The translations under genes were made by a program, and so were the position numbers. The notes beneath the pieces were generated by a model. The model was not told where the DNA came from and did not search any database. It saw nothing but the letters and a program-made list of their open reading frames with translations. Positions 1 through 36,852 of a stretch of DNA of 36,852 nt are shown one piece after another. This stretch comes from Halomicronema sp. CCY15110 (GTDB lineage: Bacteria; Cyanobacteriota; Cyanobacteriia; Phormidesmidales; Phormidesmidaceae). The stretch's first letter is position 1; each line of letters begins with the position of its first letter. The stretch covers positions 1 through 36,852 of the forward strand of contig NZ_JACSWC010000275.1 in NCBI RefSeq assembly GCF_016888165.1, read 5' to 3'.

Positions 1-794
1 AAAGAGGCGATGCCGCGATGGCAAAACTCTGTGAACCTGGAATCAGATTGAGATTGATTCAAGTTTATGTCCTCTCCCTTGCCCACTTGTCCAGCGTGTC
101 ACTCCTCGAACGTCGTCAAAAATGGCAGCATCCACAACGGCAAGCAGAATCACAAATGTAAAAACTGCGGACGCCAGTTTGTGCAAGACCCGCAAAACAA
201 AATCATCGATGAGGCCACCCAGTGCTTAATCGACAAACTCTTGTTGGAGAAGATTCCCTTAGCCGGGATTGCTCGTGTAGCAGAGGTTTCAGAAGTCTGG
301 CTGCAGCAATACGTCAACACCAAATATCAGCAGGTCGAACGTCAAGTGAGGGTCAGCCCTCAAAAAAAGGGCTTAACAGTGGAATGTGATGAGGTCTGGT
401 CGTTTGTGGGCAACAAAGGGAATAAGCAATGGATTTGGCTCGCCATCAATCGAGATACCCGTGAGATTGTGGGGATGCATGTCGGTGATCGCTCTGGGAA
501 AGGTGCTCAAGCCCTATGGGATTCTTTGTCACCAGTCTATCGTCAGTGCGCCGTCTGTTACAGCGACTTTTGGCAAGCTTATGAGACTGTCCTGCCGTCC
601 AAACGTCACCATGCTGTCGGCAAAGACAGCGGCCAGACTAACCACATTGAGCGGTTTAACTGCACCTTATGGCAGCGCGTATCAAGGCTGGTACGAAAGA
701 CGTTATCGTTTTCCAAGAAGCTCGACAATCATATTGGTGCGATCTGGTATTTCATCCACCATTACAACGCGTCCTTACTTCTTTAGGACTACCC
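1..794 (+). mobile_element. IS1-family insertion sequence, right part (left end outside window)
   Basis: The element is defined by its transposase (67-786). The right end is placed near 794 (GGTAGTCC when read on the minus strand), because beyond it the sequence resumes the reading frame of a PP-loop ATPase gene on the other strand. The left terminus was not found, so it lies before base 1. The exact right boundary and target duplication cannot be fixed without the left end. Confidence 0.65.
67..786 (+). CDS. IS1-family transposase
   Basis: DDE transposase that moves the surrounding IS1-type element. The 239 aa protein is full length for the single-ORF IS1 members found in cyanobacteria. An N-terminal zinc finger is visible (CPACHSSN near residue 8, then CKNCGRQF near residue 31), followed by a helix-turn-helix-like stretch. 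The IS1 DDE core shows CDEVWSFVGNK (first Asp, about residue 108), YSDFWQAY (second Asp) and HIERFN (Glu), ending in the conserved FIHHYN. No frameshift is present, so unlike E. coli IS1 it is read without programmed slippage. The gene appears intact and could be active. Confidence 0.93.
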   Translation: MSSPLPTCPACHSSNVVKNGSIHNGKQNHKCKNCGRQFVQDPQNKIIDEATQCLIDKLLLEKIPLAGIARVAEVSEVWLQQYVNTKYQQVERQVRVSPQKKGLTVECDEVWSFVGNKGNKQWIWLAINRDTREIVGMHVGDRSGKGAQALWDSLSPVYRQCAVCYSDFWQAYETVLPSKRHHAVGKDSGQTNHIERFNCTLWQRVSRLVRKTLSFSKKLDNHIGAIWYFIHHYNASLLL

Positions 795-1513
795 TCGTAG
801 GCATAGCCTTGTCCCATTGAGTGATCGCTCTTGGCCCGGTGGGTCTCATCGGTGTTGTAGCCAACGTGATAAGTGGGTTCGACACCACCAGCGCCATAGC
901 CTTCACTCCGGTTCGCCCGTCCCACTTCATCCGCGTTGTAGCCAATCTCGCGCTTGTAGGTTGCCATCGGGGAGACAGCAAACAGATGGCGAACGATCGC
1001 GTCAATCACCTCCCCCTTAAAGCGCAACGTGCAGGTACGGGCACCCCTGCGGCGTTGGGGCACAATGCCGTTTCGCAGCAGATGCCGATCCAATGTCCAG
1101 CCGAGGCGTTGAGCCACATCTTGATAGAGACGCTGGGGCTGGCGACTGCATTCGTAGACTATCCAGCCATCGGCTGAATAGTCCGACATGCGACCACATT
1201 GAATGGTCAAGATGTGGTGCTGACGCAGCAGGGGGAAGATGAATCGTTGCACTTTATCAACCGTCTCATCCCATTCGCGACCAACCAGAGATGTGATGAC
1301 GATTAGATTTTCGAGCGGAAAGCCCCTTTCTTCGTCCGTTTTGCTCAGGTATTTGAGCAGCAGTGCAGTGCTATCTGCGCCCAGGCCGTAGCTGAGGATG
1401 GCGGGTTGACCGCTTTTGACTGGGGAAGCTTTGTCAGGTTGCCCGTCAGGAAAGCAGAGCAACCTCAGATCGGTATCGGTAATTGGCTGGAGCTTTTGTG
1501 AGGTGTCGCCCAC
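752..1513 (-). pseudogene. PP-loop ATP pyrophosphatase / PAPS-reductase-like protein, 3' end cut by IS1
   Basis: The protein has an N-type ATP-pyrophosphatase loop, SYGLGADSTALLL (about residues 41-53), as in PAPS reductase and related adenylating enzymes. That family activates a substrate with ATP, or reduces PAPS. The substrate here cannot be told. The start is a GTG at 1513; an upstream stop in the same frame and no ATG make this the only reasonable start. The last genuine residues are near GQGYAYEG; after that the frame runs into the IS1 right end and stops at 752, so the natural C-terminus is missing. It lies downstream of parA-parB on the same strand. Confidence 0.7.
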
Positions 1514-1620
1514 AGATACAACGGTTCTTGGCGATCGTTGCCTGCGGCGAGGGCGACATCCACCTCAATCCCTCGCACAGCTTCCAGATCGAGGATGGGG
1601 GGAGCAATGCGAATAGGCAT
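1465..1620 (-). CDS. Small ORF (51 aa) between parB and the PP-loop gene
   Basis: ATG at 1620 opens a 51-codon frame beginning MPIRIAPPILDLEAV and ending LPIPI. It lies 3' of parB and overlaps the start of the PP-loop gene in another frame, an arrangement that would fit translational coupling. The composition looks protein-like (no long low-complexity run) but no family is recognised. It could also be the original N-terminus of the PP-loop gene separated by a frameshift; I cannot decide between these. Confidence 0.3.
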   Translation of the reverse strand: MPIRIAPPILDLEAVRGIEVDVALAAGNDRQEPLYLWATPHKSSSQLPIPI

Positions 1621-1684
1621 AATAATCGCATCTCCAGAGAATTCCAGAGATGCAGTGCGATAGCAGTATGAGTTCGGCTGATGA

Positions 1685-2704
1685 CTACGAGAGCAGTTTT
1701 TCTATTTGCTGCAACAACTTTTCGAGTCGCTGAGATTTTTGGGGATTATTCCAAGCATCCGTCTTGTCAACCTTCCGTAAGGCCGATCTGAACCTTTTCT
1801 TCAAGTCTGCTTGCTGGGCCTGTGTGCCAGAGTGATGGGCTTTTTCTTCTGACTGAGTAGCTTGCTTAATTGCCGCTTTGACTTCTGTAAGAGAGAGTTT
1901 TTTCTGCGTTGCCTGTTTGAGTAGAGTTTCGCGCCGTTCAGTGTCTTTAACTTTGGCAATCTCGATCGCCTTTGTGTAGTCAATCTGAGACGATCTAATT
2001 GCTTCCAAGATTTCGGGTGGTTTCTTGAGTAGCGGTAGTCTGGTGACGACAAAGGATCTCCATGTCAACTGTCCTCGTGCCACAAAAAACGCTTCAATCA
2101 TCTTAGCCTCTGGATTACCCAAAACGTTTTGGGTAGTTTTCCCCTTGGCTTCATTGTCCATTCTGTAGAGTAACGAAACTAGTTCATCTTGTTCGATTTG
2201 AAGCCTATTGCAGAGAATGCTCAGGATGTTATCTACTTCTTCGAGTCTTGAAAAATCCTGCCGCCTATCGTTCTCATCGAACGCTGCTGCGTAGGCTTCC
2301 TCATCACTCCAGTTGAAGACCTTGGCAGGAACTTCGGTTATTCCGACTAGGTCACAAGCAGTTAAGCGGCGCAGTCCTGCAACTAGTTCATATTCCCCTC
2401 TCTTGTCTGGTCTTGGTCGCACCCAAAGGGCTGTGCGTACTCCATTAGGCTTTAAATCGGTTTCCCCCCATTCTTTCAGCTCTTCCTGGTCATAGTAGTA
2501 ACGCAGGGGTTTGCCGTTTGGAGTAAACGAAAAGGTTTTATGAACCTTGGTAATGGGAATGATGATTTCAGCTCCGAAAGCTGTCTCCTCAGTTGCTTTA
2601 TTAGGTTGCTGATCTTGGGAGTCGTCATCTCTTCCGAAAACAAAGCTTTCTAAGTTTGTTGGTGAAGGCTCTTGATATGCCTGCTTAAGGGTTCTTCTAG
2701 CCAT
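1685..2704 (-). CDS. parB: ParB/RepB/Spo0J-family partition protein
   Basis: Centromere-binding partner of the ParA ATPase in plasmid segregation. The 339 aa protein has a ParB N-terminal CTP/nuclease-fold signature (YELVAGLRRLTACDLVGITEVPA, about residues 105-127, matching the GxRRxxA pattern), then a helical DNA-binding middle, and a lysine/glutamine-rich C-terminal part (about 265-339) that probably dimerises. The start ATG overlaps the parA stop by 8 nt (2697-2704), typical of a coupled parAB operon. Unusually, a perfect 20-bp palindrome lies inside the coding sequence (2116-2135, codons for TTQNVLGN), identical to the core of the one upstream of parA. It is therefore a candidate ParB site. 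Confidence 0.9.
   Translation of the reverse strand: MARRTLKQAYQEPSPTNLESFVFGRDDDSQDQQPNKATEETAFGAEIIIPITKVHKTFSFTPNGKPLRYYYDQEELKEWGETDLKPNGVRTALWVRPRPDKRGEYELVAGLRRLTACDLVGITEVPAKVFNWSDEEAYAAAFDENDRRQDFSRLEEVDNILSILCNRLQIEQDELVSLLYRMDNEAKGKTTQNVLGNPEAKMIEAFFVARGQLTWRSFVVTRLPLLKKPPEILEAIRSSQIDYTKAIEIAKVKDTERRETLLKQATQKKLSLTEVKAAIKQATQSEEKAHHSGTQAQQADLKKRFRSALRKVDKTDAWNNPQKSQRLEKLLQQIEKLLS
2116..2135. promoter_or_regulatory. 20-bp palindrome inside parB, candidate parS site
   Basis: TACCCAAAACGTTTTGGGTA is a perfect inverted repeat. The same 20 bp occur at 3426-3445 upstream of parA. Two identical 20-mers 1.3 kb apart, both in the partition locus, argue for a protein-binding site rather than chance. 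Binding by ParB is inferred. Confidence 0.65.
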
Positions 2705-3368
2705 TGAAAATCTTTAACGCCTCTTTGAACAACGAATCATAAAGTCCAGCAGCTTCTTTCGCTGGCTTACCTGGCATTCCATAAACAGTTGTTGCCTGCC
2801 CTGGAGCATCTTTGAAGACCTGGCGATCATAAATAATTGTCTTCATTAAGGGAATGTCAGGGTCTTCTCCCAATGCCTCTCTTGCTTCTCTTAAGAGCAC
2901 GGTGCCATTTTTGACTTGAGTGAGAAAAATTGCTGCCTTGGGCATGTCTCCTCTCAACTCACGAACCTGACGAATCAACCGGAGAATGTCTCCAGAGCTT
3001 CGCAGCTCTACAATCGATTCTCGGCACGGGATGAGTGCGATATGACATCTCGCAAGGATTGCCTTGGTGATTTCATTCGACTTTGCCGGACCATCGACCA
3101 CAATAAGATCACACTCAGCTGTAAGTTTTTGAAGTTTGTCGAACAGGTCTTCCGGGTCCACAATCGCCTGAGCCGACAATTTGAGTTCGGGATGTGACTC
3201 GTTCAGCTCGGCCACCCACTGAGAGCTACTTTGCTGGGCATCGGCGTCTACCAGAATGACCTTCTTTCCTTTACGAGCAAACCGATCTGCTGCATGGACA
3301 GCTCCTGTTGATTTACCTACACCACCTTTCTGGTTCACGAAAGCGATAATTTCGGGAAAATTTGCCAT
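2697..3368 (-). CDS. parA: ParA-family partition ATPase
   Basis: Walker-type ATPase that moves plasmid copies along the nucleoid with ParB. The deviant Walker A box KGGVGKST lies near the N-terminus (FVNQKGGVGKSTGAV), the A' motif is VDADAQQSS and Walker B is LIVVDGPA. About 223 aa is the length of the short plasmid ParA type without an N-terminal DNA-binding domain. The chosen start gives MANFPEIIAFVNQ, the usual layout of short ParAs. An in-frame ATG at 3410 would add 14 residues and place the gene 11 bp from the upstream palindrome. Neither start has a well-spaced Shine-Dalgarno. parB follows with an 8-nt overlap. Confidence 0.9.
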   Translation of the reverse strand: MANFPEIIAFVNQKGGVGKSTGAVHAADRFARKGKKVILVDADAQQSSSQWVAELNESHPELKLSAQAIVDPEDLFDKLQKLTAECDLIVVDGPAKSNEITKAILARCHIALIPCRESIVELRSSGDILRLIRQVRELRGDMPKAAIFLTQVKNGTVLLREAREALGEDPDIPLMKTIIYDRQVFKDAPGQATTVYGMPGKPAKEAAGLYDSLFKEALKIFNG

Positions 3369-3421
3369 GATTTTAAGCAAGATTTTCCTCAATGATATTT
3401 CAGGATTCATGCTTTGATGAC

Positions 3422-3449
3422 CATTTACCCAAAACGTTTTGGGTAAATG
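3422..3449. promoter_or_regulatory. 28-bp perfect palindrome upstream of parA, candidate operator or parS
   Basis: The arms CATTTACCCAAAAC and GTTTTGGGTAAATG meet without a loop. The central 20 bp are identical to the palindrome at 2116-2135 inside parB. Its position just upstream of the parAB operon suits autoregulation by ParB (or a ParA/ParB complex), a centromere role, or both. Confidence 0.7.
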
Positions 3450-3491
3450 ATGCTTTTACTAAATAAATAAGGTAGACCTTATGAAAATAGT

Positions 3492-3877
3492 TGGGGTAGC
3501 TGACGAGAGTTGAACTCGCTAACGCTGGTTTCAAAAAACAGTCCCTCCAACACTTCGGGTTCGACCACAGTGAAATCCGAAGTGACATCAAACCGATAAC
3601 CTTCGTGGGCGCTCTCCCCATTGAGCTACGGTTCCAAGATTGGCAGGTCGGTGTCTTTCTGTTAAGCCAGGCTCCCACAGTGGCCTTGGCATGATTTGTA
3701 GACGCGCAGCGACTTCTCGCAGAGTTCCCGCAATATTCTCCATTTTAAAGAGACGCTCTGCCGACTGAGCTACAAAGCCAAAAGCGATCAGCGGGACTTG
3801 AACTCGCGTCTTCTGGTTGGAAACCAGAAATGTTAGCCACTGCGCACGGATATTCGGGCAACCGTAGATGTGATCGC
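3492..3877 (-). other. Decayed tRNA-like cluster
   Basis: Read on the minus strand, this 390-bp stretch contains several recognisable tRNA pieces but no cleanly folding tRNA. From 5' to 3' it has a Gly(UCC)-like anticodon and T arm (3791-3829), a 5' half GGCTTTG-TA-GCTC-AGTCGGCA-GAGC with an anticodon-like hairpin (3737-3779), a second 5' half GGAACCG-TA-GCTC-AATGGGGA-GAGC (3611-3635), an 8-bp stem CACTTCGG/CCGAAGTG, an anticodon-like hairpin (3525-3541), and a T arm GCGAG-TTCAACT-CTCGT followed by a 3' acceptor ending in encoded CCA (3492-3519). Matching acceptor strands are missing for both 5' halves. tRNA arrays are known on cyanobacterial mobile elements; this looks like a rearranged remnant. 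Open reading frames across it are not credible genes. Confidence 0.6.
3784..3877 (-). tRNA. tRNA-Gly(UCC)-like sequence, probably a pseudo-tRNA
   Basis: The anticodon arm TTCTGG-TTTCCAA-CCAGAA (loop at 3817-3823, anticodon UCC) and the T arm GCGAG-TTCAAGT-CCCGC (3791-3807) are convincing. A possible acceptor pair GCGATCA/TGATCGC closes the structure. However, 42 nt lie between the 5' acceptor and the anticodon stem, about twice the normal length, and the D arm (GCGC-AGTGGCTA-ACAT) does not pair. The acceptor pair is also suspect because GCGATC is part of the very common HIP1 octamer. Most likely a degenerate tRNA-Gly. Confidence 0.35.
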
Positions 3878-3964
3878 TTAGGGAGACGAGTCCTGCGCGT
3901 TGAGAGGAAAGCAAATTCTTGTAGGACATTCGATAGTGTCGGGATTAGCAGATTTGTGAGAAAG

Positions 3965-4014
3965 TGTTAGGGAATAAAATGAGGGGTAGAGTGATAAAGC
4001 TACATTCCCTAACA
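3965..4014 (+). promoter_or_regulatory. 11-bp inverted repeat just before the start codon at 4020
   Basis: TGTTAGGGAAT (3965-3975) and ATTCCCTAACA (4004-4014) are perfect inverted copies 28 bp apart. The second arm ends 5 nt before the ATG, where a ribosome-binding site would be, and no Shine-Dalgarno is visible. It may be a repressor operator, or an mRNA hairpin that hides the translation start. Confidence 0.5.
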
Positions 4015-4019
4015 AAGCG

Positions 4020-4343
4020 ATGCCCTCCCAATCCCCGACCGACAAGCTTCTCCCCTCCCTCGCTGCCTGGGAACTGACAGATCTGCGCGAACTTCGGGCT
4101 GTACTGGGAGGGCTGATCGAAGCGCTGGAAATGCCCCAAAAAAACCCTGAGCCTGAATCAGATGGCGACGGTGGCAGCAGAGACGAACCCCATCAGCGAT
4201 CGCCACAAGGATCGAGAGGGCACATCGAAGCGAAGTACATTCCCCGTGGCAATAAGCGACATGGGCCATACCTGTACCTGCGCTACTGGCAAGGTGGGAA
4301 ACTACGGTCGAAGTATTTGGGGAAAGCCCCGCAAGGGTCTTGA
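4020..4343 (+). CDS. Hypothetical protein with a DUF6788-like C-terminal motif
   Basis: The 107 aa protein has two parts. The N-terminal half is a short amphipathic helix segment (LTDLRELRAVLGGLIEALEM). The C-terminal stretch GPYLYLRYWQGGKLRSKYLGK (about residues 82-102) is typical of small proteins, often annotated DUF6788, common on plasmids and mobile elements. The linker is acidic and proline-rich. Function is unknown; a nucleic-acid-binding role is often guessed from the basic C-terminus. It converges with the minus-strand gene that ends at 4345, one base after its stop. An 11-bp inverted repeat sits in front of the start. Confidence 0.65.
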   Translation: MPSQSPTDKLLPSLAAWELTDLRELRAVLGGLIEALEMPQKNPEPESDGDGGSRDEPHQRSPQGSRGHIEAKYIPRGNKRHGPYLYLRYWQGGKLRSKYLGKAPQGS

Positions 4344-4344
4344 C

Positions 4345-5007
4345 TTATGGTGGAGATGTCGATACCAGGATTTGCAGACTGTAGAAAGACGAGTCGATGG
4401 CTTCCAGCTTAAATCCGCCTAGCAGCAGGCTGAGCCAGAGTTGAATTAACGGCCAATTAAGAGCCTGCTGGAGATCTAGTAGCGAAATGGGTTGAGGATG
4501 CTGGTTAAACCAGGCATGAATTTCAGCGACCCAATCTTCGATTCGTTCTTCATGGGCAACGGCGATCGCGGCTATCTTTTGTTCTGCTAACTCCACCTCA
4601 TCGAGCATCTTCAGAACGTTTTCTTTAGGCACTTCGCCCACTACCGTTCCTGATGGCTTCTTCGTCTTGCCAGAGGCTGTGCGAGGACGCCGTTGGACAG
4701 GAGCCGTCAGGTCTGACAGGTCTACATGCTGTGACTGTCGGACAAAGCCCTGAAGCCAGCCTCCTGGCACGTTTGGGTCTTGAGGGTTGTGGGCATTTTC
4801 CCAGTCTTCTAGCAGCCAATCGGCCTTGGCTTGATAGATCTCGGCTAAGCGCTCAAACACCCTGCTCCCCAAAGTCAACTGCTCCTGGACAGACAGTTGA
4901 GCCGAAGCAGCTTCAAACTGCTGACAAAGGACTTTTAAGTCAGCGATGGCAGGCGTTTCAGCCGCGTCTTCGAGGGCCAGTTCTAGCTGTTCAGGCTGAT
5001 GGTTCAT
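4345..5007 (-). CDS. Hypothetical plasmid protein (220 aa)
   Basis: No family is recognised with certainty. The N-terminal third is helical and acidic (QLELALEDAAETPAIADLK and onward), a basic linker follows (about residues 105-120, RRPRTASGKTKKPSG), and the C-terminal third is helical with a hydrophobic stretch (PLIQLWLSLLLGGFKLEAI). It overlaps the upstream gene (4991-5533) by 17 nt, so the two are probably co-translated. The final residues converge on the plus-strand gene ending at 4343. Confidence 0.6.
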   Translation of the reverse strand: MNHQPEQLELALEDAAETPAIADLKVLCQQFEAASAQLSVQEQLTLGSRVFERLAEIYQAKADWLLEDWENAHNPQDPNVPGGWLQGFVRQSQHVDLSDLTAPVQRRPRTASGKTKKPSGTVVGEVPKENVLKMLDEVELAEQKIAAIAVAHEERIEDWVAEIHAWFNQHPQPISLLDLQQALNWPLIQLWLSLLLGGFKLEAIDSSFYSLQILVSTSPP

Positions 5008-5533
5008 GGGCTACCTCTACCATTGCCTTCGGCTTGAGAGGGCAGGGTTCAATGGGACATTCCGTGGGCTCCATGCGAATTTCCGGCTCAAACTTTGTAA
5101 TCCCGAACTGTTCGCGCAGCATTTTCAGTACCTCCATCAAGTATCCCTGAATCTGCTGATTTCGCATCCCCGCGCAGTGAATCGGCTTCACCTGTAGCAC
5201 CTGCTGATCGCCTTGCCAGACGGAAACGGCGATCGCGTGAAGCGGGGCATCCTGACGCTTCACGCGATACAGATACAGGTAGGCAACTGGTTTGGATTCT
5301 AAGGATATCTCCAGAGTTTGAGGGGCATCGGCCGCTTTCTCCTGCTGGCGAACTTGCTGATACTGACTCCGCCGCGAGGCATTATTATCCCGACGATGAC
5401 GATAGTGCGATCGCTTGCGGTGGCAACGGCTCTCAACCCAGCAACCGTCGCCCTCTGGACCATTTTGTTGGCGGGCCTCAGCTACGGATAACTGAGCGCA
5501 TTCCAGACATTTAGGATCAATGCGTCGGGGCAC
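4991..5533 (-). CDS. Hypothetical cysteine-containing plasmid protein (180 aa)
   Basis: The N-terminus carries cysteines in a CxxC-like arrangement (KCLECAQL, then DGCW and SRCHRKRSH), suggesting a small metal-binding module, followed by a very basic stretch rich in Arg, His and Gln. The middle (LESKPVAYLYLYRVKRQDAPLHAIAV) looks like a beta-sheet domain, and the C-terminus has CPIEPCPLK. DNA or RNA binding is plausible but not shown. It heads a two-gene minus-strand unit with the gene at 4345-5007. Confidence 0.6.
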   Translation of the reverse strand: MPRRIDPKCLECAQLSVAEARQQNGPEGDGCWVESRCHRKRSHYRHRRDNNASRRSQYQQVRQQEKAADAPQTLEISLESKPVAYLYLYRVKRQDAPLHAIAVSVWQGDQQVLQVKPIHCAGMRNQQIQGYLMEVLKMLREQFGITKFEPEIRMEPTECPIEPCPLKPKAMVEVAHEPSA

Positions 5534-5931
5534 AACATCAACCTCAATATTTAGTGTAAGTTTTAGCGTAAATTCTGAAATAGTGCAAACGCTCTACTGG
5601 TAGTCTGACCTTTGGTTACACTACAAATTACACTACATTTCAATCGGCCTTCGCCAACTCATCCCAACGCGTTTTGTGCTAGGGCGTTGATGCAACGTTC
5701 CCGAAGGAGAACCGCTTCTCCGCCCGTGTTGCTACCCTTGTTCACTTCCTGCCGCTGCGCTTCATATGGTCTCAGGGCCGAACTGACGATCGAGCGGATC
5801 CCTCAGAATCATCCGTTGATGCGAGCGATCGCGCTTCCGAGAGTTCGCATCATGTCAGGAAAAAGCGCGCAGGCTCACTCACGTTAGGCTAATAACCACC
5901 CCCACGTCCAAGCCCTATCGAAAAAGCATTT
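5534..5931. promoter_or_regulatory. Intergenic region with repeated TAGTGTAA/TTACACTA motifs
   Basis: This 400-bp gap separates two divergent genes. Near its left end TAGTGTAA (about 5551-5558) is mirrored by two direct copies of TTACACTACA (about 5616-5637, 12 bp apart), and TAGTGCAA lies between them. This is the layout of operator half-sites for a regulator acting on the divergent promoters. The rest includes a short hairpin GGAGAA-CCGC-TTCTCC near 5706. A 91-codon plus-strand frame (5612-5887) has unlikely composition and is not accepted as a gene. Confidence 0.35.
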
Positions 5932-7215
5932 ATGGAGAATCTTCCCGCTCTATCTCAGCCGTTGCAACAGTTGCGAGCATGGCTGCCTCCCCTCAAACGA
6001 GAAATTTGGATTCTCGCTTTCGGTCAACTGATGCTGTTCATTGGCCAGGGCTTCACGCTGGTCTATGCCTCAATTTACTTCGTGAACGAATTAGGCTTTT
6101 CACCGACCCAAGTGGGGCTGGCGCAGGGCAGCATCGGGGTCTCAGGTCTCGTGGGCCGATTTTTTGCTGGCAGTGCTCTCAACTCGCCTCAATTGGGGCG
6201 TCGCGGCACGCTACTGTTGTCAGCTATCATCGCCGCTTTGGGTAGCTTCTTCCTAGCCTCTGCCCAGACCTTTGCTGTATTGGTAGCGGGCAATTTACTG
6301 TTGGGCTTAGGTATTAGCCTCTATTGGCCCGCAACCTTGACGGTCACCACTGATTTGACGGAGTCAGAACATCTCACTGAAGCTATGGCCCTAGCCCGTC
6401 TTGCTGATCATTTGGGCTTGGCGGTAGGCGCGTTGATCGCGGGGCAATATATTGCGGCGGCTGGCAGTTATCCGGTTCTCTTCGTCGGTAAGGGGATACT
6501 TTATCTCTTATTTAGCGTCGTCATCTGGTTCACCATTGCTGAAACCCGTCACATAGAAACCCCTTTGACTACTTGGGGCGACTGGGGACAGGCGTTACGC
6601 GATCGCGCATTTGCAATCTATCTCCTCGCCAACCTGTTCTTTCCCATCTATGCCGCGCAATCTAGCAGTACCTTGCCGCTTTATCTAGCTAACTTTATGC
6701 CGGGGGGCAACACTGAGACTGGATTCTCAGGAGAGTTTATTAGCTACTTTTTTGTTTGGCATGTGGTCCTCAAAATCTGTCTGCAATTACCGCTAACTCG
6801 CGTATTCCGCTCGCGATCGCATAGCGGTTTGTTGATCGCTGCCCTGATCGTGTGGTGCTTGGGGTTTGTCATGCTTTGGCTGCCCAATGCCGTTCCCCAA
6901 GTGGCGCTGGTGGCTGTTGTGAGCGCAATGGCCTGCTTAGCGATCGCCGATGTCCTGTATGCGCCGTCCGCGTCGGCTTTAGTCGGTGACTTAGCGCCCG
7001 CTTCCCTGCGGGGAATTTACTTCTCGCTAGAGTCTCAATGCTGGGCGATCGGCTTTTTGATCGGGCCAAGTCTGGGCGGTTGGGCCTTAGACCATCCCAC
7101 AGCAGTGGGAGCCAAGCTCTGGCTGTACTTTGTTTTAAGCGCGGCGATTGCTCTGGGGCTACTAATTCTTTTACGACGAGAGATCGGTAGTCAGACACTA
7201 TCGGCTGAGGACTAA
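5932..7215 (+). CDS. MFS transporter
   Basis: Major facilitator superfamily permease in the inner membrane, 427 aa, with about twelve hydrophobic segments. The segment from about residue 60 (SIGVSGLVGRFFAGSALN, then LGRRGTLLLSAIIAAL) matches the loop 2-3 motif A region of MFS drug or sugar exporters. A second half starts after the cytoplasmic loop near residue 215. The substrate cannot be deduced. It stands alone between a divergent gene and topA on the same strand, 195 bp upstream of topA. Its link to the plasmid backbone is unclear. Confidence 0.85.
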   Translation: MENLPALSQPLQQLRAWLPPLKREIWILAFGQLMLFIGQGFTLVYASIYFVNELGFSPTQVGLAQGSIGVSGLVGRFFAGSALNSPQLGRRGTLLLSAIIAALGSFFLASAQTFAVLVAGNLLLGLGISLYWPATLTVTTDLTESEHLTEAMALARLADHLGLAVGALIAGQYIAAAGSYPVLFVGKGILYLLFSVVIWFTIAETRHIETPLTTWGDWGQALRDRAFAIYLLANLFFPIYAAQSSSTLPLYLANFMPGGNTETGFSGEFISYFFVWHVVLKICLQLPLTRVFRSRSHSGLLIAALIVWCLGFVMLWLPNAVPQVALVAVVSAMACLAIADVLYAPSASALVGDLAPASLRGIYFSLESQCWAIGFLIGPSLGGWALDHPTAVGAKLWLYFVLSAAIALGLLILLRREIGSQTLSAED

Positions 7216-7410
7216 GCCGCAGACCGGATCGCTTGAATCCGCCCATCAACAGTGCGGGAGGGTAGTCAGTTCCTCTGGCGAAGACAACGCCCACATCTAC
7301 GGTCGTATTGGTGTGAAGTGCACGTGGACCCGGTTGAATGAGAGTGGTTTACTTGTACTATAGCGTGGAACGCTGGTTGCTAGTGGATCCTAGGGGAAGG
7401 AAGTAATGAG

Positions 7411-9627
7411 ATGGCAAATCTATTACTCATTGAAAGTCCAGGCAAGGTGAAAAAGCTGGGTCAAATTCTGGGCACTGGCTGGATCATCAAAGCCAGTATG
7501 GGCCATGTGCGCGAATTGGCAAACGATGGTGTTGATGCGCTTGGCTTCGATCTGGAGGCAGGTCGTATCGCTTGTCGCTATCAGCCACGTGATGCGCGCT
7601 CTAAGAAAGTATTATCAGACCTCAGGCAGGCGGTGAAAAAGGCCGATCGCGTCTATATCGCCACTGACCCAGATCGCGAAGGGGAAACCATTGGCTGGCA
7701 TCTACAACAGGCATTGCGCCTGAAGCATCCACAGCGGGTCGTCTACAGCGAGATTACCCCGCAAGCTGTCAGAGCTGCGATCGCGCAACCCCGCTCCCTC
7801 GATCAAAGCCTGATTGCGGCTGGTCGGGCGCGGGATTGTTTAGACAAGCTCGTGGGCTACACTGGCAGCCGCCATGTTGTTTGGCCATTGAACAATGGGG
7901 CCAAGTCGATGGGACGGGTTCAGAGCGCCACCTTGCACTTGCTTTGTGTGCGTGAGCAAGCCATTCAAGCCTTTGTCCCTCAGGATTATTGGAGTGTTTG
8001 GGTGAGCTATGGAGAAGGTTTTAAGGCGTTCTACCGCAGTCGCCTGCAACCTCAACGCAAACAGACCAAAGATATCGCGGACGATAAAAAAGCTGAGCCA
8101 GAATCGGAGCGGGTCACCGCTCAAGAAAAGGCGAATGAGTTGGTCGCGATCGCGCAGGCGCATCCCCATGCTGTGGTTCGAGTGGAAGGTAAACAAACGA
8201 CCCAATCGCCACCACCGCCGTTCGTCACCTCAACGCTCCAACAAGCTGCTGGCTCCAAACTCCGCTTCCGCCCCGAGCAGACCATGAAGGTGGCTCAGTC
8301 GTTGTACGAAAAGGGCTACATCACCTATATGCGAACCGATTCGGTGAATCTTTCCGCATCCTTCTGTGAGTCGGTTCGCCAATACCTCCAGCAGCATGAC
8401 CCCAGCAATCTGCCGCAGCAGAAAACGCGCCACCGAGCCGTGAAAGGGGCTCAAGAAGCCCATGAAGCGATTCGACCGACTGATGTGAATCGTCAACCTG
8501 ATGCACTACAGGGAGAGTTAGACTCGGACTCTGCTCGTCTCTACGAGCTGATCTGGCATCGAGCCATCGCATCTCAATGTGCTCCGGCTCGACTGCGTAA
8601 GACGCGCATCGTTACTCAGTCCGGCGAGGCCTACTGGGAAGCGCGGGGTCAGGTGCTTGAATTTGCCGGATACACCCGCTACTGGCACAACATCAGCGCT
8701 GATTCAGTGTTGCCTGTACTGACTCAGGGGCAAGTTCTGCAACTCAACCAGGCGCAGGCGGAGCCGAAGCAAACCCAGCCGCCATCGCGCTACAGTGAGC
8801 CCAAGTTGGTCAAGCTCATGGAGCAAAAAGGGATTGGTCGGCCTAGCACCTACGCGCCAACTATCAAGACGCTGCGGCAGCGGGAATATGTGCAGGTCGT
8901 CAAGGGCAAACTGCAGCCAACGACCTTGGGGCTGGAACTCGATAGTGCATTAGAGAAACTCCTGCCGGATCTGATTCAACCTGAATTTACTGCACAGATG
9001 GAGTCCGAGTTGGACACGATCGCCACGGGCAAGCAAGAGTGGCAAGCATACCTGATTGACTGGAATCAAAACTACTTTGCTCCCGCGATCGCTAAAGCTA
9101 AGGCTCAGCTTGTGTCCTTACCACCCTTTAGCCCAAAACCACTGGCCTCGGCAGTGAACAATGCCGGACGATCTTCAACCTCTAAGACGACACCGACTCA
9201 AGGACGACCGACTAAGACCCAGTGCCCGACTTGCGGCGAGACCATGAATAAGGTTCCGTCTCGTTCCAAGAAAATGAAGGCCAGGCACTTTCTGAAATGC
9301 TCGGGGGCAGGCTGCAATACCGTGATGTTTTGGAATGCTAAAGCCAAGCGCTATGAACTGCCTCATGCTCAGCGACAAGCGCTGAATCCAGAGATGTTTG
9401 TTGACCGGCCCTGCCCTGTCTGCGGAGCAATGCTGGAGCGCTATTTTTACACCAAAGCGGGGCAGGAGAAAGTGATGCTGCGCTGTTCGATTGTGGCGCA
9501 TCGTCGCGGCAAGTGTCAGGAGGTTGCGTTTTTCCAAAGTCGCGGGGAGTTTTGGTCACCTAAATTCGGCACCTTGCAACTGCCAGAGTCAACGCTGGCC
9601 GGGTCCAAGAAAACCGGTCAAGAGTGA
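7411..9627 (+). CDS. topA: DNA topoisomerase I (type IA), plasmid-borne copy
   Basis: Relaxes negatively supercoiled DNA through a transient 5'-phosphotyrosyl strand break. The 738 aa protein has the Toprim domain with Glu8 (LLLIESPGK) and DPDREGE (residues 86-92), the active-site tyrosine Tyr306 in GYITYMRTDS, and EAHEAIRPT and GIGRPSTYAPTI in the strand-binding core. Two C-terminal zinc modules are visible (CPTCGETM...CSGAGC and CPVCGAML...C). The start has a good Shine-Dalgarno (GGGGAAGG). The chromosome normally supplies its own topA, so this is likely an accessory enzyme for the replicon. The linker at about 215-240 is lysine/glutamate-rich. Confidence 0.95.
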   Translation: MANLLLIESPGKVKKLGQILGTGWIIKASMGHVRELANDGVDALGFDLEAGRIACRYQPRDARSKKVLSDLRQAVKKADRVYIATDPDREGETIGWHLQQALRLKHPQRVVYSEITPQAVRAAIAQPRSLDQSLIAAGRARDCLDKLVGYTGSRHVVWPLNNGAKSMGRVQSATLHLLCVREQAIQAFVPQDYWSVWVSYGEGFKAFYRSRLQPQRKQTKDIADDKKAEPESERVTAQEKANELVAIAQAHPHAVVRVEGKQTTQSPPPPFVTSTLQQAAGSKLRFRPEQTMKVAQSLYEKGYITYMRTDSVNLSASFCESVRQYLQQHDPSNLPQQKTRHRAVKGAQEAHEAIRPTDVNRQPDALQGELDSDSARLYELIWHRAIASQCAPARLRKTRIVTQSGEAYWEARGQVLEFAGYTRYWHNISADSVLPVLTQGQVLQLNQAQAEPKQTQPPSRYSEPKLVKLMEQKGIGRPSTYAPTIKTLRQREYVQVVKGKLQPTTLGLELDSALEKLLPDLIQPEFTAQMESELDTIATGKQEWQAYLIDWNQNYFAPAIAKAKAQLVSLPPFSPKPLASAVNNAGRSSTSKTTPTQGRPTKTQCPTCGETMNKVPSRSKKMKARHFLKCSGAGCNTVMFWNAKAKRYELPHAQRQALNPEMFVDRPCPVCGAMLERYFYTKAGQEKVMLRCSIVAHRRGKCQEVAFFQSRGEFWSPKFGTLQLPESTLAGSKKTGQE

Positions 9628-9773
9628 TCTCTACCAAACATCCGCTCTTCGATGCTCCGGCATTACCTTGACGACTTACCGCGTCTTTAGAACGGAGAGT
9701 CGTCAATTCATACTGCTTCATGTTGCTGCCTAAAACAGCGGGAAATGATGCCTTTTCCCCGACTCTGCCTACA

Positions 9774-9800
9774 ATTACAGCTGTACCGTTTAGCTGTAAT
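9774..9800 (+). promoter_or_regulatory. Operator-like inverted repeat before the winged-helix gene
   Basis: ATTACAGCT (9774-9782) and AGCTGTAAT (9792-9800) are perfect inverted copies with a 9-bp spacer. The left arm also belongs to a smaller palindrome, TACAGCTGTA (9776-9785), so three half-sites are packed here. The repeat ends 5 bp before the GTG start of the next gene, so bound protein would block translation start or transcription. Autoregulation is inferred. Confidence 0.5.
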
Positions 9801-9805
9801 TTATC

Positions 9806-10588
9806 GTGGCGACTCCAACCTCTTATCTACAAACCCTACCGCCAGCGGAGGCCAGTACTTTTATCACCTCTTTGCAGAAAGTCCAGGCGCACCTGCAGCA
9901 GGAACTCGCGTGGATGAACCAACAGGTGCAGCAGAAAACAACGCAGTTACAGGGGATTGAAACGCTGTTAGCGGAAGCGTCGATGCTAGGACACCTGGAA
10001 ACGGCTGCTGGCATAGCCGCCGCTCCCGCTGTCTCGGATGTCCAACCGCCGCCGGAGCCGACAACCGCACCCGCTGCCGCCCCCGTCGCGCCGACTCAGG
10101 TTGAGCTGCCAGGGAAAAATGATGTTCCAGTGAATGCGGCTACTAGCCAGACTGTTCCGGCAAAAGAATCCGCTTCCTCTCCTGCTGAGGTCGCCGCTCC
10201 ACCGGCAACTGCCCCAGGTAAGAAAACCGCTTCTCAGCGATCTGCCAAAGCCAAATCACCGAAGTCATCATCCGCCAAAGCGACGACGAAAAAACTGCCC
10301 AGCACGAAGCCTCGCTCAAAAGCTCGCACAACCAGGGCTCAGCCAACGTCACGCGCCCTACTCCGCCCAGAATTTGCTGATACCTCCCTCACCGATGCGG
10401 TGACGCAGGTACTCACTCAGGCGGCAGAACCTCTACACCTGGATCAGCTTGTCAGCGAGCTGTATGAAGATGTCTCAGGGGAAGACGTAAAGCGGATTAA
10501 GAAAGCTTTGGCCAATGTTCTCTCTGAAGGGAAAAAAACGGGTAAGTGGCGAAATGTGGGCAATGGGGTGTACCAAATCAAGGCATAA
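9806..10588 (+). CDS. Coiled-coil / disordered linker / winged-helix protein
   Basis: The protein has 260 aa with three clear parts. Residues 1-60 form a likely coiled coil (LQKVQAHLQQELAWMNQQVQQKTTQLQ). Residues 70-185 are low-complexity, rich in Pro, Ala, Ser and Lys, like histone-H1-type tails. Residues 190-260 resemble a HARE-HTH-like winged helix (LTDAVTQVLTQAAEPLHLDQLVSELY, then VKRIKKALANVLSEG and WRNVGNGVYQI). The design suggests a DNA-binding or nucleoid-like protein. The start is GTG, immediately after an inverted repeat that may be its own operator. It follows topA, 178 bp away, on the same strand, so a shared role in DNA topology or maintenance is possible. Confidence 0.7.
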   Translation: MATPTSYLQTLPPAEASTFITSLQKVQAHLQQELAWMNQQVQQKTTQLQGIETLLAEASMLGHLETAAGIAAAPAVSDVQPPPEPTTAPAAAPVAPTQVELPGKNDVPVNAATSQTVPAKESASSPAEVAAPPATAPGKKTASQRSAKAKSPKSSSAKATTKKLPSTKPRSKARTTRAQPTSRALLRPEFADTSLTDAVTQVLTQAAEPLHLDQLVSELYEDVSGEDVKRIKKALANVLSEGKKTGKWRNVGNGVYQIKA

Positions 10589-10985
10589 CCCAGTCGAGTA
10601 ACTGGTTGCACCACCTCCAAGGTTTTATCTTGTTGCCAATTGCTGAGGCGATCTCTGCGCTGAAATTTCATGGTTATCACCTCTGCCTGATTAGGCCTAT
10701 CATTGAACTGCTCTCCCCCCTCGTCAGGGTTGATAGCGGCGAGTAGATTTCTTTCTTGAAAATGTCTTCACTCCTCAATTTATGCCGATGGGTCATCATT
10801 CCAGATGTGGGAGTTTGGCCGCCGCCGCTACGTGCATCAATGAGAGAAAGTATCGAATCCAATGCCATCGGTGTGCTCAGGATAGACATTTCATGAAAGG
10901 GTTAGCTTGATCGGCGGGAAGCGCCGCACTCTGCCGTTGGCAAAGCCTGCCGGAGGCATAGGCGAGTGTCGGGATGAGAAGCCGA
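10589..10985. other. Intergenic region with nested inverted repeats
   Basis: No convincing gene. At its right end GTTAGCTTGATCGGC (10901-10915) is mirrored by GCCGATTAAGCTAAA (10981-10995, one mismatch plus the terminal base), which includes the nicX stop codon. Nested inside is CACTC-TGCC / GGC-GAGTG enclosing GTTGGCAAAGCCTGCCGGAG, which resembles the small dispersed palindromic repeats of cyanobacteria. A structured transcription end for the two converging units is the simplest reading. A 70-codon minus-strand frame at 10677-10889 was not accepted. Confidence 0.4.
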
Positions 10986-11990
10986 TTAAGCTAAAGTTGA
11001 TGCTAAAACTTGCCGTTCAAAGGTGATACGGCCATTTAAGACGACAGGCTCATCGTCCAGATAAACCGAGCAATGGCGCATGGGAACATCCAGGTGACAA
11101 GGCGTGGAGCGCTGCCCACCACCGACTGTGTTAGGGCCAGTAGAGAAAAGAAAATTGCCCGCAAATGCTCTTCCATCCTGCCCTTCAGTTTCCCCTTTCC
11201 TGTATAGCCCCATCGCTTCCCATTGTCCGTTGTGGCTCAGTCCCCAGCCAATATGGGAAATCGCGTAAACGTCGTCGTCCTGGTACTTGGCCATAAAAGC
11301 CTTCATGTAGTCGGCATCAAACTCGCCGGAAATTTCCCGAATGAAGCCATTTTCGACTTGGAGGGTAATCGGGGACTGGATATAGGTGAAAAAGGGAAAG
11401 ATGATGTCACCGCGATCCAACACGACAGTCCCGCTGGCTCTTCTTTCATTGGGAAATGTGAAAACAAAGACCCCCGGCCATTGATCCCAATGACCCGACT
11501 CATCGGCAAAGCCGTACTGGCACATCGCTGGAAACTCGCCCAGGGGCGCATAAAAGTCGGTCCCAGCAGCAGAAGTGACATGCATGACCTTGGCTCGGGC
11601 CAAATTTTCCTTGGCTGCGATCGCTCGTTGCTTATCTTCAGCCTGCGGCAGCATCCGCTCCAGAATTTCTGGCGGTTCGAGAATCACCAGCACTCGCGTC
11701 CCCGTTGCCCGGCAGCGATGCATTCGACCATCCAAAATAAAGGCGAGATCGATGATCAAATCGGCGGCAGTTAAGAGTGGTAAAACGGCATCGGGGAGGG
11801 AGGAACGACTGGGCACCTCCACATAGCTGACCTGTGCTCCCAAAATTTCAGGCTGGCTGATGGCCACGGATTTATAGGGAGTGGAGCCGTCATAGGTGTT
11901 TAGCACCACGACGTTCTCGCCCGGTTGCACCCGGCTCAGTGTGAGCACATGCTGCCAAAGCGTCATTAGCTGTGCGGAGGTGAGGCTCAT
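10986..11990 (-). CDS. nicX: 2,5-dihydroxypyridine 5,6-dioxygenase (NicX-like, M29-fold)
   Basis: Opens the ring of 2,5-dihydroxypyridine to N-formylmaleamate using Fe(II) and O2 in aerobic nicotinate degradation. The 334 aa sequence strongly resembles NicX/Hpo: EPPEILERMLP, GTDFYAPLGEFPA, YGFADESGHWDQWP, SHIGWGL, NFLFSTGPNTVGGG and TPCHLDVPMR are family signatures. His246 (SHIGWG) and His299/Asp301 (CHLD) match the iron ligands known in Pseudomonas NicX. The start at 11990 is supported by AAGGAG ten bases upstream; a 76-residue in-frame extension overlaps nicD and is rejected. It is the last gene of the operon, 5 nt after the alpha/beta hydrolase stop. Confidence 0.88.
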   Translation of the reverse strand: MSLTSAQLMTLWQHVLTLSRVQPGENVVVLNTYDGSTPYKSVAISQPEILGAQVSYVEVPSRSSLPDAVLPLLTAADLIIDLAFILDGRMHRCRATGTRVLVILEPPEILERMLPQAEDKQRAIAAKENLARAKVMHVTSAAGTDFYAPLGEFPAMCQYGFADESGHWDQWPGVFVFTFPNERRASGTVVLDRGDIIFPFFTYIQSPITLQVENGFIREISGEFDADYMKAFMAKYQDDDVYAISHIGWGLSHNGQWEAMGLYRKGETEGQDGRAFAGNFLFSTGPNTVGGGQRSTPCHLDVPMRHCSVYLDDEPVVLNGRITFERQVLASTLA

Positions 11991-11995
11991 CGTGG

Positions 11996-12838
11996 TCAGG
12001 CTCCTTGGGTAGAGAACAGGGATAAGGGGGGCGCAACTGCTTGCCAGTGCTCTAGGGCGGCATCGACCTGGTGATAGAACAGCTTCGGTTGCTCGATGGG
12101 AATCATGTGTCCGGTATTCGGAATACAGACATAGTTTGAATGGGCTAGATGCCGATGCACCGTTGCAACAGCGTTGGGTGGCGTTAAGGTGTCTTGCTCT
12201 CCCGCGATGACCCAACAAGGTTGGGATAGCGTTGCGAGATGACGACAGACATCGAAGCCCATCACCGCCGCCATCGCATGTTTCAGGGCGGTCTGGTTAG
12301 CCGCTGCCCGCTGGTGGATGAACTGGGCAATATATGCGGGATTTTGCTCAATGAAGCGACTCGAAAAGATCGATTGACTTGCCAGTTTGGCGGTCTCTAA
12401 AGCGCCCAAGCGATCCAATGTCGCCAGGCGCTGCTGCATGTTATCGGATACCGCACGAGGGGTACAGCAAGTGGTGCAGGCTAGCACCAGGGCTGGGAAC
12501 CGCTCTGGTTGCTGAATGGCCATCTGCATGGCGATCATTCCCCCTTGGGAAAAGCCCACTAAAATCGCTTGTTCAATCCCCATCTGATCCAGGACGATTA
12601 ACCAATCCTCAGCAAACATGGGAATGCTGTATGGGCCATCGGGTTGCTCAGAGCGACCATGACCGCGAGTATCGCCCGCAATGACGCGGTAGCGATCGCC
12701 ATAGCGTAAAGAAGCCCTATCCCAAAGCTGATGATTCCAACCTAAGCCATGCAAAAACATCAGGGCAGGACCTTCCCCCGCTGTTGACACAAACAGCTTG
12801 ACTTCTCCGGTGTCAATCATTTGAGAGTGCTGATTCAC
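11996..12838 (-). CDS. Alpha/beta hydrolase, probable N-formylmaleamate deformylase by context
   Basis: The 280 aa alpha/beta-hydrolase fold protein has oxyanion region FLHGLGWNHQLW, nucleophile elbow VGFSQGG (Ser97), acid GEQDTLTPP and base NTGHMIP. The family includes NicD, which releases formate from the NicX product. Resemblance to Pseudomonas NicD is only at fold level, so the substrate is inferred from its place between a pyridine-type monooxygenase and NicX. The GTG start at 12838 overlaps the upstream stop in GTGA, suggesting translational coupling; ATG at 12820 is an alternative. A longer frame to 12928 would overlap the upstream gene by 94 nt and is unlikely. Confidence 0.75.
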   Translation of the reverse strand: MNQHSQMIDTGEVKLFVSTAGEGPALMFLHGLGWNHQLWDRASLRYGDRYRVIAGDTRGHGRSEQPDGPYSIPMFAEDWLIVLDQMGIEQAILVGFSQGGMIAMQMAIQQPERFPALVLACTTCCTPRAVSDNMQQRLATLDRLGALETAKLASQSIFSSRFIEQNPAYIAQFIHQRAAANQTALKHAMAAVMGFDVCRHLATLSQPCWVIAGEQDTLTPPNAVATVHRHLAHSNYVCIPNTGHMIPIEQPKLFYHQVDAALEHWQAVAPPLSLFSTQGA

Positions 12839-13995
12839 AATGGCTGTAGGGTGCGATGGGTCGGTTTCAGAGCGGTGCCTTTGGGGGGATGGAGGGCAGT
12901 CATCCAGATCGTCTTGCGTTTCAACCAATCGGAGCGCTGAATCAATCTAAAGACAGCGGTTCGGAGCTTGGGCGGATAGAAGGCGAGTTCTCCGTAGTAA
13001 TAAGCGACATCTTGGGTCCACTCAATCAGTCGACGTTCGTGGCGTTCCCACAAAGCCGCGCCCTGTTCAATGTCTTGAGCCTCTTCAATCCAGGTGGCTA
13101 ATGCTAACGCGGCCATCATGGAACATCCCCCACCTTGACCTAAAAAGGGTGGTTGGGCATTCACCGCATCCCCGATTAAGACCACTCGCCCGTGCCGCCA
13201 GTGGGTTAATTTGAGAATTTCAAACTGATCGCCTCGGCCTTCCTCCGGCAAGCGGTCAATAATCCAACTCAGGTGTGGAAACGTAGCTTGCCAATAGTCG
13301 TGATCGACGGGGAGCGACTGTCCCCGCTCGTCGCCTTTAACAGACGTGAGCTGAATGTAGGCCAGATCCTGAGTGCAGGGTGCATACAGGATCCGGCGCG
13401 ACCCGTGCCAGTGCTCACAATGCCCTCGCCCTTCGTCGGTTGCCAATTCATCGGGCGATCGCGCAATCATCGCCCGGTAGCCAAACTGATTCGCTAACTT
13501 TCGGCGCTTGAGCAACCCTAAAGAATCCCGCACTTGAGAATTAATGCCATCGGCACCGATGATTAAGTCACCCTTCCGGCTCCTGCCATCGGCCAGATGA
13601 ACGGTGCCATCAGGTTCTGCCGCAACGGCTTCAACGCCAAATTCGAAATCCACTCCCAGGCGGCAAGCTTCGTCATAAAAGGCATAGAGCAGGTCCGCAC
13701 GGGTGGGCACATAGAGGCGATTGTGCTGAGAGAAAAAGTCTTCGGCAAAAACGGTGCCGTCTTGATCCCGTTTTTGATGCCGCCAGGCCGGAATACTATT
13801 TTTGATCGTTTGCTCGTAAATCCCTAAAGCCTCGAGAACTTTCAGGCCGTTCTCCCAGAGGTAAATGCCCGCGCCTTGAGGACGGATGCCGGGACTTTTC
13901 TCGTAAACTGTCACGTGCCAGCCATGCTTGACAAAGGCTAATGCGGCTGACATTCCGGCAATGCCGCCACCTGCGATGTGCACCGTCCGTGGCAT
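12835..13995 (-). CDS. FAD-dependent aromatic monooxygenase, 6-hydroxynicotinate 3-monooxygenase-like role by context
   Basis: Group A flavin hydroxylase of 386 aa with all three family fingerprints: the Rossmann motif IAGGGIAGMSAAL at the N-terminus, the DG motif IIGADGINSQVRDSL, and the GD motif VVLIGDAVNAQPPFLGQGG. Such enzymes use NADH or NADPH and O2 to hydroxylate an activated ring. NicC makes 2,5-dihydroxypyridine from 6-hydroxynicotinate; HspB makes it from 6-hydroxy-3-succinoylpyridine. This gene is first in an operon with a NicX-like dioxygenase, so an equivalent reaction is inferred. The start at 13995 has GAGGAGAGG close upstream. Salicylate-type hydroxylation is an alternative. 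Confidence 0.82.
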   Translation of the reverse strand: MPRTVHIAGGGIAGMSAALAFVKHGWHVTVYEKSPGIRPQGAGIYLWENGLKVLEALGIYEQTIKNSIPAWRHQKRDQDGTVFAEDFFSQHNRLYVPTRADLLYAFYDEACRLGVDFEFGVEAVAAEPDGTVHLADGRSRKGDLIIGADGINSQVRDSLGLLKRRKLANQFGYRAMIARSPDELATDEGRGHCEHWHGSRRILYAPCTQDLAYIQLTSVKGDERGQSLPVDHDYWQATFPHLSWIIDRLPEEGRGDQFEILKLTHWRHGRVVLIGDAVNAQPPFLGQGGGCSMMAALALATWIEEAQDIEQGAALWERHERRLIEWTQDVAYYYGELAFYPPKLRTAVFRLIQRSDWLKRKTIWMTALHPPKGTALKPTHRTLQPL

Positions 13996-14072
13996 GAACC
14001 TCTCCTCGCTGTCCCTCATGGAGGTGAGTTTAGAAACAGTTCCCAGGATTTGCTGTTAAACCGGCCACACAA

Positions 14073-14990
14073 TAGACCTCTTGCAAATTAAATCGAATCA
14101 TCTGTATCAAGCGGTCTGAGCGTACTCCAGGTTGTAGAGCGCGGCAATTAGATTGCCGCGCAAGCCAAAGCGAAGGCGGCGGTTGCGATACCGCTCGGCT
14201 AAGATCCGAAAGGTCTTCAACCGCCGATTGACGTGTTCAATGCCAATCCGCTCTTTGGCTAGGGCGCGGGTATAGGCTTTGTCTTCCCGACTCAACGTTC
14301 CCCTTTGCGGTTTCTTTTTCGGCACTTCACTGTTGCCATGCAGGTGTTGAATCTCCTGATATTCTTTGTCTTGCAAACTCCGGGTATTAGGATCAAAGTG
14401 AATGCCAGAACGTCGAAACAGCTTGAAATTATGCTGACGACCTTGACCAAAGAAGGTGCAGAGGATGCGCTGGGTAGTGGCCTCAATCACGAGTTGGCAT
14501 TTGAGGGTGTGCCGTTTCTTTTTGCCGGAGTAGAAGCGCCGTTGTCACCGCTGAGGCCGCTCAATCGGGGTTTCGGTGCGTCCATCACGACCACCTCAGG
14601 GCGAGCAAAGCCTTGCCATCAGATCTTCTTGCCCGGTAAGTGGAACCGAGGGAACTGCATCAGAGCATCTTCCACCCAATGAACAATGCGACAGACGGTG
14701 GACTCATTCACTCCCCAACTGCTGGCAATGTGAAAGTAGGTGCGATACTCACGCCAGTATTCCAAAGTTAGCAACGCCCGGTCTGCGAGTTCTAGCTTGG
14801 GTTTAGCACCGGTTTGGGGACGGGGTCTCCGCAGTGGCGTTGAGGTCTCAAGGATTTCCTTGAAAGTCTTGCGTTCTACTCCGAAACGCCGCTTAAACTT
14901 CCGATTGGAGAGGGTTTGCGGGCACTGCTGCTCCTATCGATGTCAAGGGGTTGTTGAGCACTCGAATCATACTTAGCCTCAAAGAGTAGT
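14073..14990 (-). mobile_element. IS5-type insertion sequence, decayed
   Basis: A transposase remnant (14107-14960) is followed at 14073 by AGACCTCTTGCAAA, which looks like an IS5-group terminal inverted repeat. No matching copy was found at the other end near 14960-15050, so the right boundary is approximate and the element cannot move by itself. It separates the pyridine operon from the next gene. Confidence 0.55.
14107..14960 (-). pseudogene. IS5-family transposase, broken by stops and a frameshift
   Basis: Translation across frames rebuilds a DDE transposase: LSNRKFKRRFGVERKTFKEIL, LELADRALLTLEYWREYRTYF, STVCRIVHWVEDALMQFPRF, then PEVVVMD, ERPQR and YSGKKKRHTLKCQ, ending IGIEHVNRRLKTFRILAERYRN. 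Two in-frame TGA codons (near 14620 and 14555) and one frameshift (near 14580, beside the first catalytic Asp) interrupt it, and the N-terminus is also out of frame. Only the last 127 codons (14107-14490) remain open. It is dead without help from an intact copy elsewhere. Confidence 0.8.
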
Positions 14991-15048
14991 ATCGAACTAG
15001 GGTTGCGAACGACTAGAGCTAAACTTGTCGAGCGTTCAATTTTGGAAG

Positions 15049-15903
15049 TCAGCTAAATACTGTTGCATAATCGCGAGCAAAGTCCTTAAACTGACGCGGT
15101 GCTTTGCCAGTCACATCCTCTATCCCCGAAGCGATCGCTGCGGCCTCATTGCGTCGGTAGTGGGCGTAATCTTCAATCACTCCATCGGCTTGCCAAGCTG
15201 GCATCCCAAAGCCAACCATGGCTTTACGCATCTGTTTAGGTGGGATATCGACAAACGCAATCTGACGCTTTAGGGCAGCAGAGAGATATTCTGCCATTTC
15301 GGTATGGGTTAGCGCCTGCGGACCCGTGAGATTGTGAATTTTTCCTTCATGCCCAGCTTCGGTCAGAGCAGCGACAGCAACGTCAGCAATGTCGCGGACA
15401 TCTACGACGCTCACCTTCGCATCACCGATCGCAGCGTAAAAGGTATTTTGCTCAACGATCAACGATCGGAAGTTTAACAAGCCCTGCATAAACAGATTGG
15501 GGCGCAGAAACGTATACGCCATCTGGGTTGCTTGGATCGCCGCTTCGACAGCCGCATGGTAGCGCAAAAAACGCACGGGTGAGTCAGCGTTGGCGGCGAA
15601 CTGCGACAGTTTAACGATGTGCTTGACGCCGCTTTGTTTCGCGGCTTCGACAAACGCCAGTTGTTGGGCTTCGGCGTGTTCTGTTGAGTTGGTAACGAGG
15701 AAGGCTCGATCAACCCCTGCCAGGGCAGAGGGCAGTGTTTCAGGGTGATCGAAATCAGCCTCGACCATTTCGAAGCCCAGATCTGCAATTGCCTTGGCCC
15801 GATCGCGATCGCGCACCATTGCGCGAGCTTGAACGTTTTGCGAGGCGAGACGCTTGAGTATCTCCAGCCCGTTATTTCCAGTTGCGCCAGTTACTAGGAT
15901 CAT
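15049..15903 (-). CDS. NmrA-like NAD(P)-binding reductase (atypical SDR)
   Basis: The 284 aa Rossmann protein starts MILVTGATGNNGLEILKRLA, the GxxGxxG nucleotide site of atypical short-chain dehydrogenases such as NmrA and the quinone reductase QorB. VVDVRDIADVAVAAL and LTGPQALTHTEMAEYLSAAL are typical of the C-terminal half of this group. It probably reduces quinones or acts as an NAD(P)H sensor; the substrate is unknown. The start at 15903 is preceded by CAGGAG; the longer frame to 15966 is not favoured. It stands alone, downstream of a gap on the same strand. Confidence 0.82.
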   Translation of the reverse strand: MILVTGATGNNGLEILKRLASQNVQARAMVRDRDRAKAIADLGFEMVEADFDHPETLPSALAGVDRAFLVTNSTEHAEAQQLAFVEAAKQSGVKHIVKLSQFAANADSPVRFLRYHAAVEAAIQATQMAYTFLRPNLFMQGLLNFRSLIVEQNTFYAAIGDAKVSVVDVRDIADVAVAALTEAGHEGKIHNLTGPQALTHTEMAEYLSAALKRQIAFVDIPPKQMRKAMVGFGMPAWQADGVIEDYAHYRRNEAAAIASGIEDVTGKAPRQFKDFARDYATVFS

Positions 15904-16218
15904 TTGAATCTCCTGATTAGATTTTGAGCATTCTTCTGCTCGACACAGCAGAAGTTTTTGAAACAAATATTTGACGAGTTGAAATTGTCCAAGTTTAGAA
16001 TTTACTTGCTATGTAATGACAACAACACTCCGAACAATTCTGACAGTAGGGTGGGCAATTATTTAGAGGTGGAAAAATTATCTTTTTTATGGGGTAAAAG
16101 ATGAGTCGCAAAATCGAAATAGAAGAGGCGATGCTCTTTATTTGCAATGACGATCGCAATATGAAGCCCTAACATTCCCCGTACCATTAATACCGCGCGA
16201 GACAAGTGCTGTATTGCC
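15904..16218. other. Intergenic region, AT-rich, no gene seen
   Basis: About 315 bp without a credible reading frame. It should hold the promoter of the NmrA-like gene (minus strand) and the end of the membrane-protein gene. No strong hairpin or repeat was noticed. Confidence 0.4.
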
Positions 16219-16830
16219 CTAGCGGGGGTGATGGCGCAGCAGCCATTGCAGGCAAATTCCGGTAACGATGCCGTAGCTTAGCCAACCTGCCCCATAGCTC
16301 AATGCTGTTGTAAATGGTGGTGGTAGTAGCCCCGGCAAAATGTACGCGACAGTTGAGCTACTTGCTCCTTTTAATGCACCTCCTAAAGCGCTGACCAGAA
16401 TCCACCAATGTGCTTTACGGAAAAATCGTCTCAAAATCGGAAACTGAGCTGCGCCAAAAATAGCCAGGCCAATCGGCTCATAGACCAACCTCATCCCAAA
16501 AACACGCCATATGCCCAGCGTGACTAGGAATGGAATAAGCGGTTCAAAAAGGGTTATGTAAGAACTCACCAGCGCTATTCCAAAAGTCCATCCCAGTGTG
16601 CTAACCACTATCCACCAAAAGGCTTTAGGCATGTACTGGCGCAAAACGAGCCATTGGGCTGCGCCAATCAACAAACCTGTAAAAAATACGGTTGCTGTAA
16701 GCTGAAAACCTGACTCTTCCAGTGCTCCAACGATCGCCCCCGCGATTGTAGTAGCCAATGTCCACCAGAGCCACAGGCGAGGTGCGATCGCCAATTGTCG
16801 TGTTTCATCTTGCCATTCATGCTGCACCAT
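16219..16830 (-). CDS. Polytopic membrane protein with internal duplication
   Basis: The 203 aa membrane protein has about six hydrophobic segments. Two halves resemble each other: GLLIGAAQWLVLRQYMPKAF-WWIVVSTLGW and LAIFGAAQFPILRRFFRKAH-WWILVSALGG, pointing to an internal repeat built around GAAQxxxLRxxxxxAxWW. Proteins with this repeat occur widely in cyanobacteria and have no known function. The start at 16830 has GAGGTG eight bases upstream; a nine-codon longer frame exists. Confidence 0.7.
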   Translation of the reverse strand: MVQHEWQDETRQLAIAPRLWLWWTLATTIAGAIVGALEESGFQLTATVFFTGLLIGAAQWLVLRQYMPKAFWWIVVSTLGWTFGIALVSSYITLFEPLIPFLVTLGIWRVFGMRLVYEPIGLAIFGAAQFPILRRFFRKAHWWILVSALGGALKGASSSTVAYILPGLLPPPFTTALSYGAGWLSYGIVTGICLQWLLRHHPR

Positions 16831-17018
16831 AGTGCTCACCTCAGAGTTGCACTTCAACTCGATATCTGTACTATTCGACCTAGCCCGTGTGAGAGCAGTT
16901 TCTATCTAATTCGCGATCGCGCTTCAGGAGGTTCTTCAGGTCTGAACACCGCATCGGTCTGAAGCAGCTTCTGTCCATGTGCCTGTAGCGATACCAGAGC
17001 AAATTTGCCGCATCAGTT

Positions 17019-17366
17019 CTAAGCAGAAGGGCGGCACATCATAACACCTTCTTTTTGAGTGTTGGCATTGGGATTATTTCCCATCGCTCGAACGGTGATC
17101 GTAGGTTCATAACCGGGATAACAACGGATGAGAACCGTATCTTCGGCTCTGGTCACATACAGTACATAAACAGGTCTACCGCCTAAAACAGCCGGGACAA
17201 GATCAGGGGGAAGAGCGGCTGTTGCAACCAGCGTTGACTGATTTGAGGAGCCTGAATCTGGTATCTCAGATAGGGCAGGCTTTGCCCCAAAAGATTGTAA
17301 ACAAACCATCACCAATGCTGTAACTGTGACTAACAGGATAGAAACATGAGAGAATCGCTTAAACAT
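17019..17366 (-). CDS. Small secreted hypothetical protein
   Basis: The 115 aa protein has a clear N-terminal signal peptide (basic MFKRF, hydrophobic SILLVTVTALVMVCLQSF, possible cleavage after AKPALS). The mature part has two cysteines (IRCYPGY and MMCRPSA) that could pair outside the membrane. No family is recognised. It belongs to a run of small minus-strand genes (17.0-18.2 kb) without obvious functional link. Confidence 0.55.
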   Translation of the reverse strand: MFKRFSHVSILLVTVTALVMVCLQSFGAKPALSEIPDSGSSNQSTLVATAALPPDLVPAVLGGRPVYVLYVTRAEDTVLIRCYPGYEPTITVRAMGNNPNANTQKEGVMMCRPSA

Positions 17367-17466
17367 GGTTGATTTTACTCTTGGTACTGTTGATGCTACA
17401 AAGACTCGCCAACAACAAGCGAACGTGGAAGCTAGAAATCACTTAATAAGCGTTAGAAAACAGTTT

Positions 17467-17838
17467 CTAATGTTCAGAATTTACTTGCCTGATAATCACA
17501 ATGTTTTCAGCAAATCCTAAAACAATGATTAGCCGTGAAAATGCTTGTAAAATGGCTTCCATTGTCCAGTTCTGACTCTGAAGCTCCCAGATCGTCACAA
17601 TAATAGTGAGTCCAATCACCAACGAGGATAGGATGACCGATGAATTGCGGCTGCGATAGAAGCGGATTGTCCTCTCCCGCCAAGATGGATTGAAAATACA
17701 AGCGATGTAGGACACTCCTGCACTGATCAACAAGCTGGTTTGAAGACCCGAAGGCAGGTTTGGATATCCAATCGCGATCGCCGTCAGACAGACTCCCAGC
17801 GCGAGGTACAGAAAAGTAAATAAGGTAGATCGTTTCAT
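17467..17838 (-). CDS. Small membrane protein
   Basis: The 123 aa protein has four likely membrane segments (TLFTFLYLALGVCLTAIAIG, TSLLISAGVSYIACIF, SVILSSLVIGLTIIVTIWEL and AFSRLIIVLGFAENIVII). The start MKRSTLF is favoured because GGAGAAG precedes it; a 19-codon longer frame to 17895 would overlap the upstream gene. Function unknown. Confidence 0.55.
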   Translation of the reverse strand: MKRSTLFTFLYLALGVCLTAIAIGYPNLPSGLQTSLLISAGVSYIACIFNPSWRERTIRFYRSRNSSVILSSLVIGLTIIVTIWELQSQNWTMEAILQAFSRLIIVLGFAENIVIIRQVNSEH

Positions 17839-17858
17839 GATTTCTTCTCCGGTGAAGC

Positions 17859-18158
17859 TTATTCTCTGTACCAAACACGCACACATTGAAAGCAATTGAC
17901 TGCAAGTCCCTGACTGATCATCACTGGGTAGAAAGCATTACTGGTCTTCACCCCGTAGTCACCATCATCGGTGCCTTTAATCCGATCGGGTAAAACAACA
18001 GTTTCAACATTGATTATCTGTATCGTTTTACTTGCAATCCACTGATTTACAGCACTCACAACCTCCGAGAAAGATTCATACTCGGAAGGTCCGCCGAAGG
18101 GTCCTCGTTCAGTAATTCGAGGCGCAAAATCTTTGTACTTAATCATTTGATTCACCAT
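17859..18158 (-). CDS. Hypothetical soluble protein (99 aa)
   Basis: No signal peptide or membrane segment. Contains a mixed alpha/beta-looking sequence (SEVVSAVNQWIASKTIQIINVETVVLP) and two close cysteines (VNCFQCVRVW) near the C-terminus. It lies 20 nt upstream of the next minus-strand gene and may share its transcript. No Shine-Dalgarno is obvious for either possible start (18158 or 18146). Confidence 0.5.
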   Translation of the reverse strand: MVNQMIKYKDFAPRITERGPFGGPSEYESFSEVVSAVNQWIASKTIQIINVETVVLPDRIKGTDDGDYGVKTSNAFYPVMISQGLAVNCFQCVRVWYRE

Positions 18159-18217
18159 CTAAAATTGCAGAGTTAACAATCGATTCAAGAAGCGATCGTG
18201 ATTTGGTCTGTTTAGCG

Positions 18218-18898
18218 CTACAACAACCACTGGGTTAGCGGAGGAACCAGGTAGCGGAGCGATAACGCCTCCCAGATCGCGCCGATGATGAACAGTGGGA
18301 GCGTGGCCAAGCTCAGCCAACCGAGCTGTTTTAGTCCACGGACGTAACCCTGACGATGGTTCCGAGCACCGATGGTGGCGGGGCGAACCCAAGACCGACC
18401 GAGGATGTATGCGCCCAACATTAAGAGGGCGTAAGCTTGGACTTCGATGAGTACCGTCAGCGAGTGCGGGATCAGTGCCACCGCCATAATCTTGGTAGTC
18501 GGGGCCATGGCTAAACCTAGAGTGAACGCCTTGTACGCAAACATGGCGATGCCAGTGAAGGGAACGAGCAGCGAAGGGAGCACGATCCACAGCGTGCCGG
18601 TCATGACGTTGACTCCCAGGATGGTCAGCGAGAACAGCCAAGGGTTGTTGATTAGCGATCGGACAAGATCCGCCGTTCCGTTGTCTTCCAGGGTGGCTAA
18701 CTGAGTTGCGCCCAGGTTGGGGAAGACCATCGCCGCTACTATCCCGGTGATGATTAAGCCATACACAATGGCGTTGATGATGAAGTAGGCGCGAAAATTG
18801 GCGCGAATAATTTGGACGGGTTTGCGAAGCAAGCGGATGGGTCTTGCTTCATGATTCGGGTGAATGAGGCGCTTTTTGGCGATCGCTTTGCGTGACAT
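18218..18898 (-). CDS. SpoIIM/DUF95-like membrane protein
   Basis: The 226 aa protein has a basic N-terminus and about five or six membrane segments. The stretch NVMTGTLWIVLPSLLVPFTGIAMFAYKAFTLGLAM followed by LIPHSLTVLIEVQAYALLMLGAY matches the stage II sporulation protein M family (integral membrane, PHG/PHS-x-xE motif). The family is widespread in non-sporulating bacteria, with unknown role there. The start has GGAG eight bases upstream. Confidence 0.7.
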   Translation of the reverse strand: MSRKAIAKKRLIHPNHEARPIRLLRKPVQIIRANFRAYFIINAIVYGLIITGIVAAMVFPNLGATQLATLEDNGTADLVRSLINNPWLFSLTILGVNVMTGTLWIVLPSLLVPFTGIAMFAYKAFTLGLAMAPTTKIMAVALIPHSLTVLIEVQAYALLMLGAYILGRSWVRPATIGARNHRQGYVRGLKQLGWLSLATLPLFIIGAIWEALSLRYLVPPLTQWLL

Positions 18899-19128
18899 AT
18901 TTTTAGCTCCAATGTTTGGTGATGGATGTAGTGATGATTAAGAGTGAGAACCGCCGCGTAGAGCAGCGTTGTTGTTGATGCAAATAAGGATGTCTAAATC
19001 CTTGGTTTTGGCGATGGGGGCTAGAGGACGCAGCGATCGCGGTTGGGTTTGTTGGTGGAACGATTCACTGTGATTCCACGATCAACAATCAACTCACTTT
19101 ATAGACGCCATCGAACGCAGGATTTGAG

Positions 19129-20871
19129 TTACCTGTCACCCGTCGGCAGCGTGAAGCTTGGGGTATTGGGAGACAACTGCTCCGTGTACGCCTGCCGGTA
19201 GATGTCCAGCCACGGCGCGCGATCGCCAGGGATGACGGTGTCGTTGGCTGGGTCGACCAAGGCAAGATCGAGTCGGCCGTCGCTGACGGTGATTCTTTCC
19301 AACGACGGTGTATCAATCCAGTCGTTGTCGGGGGCCAGAGAGGGCTGAATGGTGCCGATCTCGACGGCCAACGCATGACCAGCTTGCAGCGTCCAGTCCG
19401 TCGATCGCAGATCGAAGCTGGTCGTGCCGGGTTTCACTACCGCCACCTGCCGGTTGAACGCAACGGCGCTGCCATCTGGGGCGACGTCGTACAACTCGAC
19501 CATGACGTTGCCGTGGCCCTCGGTATTCAGAGACACCTGCGGCGTGCCCGTGATTCGAACGGGTTGCCCAAGTGGCTCAGACCAGATGAAGAAGCGGTTG
19601 GGAGCCTCGGTTGCGGGGTCGGCGGGCAGTCCGTCGTCCAGGTATGACCCGCCGCCGAGCGCGATGGTGGGGGAGTACTCCACCACTGGCCAGGTATCCT
19701 GGGCGCGCCAGGCACCGGTACTGTCCTGCACGACATAGGCTGGGTAGTCCACGGTCGGTTCGATGCCCTTGAGGTGCTGGTCGTAGAAGGAGATCACCTC
19801 GTCGAACCAGCCATCGCGGCCCATTTCCAGTTTCCCATCGGCAGTGCGATCGTTGCCCCGGTAATGCTCCCAAGGGCCGAGCCAGCCGCGCTGCGGCCCC
19901 TGGTGATTGGCGAGAAACTCCTCCACCGCCTCGGCTTCGGCCTTCCAATCGAGGAAGCCCTGCGTGAACAATAGCGGAGTGTCGGTGCCCTTGGCGCGCT
20001 CGGCTAGGTTACGGAACTGCCAGAACTCCGAGCCCGGGTCAGCGTCCTGGTAGCCGAGCGAGTTCAACGGTAGGCACAGCGGGTTCACCTGCTCGTAGGC
20101 GGCGTTGGTCCGGTAGCGCTCGTCATCGTCGGGCAGCTGCGGCAAGATAGCAATCTCGTTATAGGTGCGCGACACATCCACGATGGTCGAGCGGGGGACG
20201 CCGTTCGACCAGACGCTGCGGTGCAGATCCCAGATCGGCTCCTGGGCGACGACGGCTTTGAGCGCGTCCTGGTCGAGGTTGTTGCCCACTAAACCGGTGA
20301 TGGCATCGTAGGACTTGCCATACATGCCGACGGCACCCGTCGACCAGGGCTGGCTCGCGGCCCAGTCGATCGCGGCCTGCACGTCGGCCTGCTCACCGGG
20401 GCCCATAAAGTCTAGACATCCGGTGGAGCCGCCGAAGCCGCGCAGGTCGACCATAACGAAGGCGTAGCCGCGGTTGAATAGATCGGTGCCTTCGATCAGG
20501 TCGTTGAAGCGGTTCGAGGGGCCGGTGTGCGCGTGGTTTTCCAGTGCCTGTTGGCCGGAGTGCCCGAAGTACGCTCCGACCGACAGGATCACCGGCACCT
20601 GCTCGCCTGCGGCCAGTCCTTCGGGCAACAGAACGTCGGCGTGCAGTTCAACGTCGGAACCGTCTGAGGACGGAAAGTAGTGCTGCGTCCAGGCCGCGCC
20701 TTGAGGAACGCGGTCGTTCTCGGCGTACGTGACCGCTCTATCGGCGGTGGCAACCGCAGCAGTCGCGATCGCCTCTGACTGTGTCAATGCGGCAGGTGCC
20801 CCAGCGAGGACAAGCAACATCACTGCTGTGCCTGTTAATAAGCGCCTGACGTAGGTCTTGGGAACGCGCAT
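19129..20871 (-). CDS. Secreted S15-type (CocE/NonD) hydrolase, X-Pro dipeptidyl-peptidase family
   Basis: The 580 aa exported hydrolase has a signal peptide (MRVPKTYVRRLLTGTAVMLLVLAGAPAALT). The alpha/beta-hydrolase core shows VDLRGFGGSTG, nucleophile motif MYGKSYDA (Ser187), a probable acid in FTQGFLDWK and a probable base in LGPWEHYRG, as in X-Pro dipeptidyl peptidases and cocaine-esterase relatives. The C-terminal beta-sandwich includes PVRITGTPQVSLN and WTLQAGHALAVEIG. The start at 20871 has AGGAGGAG upstream; a 29-codon extension is rejected. The gene is conspicuously GC-rich compared with its neighbours, suggesting transfer, perhaps from an actinobacterium. The substrate (peptide or ester) is unknown. 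Confidence 0.82.
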   Translation of the reverse strand: MRVPKTYVRRLLTGTAVMLLVLAGAPAALTQSEAIATAAVATADRAVTYAENDRVPQGAAWTQHYFPSSDGSDVELHADVLLPEGLAAGEQVPVILSVGAYFGHSGQQALENHAHTGPSNRFNDLIEGTDLFNRGYAFVMVDLRGFGGSTGCLDFMGPGEQADVQAAIDWAASQPWSTGAVGMYGKSYDAITGLVGNNLDQDALKAVVAQEPIWDLHRSVWSNGVPRSTIVDVSRTYNEIAILPQLPDDDERYRTNAAYEQVNPLCLPLNSLGYQDADPGSEFWQFRNLAERAKGTDTPLLFTQGFLDWKAEAEAVEEFLANHQGPQRGWLGPWEHYRGNDRTADGKLEMGRDGWFDEVISFYDQHLKGIEPTVDYPAYVVQDSTGAWRAQDTWPVVEYSPTIALGGGSYLDDGLPADPATEAPNRFFIWSEPLGQPVRITGTPQVSLNTEGHGNVMVELYDVAPDGSAVAFNRQVAVVKPGTTSFDLRSTDWTLQAGHALAVEIGTIQPSLAPDNDWIDTPSLERITVSDGRLDLALVDPANDTVIPGDRAPWLDIYRQAYTEQLSPNTPSFTLPTGDR

Positions 20872-21037
20872 AATTCTCCTCCTGATGGAAGCTGTTGGTC
20901 TTGAGTCGGTCGTGAGTCGGTCACGATTTCGTGGGTTATTAGAAGAAACTTGAGACATAGTGTTTAACGCTTTAACCGTGGCGAAGATTCGAGATCACTC
21001 AACCCCTGTTCGTGCACGGTGGGCTTGAGGAGATGGC

Positions 21038-21778
21038 TCAGCCGATGAGGGCCAGCACGGCGTGAACTGTCAGGTGGGCGATCATGGCGGCCTCTAGCCC
21101 GTAGCGCCAGAATAAATACCCCGCAACCCCTGCAAACAAAGAATTTTGGATTAGCAATAACCCCACTAGGGCTGGGGTTAACGGCAGCCCCAGGGCGATC
21201 GCATAGGGCAAGTGAGCCATCGCAAACACCAGGGAGGAGACGGCAATGGCGACTACCACCCATCGAATCTGGGGTTTACCCTGGCGCTGCTGCCCAAATC
21301 GCCAGCCCAGCCATAGCAGCAGCGTCATCAGTCCCCAGCGGATCAGAATTTCTTCGGTGATACCGCCGTAGAGAAATCGCACTAGCAGCGGTGTGGGCTC
21401 AGCCGCCCCATAGGCGGGTGGCAGCAGCGGGCGAGACAGCAGGGCGATCGCCGTCAGTAGTCCGCCGCTGATCAACCCACCCACCACGCCGGGCAACAGT
21501 TGAGGAACTATAGCTTGCCGCCACGAGTGCCCAGAGGCCAAAGCCTCTGCCCCCGGTGCCATTAGCTCTAGCCGGTGAGCCAAGAGCACGCCTATCAGCA
21601 CCGCTACCGACACCAAAACCGTAGGCTGCACCAGCATCAGTAGTCTGACCACGGCGGCAGGTGGGGCACCCTCTGGGAGCAAGGGCAACGGCACCAACAC
21701 CAGGGTCATCACCCCAGCCATGCCTGCCAACCACAGCAGCCCAAACAGTCGCAGCCTAGAGTCTTTATGCTTAACCAT
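21038..21778 (-). CDS. CPBP-family intramembrane metalloprotease
   Basis: The 246 aa protein has about seven hydrophobic segments. It carries the family motifs GGITEEILIRWG (EExxxR, near residue 145), FAMAHLPY (FxxxH) and QNSLFAGVAGYLFWRYG, with a final H in IAHLTVHAV. This group (CAAX protease and bacteriocin-processing) cleaves in the membrane; in bacteria it often gives self-immunity or maturation. The start has AGAGGA nine bases upstream. A second CPBP gene follows upstream on the same strand, 40 bp away, so the two may form an operon. Confidence 0.82.
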   Translation of the reverse strand: MVKHKDSRLRLFGLLWLAGMAGVMTLVLVPLPLLPEGAPPAAVVRLLMLVQPTVLVSVAVLIGVLLAHRLELMAPGAEALASGHSWRQAIVPQLLPGVVGGLISGGLLTAIALLSRPLLPPAYGAAEPTPLLVRFLYGGITEEILIRWGLMTLLLWLGWRFGQQRQGKPQIRWVVVAIAVSSLVFAMAHLPYAIALGLPLTPALVGLLLIQNSLFAGVAGYLFWRYGLEAAMIAHLTVHAVLALIG

Positions 21779-21817
21779 GGTTTTATCCTCTGCTGATGGT
21801 TTTACGAACTGACGAGA

Positions 21818-22831
21818 TTACCAACGACCCCTCCGATAACTCTGGGAAACGGGTTTGGATACCCCATCGGGTTTGAACACTTTGTAGGCGATCGCCAGAA
21901 ACATGGGTACGACAACCAGCATTGATAGAGCCGTGTAGGTTGCGTGGAACTCGCTGACTGTGAAGAGAGTCGGCGGAGTCACGGCGCTTCCGGTCACGTC
22001 GCTTCCGGCTACGCCCATCAAGAGATTGCCGCCGATGTTGTTCGCGAAGTGTACGCCGATGGCGAGTTCAGTGGTTCCGTCAATCAACGAAACCACGGTC
22101 CACACTAGCCCCGGAACGAGGAAGTAGTTGATGAAGACCGTGAGCCAACCGCCAGCGCTCGCCTCCGGGTTGAGCAGGTGCGTCAGGGCGAAGATCACAG
22201 CTGGCACCAGCGCCAGAAAGACGCGGTTAGACCAAACAATACTCGCGCCCTGCACAACGTATCCGCGAAAGAAAAGCTCTTCTGTGGTGGTCTGGATCGC
22301 AACGAAAATCAGTGCGATCGGTACGAAGAGCGCGAACGTTGTGAGGTCAAAGTTAAAAGAGAAGGTATCGGGATAAAAGAAGTACTGTCCCAGCCCAGCG
22401 ATCAGCCAGACTGGCACGAACCACGCCACAAACCCATGACTGACCCGCCGCCAGCTAATCTTCTCCCGCGCTGTGACCAGTGTCCGGGGATGACGCTGGT
22501 GAACGAAGGTGACGGCGATCAGCATTCCCGCGAGGAAGAACGGAAAGCTCGCCCTGAACGCAACGAAGCCCCCCACGAGGCCGAGCGCAGCGTAATCCAG
22601 CCGATTGAACGCCGCAAGCGCCTCCTGACCGCCGAGCAGGAACGCGATGCGGGGGGTGGCGATGCCGTTGACGACCAGCCCCACAAAGAAGATGACGACT
22701 AATCCCAGAACATACCGCCACCACCGATACTTACCCCACCCGGCAGCCTCCACGTAGGTGAATTTTTTCGCTTCTGTGATGATTCCCTCTGTTCTTTCGG
22801 TATTTTGTCTTTCGGTATTTTGCATCTTCAT
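21818..22831 (-). CDS. CPBP-family intramembrane metalloprotease
   Basis: The 337 aa protein has about eight membrane segments. TTTEELFFRGYVVQG (EExxxR) and FALTHLLNPEA (FxxxH) are the catalytic motifs, and AIGVHFANNIGGNL supplies the last conserved His/Asn block. The N-terminal 20 residues include a short tandem repeat (QNTERQNTERTE) that reflects a duplicated 15-bp unit in the DNA. Possible starts are 22831 and 22825; the frame to 22885 has a poorer start. Its promoter region (23070-23130) carries one of the six AraC-type elements described below, so it is a candidate target of the AraC gene immediately upstream. Confidence 0.82.
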   Translation of the reverse strand: MKMQNTERQNTERTEGIITEAKKFTYVEAAGWGKYRWWRYVLGLVVIFFVGLVVNGIATPRIAFLLGGQEALAAFNRLDYAALGLVGGFVAFRASFPFFLAGMLIAVTFVHQRHPRTLVTAREKISWRRVSHGFVAWFVPVWLIAGLGQYFFYPDTFSFNFDLTTFALFVPIALIFVAIQTTTEELFFRGYVVQGASIVWSNRVFLALVPAVIFALTHLLNPEASAGGWLTVFINYFLVPGLVWTVVSLIDGTTELAIGVHFANNIGGNLLMGVAGSDVTGSAVTPPTLFTVSEFHATYTALSMLVVVPMFLAIAYKVFKPDGVSKPVSQSYRRGRW

Positions 22832-23069
22832 CTCCGTTCCCTTCATGGGTAAATTCTGTAGTGCTTGGATCTGGTTGCTAATCACAGTTGTCGATAGTTT
22901 CAGGATTTAACGATGACTTGGATAGATCTGGTGTCACCAAACCCGGCGTCGTTGGACATGCGCTTGCCCTTAGTCGAACCACGATTCGAGTATCGACGGC
23001 CCCTATCAACGGAATTTTTGGGCTGAGTTTATATACTTTTGGTGCAGATTGTTTTTGTCTTAGCTAACT

Positions 23070-23130
23070 TGAGTATGTGAGTTTTAACGCTCAAGTTCTT
23101 TCAGATTCTTACGGTGATTTATTAGATTCC
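23070..23130 (-). promoter_or_regulatory. AraC-type promoter element, copy 1 (upstream of CPBP gene)
   Basis: Minus-strand half-sites GGAATCTAA (23122-23130) and AGAATCTGA (23101-23109), 21 bp apart, followed by 24 bp and a weak -10 (ATACTC). The 5' half-site and the -10 are the most divergent of the set. It lies between the AraC gene ending at 23138 and the CPBP gene starting at 22831. Confidence 0.6.
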
Positions 23131-23137
23131 TATGGAG

Positions 23138-24025
23138 CTAGCGAATCTGTTTCGGTGTCATGCCAGTGAGACGCTTAAACTGTTGTGTTAAATGGCTTTG
23201 GCTAGAGAAACCGACTTGTAGAGCGATGTCTGCGATCGCTAAATCTGTTTTCATCAACATCACTTTTGCTCGTTCAACGCGCTGTTGAATCACATATTGA
23301 TGGGGCGAAATTCCCATTGCTTGCTTAAACAAACTCGCAAAGTAAGTCGGGCTAATGTTCACAACACTAGCCAGTTCTGCCAAGGATAAATCTCGATTCA
23401 AGTAAGTGTGAATGTAATCGATCGCCTGCTGCAACTGGGTACGAGTAAAGCTGCTGTGGGGTGATGCGATCGATTGCGTCAGAGTCGAATAGTGTCGGAG
23501 TAAATGGATCACTAGGGCTTGAGTGAGTGATTCGACATAGAGTTGCCCCATGATCCCGCCTGATCGCAACTCAGCGAGCATCAGCATACCAATCTGATGC
23601 AGTTGCACATCCTGCTGACCGAAACCATGCACAAGCTCGAACCGATTTGAATCAATATCGGAGGCTTCGGCAACGTGTTGAACCAATTCAGGCTTTAGGC
23701 AAATGTGCAGCGGAGTGCAGATGACACCACTCTCATCTCGACACCAATAGCTCGGTTGTCCAGCCGGGACAAAAAGATTGTCCCCTTCACTAAGGATTGA
23801 TTCATGCCGGCGATCGTCCCGTTTCTGAATTAACGGGGCAGGATTGCCGATGTGTAAGTTCAGCCAATGGTCTGAGAGGGCTGAGAGTTCCACCTCAAAC
23901 GCTGAAACAGGGCTTTGACACTGCTCAACGAAAACGCCATTCCAGTTCATTCGCTGACTGGAGAACATCAGCGTTTTATTAAACTGCTGGCTGAGTTCGA
24001 GCGAGTTAAGCCGATTGCTAGTCAT
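23138..24025 (-). CDS. AraC-family transcription regulator, paralogue 1
   Basis: The 295 aa protein has an N-terminal ligand/cupin-like half (GDNLFVPAGQPSYWC near the middle) and a C-terminal AraC double helix-turn-helix (about residues 195-295): LSLAELASVVNISPTYFASLFKQ, SPHQYVIQQRVERAK and DIALQVGFSSQSHLTQQFKRLTG. It is nearly identical in the C-terminal domain to paralogues at 27371 and 35334. The start at 24025 matches the paralogues (MTSNRLNSLELSQ against MASN...) and overlaps the upstream small gene by 8 nt (ATGACTAG). The longer frame to 24040 is not favoured. Its likely binding site lies just 3', before the CPBP gene. Confidence 0.9.
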   Translation of the reverse strand: MTSNRLNSLELSQQFNKTLMFSSQRMNWNGVFVEQCQSPVSAFEVELSALSDHWLNLHIGNPAPLIQKRDDRRHESILSEGDNLFVPAGQPSYWCRDESGVICTPLHICLKPELVQHVAEASDIDSNRFELVHGFGQQDVQLHQIGMLMLAELRSGGIMGQLYVESLTQALVIHLLRHYSTLTQSIASPHSSFTRTQLQQAIDYIHTYLNRDLSLAELASVVNISPTYFASLFKQAMGISPHQYVIQQRVERAKVMLMKTDLAIADIALQVGFSSQSHLTQQFKRLTGMTPKQIR

Positions 24026-24269
24026 GAAGTTTGCTCTCACCGATTGTTCTTGTATAGGAATCCAGGGATTGTAAGTGCCGATAGACCACGGGACCGAGTC
24101 CGAGACGCGAGAGCTGCAATCCGGCTCCGTACCCGACTACGTTAGGGACGATAAGGCTCACAATGCCCTCGGGCCAGCTCAGACGTGTGAACTGATTACG
24201 TACGGGCTGAGTAGAGAACCCAGCGGTATTTTTTTCTGACTCCCGCGAATAGTTAGAAAATTTAGACAT
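24018..24269 (-). CDS. Small hypothetical protein coupled to AraC paralogue 1
   Basis: The 83 aa protein starts MSKFSNYSRESEKNTAG and includes LSWPEGIVSLIVPNVVGYGAGLQLSRLG. No family is recognised; it could be the tail of a larger enzyme. The start at 24269 is well supported by AAAGGAG nine bases upstream. Its stop overlaps the AraC start by 8 nt, so the two are likely translated together. It lies downstream of the TetR gene, 48 bp away, on the same strand. Confidence 0.5.
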   Translation of the reverse strand: MSKFSNYSRESEKNTAGFSTQPVRNQFTRLSWPEGIVSLIVPNVVGYGAGLQLSRLGLGPVVYRHLQSLDSYTRTIGESKLHD

Positions 24270-24317
24270 GAGGATCAACTCCTTTACTCTTGTTGCTGAT
24301 TTCAGTTGTGAATGGGT

Positions 24318-24965
24318 TTAAGGATCGACAGGATCGCCAACTGCCCCACCTGTAGCGGTGTGCACGGCGCGGGCCATCTGCCCAAGCGTGTTGCCAAGCG
24401 AGGTGGGATCGGCTCCTGCCATCAGGGCCGCACTGATGTCTTCACTGATAACGCGCACGACTGCGGTGGCTGCTGCGGCGTGCAGTCGCACCTCGATATC
24501 GTCAGGCGATCGCCGCAGGCGATCTGCGAAGATCTCGACCAGAGCGCGCTCTATTCGGTCGTTGGTCATCAGCCAGACCGTCCGTAGATCCGGCTCTTTT
24601 TCGGCCAGCACAGTCATCTTGATCACAGCCTGATCAAAGGACTGCTGATCGGGATCTTTAGTCCGATTTATCGCCCACTCCATGAGGTGATCTTCAAGGG
24701 AGACATCCCGAGGCCAGCGGCGCAATAGCGCCACAAACTCATCGCCATCCTGCGCCAAGACCGGCTCGACACAGCTCTCTTTGTTGCGGAAGTACCGCCA
24801 GAGAGTGCGCACCGAGAGACCCACTGCTGCGGCGATTTGCTCGCCGGTCGTGGCAGCGACCCCTTGCTCCCAGAATAAACGCGCCGCCTCCCGCGAAATC
24901 TCCAGACGTATCCGCTGCTGCCGCTGCTCACTCATCCTCCCTGGCTTGCGCTCGTTCTTTGTCAT
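24318..24965 (-). CDS. TetR-family transcriptional regulator
   Basis: The 215 aa repressor has an N-terminal TetR helix-turn-helix: REAARLFWEQGVAATTGEQIAAAVGLSVRTLWRYFRNKES. The ligand-binding C-terminal domain is typical but does not reveal the ligand. The GC-rich, actinobacterial-looking sequence contrasts with the AraC genes around it. The start is uncertain: ATG at 24965 is chosen, with GTG at 24989 and ATG at 24935 as alternatives. Two near-identical palindromes upstream (25010-25052) are its probable operators. The downstream small gene and AraC paralogue 1 may be its targets. Confidence 0.85.
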   Translation of the reverse strand: MTKNERKPGRMSEQRQQRIRLEISREAARLFWEQGVAATTGEQIAAAVGLSVRTLWRYFRNKESCVEPVLAQDGDEFVALLRRWPRDVSLEDHLMEWAINRTKDPDQQSFDQAVIKMTVLAEKEPDLRTVWLMTNDRIERALVEIFADRLRRSPDDIEVRLHAAAATAVVRVISEDISAALMAGADPTSLGNTLGQMARAVHTATGGAVGDPVDP

Positions 24966-25009
24966 GGCGTTGGCACCGTCACTCCCCACGACAGTCTTCT
25001 TTCAAAGTT

Positions 25010-25052
25010 TGTCACTTAGTGGCACAATAGCGCTAAATGACACTAGGTGACA
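25010..25052 (-). promoter_or_regulatory. Double TetR operator candidate
   Basis: TGTCACTTAGTGGCA (25010-25024) and TGACACTAGGTGACA (25038-25052) share a 15-bp palindromic pattern, TGNCACTNAGTGNCA (the second matches it on the opposite strand as TGTCACCTAGTGTCA). Their centres are 28 bp apart. They lie 45-90 bp upstream of the TetR gene, as expected for autoregulation. Confidence 0.65.
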
Positions 25053-25134
25053 AGAGGTTGCTTTGCCAACTAGCACGTCTCATTTCGGCAAATAGCTATT
25101 CGGCTCTGGAACTACCGATAAGGGAATGACATTT

Positions 25135-25196
25135 GAAAGCCCCCGTCATAGTCGGCAGGGGTGAGGGCACTACTGCTGACTATGACGGGGGCTTTC
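25135..25196. terminator. Long stable hairpin, likely bidirectional terminator
   Basis: The arms at 25135-25158 and 25173-25196 pair over 24 bp with one mismatch; the stem begins GAAAGCCCCCGTCATAGTC. The loop is 14 bp. The AAAGCCCC...GGGGCTTT layout is typical of intrinsic terminators read from either side. It lies between an AraC-type promoter remnant (25228-25286) and the TetR promoter, so it would stop transcription from the remnant. Confidence 0.6.
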
Positions 25197-25227
25197 TGGA
25201 CAGATTATTTTGGTCTTAGCTCACTTG

Positions 25228-25286
25228 AGTGTATGAGTTTCAACACTCAACTTCTTTCAGATGCTTACGGTTGGTGATTAGATTCT
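25228..25286 (-). promoter_or_regulatory. AraC-type promoter element, copy 2 (orphan)
   Basis: Minus-strand half-sites AGAATCTAA (25278-25286) and AGCATCTGA (25257-25265), 21 bp apart, then 23 bp to TACACT (25228-25233). It follows an AraC 3'-end fragment but faces a terminator hairpin rather than a gene, so it is probably an inactive leftover. Confidence 0.55.
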
Positions 25287-25293
25287 TCTGGGG

Positions 25294-25418
25294 CTAACGA
25301 ATCTGTTTGGGAGTCGCGCCCCTAACAAAACCCGTAAACCCTGACGAGCCAGCAATCTAGCAGTTGCTTTACCAATACTGCTGCTGGCTCCAGTAATCGC
25401 AATAACTTTGTTCTTGAC
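25294..25418 (-). pseudogene. SDR N-terminus joined to an AraC C-terminal tail
   Basis: Minus-strand translation gives VKNKVIAITGASSSIGKATA and then RLLARQGLRVLLGAR, the N-terminal Rossmann strand of a short-chain dehydrogenase closely like the gene at 30373-31107 (VENKVIVITGASSGIG...VVLGAR). Directly after this, ACTCCCAAACAGATTCGTTAG reads TPKQIR-stop, the exact C-terminus of the AraC paralogues. The start codon is missing: the piece begins right after the stop of the lipoprotein gene. It records a deletion between an SDR gene and an AraC gene. Confidence 0.7.
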
Positions 25419-25871
25419 CTACGGAAGAATGCCGTCTTTTTGTAATTGCTTCTGGAGCGTTTTCGGCAGGCTCTTAATGTCGCAATGTCTTGGAGAACTA
25501 CCCTCATAGCGCCAGGACTGAATTTCTCCAGAGCGATCGAACTCGACATCAATCTCACAGAAATCATGATCAACAATTGTGTTGCCTCCGCTAATTATCG
25601 TAGTTGTATCGCCCTGATCGTTCTCAAACTCATTCACAGTGGTTGGCTGATTAAACTCCCGTTCTTGATTTGTGCTGTAGGAATAGATGGTGTTTCCATT
25701 GGGTAACGGAAGCGTTGTCGTGGGTGTACCATATCTGCGAACAAACTCATTGATATCCCGACCAATCCAACTGTCCATTGTGCTATCCAATTGTTCTTTC
25801 GCTCGTTGATCGTCACACCCGAACAAGCTCACGCTTGCTAAAATTAGCAGCATCGAAATCCAAGTCTTCAT
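25419..25871 (-). CDS. Putative lipoprotein
   Basis: The 150 aa protein has a lipoprotein signal, MKTWISMLLILASVSLFGC, with lipobox LFGC and cysteine as the first mature residue. The mature part includes WIGRDINEFVRRYGTPTTTLPLPNGN, reminiscent of the short SmpA/OmlA-type domains seen in envelope lipoproteins, and two further cysteines (HDFCEIDV and RHCDIK). The start at 25871 has GAGGA six bases upstream. AraC-type element copy 3 lies upstream of it, so it may belong to the AraC regulon. Confidence 0.65.
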   Translation of the reverse strand: MKTWISMLLILASVSLFGCDDQRAKEQLDSTMDSWIGRDINEFVRRYGTPTTTLPLPNGNTIYSYSTNQEREFNQPTTVNEFENDQGDTTTIISGGNTIVDHDFCEIDVEFDRSGEIQSWRYEGSSPRHCDIKSLPKTLQKQLQKDGILP

Positions 25872-26003
25872 ATTCATTCCTCTGTGTTGAAAAGTTTTCA
25901 TGTGCGATCGTTCATTTCAGTCGCAGTAAAGCTAGGTCAAAGGACTCAATCGATTATTCGTGCAGTCGTTTTAAAGGAGAGTCAATCGCGTTGTGTTATC
26001 TGA

Positions 26004-26063
26004 AGTGTACTGAGGTTCAATGCTTGATTTCTTTCAGATTCTTATGGCGGTTTGTAAGATTCT
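26004..26063 (-). promoter_or_regulatory. AraC-type promoter element, copy 3 (upstream of lipoprotein)
   Basis: Minus-strand half-sites AGAATCTTA (26055-26063) and AGAATCTGA (26034-26042), 21 bp apart, then exactly 24 bp to TACACT (26004-26009). The lipoprotein start is about 130 bp further on. Confidence 0.7.
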
Positions 26064-26070
26064 GATGCTG

Positions 26071-26262
26071 TTAGCGAATCTGCTTTGGTGTCATTCCAGT
26101 CACGCGCTTAAACTGTTGTGTCAGATGACTTTGACTGGAGAAGCCAACTTGTAGAGCGATGTCTGCGTTGGCGCAGCCTGTGCGCAGCACGTATCGCTAA
26201 ATCTGTTTTCGAGAGCATTAATTGTGTTTGTTCTACACGCTGCTGAATCACGTACTGATGGC
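26071..26262 (-). pseudogene. AraC C-terminal fragment with small repeat insertion
   Basis: It matches the last 60 codons of the AraC paralogues: HQYVIQQRVEQTQLMLSKTDLAI, then, after an interruption, the sequence coding for the second helix-turn-helix up to the stop at 26071. Relative to the three intact genes, 25 extra bases (26168-26192) sit inside the HIP1 octamer and shift the frame. Homology ends abruptly near 26262. It still carries promoter element copy 3 at its 3' side. Confidence 0.8.
26168..26192. repeat. 25-bp palindromic insertion in a HIP1 site
   Basis: The intact paralogues read CTGCGATCGCTAAAT here; the fragment reads CTGCG, then 25 extra bases, then ATCGCTAAAT. The insert contains the hairpin GCGCAGCC-TGTGCGC and resembles the very small dispersed repeats described from cyanobacteria. 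Empty and filled sites are both present in this window. Confidence 0.65.
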
Positions 26263-26447
26263 AGGACTAATTCATCTCCTCAAACCCGTGCCTGATCTTC
26301 GTATCTATGTTTTGCCGCAGTAGGGCACAAGTAGACCTGGGTAAACTTCGCGATTTGAGGCTCTATAAGCAGCGCAATCTGGAACTGATATTCTGAATCA
26401 GTTAATTGGCTAACATGATTTTTTTTACCGATTGAAGCTGAGTTGAG

Positions 26448-27209
26448 CTAAAGAGACTGCCCTCCGGAGACTTCGATTCGCTGTCCAGTCATCCATCGAT
26501 TCCCTTCCGACAGCAACAGTGCGATCGCCCCGCCAATATCATCGGGTTCACCCACCCGACCTAAAGCAGTTTGGGACGTGATGTACTTATTGATCTCTGG
26601 ATTGTCCCGCACGACGCTGCCCTCGGTGGCGATCGCTCCAGGAGCGACTACATTCACTGTGATTTGCCGCTGTCCTAGTTCCTTTGCTAAGGAGCGAGTC
26701 AGAACCTCGATCGCGCCCTTTGTGCTGGCATAGACCGCTCGTCCTGGGCTGATGGTGCGGGCCAGAAATGATGAAACATTCACGATTCGTCCACCATCTT
26801 TGAGCAATGGCAGCAACTTCTGAGTGAGAAAGAAGACACCCTTGAAATTAACGTTGAATATTCGATCAAATTCTTCCTCTGTTGCTTCTGCAAACAGTGA
26901 ACCGCCACTAATTCCAGCGTTATTGATGAGGAAATCAAATTGCTCAATGTCCCAAGTGTTTTGCAGGGCTTGCTTGACTTGTATTACAAACGTATCAAGG
27001 GTTTCGATGCTGCCGATATCGAGCTGCAAGGCGACTGCTTTGTTGCCCATTGCCTCAATTTCAGAAACAACGGATTTTGCTTCCGCTTCACCGTTGAGAT
27101 AGGTCACAATTACGCCCACTCCTTTCTTTGCCACGGCCAAAGCAGTATTCTTTCCCAGTCCTCGACTCGCTCCTGTCACTAGAGCAATTTTGGATTTATT
27201 TTGTGTCAT
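26448..27209 (-). CDS. Short-chain dehydrogenase/reductase (classical SDR)
   Basis: The 253 aa NAD(P)-dependent oxidoreductase carries cofactor motif TGASRGLG (about residues 13-20), NNAG, and the active-site serine and YASTK (Tyr/Lys) at about residues 150-165. The end RWMTGQRIEVSGG is typical of the 3-oxoacyl-reductase-like branch. The real substrate is unknown; a carbonyl or quinone detoxification role fits the neighbourhood. AraC-type element copy 4 is about 95 bp upstream, with AraC paralogue 2 behind it, so regulation by that protein is likely. Confidence 0.88.
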   Translation of the reverse strand: MTQNKSKIALVTGASRGLGKNTALAVAKKGVGVIVTYLNGEAEAKSVVSEIEAMGNKAVALQLDIGSIETLDTFVIQVKQALQNTWDIEQFDFLINNAGISGGSLFAEATEEEFDRIFNVNFKGVFFLTQKLLPLLKDGGRIVNVSSFLARTISPGRAVYASTKGAIEVLTRSLAKELGQRQITVNVVAPGAIATEGSVVRDNPEINKYITSQTALGRVGEPDDIGGAIALLLSEGNRWMTGQRIEVSGGQSL

Positions 27210-27303
27210 TACCTGATTTCTCCAATGAAAAACAAGCAGGATAGTCCTAAATAGAATTAATGGAGATATTAATCCTGCCGTTCTATCTATTCTGAGTGTT
27301 CTA

Positions 27304-27363
27304 AATGTACTGAGTTCTTGTGCTTGAATTCTTTCAGATTCTTACAGCGGTTTGTCAGATTCT
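27304..27363 (-). promoter_or_regulatory. AraC-type promoter element, copy 4 (upstream of SDR)
   Basis: Minus-strand half-sites AGAATCTGA (27355-27363) and AGAATCTGA (27334-27342) are identical and 21 bp apart, followed by exactly 24 bp and TACATT (27304-27309). This is the best-conserved copy. It lies between AraC paralogue 2 and the SDR at 26448-27209. Confidence 0.75.
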
Positions 27364-27370
27364 GATGCTG

Positions 27371-28258
27371 TTAGCGAATCTGCTTTGGTGTCATTCCAGT
27401 CACGCGCTTAAATTGTTGGGTTAAGTGGCTTTGACTGGAAAACCCAACTTGTAAAGCAATATCTGCGATCGCTAAATCTGTTTTCATCAACATCAATTTT
27501 GCTCGTTCTACGCGCTGTTGAATCACATACTGGTGGGGCGAGATTCCCATTTCTTGCTTAAACAAACTGGCAAAGTAAGTCGGGCTGATATTCACAACAC
27601 TAGCCAGTTCTGCTAAGGATAAATCTCGATTCAAGTAAGTGTGAATGTAATCGATCGCCTGCTGCAACTGGTTACGAGTGAAGCGGCTGTTGGGTAATGC
27701 AATCGGCTTTATTCGGGTCGAAAAGTTTCGGAGTAAATGAATTACCAGGACTTGAGTGAGTGATTCGACATAGAGTTGCCCCATCATTCCGCCTGATCGC
27801 AACTCAGCGAACAGCAGCATGCTAATCTGCTGCAGTTGCGAATCTTGCTGACCAAAACAATGCATAAACTCGAATCGATTTGAATCCATATCAGAGGCTT
27901 CAGCAACCTGTTGAATCAGTTCTGGTTTTAAGCAAATGAATAGTGGAGAGCAGGTGATACCACTTTCATCTTGACACCAGTAGCTTGGCTGTCCAGCCGG
28001 AATGAAGAGATTGTCCCCCTCATGAAGGATTGATTCATGCCGCTGATCGCCCCGTTTCTGAATTAAATGAGTAGAATTTCCTAGGTGTAGGCTGAGCCAG
28101 TGGTCTGAGAGGGCTGGGAGTTCTACCTCGTAGGTTGAAGCAGGACTTTGACACTGCTCAACCAAAATGCCATTCCAGTTCATTTGACGACTGGAGAGCA
28201 TCCATGGTTTATTGAACCGTTGGCTGAGTTTGAGCGAGTTGAGCTGGTTGCTAGCCAT
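27371..28258 (-). CDS. AraC-family transcription regulator, paralogue 2
   Basis: The 295 aa protein has the same architecture as paralogue 1: variable N-terminal sensor half (GDNLFIPAGQPSYWC) and nearly invariant C-terminal double helix-turn-helix (NISPTYFASLFKQEMG, GFSSQSHLTQQFKRVTG). The differing sensor halves and matching DNA-binding halves suggest paralogues that read different signals but share sites. The start at 28258 (MASNQLNSLKLSQ) has GGAG upstream; a TTG-initiated frame to 28294 is less likely. The 5' flank is shared with paralogue 3. Confidence 0.9.
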   Translation of the reverse strand: MASNQLNSLKLSQRFNKPWMLSSRQMNWNGILVEQCQSPASTYEVELPALSDHWLSLHLGNSTHLIQKRGDQRHESILHEGDNLFIPAGQPSYWCQDESGITCSPLFICLKPELIQQVAEASDMDSNRFEFMHCFGQQDSQLQQISMLLFAELRSGGMMGQLYVESLTQVLVIHLLRNFSTRIKPIALPNSRFTRNQLQQAIDYIHTYLNRDLSLAELASVVNISPTYFASLFKQEMGISPHQYVIQQRVERAKLMLMKTDLAIADIALQVGFSSQSHLTQQFKRVTGMTPKQIR

Positions 28259-28280
28259 AGAATTTCTCTCCACCGATATC

Positions 28281-28296
28281 TTTTGCATTTGCAAAA
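28281..28296 (-). promoter_or_regulatory. TTTTGCA palindrome in the conserved AraC leader, copy A
   Basis: TTTTGCATTTGCAAAA has 7-bp inverted arms. The same 16 bp occur upstream of paralogue 3 (36250-36265) within a flank conserved over more than 100 bp. It sits 23 bp before the start codon, a natural place for an operator or a leader hairpin. Confidence 0.45.
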
Positions 28297-28462
28297 TAAA
28301 TACTTTCTAGCCCGAACCCGGTACAACAGCGTTTATCAGTCAGGACCCCAATACAATAGCCTGCGTACCGTAGCACGAGCCAGCGATCGCGGCTTCTCTC
28401 CTGAGATAGACCTTTTTTAACTCAGTCGCTGATTGTTTATTCAGCAAAATTGCGCCTGACTA

Positions 28463-28642
28463 TTAACTCTCTACACTGTCGCTTTCATCAGCTTGTACTA
28501 GATAGGATTGTTTCAGCAATTTAGCAACTTCTTGCGCGATCGCAATCAGGGCATCATTCACTGAAGAGTCACAGATGGAATCAGTCTGAGATGTAACCTC
28601 AGACTCAAAATCATTCTTGCATTGTGATACTGAACGCTTCAT
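28463..28642 (-). CDS. Small hypothetical protein (59 aa)
   Basis: ATG at 28642 opens a 59-codon frame beginning MKRSVSQCKNDFESEV and ending VQADESDSVES. The middle NDALIAIAQEVAKLLKQSYL is a credible amphipathic helix, and the ends are acidic and serine-rich. The frame contains a HIP1 octamer (GCGATCGC). Only a weak Shine-Dalgarno (GAG) is seen. It lies between an SDR gene (ends 28690) and AraC paralogue 2 on the same strand. No family is recognised. Confidence 0.4.
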   Translation of the reverse strand: MKRSVSQCKNDFESEVTSQTDSICDSSVNDALIAIAQEVAKLLKQSYLVQADESDSVES

Positions 28643-28689
28643 AGGATCATTCTCAATGAAATGCTGATTTGTAACTGCTTACGTCTTGT

Positions 28690-29433
28690 TCAAGCAGCTA
28701 TACCGCCATCAATTTTGAGGCTCGCACCTGTGACAAAAGCGGCTTCAGGGCCGGCGAGATAGGAAACCATGCCAGCCACCTCGTTGTCCTGTCCGTAGCG
28801 ACCAAGAGCAATCATGTTAGTGATTTCTTTAGCGGAGTCCCCATCTGCAGGATTCATATCGGTATCGATCGGACCCGGTTGAATATTGTTGACCGTGATG
28901 CCGCGAGTCCCCAAATCGCGGGCGAGGCCACGGGTAAAACTAGCGATCGCCCCCTTCGACAACGCATAGACCGAGAGACCGGCAAAGGGGGTAAAATCAC
29001 TGATGAAGCTGCCAATCATGATGATCCGTCCTCCCTCACTCATGTGACGAACGGCTTCTTGAGTGGCGACGAAGACGCCTTTAATATTGATGGCGACGAG
29101 TCGGTCAAACTCTTCCATCGAGAACTGGTCGATCGGCGCTAAAACCAAAACGCCTGCGTTGTTGACGAGAATGTCGAGCCGACCGAGGGTGTTAGCAGTC
29201 TCAGCGACGGCGTGTTTTACCGCATCTACATCGGCACTGTCAGCCCGAATCGCCAGGGCTTTTCCCCCGATTGCTTCAATATCCCGAACCACCTGATCAG
29301 CTTTTTGGGGCGAACTGGTGTAGGTGAGCGCAACGGTGACCCCATCGTGAGCGAGACGCTTGGCGATCGCCGCGCCTAAACCGCGTGAACCGCCCGTAAC
29401 CAGGGCAACTTTGCCTGCAAGTGTTGTCGTCAT
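28690..29433 (-). CDS. Short-chain dehydrogenase/reductase (FabG-like SDR)
   Basis: The 247 aa classical SDR has TGGSRGLGAAIA for cofactor, NNAGVL, active-site YALSK and the C-terminal FVTGASLKIDGG. It resembles 3-oxoacyl-ACP-reductase-like enzymes that reduce a variety of carbonyls. AAAGGAG stands before the start. It is the last gene of a minus-strand run (31107-30373, 30343-29465, 29433-28690) with gaps of only 29 and 31 bp, hence a likely operon of three oxidoreductases. Confidence 0.88.
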   Translation of the reverse strand: MTTTLAGKVALVTGGSRGLGAAIAKRLAHDGVTVALTYTSSPQKADQVVRDIEAIGGKALAIRADSADVDAVKHAVAETANTLGRLDILVNNAGVLVLAPIDQFSMEEFDRLVAINIKGVFVATQEAVRHMSEGGRIIMIGSFISDFTPFAGLSVYALSKGAIASFTRGLARDLGTRGITVNNIQPGPIDTDMNPADGDSAKEITNMIALGRYGQDNEVAGMVSYLAGPEAAFVTGASLKIDGGIAA

Positions 29434-29464
29434 GATGGACTCCTTTAGGTATGAAATTGTTGAC

Positions 29465-30343
29465 TCAAGCTTGTGCTTCGATCAGTTTGCTGACGACATC
29501 TGAAAGCAGTGTTTGCCCCCTGACTGTTTGAACGTGGCTTCCCCCTTCAAAAACAATGTGACCAGAATTAAAGCCGCGCATCATCTCGCTGTAACTGTTG
29601 ACGGCTTCAGGCGAAAAGCCGAATCCGGACATTGTTGCCTGCCACTCGCTTTCGGGGACAGCGACTGCCTGGACGTCGCGTCCGAGAGCGGCGGCAAAAG
29701 CGGTGGCGATATCGTTTGGTGAATAATCGGCTGCGCCGTACAGTTCGATGATGCGCTTGCCCGTCCAATCTGCGGTCATCGCTTGGGCAACGGCCCATCC
29801 GATATCTGCGGCGCACACCATCGGAATCTTGCGCTCAAGCGGCGTGTAGAAGCTCGGCAAAATGCCTTGCTCAGCGGCAACCTTCGCCACGCTGCCCCAG
29901 TTTTCCAAAAATGCTGATGCTCGCAAAAAAGCAACAGGAACTTCCAAATCGCCGAAAATCGTCTCCAAAATGTGCGTCGTAAAAATGTTTCCCGTGCCCG
30001 AGGCGTGTTGTGAGCCGATCGAAGACAGCAATACGACTTTCTGTACGCCAGAATTTTTGATGGCAGCAACGTAACGCTCACCGATTCCTCTCGCCACCGC
30101 AAACATATTGGCGACCTTGTAGGCAGGCGGATTCATCGCGTAAACAGCGTCCGCATTCCGCATCGCATGGGTCATCGCTTCTAAATCGCTTAGGTCTGCA
30201 AAAGTAACGTCTGCGCCTCTCGCCCGCCAAGCAGCGGCGGTTTTGTCCGATCGCAAAACGACCCTCACCAACTGATTTTTCTCAAGCAAAGCGTCAGCAA
30301 CCGCAGAACCCGTCTGCCCAGTCGCCCCGAAAACTATATACAC
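29465..30343 (-). CDS. NmrA-like NAD(P)-binding protein
   Basis: The 292 aa atypical SDR starts with FGATGQTGSAVADALL, the NAD(P) motif of the NmrA/HSCARG group. VVLLSSIGSQHASGTGN and ADIGWAVAQAMTADW are conserved parts of the group. It likely reduces a quinone or nitro compound, or senses the NADPH/NADP ratio. The start codon is GTG at 30343, supported by GAGGA eight bases upstream. It is the middle gene of a three-gene oxidoreductase operon. Confidence 0.85.
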   Translation of the reverse strand: MYIVFGATGQTGSAVADALLEKNQLVRVVLRSDKTAAAWRARGADVTFADLSDLEAMTHAMRNADAVYAMNPPAYKVANMFAVARGIGERYVAAIKNSGVQKVVLLSSIGSQHASGTGNIFTTHILETIFGDLEVPVAFLRASAFLENWGSVAKVAAEQGILPSFYTPLERKIPMVCAADIGWAVAQAMTADWTGKRIIELYGAADYSPNDIATAFAAALGRDVQAVAVPESEWQATMSGFGFSPEAVNSYSEMMRGFNSGHIVFEGGSHVQTVRGQTLLSDVVSKLIEAQA

Positions 30344-30372
30344 AGGATTTTCCTCGTTACTCCATGATGGGT

Positions 30373-31107
30373 TTACATCGCCTGGCGGACCGGTCGGACA
30401 ATCACTTCATTGACATCAACATCGTCCGGCTGGGAAACAGCGTACAAAACGGCTCTGGCGATCGCCTCTGAGGTAAGGGCAGTTTTGCGAAGTTCTTCTA
30501 ACAAGCCTTTGGATGACTCATCGGTGATATCAGAGCCAAGTTCGGTGGCAACGACACCCGGAGAGATCGTAGTGACGCGAATATTTTGCGATTCCTGGCG
30601 CAGTCCTTCAGAGATAGCCCAAACCGCATATTTCGTGGCGCAATAGACGGCCCCCGTCGGAACGACCACATGAGCCCCAATCGATGCGGTATTGATGAAC
30701 TGCCCACCGCCCTGCGCTGCCATAATCGGTAGCCCCGCTGCAATGCCATTAAGCACGCCCCGAATATTCACACTAATCATGTTGTCCCATTCCTCGACTT
30801 TCAGGGCATTCATCGGCGATAGGGGCATCACGCCAGCATTGTTAAAGATGACATCAACGCGGCTAAATTTGTCTTTGGCAAACTCAACAAATGCTTTCAC
30901 ATCGTCGCGATCGGTGACATCAACCGCTTTGCATTCTGCTGTCCCACCAGATGCATGAATCTCTGTAACTAGCTTCTCTAGTTTGTCTATCCGGCGTGCC
31001 CCCAAAACGACTTTTGCACCATTTTGGGCGAGCAGTTTCGCGGTGGCTTCACCAATACCGCTACTGGCTCCAGTAATCACAATCACTTTGTTTTCTACAT
31101 TCAACAT
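30373..31107 (-). CDS. Short-chain dehydrogenase/reductase (classical SDR)
   Basis: The 244 aa SDR has TGASSGIGEATA, NNAGVMPLSPM, and active site YCATKYA. The C-terminal DVDVNEVIVRPVRQAM matches the YdfG/clavaldehyde-reductase-like branch, which reduces small hydroxy or oxo compounds. The start has AAGGA upstream. It is the first of three closely spaced oxidoreductase genes. A fragment of a very similar gene is fused to an AraC tail at 25294-25418, so this SDR type was once present twice. Confidence 0.88.
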   Translation of the reverse strand: MLNVENKVIVITGASSGIGEATAKLLAQNGAKVVLGARRIDKLEKLVTEIHASGGTAECKAVDVTDRDDVKAFVEFAKDKFSRVDVIFNNAGVMPLSPMNALKVEEWDNMISVNIRGVLNGIAAGLPIMAAQGGGQFINTASIGAHVVVPTGAVYCATKYAVWAISEGLRQESQNIRVTTISPGVVATELGSDITDESSKGLLEELRKTALTSEAIARAVLYAVSQPDDVDVNEVIVRPVRQAM

Positions 31108-31137
31108 GGTGATTTTTCCTTTTTTTGTGAGGGTGAA

Positions 31138-31310
31138 TTAAAGAAACATGTCGCTAGAGACTTCAATTCTCTGAGCATTTACCCAACGGTTATCTTCAGA
31201 GATTAAAGATGCGATACCTTCGGTAAGCCTCGCTAACGCACATCCAACATCTTTGTCCTCAGAACTTAACTCGTTGATTTGCAATACTCCATCTAGACTA
31301 ATGTGAGCCT
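31138..31310 (-). pseudogene. C-terminal remnant of a short-chain dehydrogenase
   Basis: The minus-strand frame reads LTEGIASLISEDNRWVNAQR then IEVSSDMFL-stop (stop at 31138). This is the standard end of 3-oxoacyl-reductase-like SDRs (RWVNGQRIEVSGGMFL). Upstream, only about 30 more residues are open and do not resemble an SDR core. No start is visible. The remnant lies between the chloroperoxidase-like hydrolase and the SDR at 30373, so an SDR once followed the hydrolase directly. Confidence 0.65.
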
Positions 31311-31368
31311 GATTCAATGGATGAATTGCAGAGTTTTCCCGTCAGTGAGAAATGTAGTAGGTCACTGA

Positions 31369-32205
31369 TTATTCCTGCTGAAGAAAGTCGAGCAACAGGG
31401 GATTGACCTGATCAGCGTGAGTCCAGTTGATGGCGTGCGGCCCGCCAGTAATAATCTCAAGCTGACTGTTTTTAATCAGCTTTGGCAGTCTGGCGGCGGT
31501 GGACTCAAGCGGCAAAATGCGATCGGCATCGCCATGAATGATCAGAGTTGGCACATCAATGCGGGGCAGATCGTCACGGAAATCGGTGAGCCAGGACGGG
31601 ACACAATCCAACGTCCCCTTAGCAGAAGCCCCGGCGGCCACATTCCAACTGGCTTGAATGGCATAGTTGCTGATGCGCTCACCCAGCAGCACATCGACAT
31701 TGAAGAATTCTCTGAAAAAGTCAGAAAAATAGGCGGGACGATCTTTAACAATCGCGTTCATAATGCCATCGAAAACGCTTTGATCAACACCCTCTGGATT
31801 GTCGTCTGTCTTCAACAGAAACGGTGGCACGGGAGCCATCAGCACGGCTTTCTGCACCCGCTCTGAGTCATATTTGCCAAGATATCGCGTGACTTCACCC
31901 GTTCCCATAGAGAAGCCGACCAGCACAGCATCATGCAAGTCAAGTTTGGTCATGAGCGTATTCAAATCGGCAGCAAACGTATCGTAGTCATAGCCCAGTG
32001 AGGGGTGGCTGGAAGCACCAAATCCTCGGCGATCGTAGGTAATCACTCGATACCCGGCATTTAACAGCACTAAGACCTGCTTTTCCCAAGAATGACCGTT
32101 GAGAGGAAATCCATGAATGAGAACAATGGGTTGACCAGCCCCCAGATCTTCGTAGTAGAGATCAATGGCTGCAGAATTTTCTTGACCGACAGTTACATAA
32201 GGCAT
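31369..32205 (-). CDS. Alpha/beta hydrolase, non-heme chloroperoxidase-like
   Basis: The 278 aa hydrolase has LIHGFPLNGHSW, YDRRGFGASS, nucleophile elbow VGFSMGTGEV (Ser), acid IIHGDADRILP and base GGPHAINWTHADQVN, the pattern of cofactor-free haloperoxidase/esterases. In vivo it is probably an esterase or perhydrolase. The start is most likely MPYVTVG at 32205, with AGGAG six bases upstream; an ATG two codons earlier also exists. AraC-type element copy 5 ends about 50 bp upstream, although no AraC gene borders this copy. Confidence 0.88.
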   Translation of the reverse strand: MPYVTVGQENSAAIDLYYEDLGAGQPIVLIHGFPLNGHSWEKQVLVLLNAGYRVITYDRRGFGASSHPSLGYDYDTFAADLNTLMTKLDLHDAVLVGFSMGTGEVTRYLGKYDSERVQKAVLMAPVPPFLLKTDDNPEGVDQSVFDGIMNAIVKDRPAYFSDFFREFFNVDVLLGERISNYAIQASWNVAAGASAKGTLDCVPSWLTDFRDDLPRIDVPTLIIHGDADRILPLESTAARLPKLIKNSQLEIITGGPHAINWTHADQVNPLLLDFLQQE

Positions 32206-32254
32206 TGTCATCTCCTAATAAATACCGCATTCAATGCTCATCTGATTTAATCGA

Positions 32255-32314
32255 AGTGTATTGCGTTCTGAATGTCGGTCTCTTTCAAATTCTTAGGAGA
32301 GTTTGTCAGATTCT
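32255..32314 (-). promoter_or_regulatory. AraC-type promoter element, copy 5 (upstream of hydrolase)
   Basis: Minus-strand half-sites AGAATCTGA (32306-32314) and AGAATTTGA (32285-32293), 21 bp apart, then exactly 24 bp to TACACT (32255-32260). No AraC sequence adjoins it, so conservation here is not simply the tail of a duplicated AraC gene. Confidence 0.72.
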
Positions 32315-32448
32315 TAAGGTGTTTCTAGAAGTCCTTGAAAACTTCTAAGCACAGGTAGTCACAAATCGAGCCCAATTTTATTGGGATGCCCCACCCCACC
32401 CCTTTTATGGCTACAACTGACCAGCAGCAAAGACTTTTTGTGCAGCGA

Positions 32449-32467
32449 TTTTGCTTCTTAAGCAAAA
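32449..32467 (-). terminator. Short hairpin downstream of methionine aminopeptidase
   Basis: TTTTGCTT and AAGCAAAA pair over 8 bp around a 3-bp loop, 30 bp after the stop codon at 32497 on the same strand. It is AT-rich and weak, so a terminator role is only probable. Confidence 0.35.
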
Positions 32468-32496
32468 CATAAATTAAAGGCATTGTGGCTTGAAGT

Positions 32497-33321
32497 TTAG
32501 GCAAGCGTTAAAATTTCTACACCTTCCTCAGTCACAACAATAGTGTGTTCAAACTGAGCAGAGAGTTTTTCGTCCTTCGTAATCACAGTCCACCCGTCCG
32601 CGAGAAATGTAAGCTCACAAGTCCCTTCGTTTAGCATCGGTTCAACCGTAAAAACCATTCCTGGGCGCAGCTTTAACCCACTGCCTCGTTTGCCATAGTG
32701 AGGAATTTGTAGTTCTGTATGCATTTGCCTGCCAATGCCATGGCCAACCATATCTCGAACAACTGAGAATCCACTTGCCTCGGCATAGGCTTGAATGGCC
32801 GCACCAATATCACCAATTCTTGCCCCAGGCTTGATTTCAGCAATCCCCCGCATCATCGATTCTCGAGTCGCTTCAACTAATTTGCGGGCGGTTGCGGATA
32901 CCGGACCCACTAGAAATGTTCTCGATGTGTCGCCATGGTAGCCTGCCAGCCTGAGGGTCACATCGATATTGATGATATCCCCGTCTTTGAGGATTTGCTT
33001 TGGGTTCGGTATTCCATGACAAACCACTTCATTAATGCTGGTGCAAATTGACCCGGTGAAAGGGGGATGGCCAGGAGGTGCGTAGCCAAGGGTGGCGCTG
33101 ATTGCACCATGAGCTTGCATCCAACGCGCCGCCTCATCATTTAAAGCTTGCGTACTCATTCCAGGCTGCACCATTGGCTCAAGATGATTGAGGAGATTTG
33201 CCGCAAGCTGTCCCACCCGCCGCATCTTGTCTAATTCTCTAGCCGAAAGCAAGACCAGCCCTGAGTTAATGGGGGCTTGTACACAATTTCCGGTGATTGA
33301 AAGCAAATTTTGATGGTTCAT
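32497..33321 (-). CDS. map: Methionine aminopeptidase, type I
   Basis: Removes the N-terminal methionine from nascent proteins. The 274 aa metalloprotease shows the five metal ligands in order: NIDVTLRLAGYHGDTSRTF (two Asp), GHGIGRQMHTE (His), FTVEPMLNEG (Glu) and QFEHTIVVTEEG (Glu). A 25-residue N-terminal extension precedes the core, which begins at LLSARELDKMRR. The chromosome should carry an essential copy, so this is likely an accessory one. Its start faces a plus-strand ribbon-helix-helix gene across a 49-bp palindrome. Confidence 0.93.
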   Translation of the reverse strand: MNHQNLLSITGNCVQAPINSGLVLLSARELDKMRRVGQLAANLLNHLEPMVQPGMSTQALNDEAARWMQAHGAISATLGYAPPGHPPFTGSICTSINEVVCHGIPNPKQILKDGDIINIDVTLRLAGYHGDTSRTFLVGPVSATARKLVEATRESMMRGIAEIKPGARIGDIGAAIQAYAEASGFSVVRDMVGHGIGRQMHTELQIPHYGKRGSGLKLRPGMVFTVEPMLNEGTCELTFLADGWTVITKDEKLSAQFEHTIVVTEEGVEILTLA

Positions 33322-33335
33322 GGATTAAAGCCTCG

Positions 33336-33384
33336 TTCTATCATGCTGGGCCATGCTAGCACAGCATGGCCCAGCATGATAGAA
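33336..33384. promoter_or_regulatory. 22-bp-arm perfect palindrome between divergent map and RHH genes
   Basis: The arms at 33336-33357 and 33363-33384 are perfect inverted copies around a 5-bp loop (AGCAC); the arm core is ATCATGCTGGGCCATGCT. It lies 15 bp upstream of the map start and 54 bp upstream of the chosen RHH start. It could be an operator for the RHH protein, an mRNA hairpin, or a small palindromic repeat element. Confidence 0.55.
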
Positions 33385-33437
33385 GACGGGCCATTGTTGG
33401 TATCTTAGAGGTAGGTAAAGCGCAAGCGAGACTTAAA

Positions 33438-33623
33438 ATGGGCGGTAAAACAGATTTAGAGCGAGTGGTTGCTTACATTCCTGCTGAGCGTAAACAAGAA
33501 CTGGAGGAATGGGCACAGACTGATGAACGATCTGTCTCCTGGCTGGTGGCAAAATTAATTGATAAGGCTTTGCAAGAACGCCAACAACAGCCAAGTACCT
33601 CAAAAAGTTTGCTGCACCACTAA
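33438..33623 (+). CDS. Small ribbon-helix-helix-like DNA-binding protein
   Basis: The 61 aa protein (MGGKTDLERVVAYIPAERK, then WAQTDERSVSWLVAKLIDKAL) has the beta-strand plus two-helix layout of CopG/Arc-type ribbon-helix-helix repressors. Such proteins regulate plasmid copy number or toxin-antitoxin genes. The start at 33438 is preferred over ATG 33366, which lies inside the palindrome and would add 24 residues of unlikely sequence; GCGAG precedes the preferred start. No toxin partner is seen. It may bind the palindrome upstream. Confidence 0.55.
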   Translation: MGGKTDLERVVAYIPAERKQELEEWAQTDERSVSWLVAKLIDKALQERQQQPSTSKSLLHH

Positions 33624-33701
33624 TCAGCAAACCTTTAGTATCTACAGAAGCATTAATGTCCGTTTCTTTTGTAGATAGAGTATTCAATTCTGCCCCTTAG
33701 G

Positions 33702-34622
33702 CTATTGCCGATCTTCTTCCGCAGGCAATGCATCAATGGATTGCAAAATAGCGCGTGTAATTGCCTCTCGTTTATAGAGGTCGTCTAGTCGGTTTGGCGT
33801 GTCTATATTGAGAGCGAAGAACACAGGACCGGTTGGCCACTCGACCCACCCGACCCACCAGCCCCAGCGCCCTTCCCAGCCAGTTTTAGCCCGTAGAATC
33901 CAATCCCGCTCTGCTTCAACGATCATCATATCCTTGACTAATCGTTGGTGCTCAACCCTAAAGGGAAGTTCATTCTGATACAGCTTTTGTAGAAAATGAA
34001 TTTGCTCTTGTGCCGAGATTGCTAACGCTCCATCAATCCAATAAGCACCTTCGCGAGTACTTGGGTCTGCGTTGCCGTAATCAATTTGCGTCAGATACTC
34101 TCTTGCTTTCGCTTCTCCGATTTCGGCAGCAAAAATTTCGTAAACCCAAACGGCTGAATTTCGCATCGCTGAGCGCAAAGTTTGGTCTTGATTGTGTGGA
34201 GCGAAGTCCCTCTCCACTCCATCCCACTCAAAAACTTGAAATTCATCACGAACAACACCGGCATCGAGCGCAAAGAGAGAATGCGGAATCTTAAACGTTG
34301 ATGCTGGGGAATAAGCTGTATCAGCCCGTTCCTGGTCGTAGACCCACAGCTGCTGAGCACCTCCGCGCTGATCCAATACGACAATAGTTCCTTGTGCCTC
34401 AACGCGGTCGAAGAAACTAGCCCAATCCGGTCGCTCTTGCCGTTCTAAAATGTTTTGAGACCTATTATCTAAGGTAATCAAATTGCTTACATTAGGCTGC
34501 TGTGAAATCTGCGAAATATGCGGTCTATTACTAATCGATATTTTTGCTGATATAGGTGAAACTAGAAATATTCCTGTGCTGCTTGCGACTAAAGCACTAA
34601 ACAAAAGGAAACGATGGTTCAT
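33702..34622 (-). CDS. Class D (OXA-type) beta-lactamase
   Basis: Serine hydrolase that opens beta-lactam rings, exported to the periplasm. The 306 aa protein has a signal peptide (MNHRFLLFSALVASSTGIFLVS) and all class D motifs: PASTFKIPHS with nucleophile Ser108 and carboxylatable Lys111, SAV (156-158), DYGN (YGN 182-184), YWIDGAL (Trp195) and KTGW (KTG 246-248). A 45-residue linker precedes the domain, longer than in clinical OXA enzymes. The start lacks a strong Shine-Dalgarno. It converges with the RHH gene and has a 40-bp palindrome upstream. Intrinsic OXA-type enzymes do occur in environmental bacteria. Confidence 0.92.
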   Translation of the reverse strand: MNHRFLLFSALVASSTGIFLVSPISAKISISNRPHISQISQQPNVSNLITLDNRSQNILERQERPDWASFFDRVEAQGTIVVLDQRGGAQQLWVYDQERADTAYSPASTFKIPHSLFALDAGVVRDEFQVFEWDGVERDFAPHNQDQTLRSAMRNSAVWVYEIFAAEIGEAKAREYLTQIDYGNADPSTREGAYWIDGALAISAQEQIHFLQKLYQNELPFRVEHQRLVKDMMIVEAERDWILRAKTGWEGRWGWWVGWVEWPTGPVFFALNIDTPNRLDDLYKREAITRAILQSIDALPAEEDRQ

Positions 34623-34660
34623 AATGCTATCTTGTCACGATAAAAAGTCTTCGCTCTACG

Positions 34661-34700
34661 CACAAGCGACAGCACTGGCTAGCCAGTGCTGCCGCTTGTG
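34661..34700. repeat. 40-bp palindrome between RidA and the beta-lactamase
   Basis: CACAAGCGACAGCACTGGCT and its mirror AGCCAGTGCTGCCGCTTGTG meet without a loop; one of 20 pairs is mismatched (A34669). No T-run follows on either strand. It ends 7 bp from the RidA stop and may end that transcript or act on the beta-lactamase promoter. Confidence 0.5.
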
Positions 34701-34706
34701 TGAAAT

Positions 34707-35108
34707 TCATGGAACTATTGCAGTAACGCGGATTTCAATTCGCATCGTTGGTAGCCCAAGCGCCGCAACGCCGATTTGTGTCCAAATTGGGGCGTGATTG
34801 GGCATGTAATGGCGATATAGCCTGACCATTACCTCGTTAACTTCTGGAGGCAACCCGCCAGCATGGTAAGAATTGACATGGACAACATGCTCCCAACCCG
34901 CCCCGGCAGTTGCCAAAGTTCGCTCTACGTTGCGAAACGCCTGAGCAATCTCGTTCGCCAGCAATTCGGGAATTTGTAGATCGTCATCCCAACCGCCCTG
35001 GCCTGATGTCTCCACGCGATCGCCAATTTTGACCGCTTGCGAGTAATGCAAGTTATCCAGCATATATTTCCCATAACCGGGGGTGACAAAAAATTCGGGC
35101 TTATGCAT
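34707..35108 (-). CDS. RidA/YjgF/YER057c-family protein
   Basis: The 133 aa protein is of the RidA superfamily, whose members deaminate reactive enamines/imines formed by PLP enzymes or act as related hydrolases. The typical order is present: SQAVKIGDRVETSGQGGWD, QAFRNVERTLATAGAGWEHVV, and the C-terminal MRIEIRVTAIVP with the conserved Arg-x-x-Ile-Glu-like segment. The start is supported by AAAGGA. AraC-type element copy 6 lies 160 bp upstream and AraC paralogue 3 just beyond, so it is a likely regulon member. Confidence 0.88.
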   Translation of the reverse strand: MHKPEFFVTPGYGKYMLDNLHYSQAVKIGDRVETSGQGGWDDDLQIPELLANEIAQAFRNVERTLATAGAGWEHVVHVNSYHAGGLPPEVNEVMVRLYRHYMPNHAPIWTQIGVAALGLPTMRIEIRVTAIVP

Positions 35109-35266
35109 GGTGTTCCTTTGTGGGTAGTTAGAAGACGATTAGAGATAGGCGCATCAACGGGTAAGGTCTGGGTCGCTCCCAGTTCTCATCACACCTCTCC
35201 ACAGAAGTGCGATCAAGCGTCGAAACTATCAATCTTGGCGACACAGCCACTCGCTTTACTCTCTGA

Positions 35267-35326
35267 AGTGTAGTGAGCCCCAATGCTTGACTTCTTTCAG
35301 ATTCTTACGGTGCTTTATCAGATTCT
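35267..35326 (-). promoter_or_regulatory. AraC-type promoter element, copy 6 (upstream of RidA)
   Basis: Minus-strand half-sites AGAATCTGA (35318-35326) and AGAATCTGA (35297-35305), identical and 21 bp apart, then exactly 24 bp to TACACT (35267-35272). It separates AraC paralogue 3 from the RidA gene. Confidence 0.75.
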
Positions 35327-35333
35327 TAATTCG

Positions 35334-36227
35334 TTAACGAACTTGCTTGGGTGTCATTCCAGTGAGACGCTTGAACTGCTGTGTTAGATGGCTTTGGCTG
35401 GAGAAGCCGACTTGTAGGGCAATGTCTGCGATCGCCAAATCCGTTTTCATCAGCATCACTTTTGCTCGTTCTACCCGCTGTTGAATCACGTACTGATGGG
35501 GCGAAATTCCCATTACTTTCTTAAACAAGTTGGCAAAGTAAGTCGGGCTGATATTAACAACGCTTGCCAGTTCTGCCAAGGATAAATCTTGATTCAAATG
35601 AGCGTGGATGTAATCGATCACCTGCTGCATTTGAACATGAGTTAAGCTACCGATTCTTAACGGAATGGATCGGGCTAGGGTCGAGTAGTGTCTTAATAGA
35701 TGAATGACTAGGGCTTGAGTGAGTGATTCGACATATAATTTCCCCATCATGCCGCCAGTCTGCAACTCAGCGAACAGCAGCATGCCAATCTGATGAAGTT
35801 GCAAGTCTTGCTGACCGAAACCATGCACAAGCTCGACCTGCTTTGAATCAATGTCAGAAGATTCCGCAACGTGTTGGATGAATTCCGGTTTTATGTGAAT
35901 GTGCAGTGGGGCGCAAATGACATCACTCATATCTGGAGCTTGGCACCAATAGCTCGGTTGCCCAGCCGGAACCAAAAGGCTGTCTCCTCGGTGGAGGGTT
36001 GATTCATGCAGGCGATCGTCTCGTTTCTGAATTAAAGGGGCGAGATCTCCTGTATGAAAGTAGAACCAGTGATCGGATAGAGCAGGAAGCTCCATTTCAA
36101 ACGCTGAAGCAGGACTTTGACACTGCTCAACCAAAACGCTGTCCCAGTTCATTTGTCGACTGGAGAACATCAGCGTTTTATTCACCTGTTGGCTGAGTTC
36201 GAGCGAGTTGAGCAGGTTGCTAGCCAT
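35334..36227 (-). CDS. AraC-family transcription regulator, paralogue 3
   Basis: The 297 aa protein, like the other two, has a divergent sensor half (GDSLLVPAGQPSYWCQAPDMS, with a short local insertion relative to the others) and a conserved C-terminal double helix-turn-helix (NISPTYFANLFKKVMG, GFSSQSHLTQQFKRLTG). The start at 36227 (MASNLLNSLELSQ) matches the paralogues. Its 5' flank is nearly identical to that of paralogue 2, including TTTTGCATTTGCAAAA, showing that whole cassettes were duplicated. Probable target: the RidA gene downstream. Confidence 0.9.
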   Translation of the reverse strand: MASNLLNSLELSQQVNKTLMFSSRQMNWDSVLVEQCQSPASAFEMELPALSDHWFYFHTGDLAPLIQKRDDRLHESTLHRGDSLLVPAGQPSYWCQAPDMSDVICAPLHIHIKPEFIQHVAESSDIDSKQVELVHGFGQQDLQLHQIGMLLFAELQTGGMMGKLYVESLTQALVIHLLRHYSTLARSIPLRIGSLTHVQMQQVIDYIHAHLNQDLSLAELASVVNISPTYFANLFKKVMGISPHQYVIQQRVERAKVMLMKTDLAIADIALQVGFSSQSHLTQQFKRLTGMTPKQVR

Positions 36228-36249
36228 AGAATTTGTCTCTACCGATATT

Positions 36250-36265
36250 TTTTGCATTTGCAAAA
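36250..36265 (-). promoter_or_regulatory. TTTTGCA palindrome in the conserved AraC leader, copy B
   Basis: Identical to the 16 bp at 28281-28296 and at the same distance from the AraC start. The surrounding flank (to about 36355, ending at GCCAGCGATCGCG) is also shared with paralogue 2, so conservation may reflect recent duplication as much as function. Confidence 0.45.
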
Positions 36266-36435
36266 TAAATACTTTCTAGCCCAAATCCGGTACGACAGCG
36301 TTTATTAGTCAGGAGTCATATATAGCAGCTCACGTACCCTAGCATGAGCCAGCGATCGCGCCAGAATCGTTTTCCTCTAAGTTGTGGGGCAAGTGCCTCA
36401 TAAACGTGGGCCAACTGCGTCATCTTACCGAGCAG

Positions 36436-36852
36436 TGAAGTGGACCCCAGCGCTTAGACAACTTGGAAGGGTAACTAAGCTCTGAAAGATCGATACCCGT
36501 GCTACTGCTTTTCGAGAATTATGCAGTGGTCGCATAATACACCTCATCTGGGGTTTGATACTTTAACGATTGATGGGGACGGTATTGGTTGTACCACTGA
36601 AACCAGTCATTCACCTCCTGAGCCAAGTGTTGGCCATCGTCAAAGGCCTTGAGATAAATCAGTTCCCACTTCACGGAGCGCCCCAAGCGTTCAATGAAGA
36701 TAGTGAACCGTCATGCGACGGCGGCCATAGAAGGGCGTTTTCAGATACTGTTCGTCAATCAGCCGCAGCAACGTACATTCCTCGTCAGTCGGACCCACGG
36801 GGTGATAATACAGACTCGAACGGCTCACTCCGAGGAGCTGGCACTGCCGCAC
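36436..36852 (-). mobile_element. IS3-family element remnant, right end (continues beyond window)
   Basis: TGAAGTGGACCCC at 36436 resembles IS3-group terminal repeats (TG...GACCCC). The transposase remnant follows on the minus strand. The other terminus lies outside the window. Confidence 0.6.
36519..36852 (-). pseudogene. IS3-family OrfB transposase with internal deletion
   Basis: The upstream part reads VRQCQLLGVSRSSLYYHPVG and then LLRLIDEQYLKTPFYGRRRM, the N-terminal region of IS3 OrfB. Near 36700 it jumps to FIERLGRSVKWELIYLKAF and then NQYRPHQSLKYQTPDEVYY, the C-terminal end. The integrase core with the first two catalytic Asp residues is missing, and the two parts are in different frames. 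The stop is at 36519. Not functional. Confidence 0.82.

Follow-up and report, generated by a model that had tools for sequence, protein, structure and literature searches.

A NicX-family operon predicted to open an N-heteroaromatic ring, carried on a cyanobacterial replicon of Halomicronema sp. CCY15110

The operon and the replicon that carries it

The window (the whole 36,852-nucleotide stretch of contig NZ_JACSWC010000275.1 that was analysed) was found to carry, on the minus strand from position 13995 to 10986, the co-directional trio of monooxygenase, hydrolase and NicX-like genes which the initial annotation had placed there. The features are as follows:

12835 to 13995, minus strand: FAD-dependent monooxygenase (FMO), 386 aa, of the MHPCO/MeqD/AqdB group and not NicC
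11996 to 12838, minus strand: alpha/beta hydrolase, PcaD-like, with a GTG start; putative N-formyl/N-acyl amide hydrolase
10986 to 11990, minus strand: NicX-family Fe(II) ring-cleavage dioxygenase, 334 aa, of a Gln/Gln short-loop clade
14107 to 14490, minus strand: transposase fragment (DDE_Tnp_4; Pfam E 2.1e-12, profile positions 50-141 of 158)

The genes are as tightly spaced as first described: the FMO stop and the hydrolase start share 4 nt (GTGA), while 5 nt (11995-11991) separate the hydrolase from the NicX-like gene. The transposase fragment lies directly upstream of the operon. No inverted repeats were found upstream, and a promoter and terminator scan gave no excess over shuffled sequences. 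A DNA-level search with the operon returned six records, with a cover of 5-7%. The replicon had been called cyanobacterial, and this was borne out by its TopA, which is 69.6% identical to a Kovacikia plasmid TopA, and its ParB (44.2%); together, the two proteins suggest that the contig is a plasmid of cyanobacterial type.

A second complete operon was identified in the same genome (designated G000) on another contig (C438), adjoining MinD/ParA-type and MinE genes (MinD/MinE-like). The hydrolases of the two copies are 71% identical, and the dN/dS between copies was 0.053 for the FMO, 0.136 for the hydrolase and 0.077 for the NicX-like gene (dS 1.2-1.8); by these values, both operon copies are under purifying selection. 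The regions upstream of the two copies had no common sequence at an E-value below 1.

Enzyme families and the substrate pocket

The FMO matched FAD_binding_3 in Pfam (E 5.5e-21), and its closest solved structure was MHPCO (4h2n), with an E-value of 6.4e-64 compared to 4e-18 for 6-hydroxynicotinate 3-monooxygenase. It was 32-42% identical to five plasmid homologues other than NicC and 23-24% identical to two NicC proteins. In the FMO tree, six operon-type rows (the window, the C438 copy, Reyranella G446, and G888, G896 and G845 of its order) form a clade (support 100/100) separate from a NicC-type clade of six rows (also 100/100), and on these grounds NicC orthology was rejected. The FMO was also 33-34% identical to the FMOs adjoining meqE and aqdC1, which we take, by position and recall, to be MeqD and AqdB; a 12-row clade including those was supported at 100/99. 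In contrast to MHPCO and to these neighbours of meqE and aqdC1, however, the window FMO falls in its own clade with the FMOs of Reyranella's order.

The hydrolase matched Abhydrolase_1 (Pfam E 1.8e-29) and scored 157.8 bits against the PcaD model, below the cut-off of 255.85, while its match to MeqE was weak (30% over 113 aa). With two NicD proteins of nic-type clusters it was 19-21% identical, having only the broad alpha/beta hydrolase fold in common with them, and NicD orthology was rejected on this identity.

The third protein was assigned to the NicX family far beyond chance (E 1.8e-98 to the solved Pseudomonas putida KT2440 NicX, 7cn3). Its AlphaFold2 model (mean pLDDT 88.5) aligned with 7cn3 in Foldseek at a TMq of 0.93, with 46% identity in the structural alignment; M29 aminopeptidase, considered as an alternative identity, was rejected (PepS TMq 0.56-0.61 compared to 0.92-0.93 for NicX). 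The iron ligands described for NicX are H265, S302, H318 and D320 (PMC7910607). The corresponding window residues are H246, S283, H299 and D301, so that the three ligands named at the outset (His246, His299 and Asp301) are joined by the fourth published one, and all four are kept in 113 of 113 aligned NicX-family rows. Given this conservation and the fit of the model to 7cn3, metal binding would be expected at the site. Identity to NicX of nic-type plasmids was 44-48%, and plasmid searches (best 30 of 209, 30 of 210 and 60 of 210 records) gave no full-length match above 46% identity among the matches listed. One plasmid record lay in the 60-80% identity band, and is perhaps the same as a 61-residue, 57.4% match in Pseudomonas BYT-1.

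The likeness to NicX, Hpo and NdpE in fold and iron ligands does not extend to the substrate pocket. In NicX, E177 and H189 are described as hydrogen bonding to the ring nitrogen and oxygen of the substrate; their alanine variants, the only variants reported at these positions in the parts of that account available, retained 2.7% and 6.9% activity respectively, and the double variant none (PMC7910607). Both positions are glutamine in the window protein (Q158 and Q170), as they are in the C438 copy, in L037 and L086, and in genome G528 (L127). The 80 closest named loci, taken as the top of 518 that were confirmed, had the Glu/His pair in 78 cases and Gln/Gln in the remaining two; this is no free sample, since the loci were fetched by peptide patterns over both positions admitting only Gln/Glu and Gln/His. 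Glu/His was also found in NdpE and in a Rhizobium homologue, both of which lie inside nicotine- or nicotinate-type clusters; among plasmid rows, the pocket was read in the Pseudomonas BYT-5, Azospirillum lipoferum, Sphingobium, Rhizobium and Peribacillus records. Seven Gln/Gln rows with a shortened loop, which in the window protein has 18 aa fewer than in the majority of NicX rows, form a single clade (support 100/100), in which the tree tool flags long branches at G528. Further out, 29 rows from the class to which Reyranella belongs had Glu/His 10 times, Gln/His 10 times, Gln/Gln three times (twice in a far clade) and other pairs six times.

Alanine substitution at H105, which with L104 forms a mobile pair in NicX, was reported to abolish activity (PMC7910607). 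The corresponding window residue is L86 or D87 depending on gap placement, and not His in either case. H105 loss was rejected as a decisive marker because Phe occupies the position in 7 of the 80 loci above (His in 71, no motif in two) and in NdpE.

The pocket comparison suggests that the NicX-like enzyme has likely been re-tuned, in what is likely a natural substrate switch within the family, and a changed pocket implies that a different ring compound is probably degraded. The assignment of 2,5-dihydroxypyridine as substrate therefore does not sit well with Q158 and Q170, although glutamine at both positions might still hold that compound.

The reading we favour, with moderate confidence and on sequence evidence, is oxidative cleavage of an N-heteroaromatic ring in three steps. 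In this scheme, the FMO would hydroxylate an oxo- or hydroxy-N-heterocycle, the NicX-family Fe(II) dioxygenase would cut the ring beside the new hydroxyl to give an N-formyl (or N-acyl) amide, and the alpha/beta hydrolase would take off the acyl group, a working order analogous to that of NicC, NicX and NicD. The FMO and the hydrolase, however, are of different families from NicC and NicD, and since the Gln/Gln pocket appears re-tuned, a ring other than 2,5-dihydroxypyridine is the more probable substrate. Whereas the arrangement of the genes, their families, the iron ligands, the pocket changes, the clades, the second copy and purifying selection are read from the sequences themselves, the reactions, their order and the substrate class are what we infer for the operon.

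Comparison with the nicotinate pathway

The initial annotation had proposed conversion of a 6-hydroxypyridine to maleamate. Of this, a ring-cleavage operon of the NicX family stands, whereas an FMO that is not NicC and a hydrolase that is not NicD speak against the pathway itself. It could be rescued if non-orthologous enzymes replaced NicC and NicD, taking 6-hydroxynicotinate, 2-hydroxypyridine or a similar compound through 2,5-dihydroxypyridine and N-formylmaleamate to maleamate. The number and types of enzyme match such a route, as do the identity to nic-plasmid NicX and the intact iron ligands, and MHPCO is named after a hydroxypyridine. In addition, Glu/His is lost in some family members far from NicX; as the pair is not universal there, it may not be required.

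Nic-type clusters such as those on the Pseudomonas BYT-5 and Azospirillum plasmids (where we take the names NicC, NicD, NicE and NicF from cluster position and annotation) have the same core of FMO, hydrolase and NicX as the window. Unlike the window operon, however, they include isomerase, amidase and molybdo-hydroxylase genes, and their FMO and hydrolase belong to different subfamilies. As stated at the outset, no candidate for NicA/NicB, NicE or NicF was found within the window (list of open reading frames by eye, and Pfam scans of 20 proteins). The same was seen in the genome as a whole for maleate isomerase, where a protein query gave no match in G000 but did match the two controls, including the record from which it had been taken; this query replaced a PF17645 search, which was uninformative as it matched no control. 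Six isochorismatase-family proteins were found in G000, none a close maleamate amidase: four aligned with NicF at 24-30% over 162-205 aa and two gave no convincing alignment. A single molybdo-hydroxylase was detected (28%, with the Reyranella large subunit as the only query), and the genes beside it, judged by eye, look like xanthine dehydrogenase genes. With these absences and the altered substrate contacts, a nicotinate-type route is considered unlikely.

Related operons and candidate rings

A six-gene operon, arranged FMO-CoxM-CoxS-CoxL-cytosine deaminase-NicX, was identified in Reyranella G446 and in three other genomes of that order. Its FMO and NicX are 45-46% and 49-50% identical, respectively, to the window proteins and fall in the same clades as these. 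FMO and NicX thus share an operon in four of five genomes of this order with such a NicX (76 searched); in the fifth, G447, no window-like FMO was found (best 30%) and the NicX contig begins inside CoxL. Compared to the window, these operons add a molybdo-hydroxylase and, between its genes and NicX, an amidohydrolase, whose G446 member scored 544.7 bits against the NCBIfam model for cytosine deaminase, above the cut-off of 403; they have no alpha/beta hydrolase, which is therefore no fixed partner. The G446 operon, unlike that of the window, is preceded by ABC transporter genes.

Near the Gln/Gln NicX of G528 lie RutB/biuret-amidohydrolase-like, RutD-like and AllG (oxamate carbamoyltransferase) genes. 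Taken with the cytosine deaminase, these neighbours of related NicX genes point to a hydroxylated pyrimidine as the boldest candidate substrate. By analogy with the NicX reaction, from which this chemistry is drawn, the FMO would 5-hydroxylate a uracil-type ring, NicX would split the C5-C6 bond of 5-hydroxyuracil to yield N-formyloxalurate, from which the hydrolase would release oxalurate and formate. Among NCBIfam models, HpxO (urate hydroxylase) ranked second both for the window FMO and for that of G446, with scores well short of the cut-off. Such a route is improbable on present evidence: the closest solved FMO is named after a pyridine, no pyrimidine-specific gene was seen by eye in the window, the G528 RutB and RutD scores are far below their cut-offs, and AllG was found in G528 alone of seven genomes searched, being absent from G000 and the Reyranella-order genomes. 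In addition, 57,452 bases of the G528 contig gave no match to the FMO (E 1e-3) or to the Reyranella deaminase, and the island has Rieske, 2OG and other oxygenases. The wider proposal, that the Gln/Gln clade consists of pyrimidine-ring-cleaving non-heme-iron dioxygenases acting on an FMO-derived 5-hydroxypyrimidine, with a hydrolase or amidohydrolase yielding oxalurate and then oxamate or urea, is speculative and doubtful; if true, this cyanobacterium would have a pyrimidine route twice, perhaps to regain nitrogen from damaged or scavenged bases.

In the open-access literature, no report of non-heme-iron oxidative pyrimidine opening was found, nor any title on NicX in pyrimidine breakdown; among the matches listed there, 'isobarbituric' was absent, as was any title on such an operon in cyanobacteria. 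The parts of PMC12746152 available describe a different route, in which xanthine-oxidase-like and Rieske enzymes act on a quinoxaline, and do not name NicX.

AqdB is reported to convert HHQ to PQS (PMC5332414). The kinship of the window FMO to the meqE- and aqdC1-linked enzymes could accordingly be read as that of a 3-hydroxylase of a 4-quinolone-like compound, in an operon degrading an alkaloid or signal, e.g. alkylquinolones. This appears quite unlikely, as the ring in those clusters is opened by AqdC or MeqE and no NicX-family gene was seen in the stretches inspected there, whereas the partner of the window FMO is a NicX-type dioxygenase, and the hydrolase is PcaD-like rather than MeqE-like.

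That the genes are decaying or foreign and without function in the host is very improbable: the upstream transposase fragment, the standing of G000 as the only one of 386 sampled genomes of the phylum with a NicX above 28% identity, and FMO matches of 26-35% in 62 other genomes of the host family (save one 40-residue match at 45%) would fit, but both copies are intact at low dN/dS, the C438 copy sits beside MinD/ParA-type and MinE genes, TopA and ParB are cyanobacterial, and assembly contamination is listed as 0.17%.

The favoured interpretation remains oxidative opening of an N-heterocycle, probably one other than 2,5-dihydroxypyridine, and the evidence supports a real operon on a cyanobacterial replicon, with a NicX-family enzyme and a predicted function in N-heteroaromatic ring cleavage. 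Nicotinate or nicotine catabolism had been called atypical of phototrophs; the NicX family is indeed rare in the phylum (8 of the 386 genomes matched, those at 21-28% perhaps being M29 aminopeptidase-type relatives). Intact iron ligands do not by themselves make a NicX-like gene a sign of nicotinate degradation, and the pocket offers two testable residues for a likely substrate switch in a small ring-cleaving dioxygenase family of known structure. The link between FMO and NicX-type dioxygenase in a cyanobacterium and in proteobacteria provides a gene set with which to seek an undescribed N-heterocycle pathway, and represents a ring-opening operon that is rare in a phototroph.

Layout of the operon and its second copy

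The tightly spaced operon of the initial annotation (10986-13995; a 4-nt overlap, then a 5-nt gap) was confirmed in its layout, with all three genes on the minus strand:

13995-12835, minus: flavin monooxygenase (FMO) gene, first in the operon
12838-11996, minus: alpha/beta hydrolase gene, overlapping the FMO gene by 4 nt
11990-10986, minus: NicX-like dioxygenase gene, 5 nt after the hydrolase gene

A DDE transposase fragment lies upstream. The draft genome (6.15 Mb, 443 contigs, completeness 99.93%, contamination 0.17%) carries a complete second operon on contig C438 (11,276 bp; locus L010, 313-3323), which also bears MinD/ParA-type and MinE genes and an IS1-type transposase just upstream of the operon. 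The two contigs share 77% DNA identity over 2,982 bp (window 11032-14008), in effect the operon alone, and no further alignment was found between them outside this stretch at E 1e-3. Identity between the copies was 84% (FMO), 71% (hydrolase) and 85% (NicX) at the protein level, with dN/dS values of 0.053, 0.136 and 0.077 respectively and dS of 1.2-1.8, which is near saturation; both copies are therefore old and conserved. The operon is real, duplicated and under selection.

The window is contig C196 in full, and two of its proteins mark it as a cyanobacterial plasmid-like replicon: TopA is 69.6% identical to a homologue on a plasmid of Kovacikia minuta and 68.1% to one on a plasmid of Gloeocapsa, and ParB matches the Kovacikia plasmid at 44.2%. 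Elsewhere on it, all on the minus strand, are a transpeptidase-domain protein resembling a class D beta-lactamase by eye (33702-34622; PF00905, E 2.2e-48), a RidA-type protein about 20 kb from the operon (34707-35108; PF01042, E 2.6e-26) and three AraC-type regulator genes, similar by eye (23138-24040, the one identified by Pfam, 27371-28294 and 35334-36263), with SDR-type oxidoreductase and other genes interspersed. Peptidase_S15 and Rce1-like protease genes (19129-21778, minus) have a GC content of 61-63%, against 51.5% for the window, and are possibly a recent import.

Fold and substrate pocket of the NicX-like dioxygenase

The window protein belongs to the NicX family by sequence (E 1.8e-98), and its structural model (mean pLDDT 88.5) matched the P. 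putida KT2440 NicX structure 7cn3 with a TMq of 0.93. For P. putida NicX, PMC7910607 gives H265, S302, H318 and D320 as iron ligands and has E177 and H189 hydrogen-bonding the substrate through its ring N and its O; activity falls to 2.7% in E177A and 6.9% in H189A, and is abolished in the double variant and in H105A. The four iron ligands were kept in all 113 aligned family rows. Of 518 confirmed loci the best 80 were compared at the E177/H189 pair, and 78 of them have E/H; this set is biased by its retrieval with peptide patterns over these positions, which allowed Q or E at the first and Q or H at the second. The other two, from Reyranella (L037) and Rhodospirillales (L086), have Q/Q, as do the window and C438 proteins. 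A sample of the class to which Reyranella belongs, with matches in 48 of 385 genomes, contributed 29 more rows: 10 E/H, 10 Q/H, 3 Q/Q (L127 of genome G528, plus L139 and L140, which fall in a distant clade) and 6 with other pairs. E/H is kept in Sphingobium NdpE, annotated as a 2,5-dihydroxypyridine dioxygenase (the name is applied to a homologue in PMC5343071), and in a homologue encoded within a nic-type cluster of Rhizobium, although these two share no more than 36-39% identity with the C438 copy.

The window and C438 proteins are sisters within a seven-row Q/Q short-loop clade (support 100/100) that also holds L037, L086, L127, where the tree carries a long-branch warning, and L175 and L176 from the order of Reyranella. 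Loss of H105 was dropped as a decisive marker: gap placement decides whether the window protein has Leu or Asp at this position, which is Phe in NdpE and 7 of the same best 80 loci, and apparently His in the Q/Q rows L037 and L127.

Another NicX-like clade (11 rows, 100/100) includes eight rows from the class of Reyranella with Gln and His at the E177 and H189 positions (L142-L146, L150, L153, L154). Two E/H family proteins on plasmids are annotated 'leucyl aminopeptidase': one of Rhizobium (L188:4962-5996), inside a nic-type cluster, and one of Peribacillus (L189:5001-6041), adjoining 4-hydroxyphenylacetate 3-hydroxylase-like and alpha/beta hydrolase genes.

Monooxygenase, hydrolase and the nic pathway

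The closest solved relative of the window FMO was MHPCO (E 6.4e-64), compared with E 4e-18 for 6-hydroxynicotinate 3-monooxygenase. In full alignment it was 42% and 39% identical to Terrarubrum and Variovorax plasmid homologues, 33-34% to the FMOs encoded next to meqE and aqdC1, which we take from position to be MeqD and AqdB, 32% to a Novosphingobium FMO and 23-24% to two NicC. The window and C438 FMOs form one clade (100/100) with those of four genomes of the Reyranella order (G446, G888, G896 and G845), nested in a 12-row clade including MeqD and AqdB, with NicC apart. The hydrolase is PcaD-like by NCBIfam (157.8 bits, below the cut-off of 255.85) and 19-21% identical to two NicD; from its operon place and fold it may be a deformylase.

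The maleate isomerase that a route through maleamate would call for was sought across the genome and gave no match, while controls matched. Of six isochorismatase-family members, four can be aligned to NicF, with 24-30% identity across 162-205 aa. A query with the Reyranella large subunit retrieved one molybdo-hydroxylase (28% identity), and by eye the genes around it look like those of a xanthine dehydrogenase.

The initial annotation is supported in part: the ring-cleavage operon probably works like NicC-NicX-NicD in outline, but judged by FMO clade, hydrolase identity and pocket residues it is not a nic operon, and the proposed route from a 6-hydroxypyridine to maleamate is not supported. 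The same three-step logic, with another ring opener, is seen in the aqd pathway: HHQ is hydroxylated by AqdB, ring opening falls to AqdC, and AqdA is described as the amide hydrolase (PMC5332414).

Relatives, distribution and candidate substrate

NicX matches occurred in 8 of 386 genomes sampled from the phylum, this one included, exceeding 28% identity in the Halomicronema genome only. FMO matches were found in 59 of 63 genomes of the family, this one again included; in the others identity was 26-35%, apart from a single 40-residue match that reached 45%. In the named genome collection, all of the best 80 NicX loci came from other phyla by title (42-51% identity), though the results may omit the genome of the window itself or close relatives of it.

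Five of 76 genomes of the Reyranella order had a NicX of this type at E 1e-75 or better. In four (Reyranella G446, G888, G896 and G845) the operon reads FMO-CoxM-CoxS-CoxL-amidohydrolase-NicX, with NicX last; the fifth (Rhodospirillales G447), whose NicX contig begins inside CoxL, had no window-like FMO in a whole-genome search (best 30%). In G446 the amidohydrolase scores 544.7 bits with the NCBIfam model for cytosine deaminase, above its cut-off of 403, and matches a solved cytosine deaminase (E 6.8e-30); upstream of the FMO lie genes for an ABC transporter whose binding protein is of the SsuA/NMT1 type. A caprolactamase/hydantoinase-like CapA and CapB pair, below cut-off, lies about 5 kb upstream of the same operon (L185:3033-7322). 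The Q/Q NicX of G528 has RutB/biuret-amidohydrolase-like, RutD-like, AllG (oxamate carbamoyltransferase), molybdo-hydroxylase and several other oxygenase genes nearby, and at E 1e-3 neither the window FMO nor the deaminase of Reyranella found a counterpart in 57,452 bases of this contig. AllG was present in G528 alone among seven genomes tested; the cytosine deaminase and AllG neighbours occur in different genomes.

No report of a pyrimidine-cleaving role for a NicX-type enzyme was found among the open-access papers listed. Under the chemistry proposed here, 5-hydroxyuracil would be cut at C5-C6 to N-formyloxalurate, which would yield oxalurate. This route would agree with the cytosine deaminase and AllG genes found near the NicX of relatives, which makes a hydroxylated pyrimidine the boldest candidate for the substrate of the operon.
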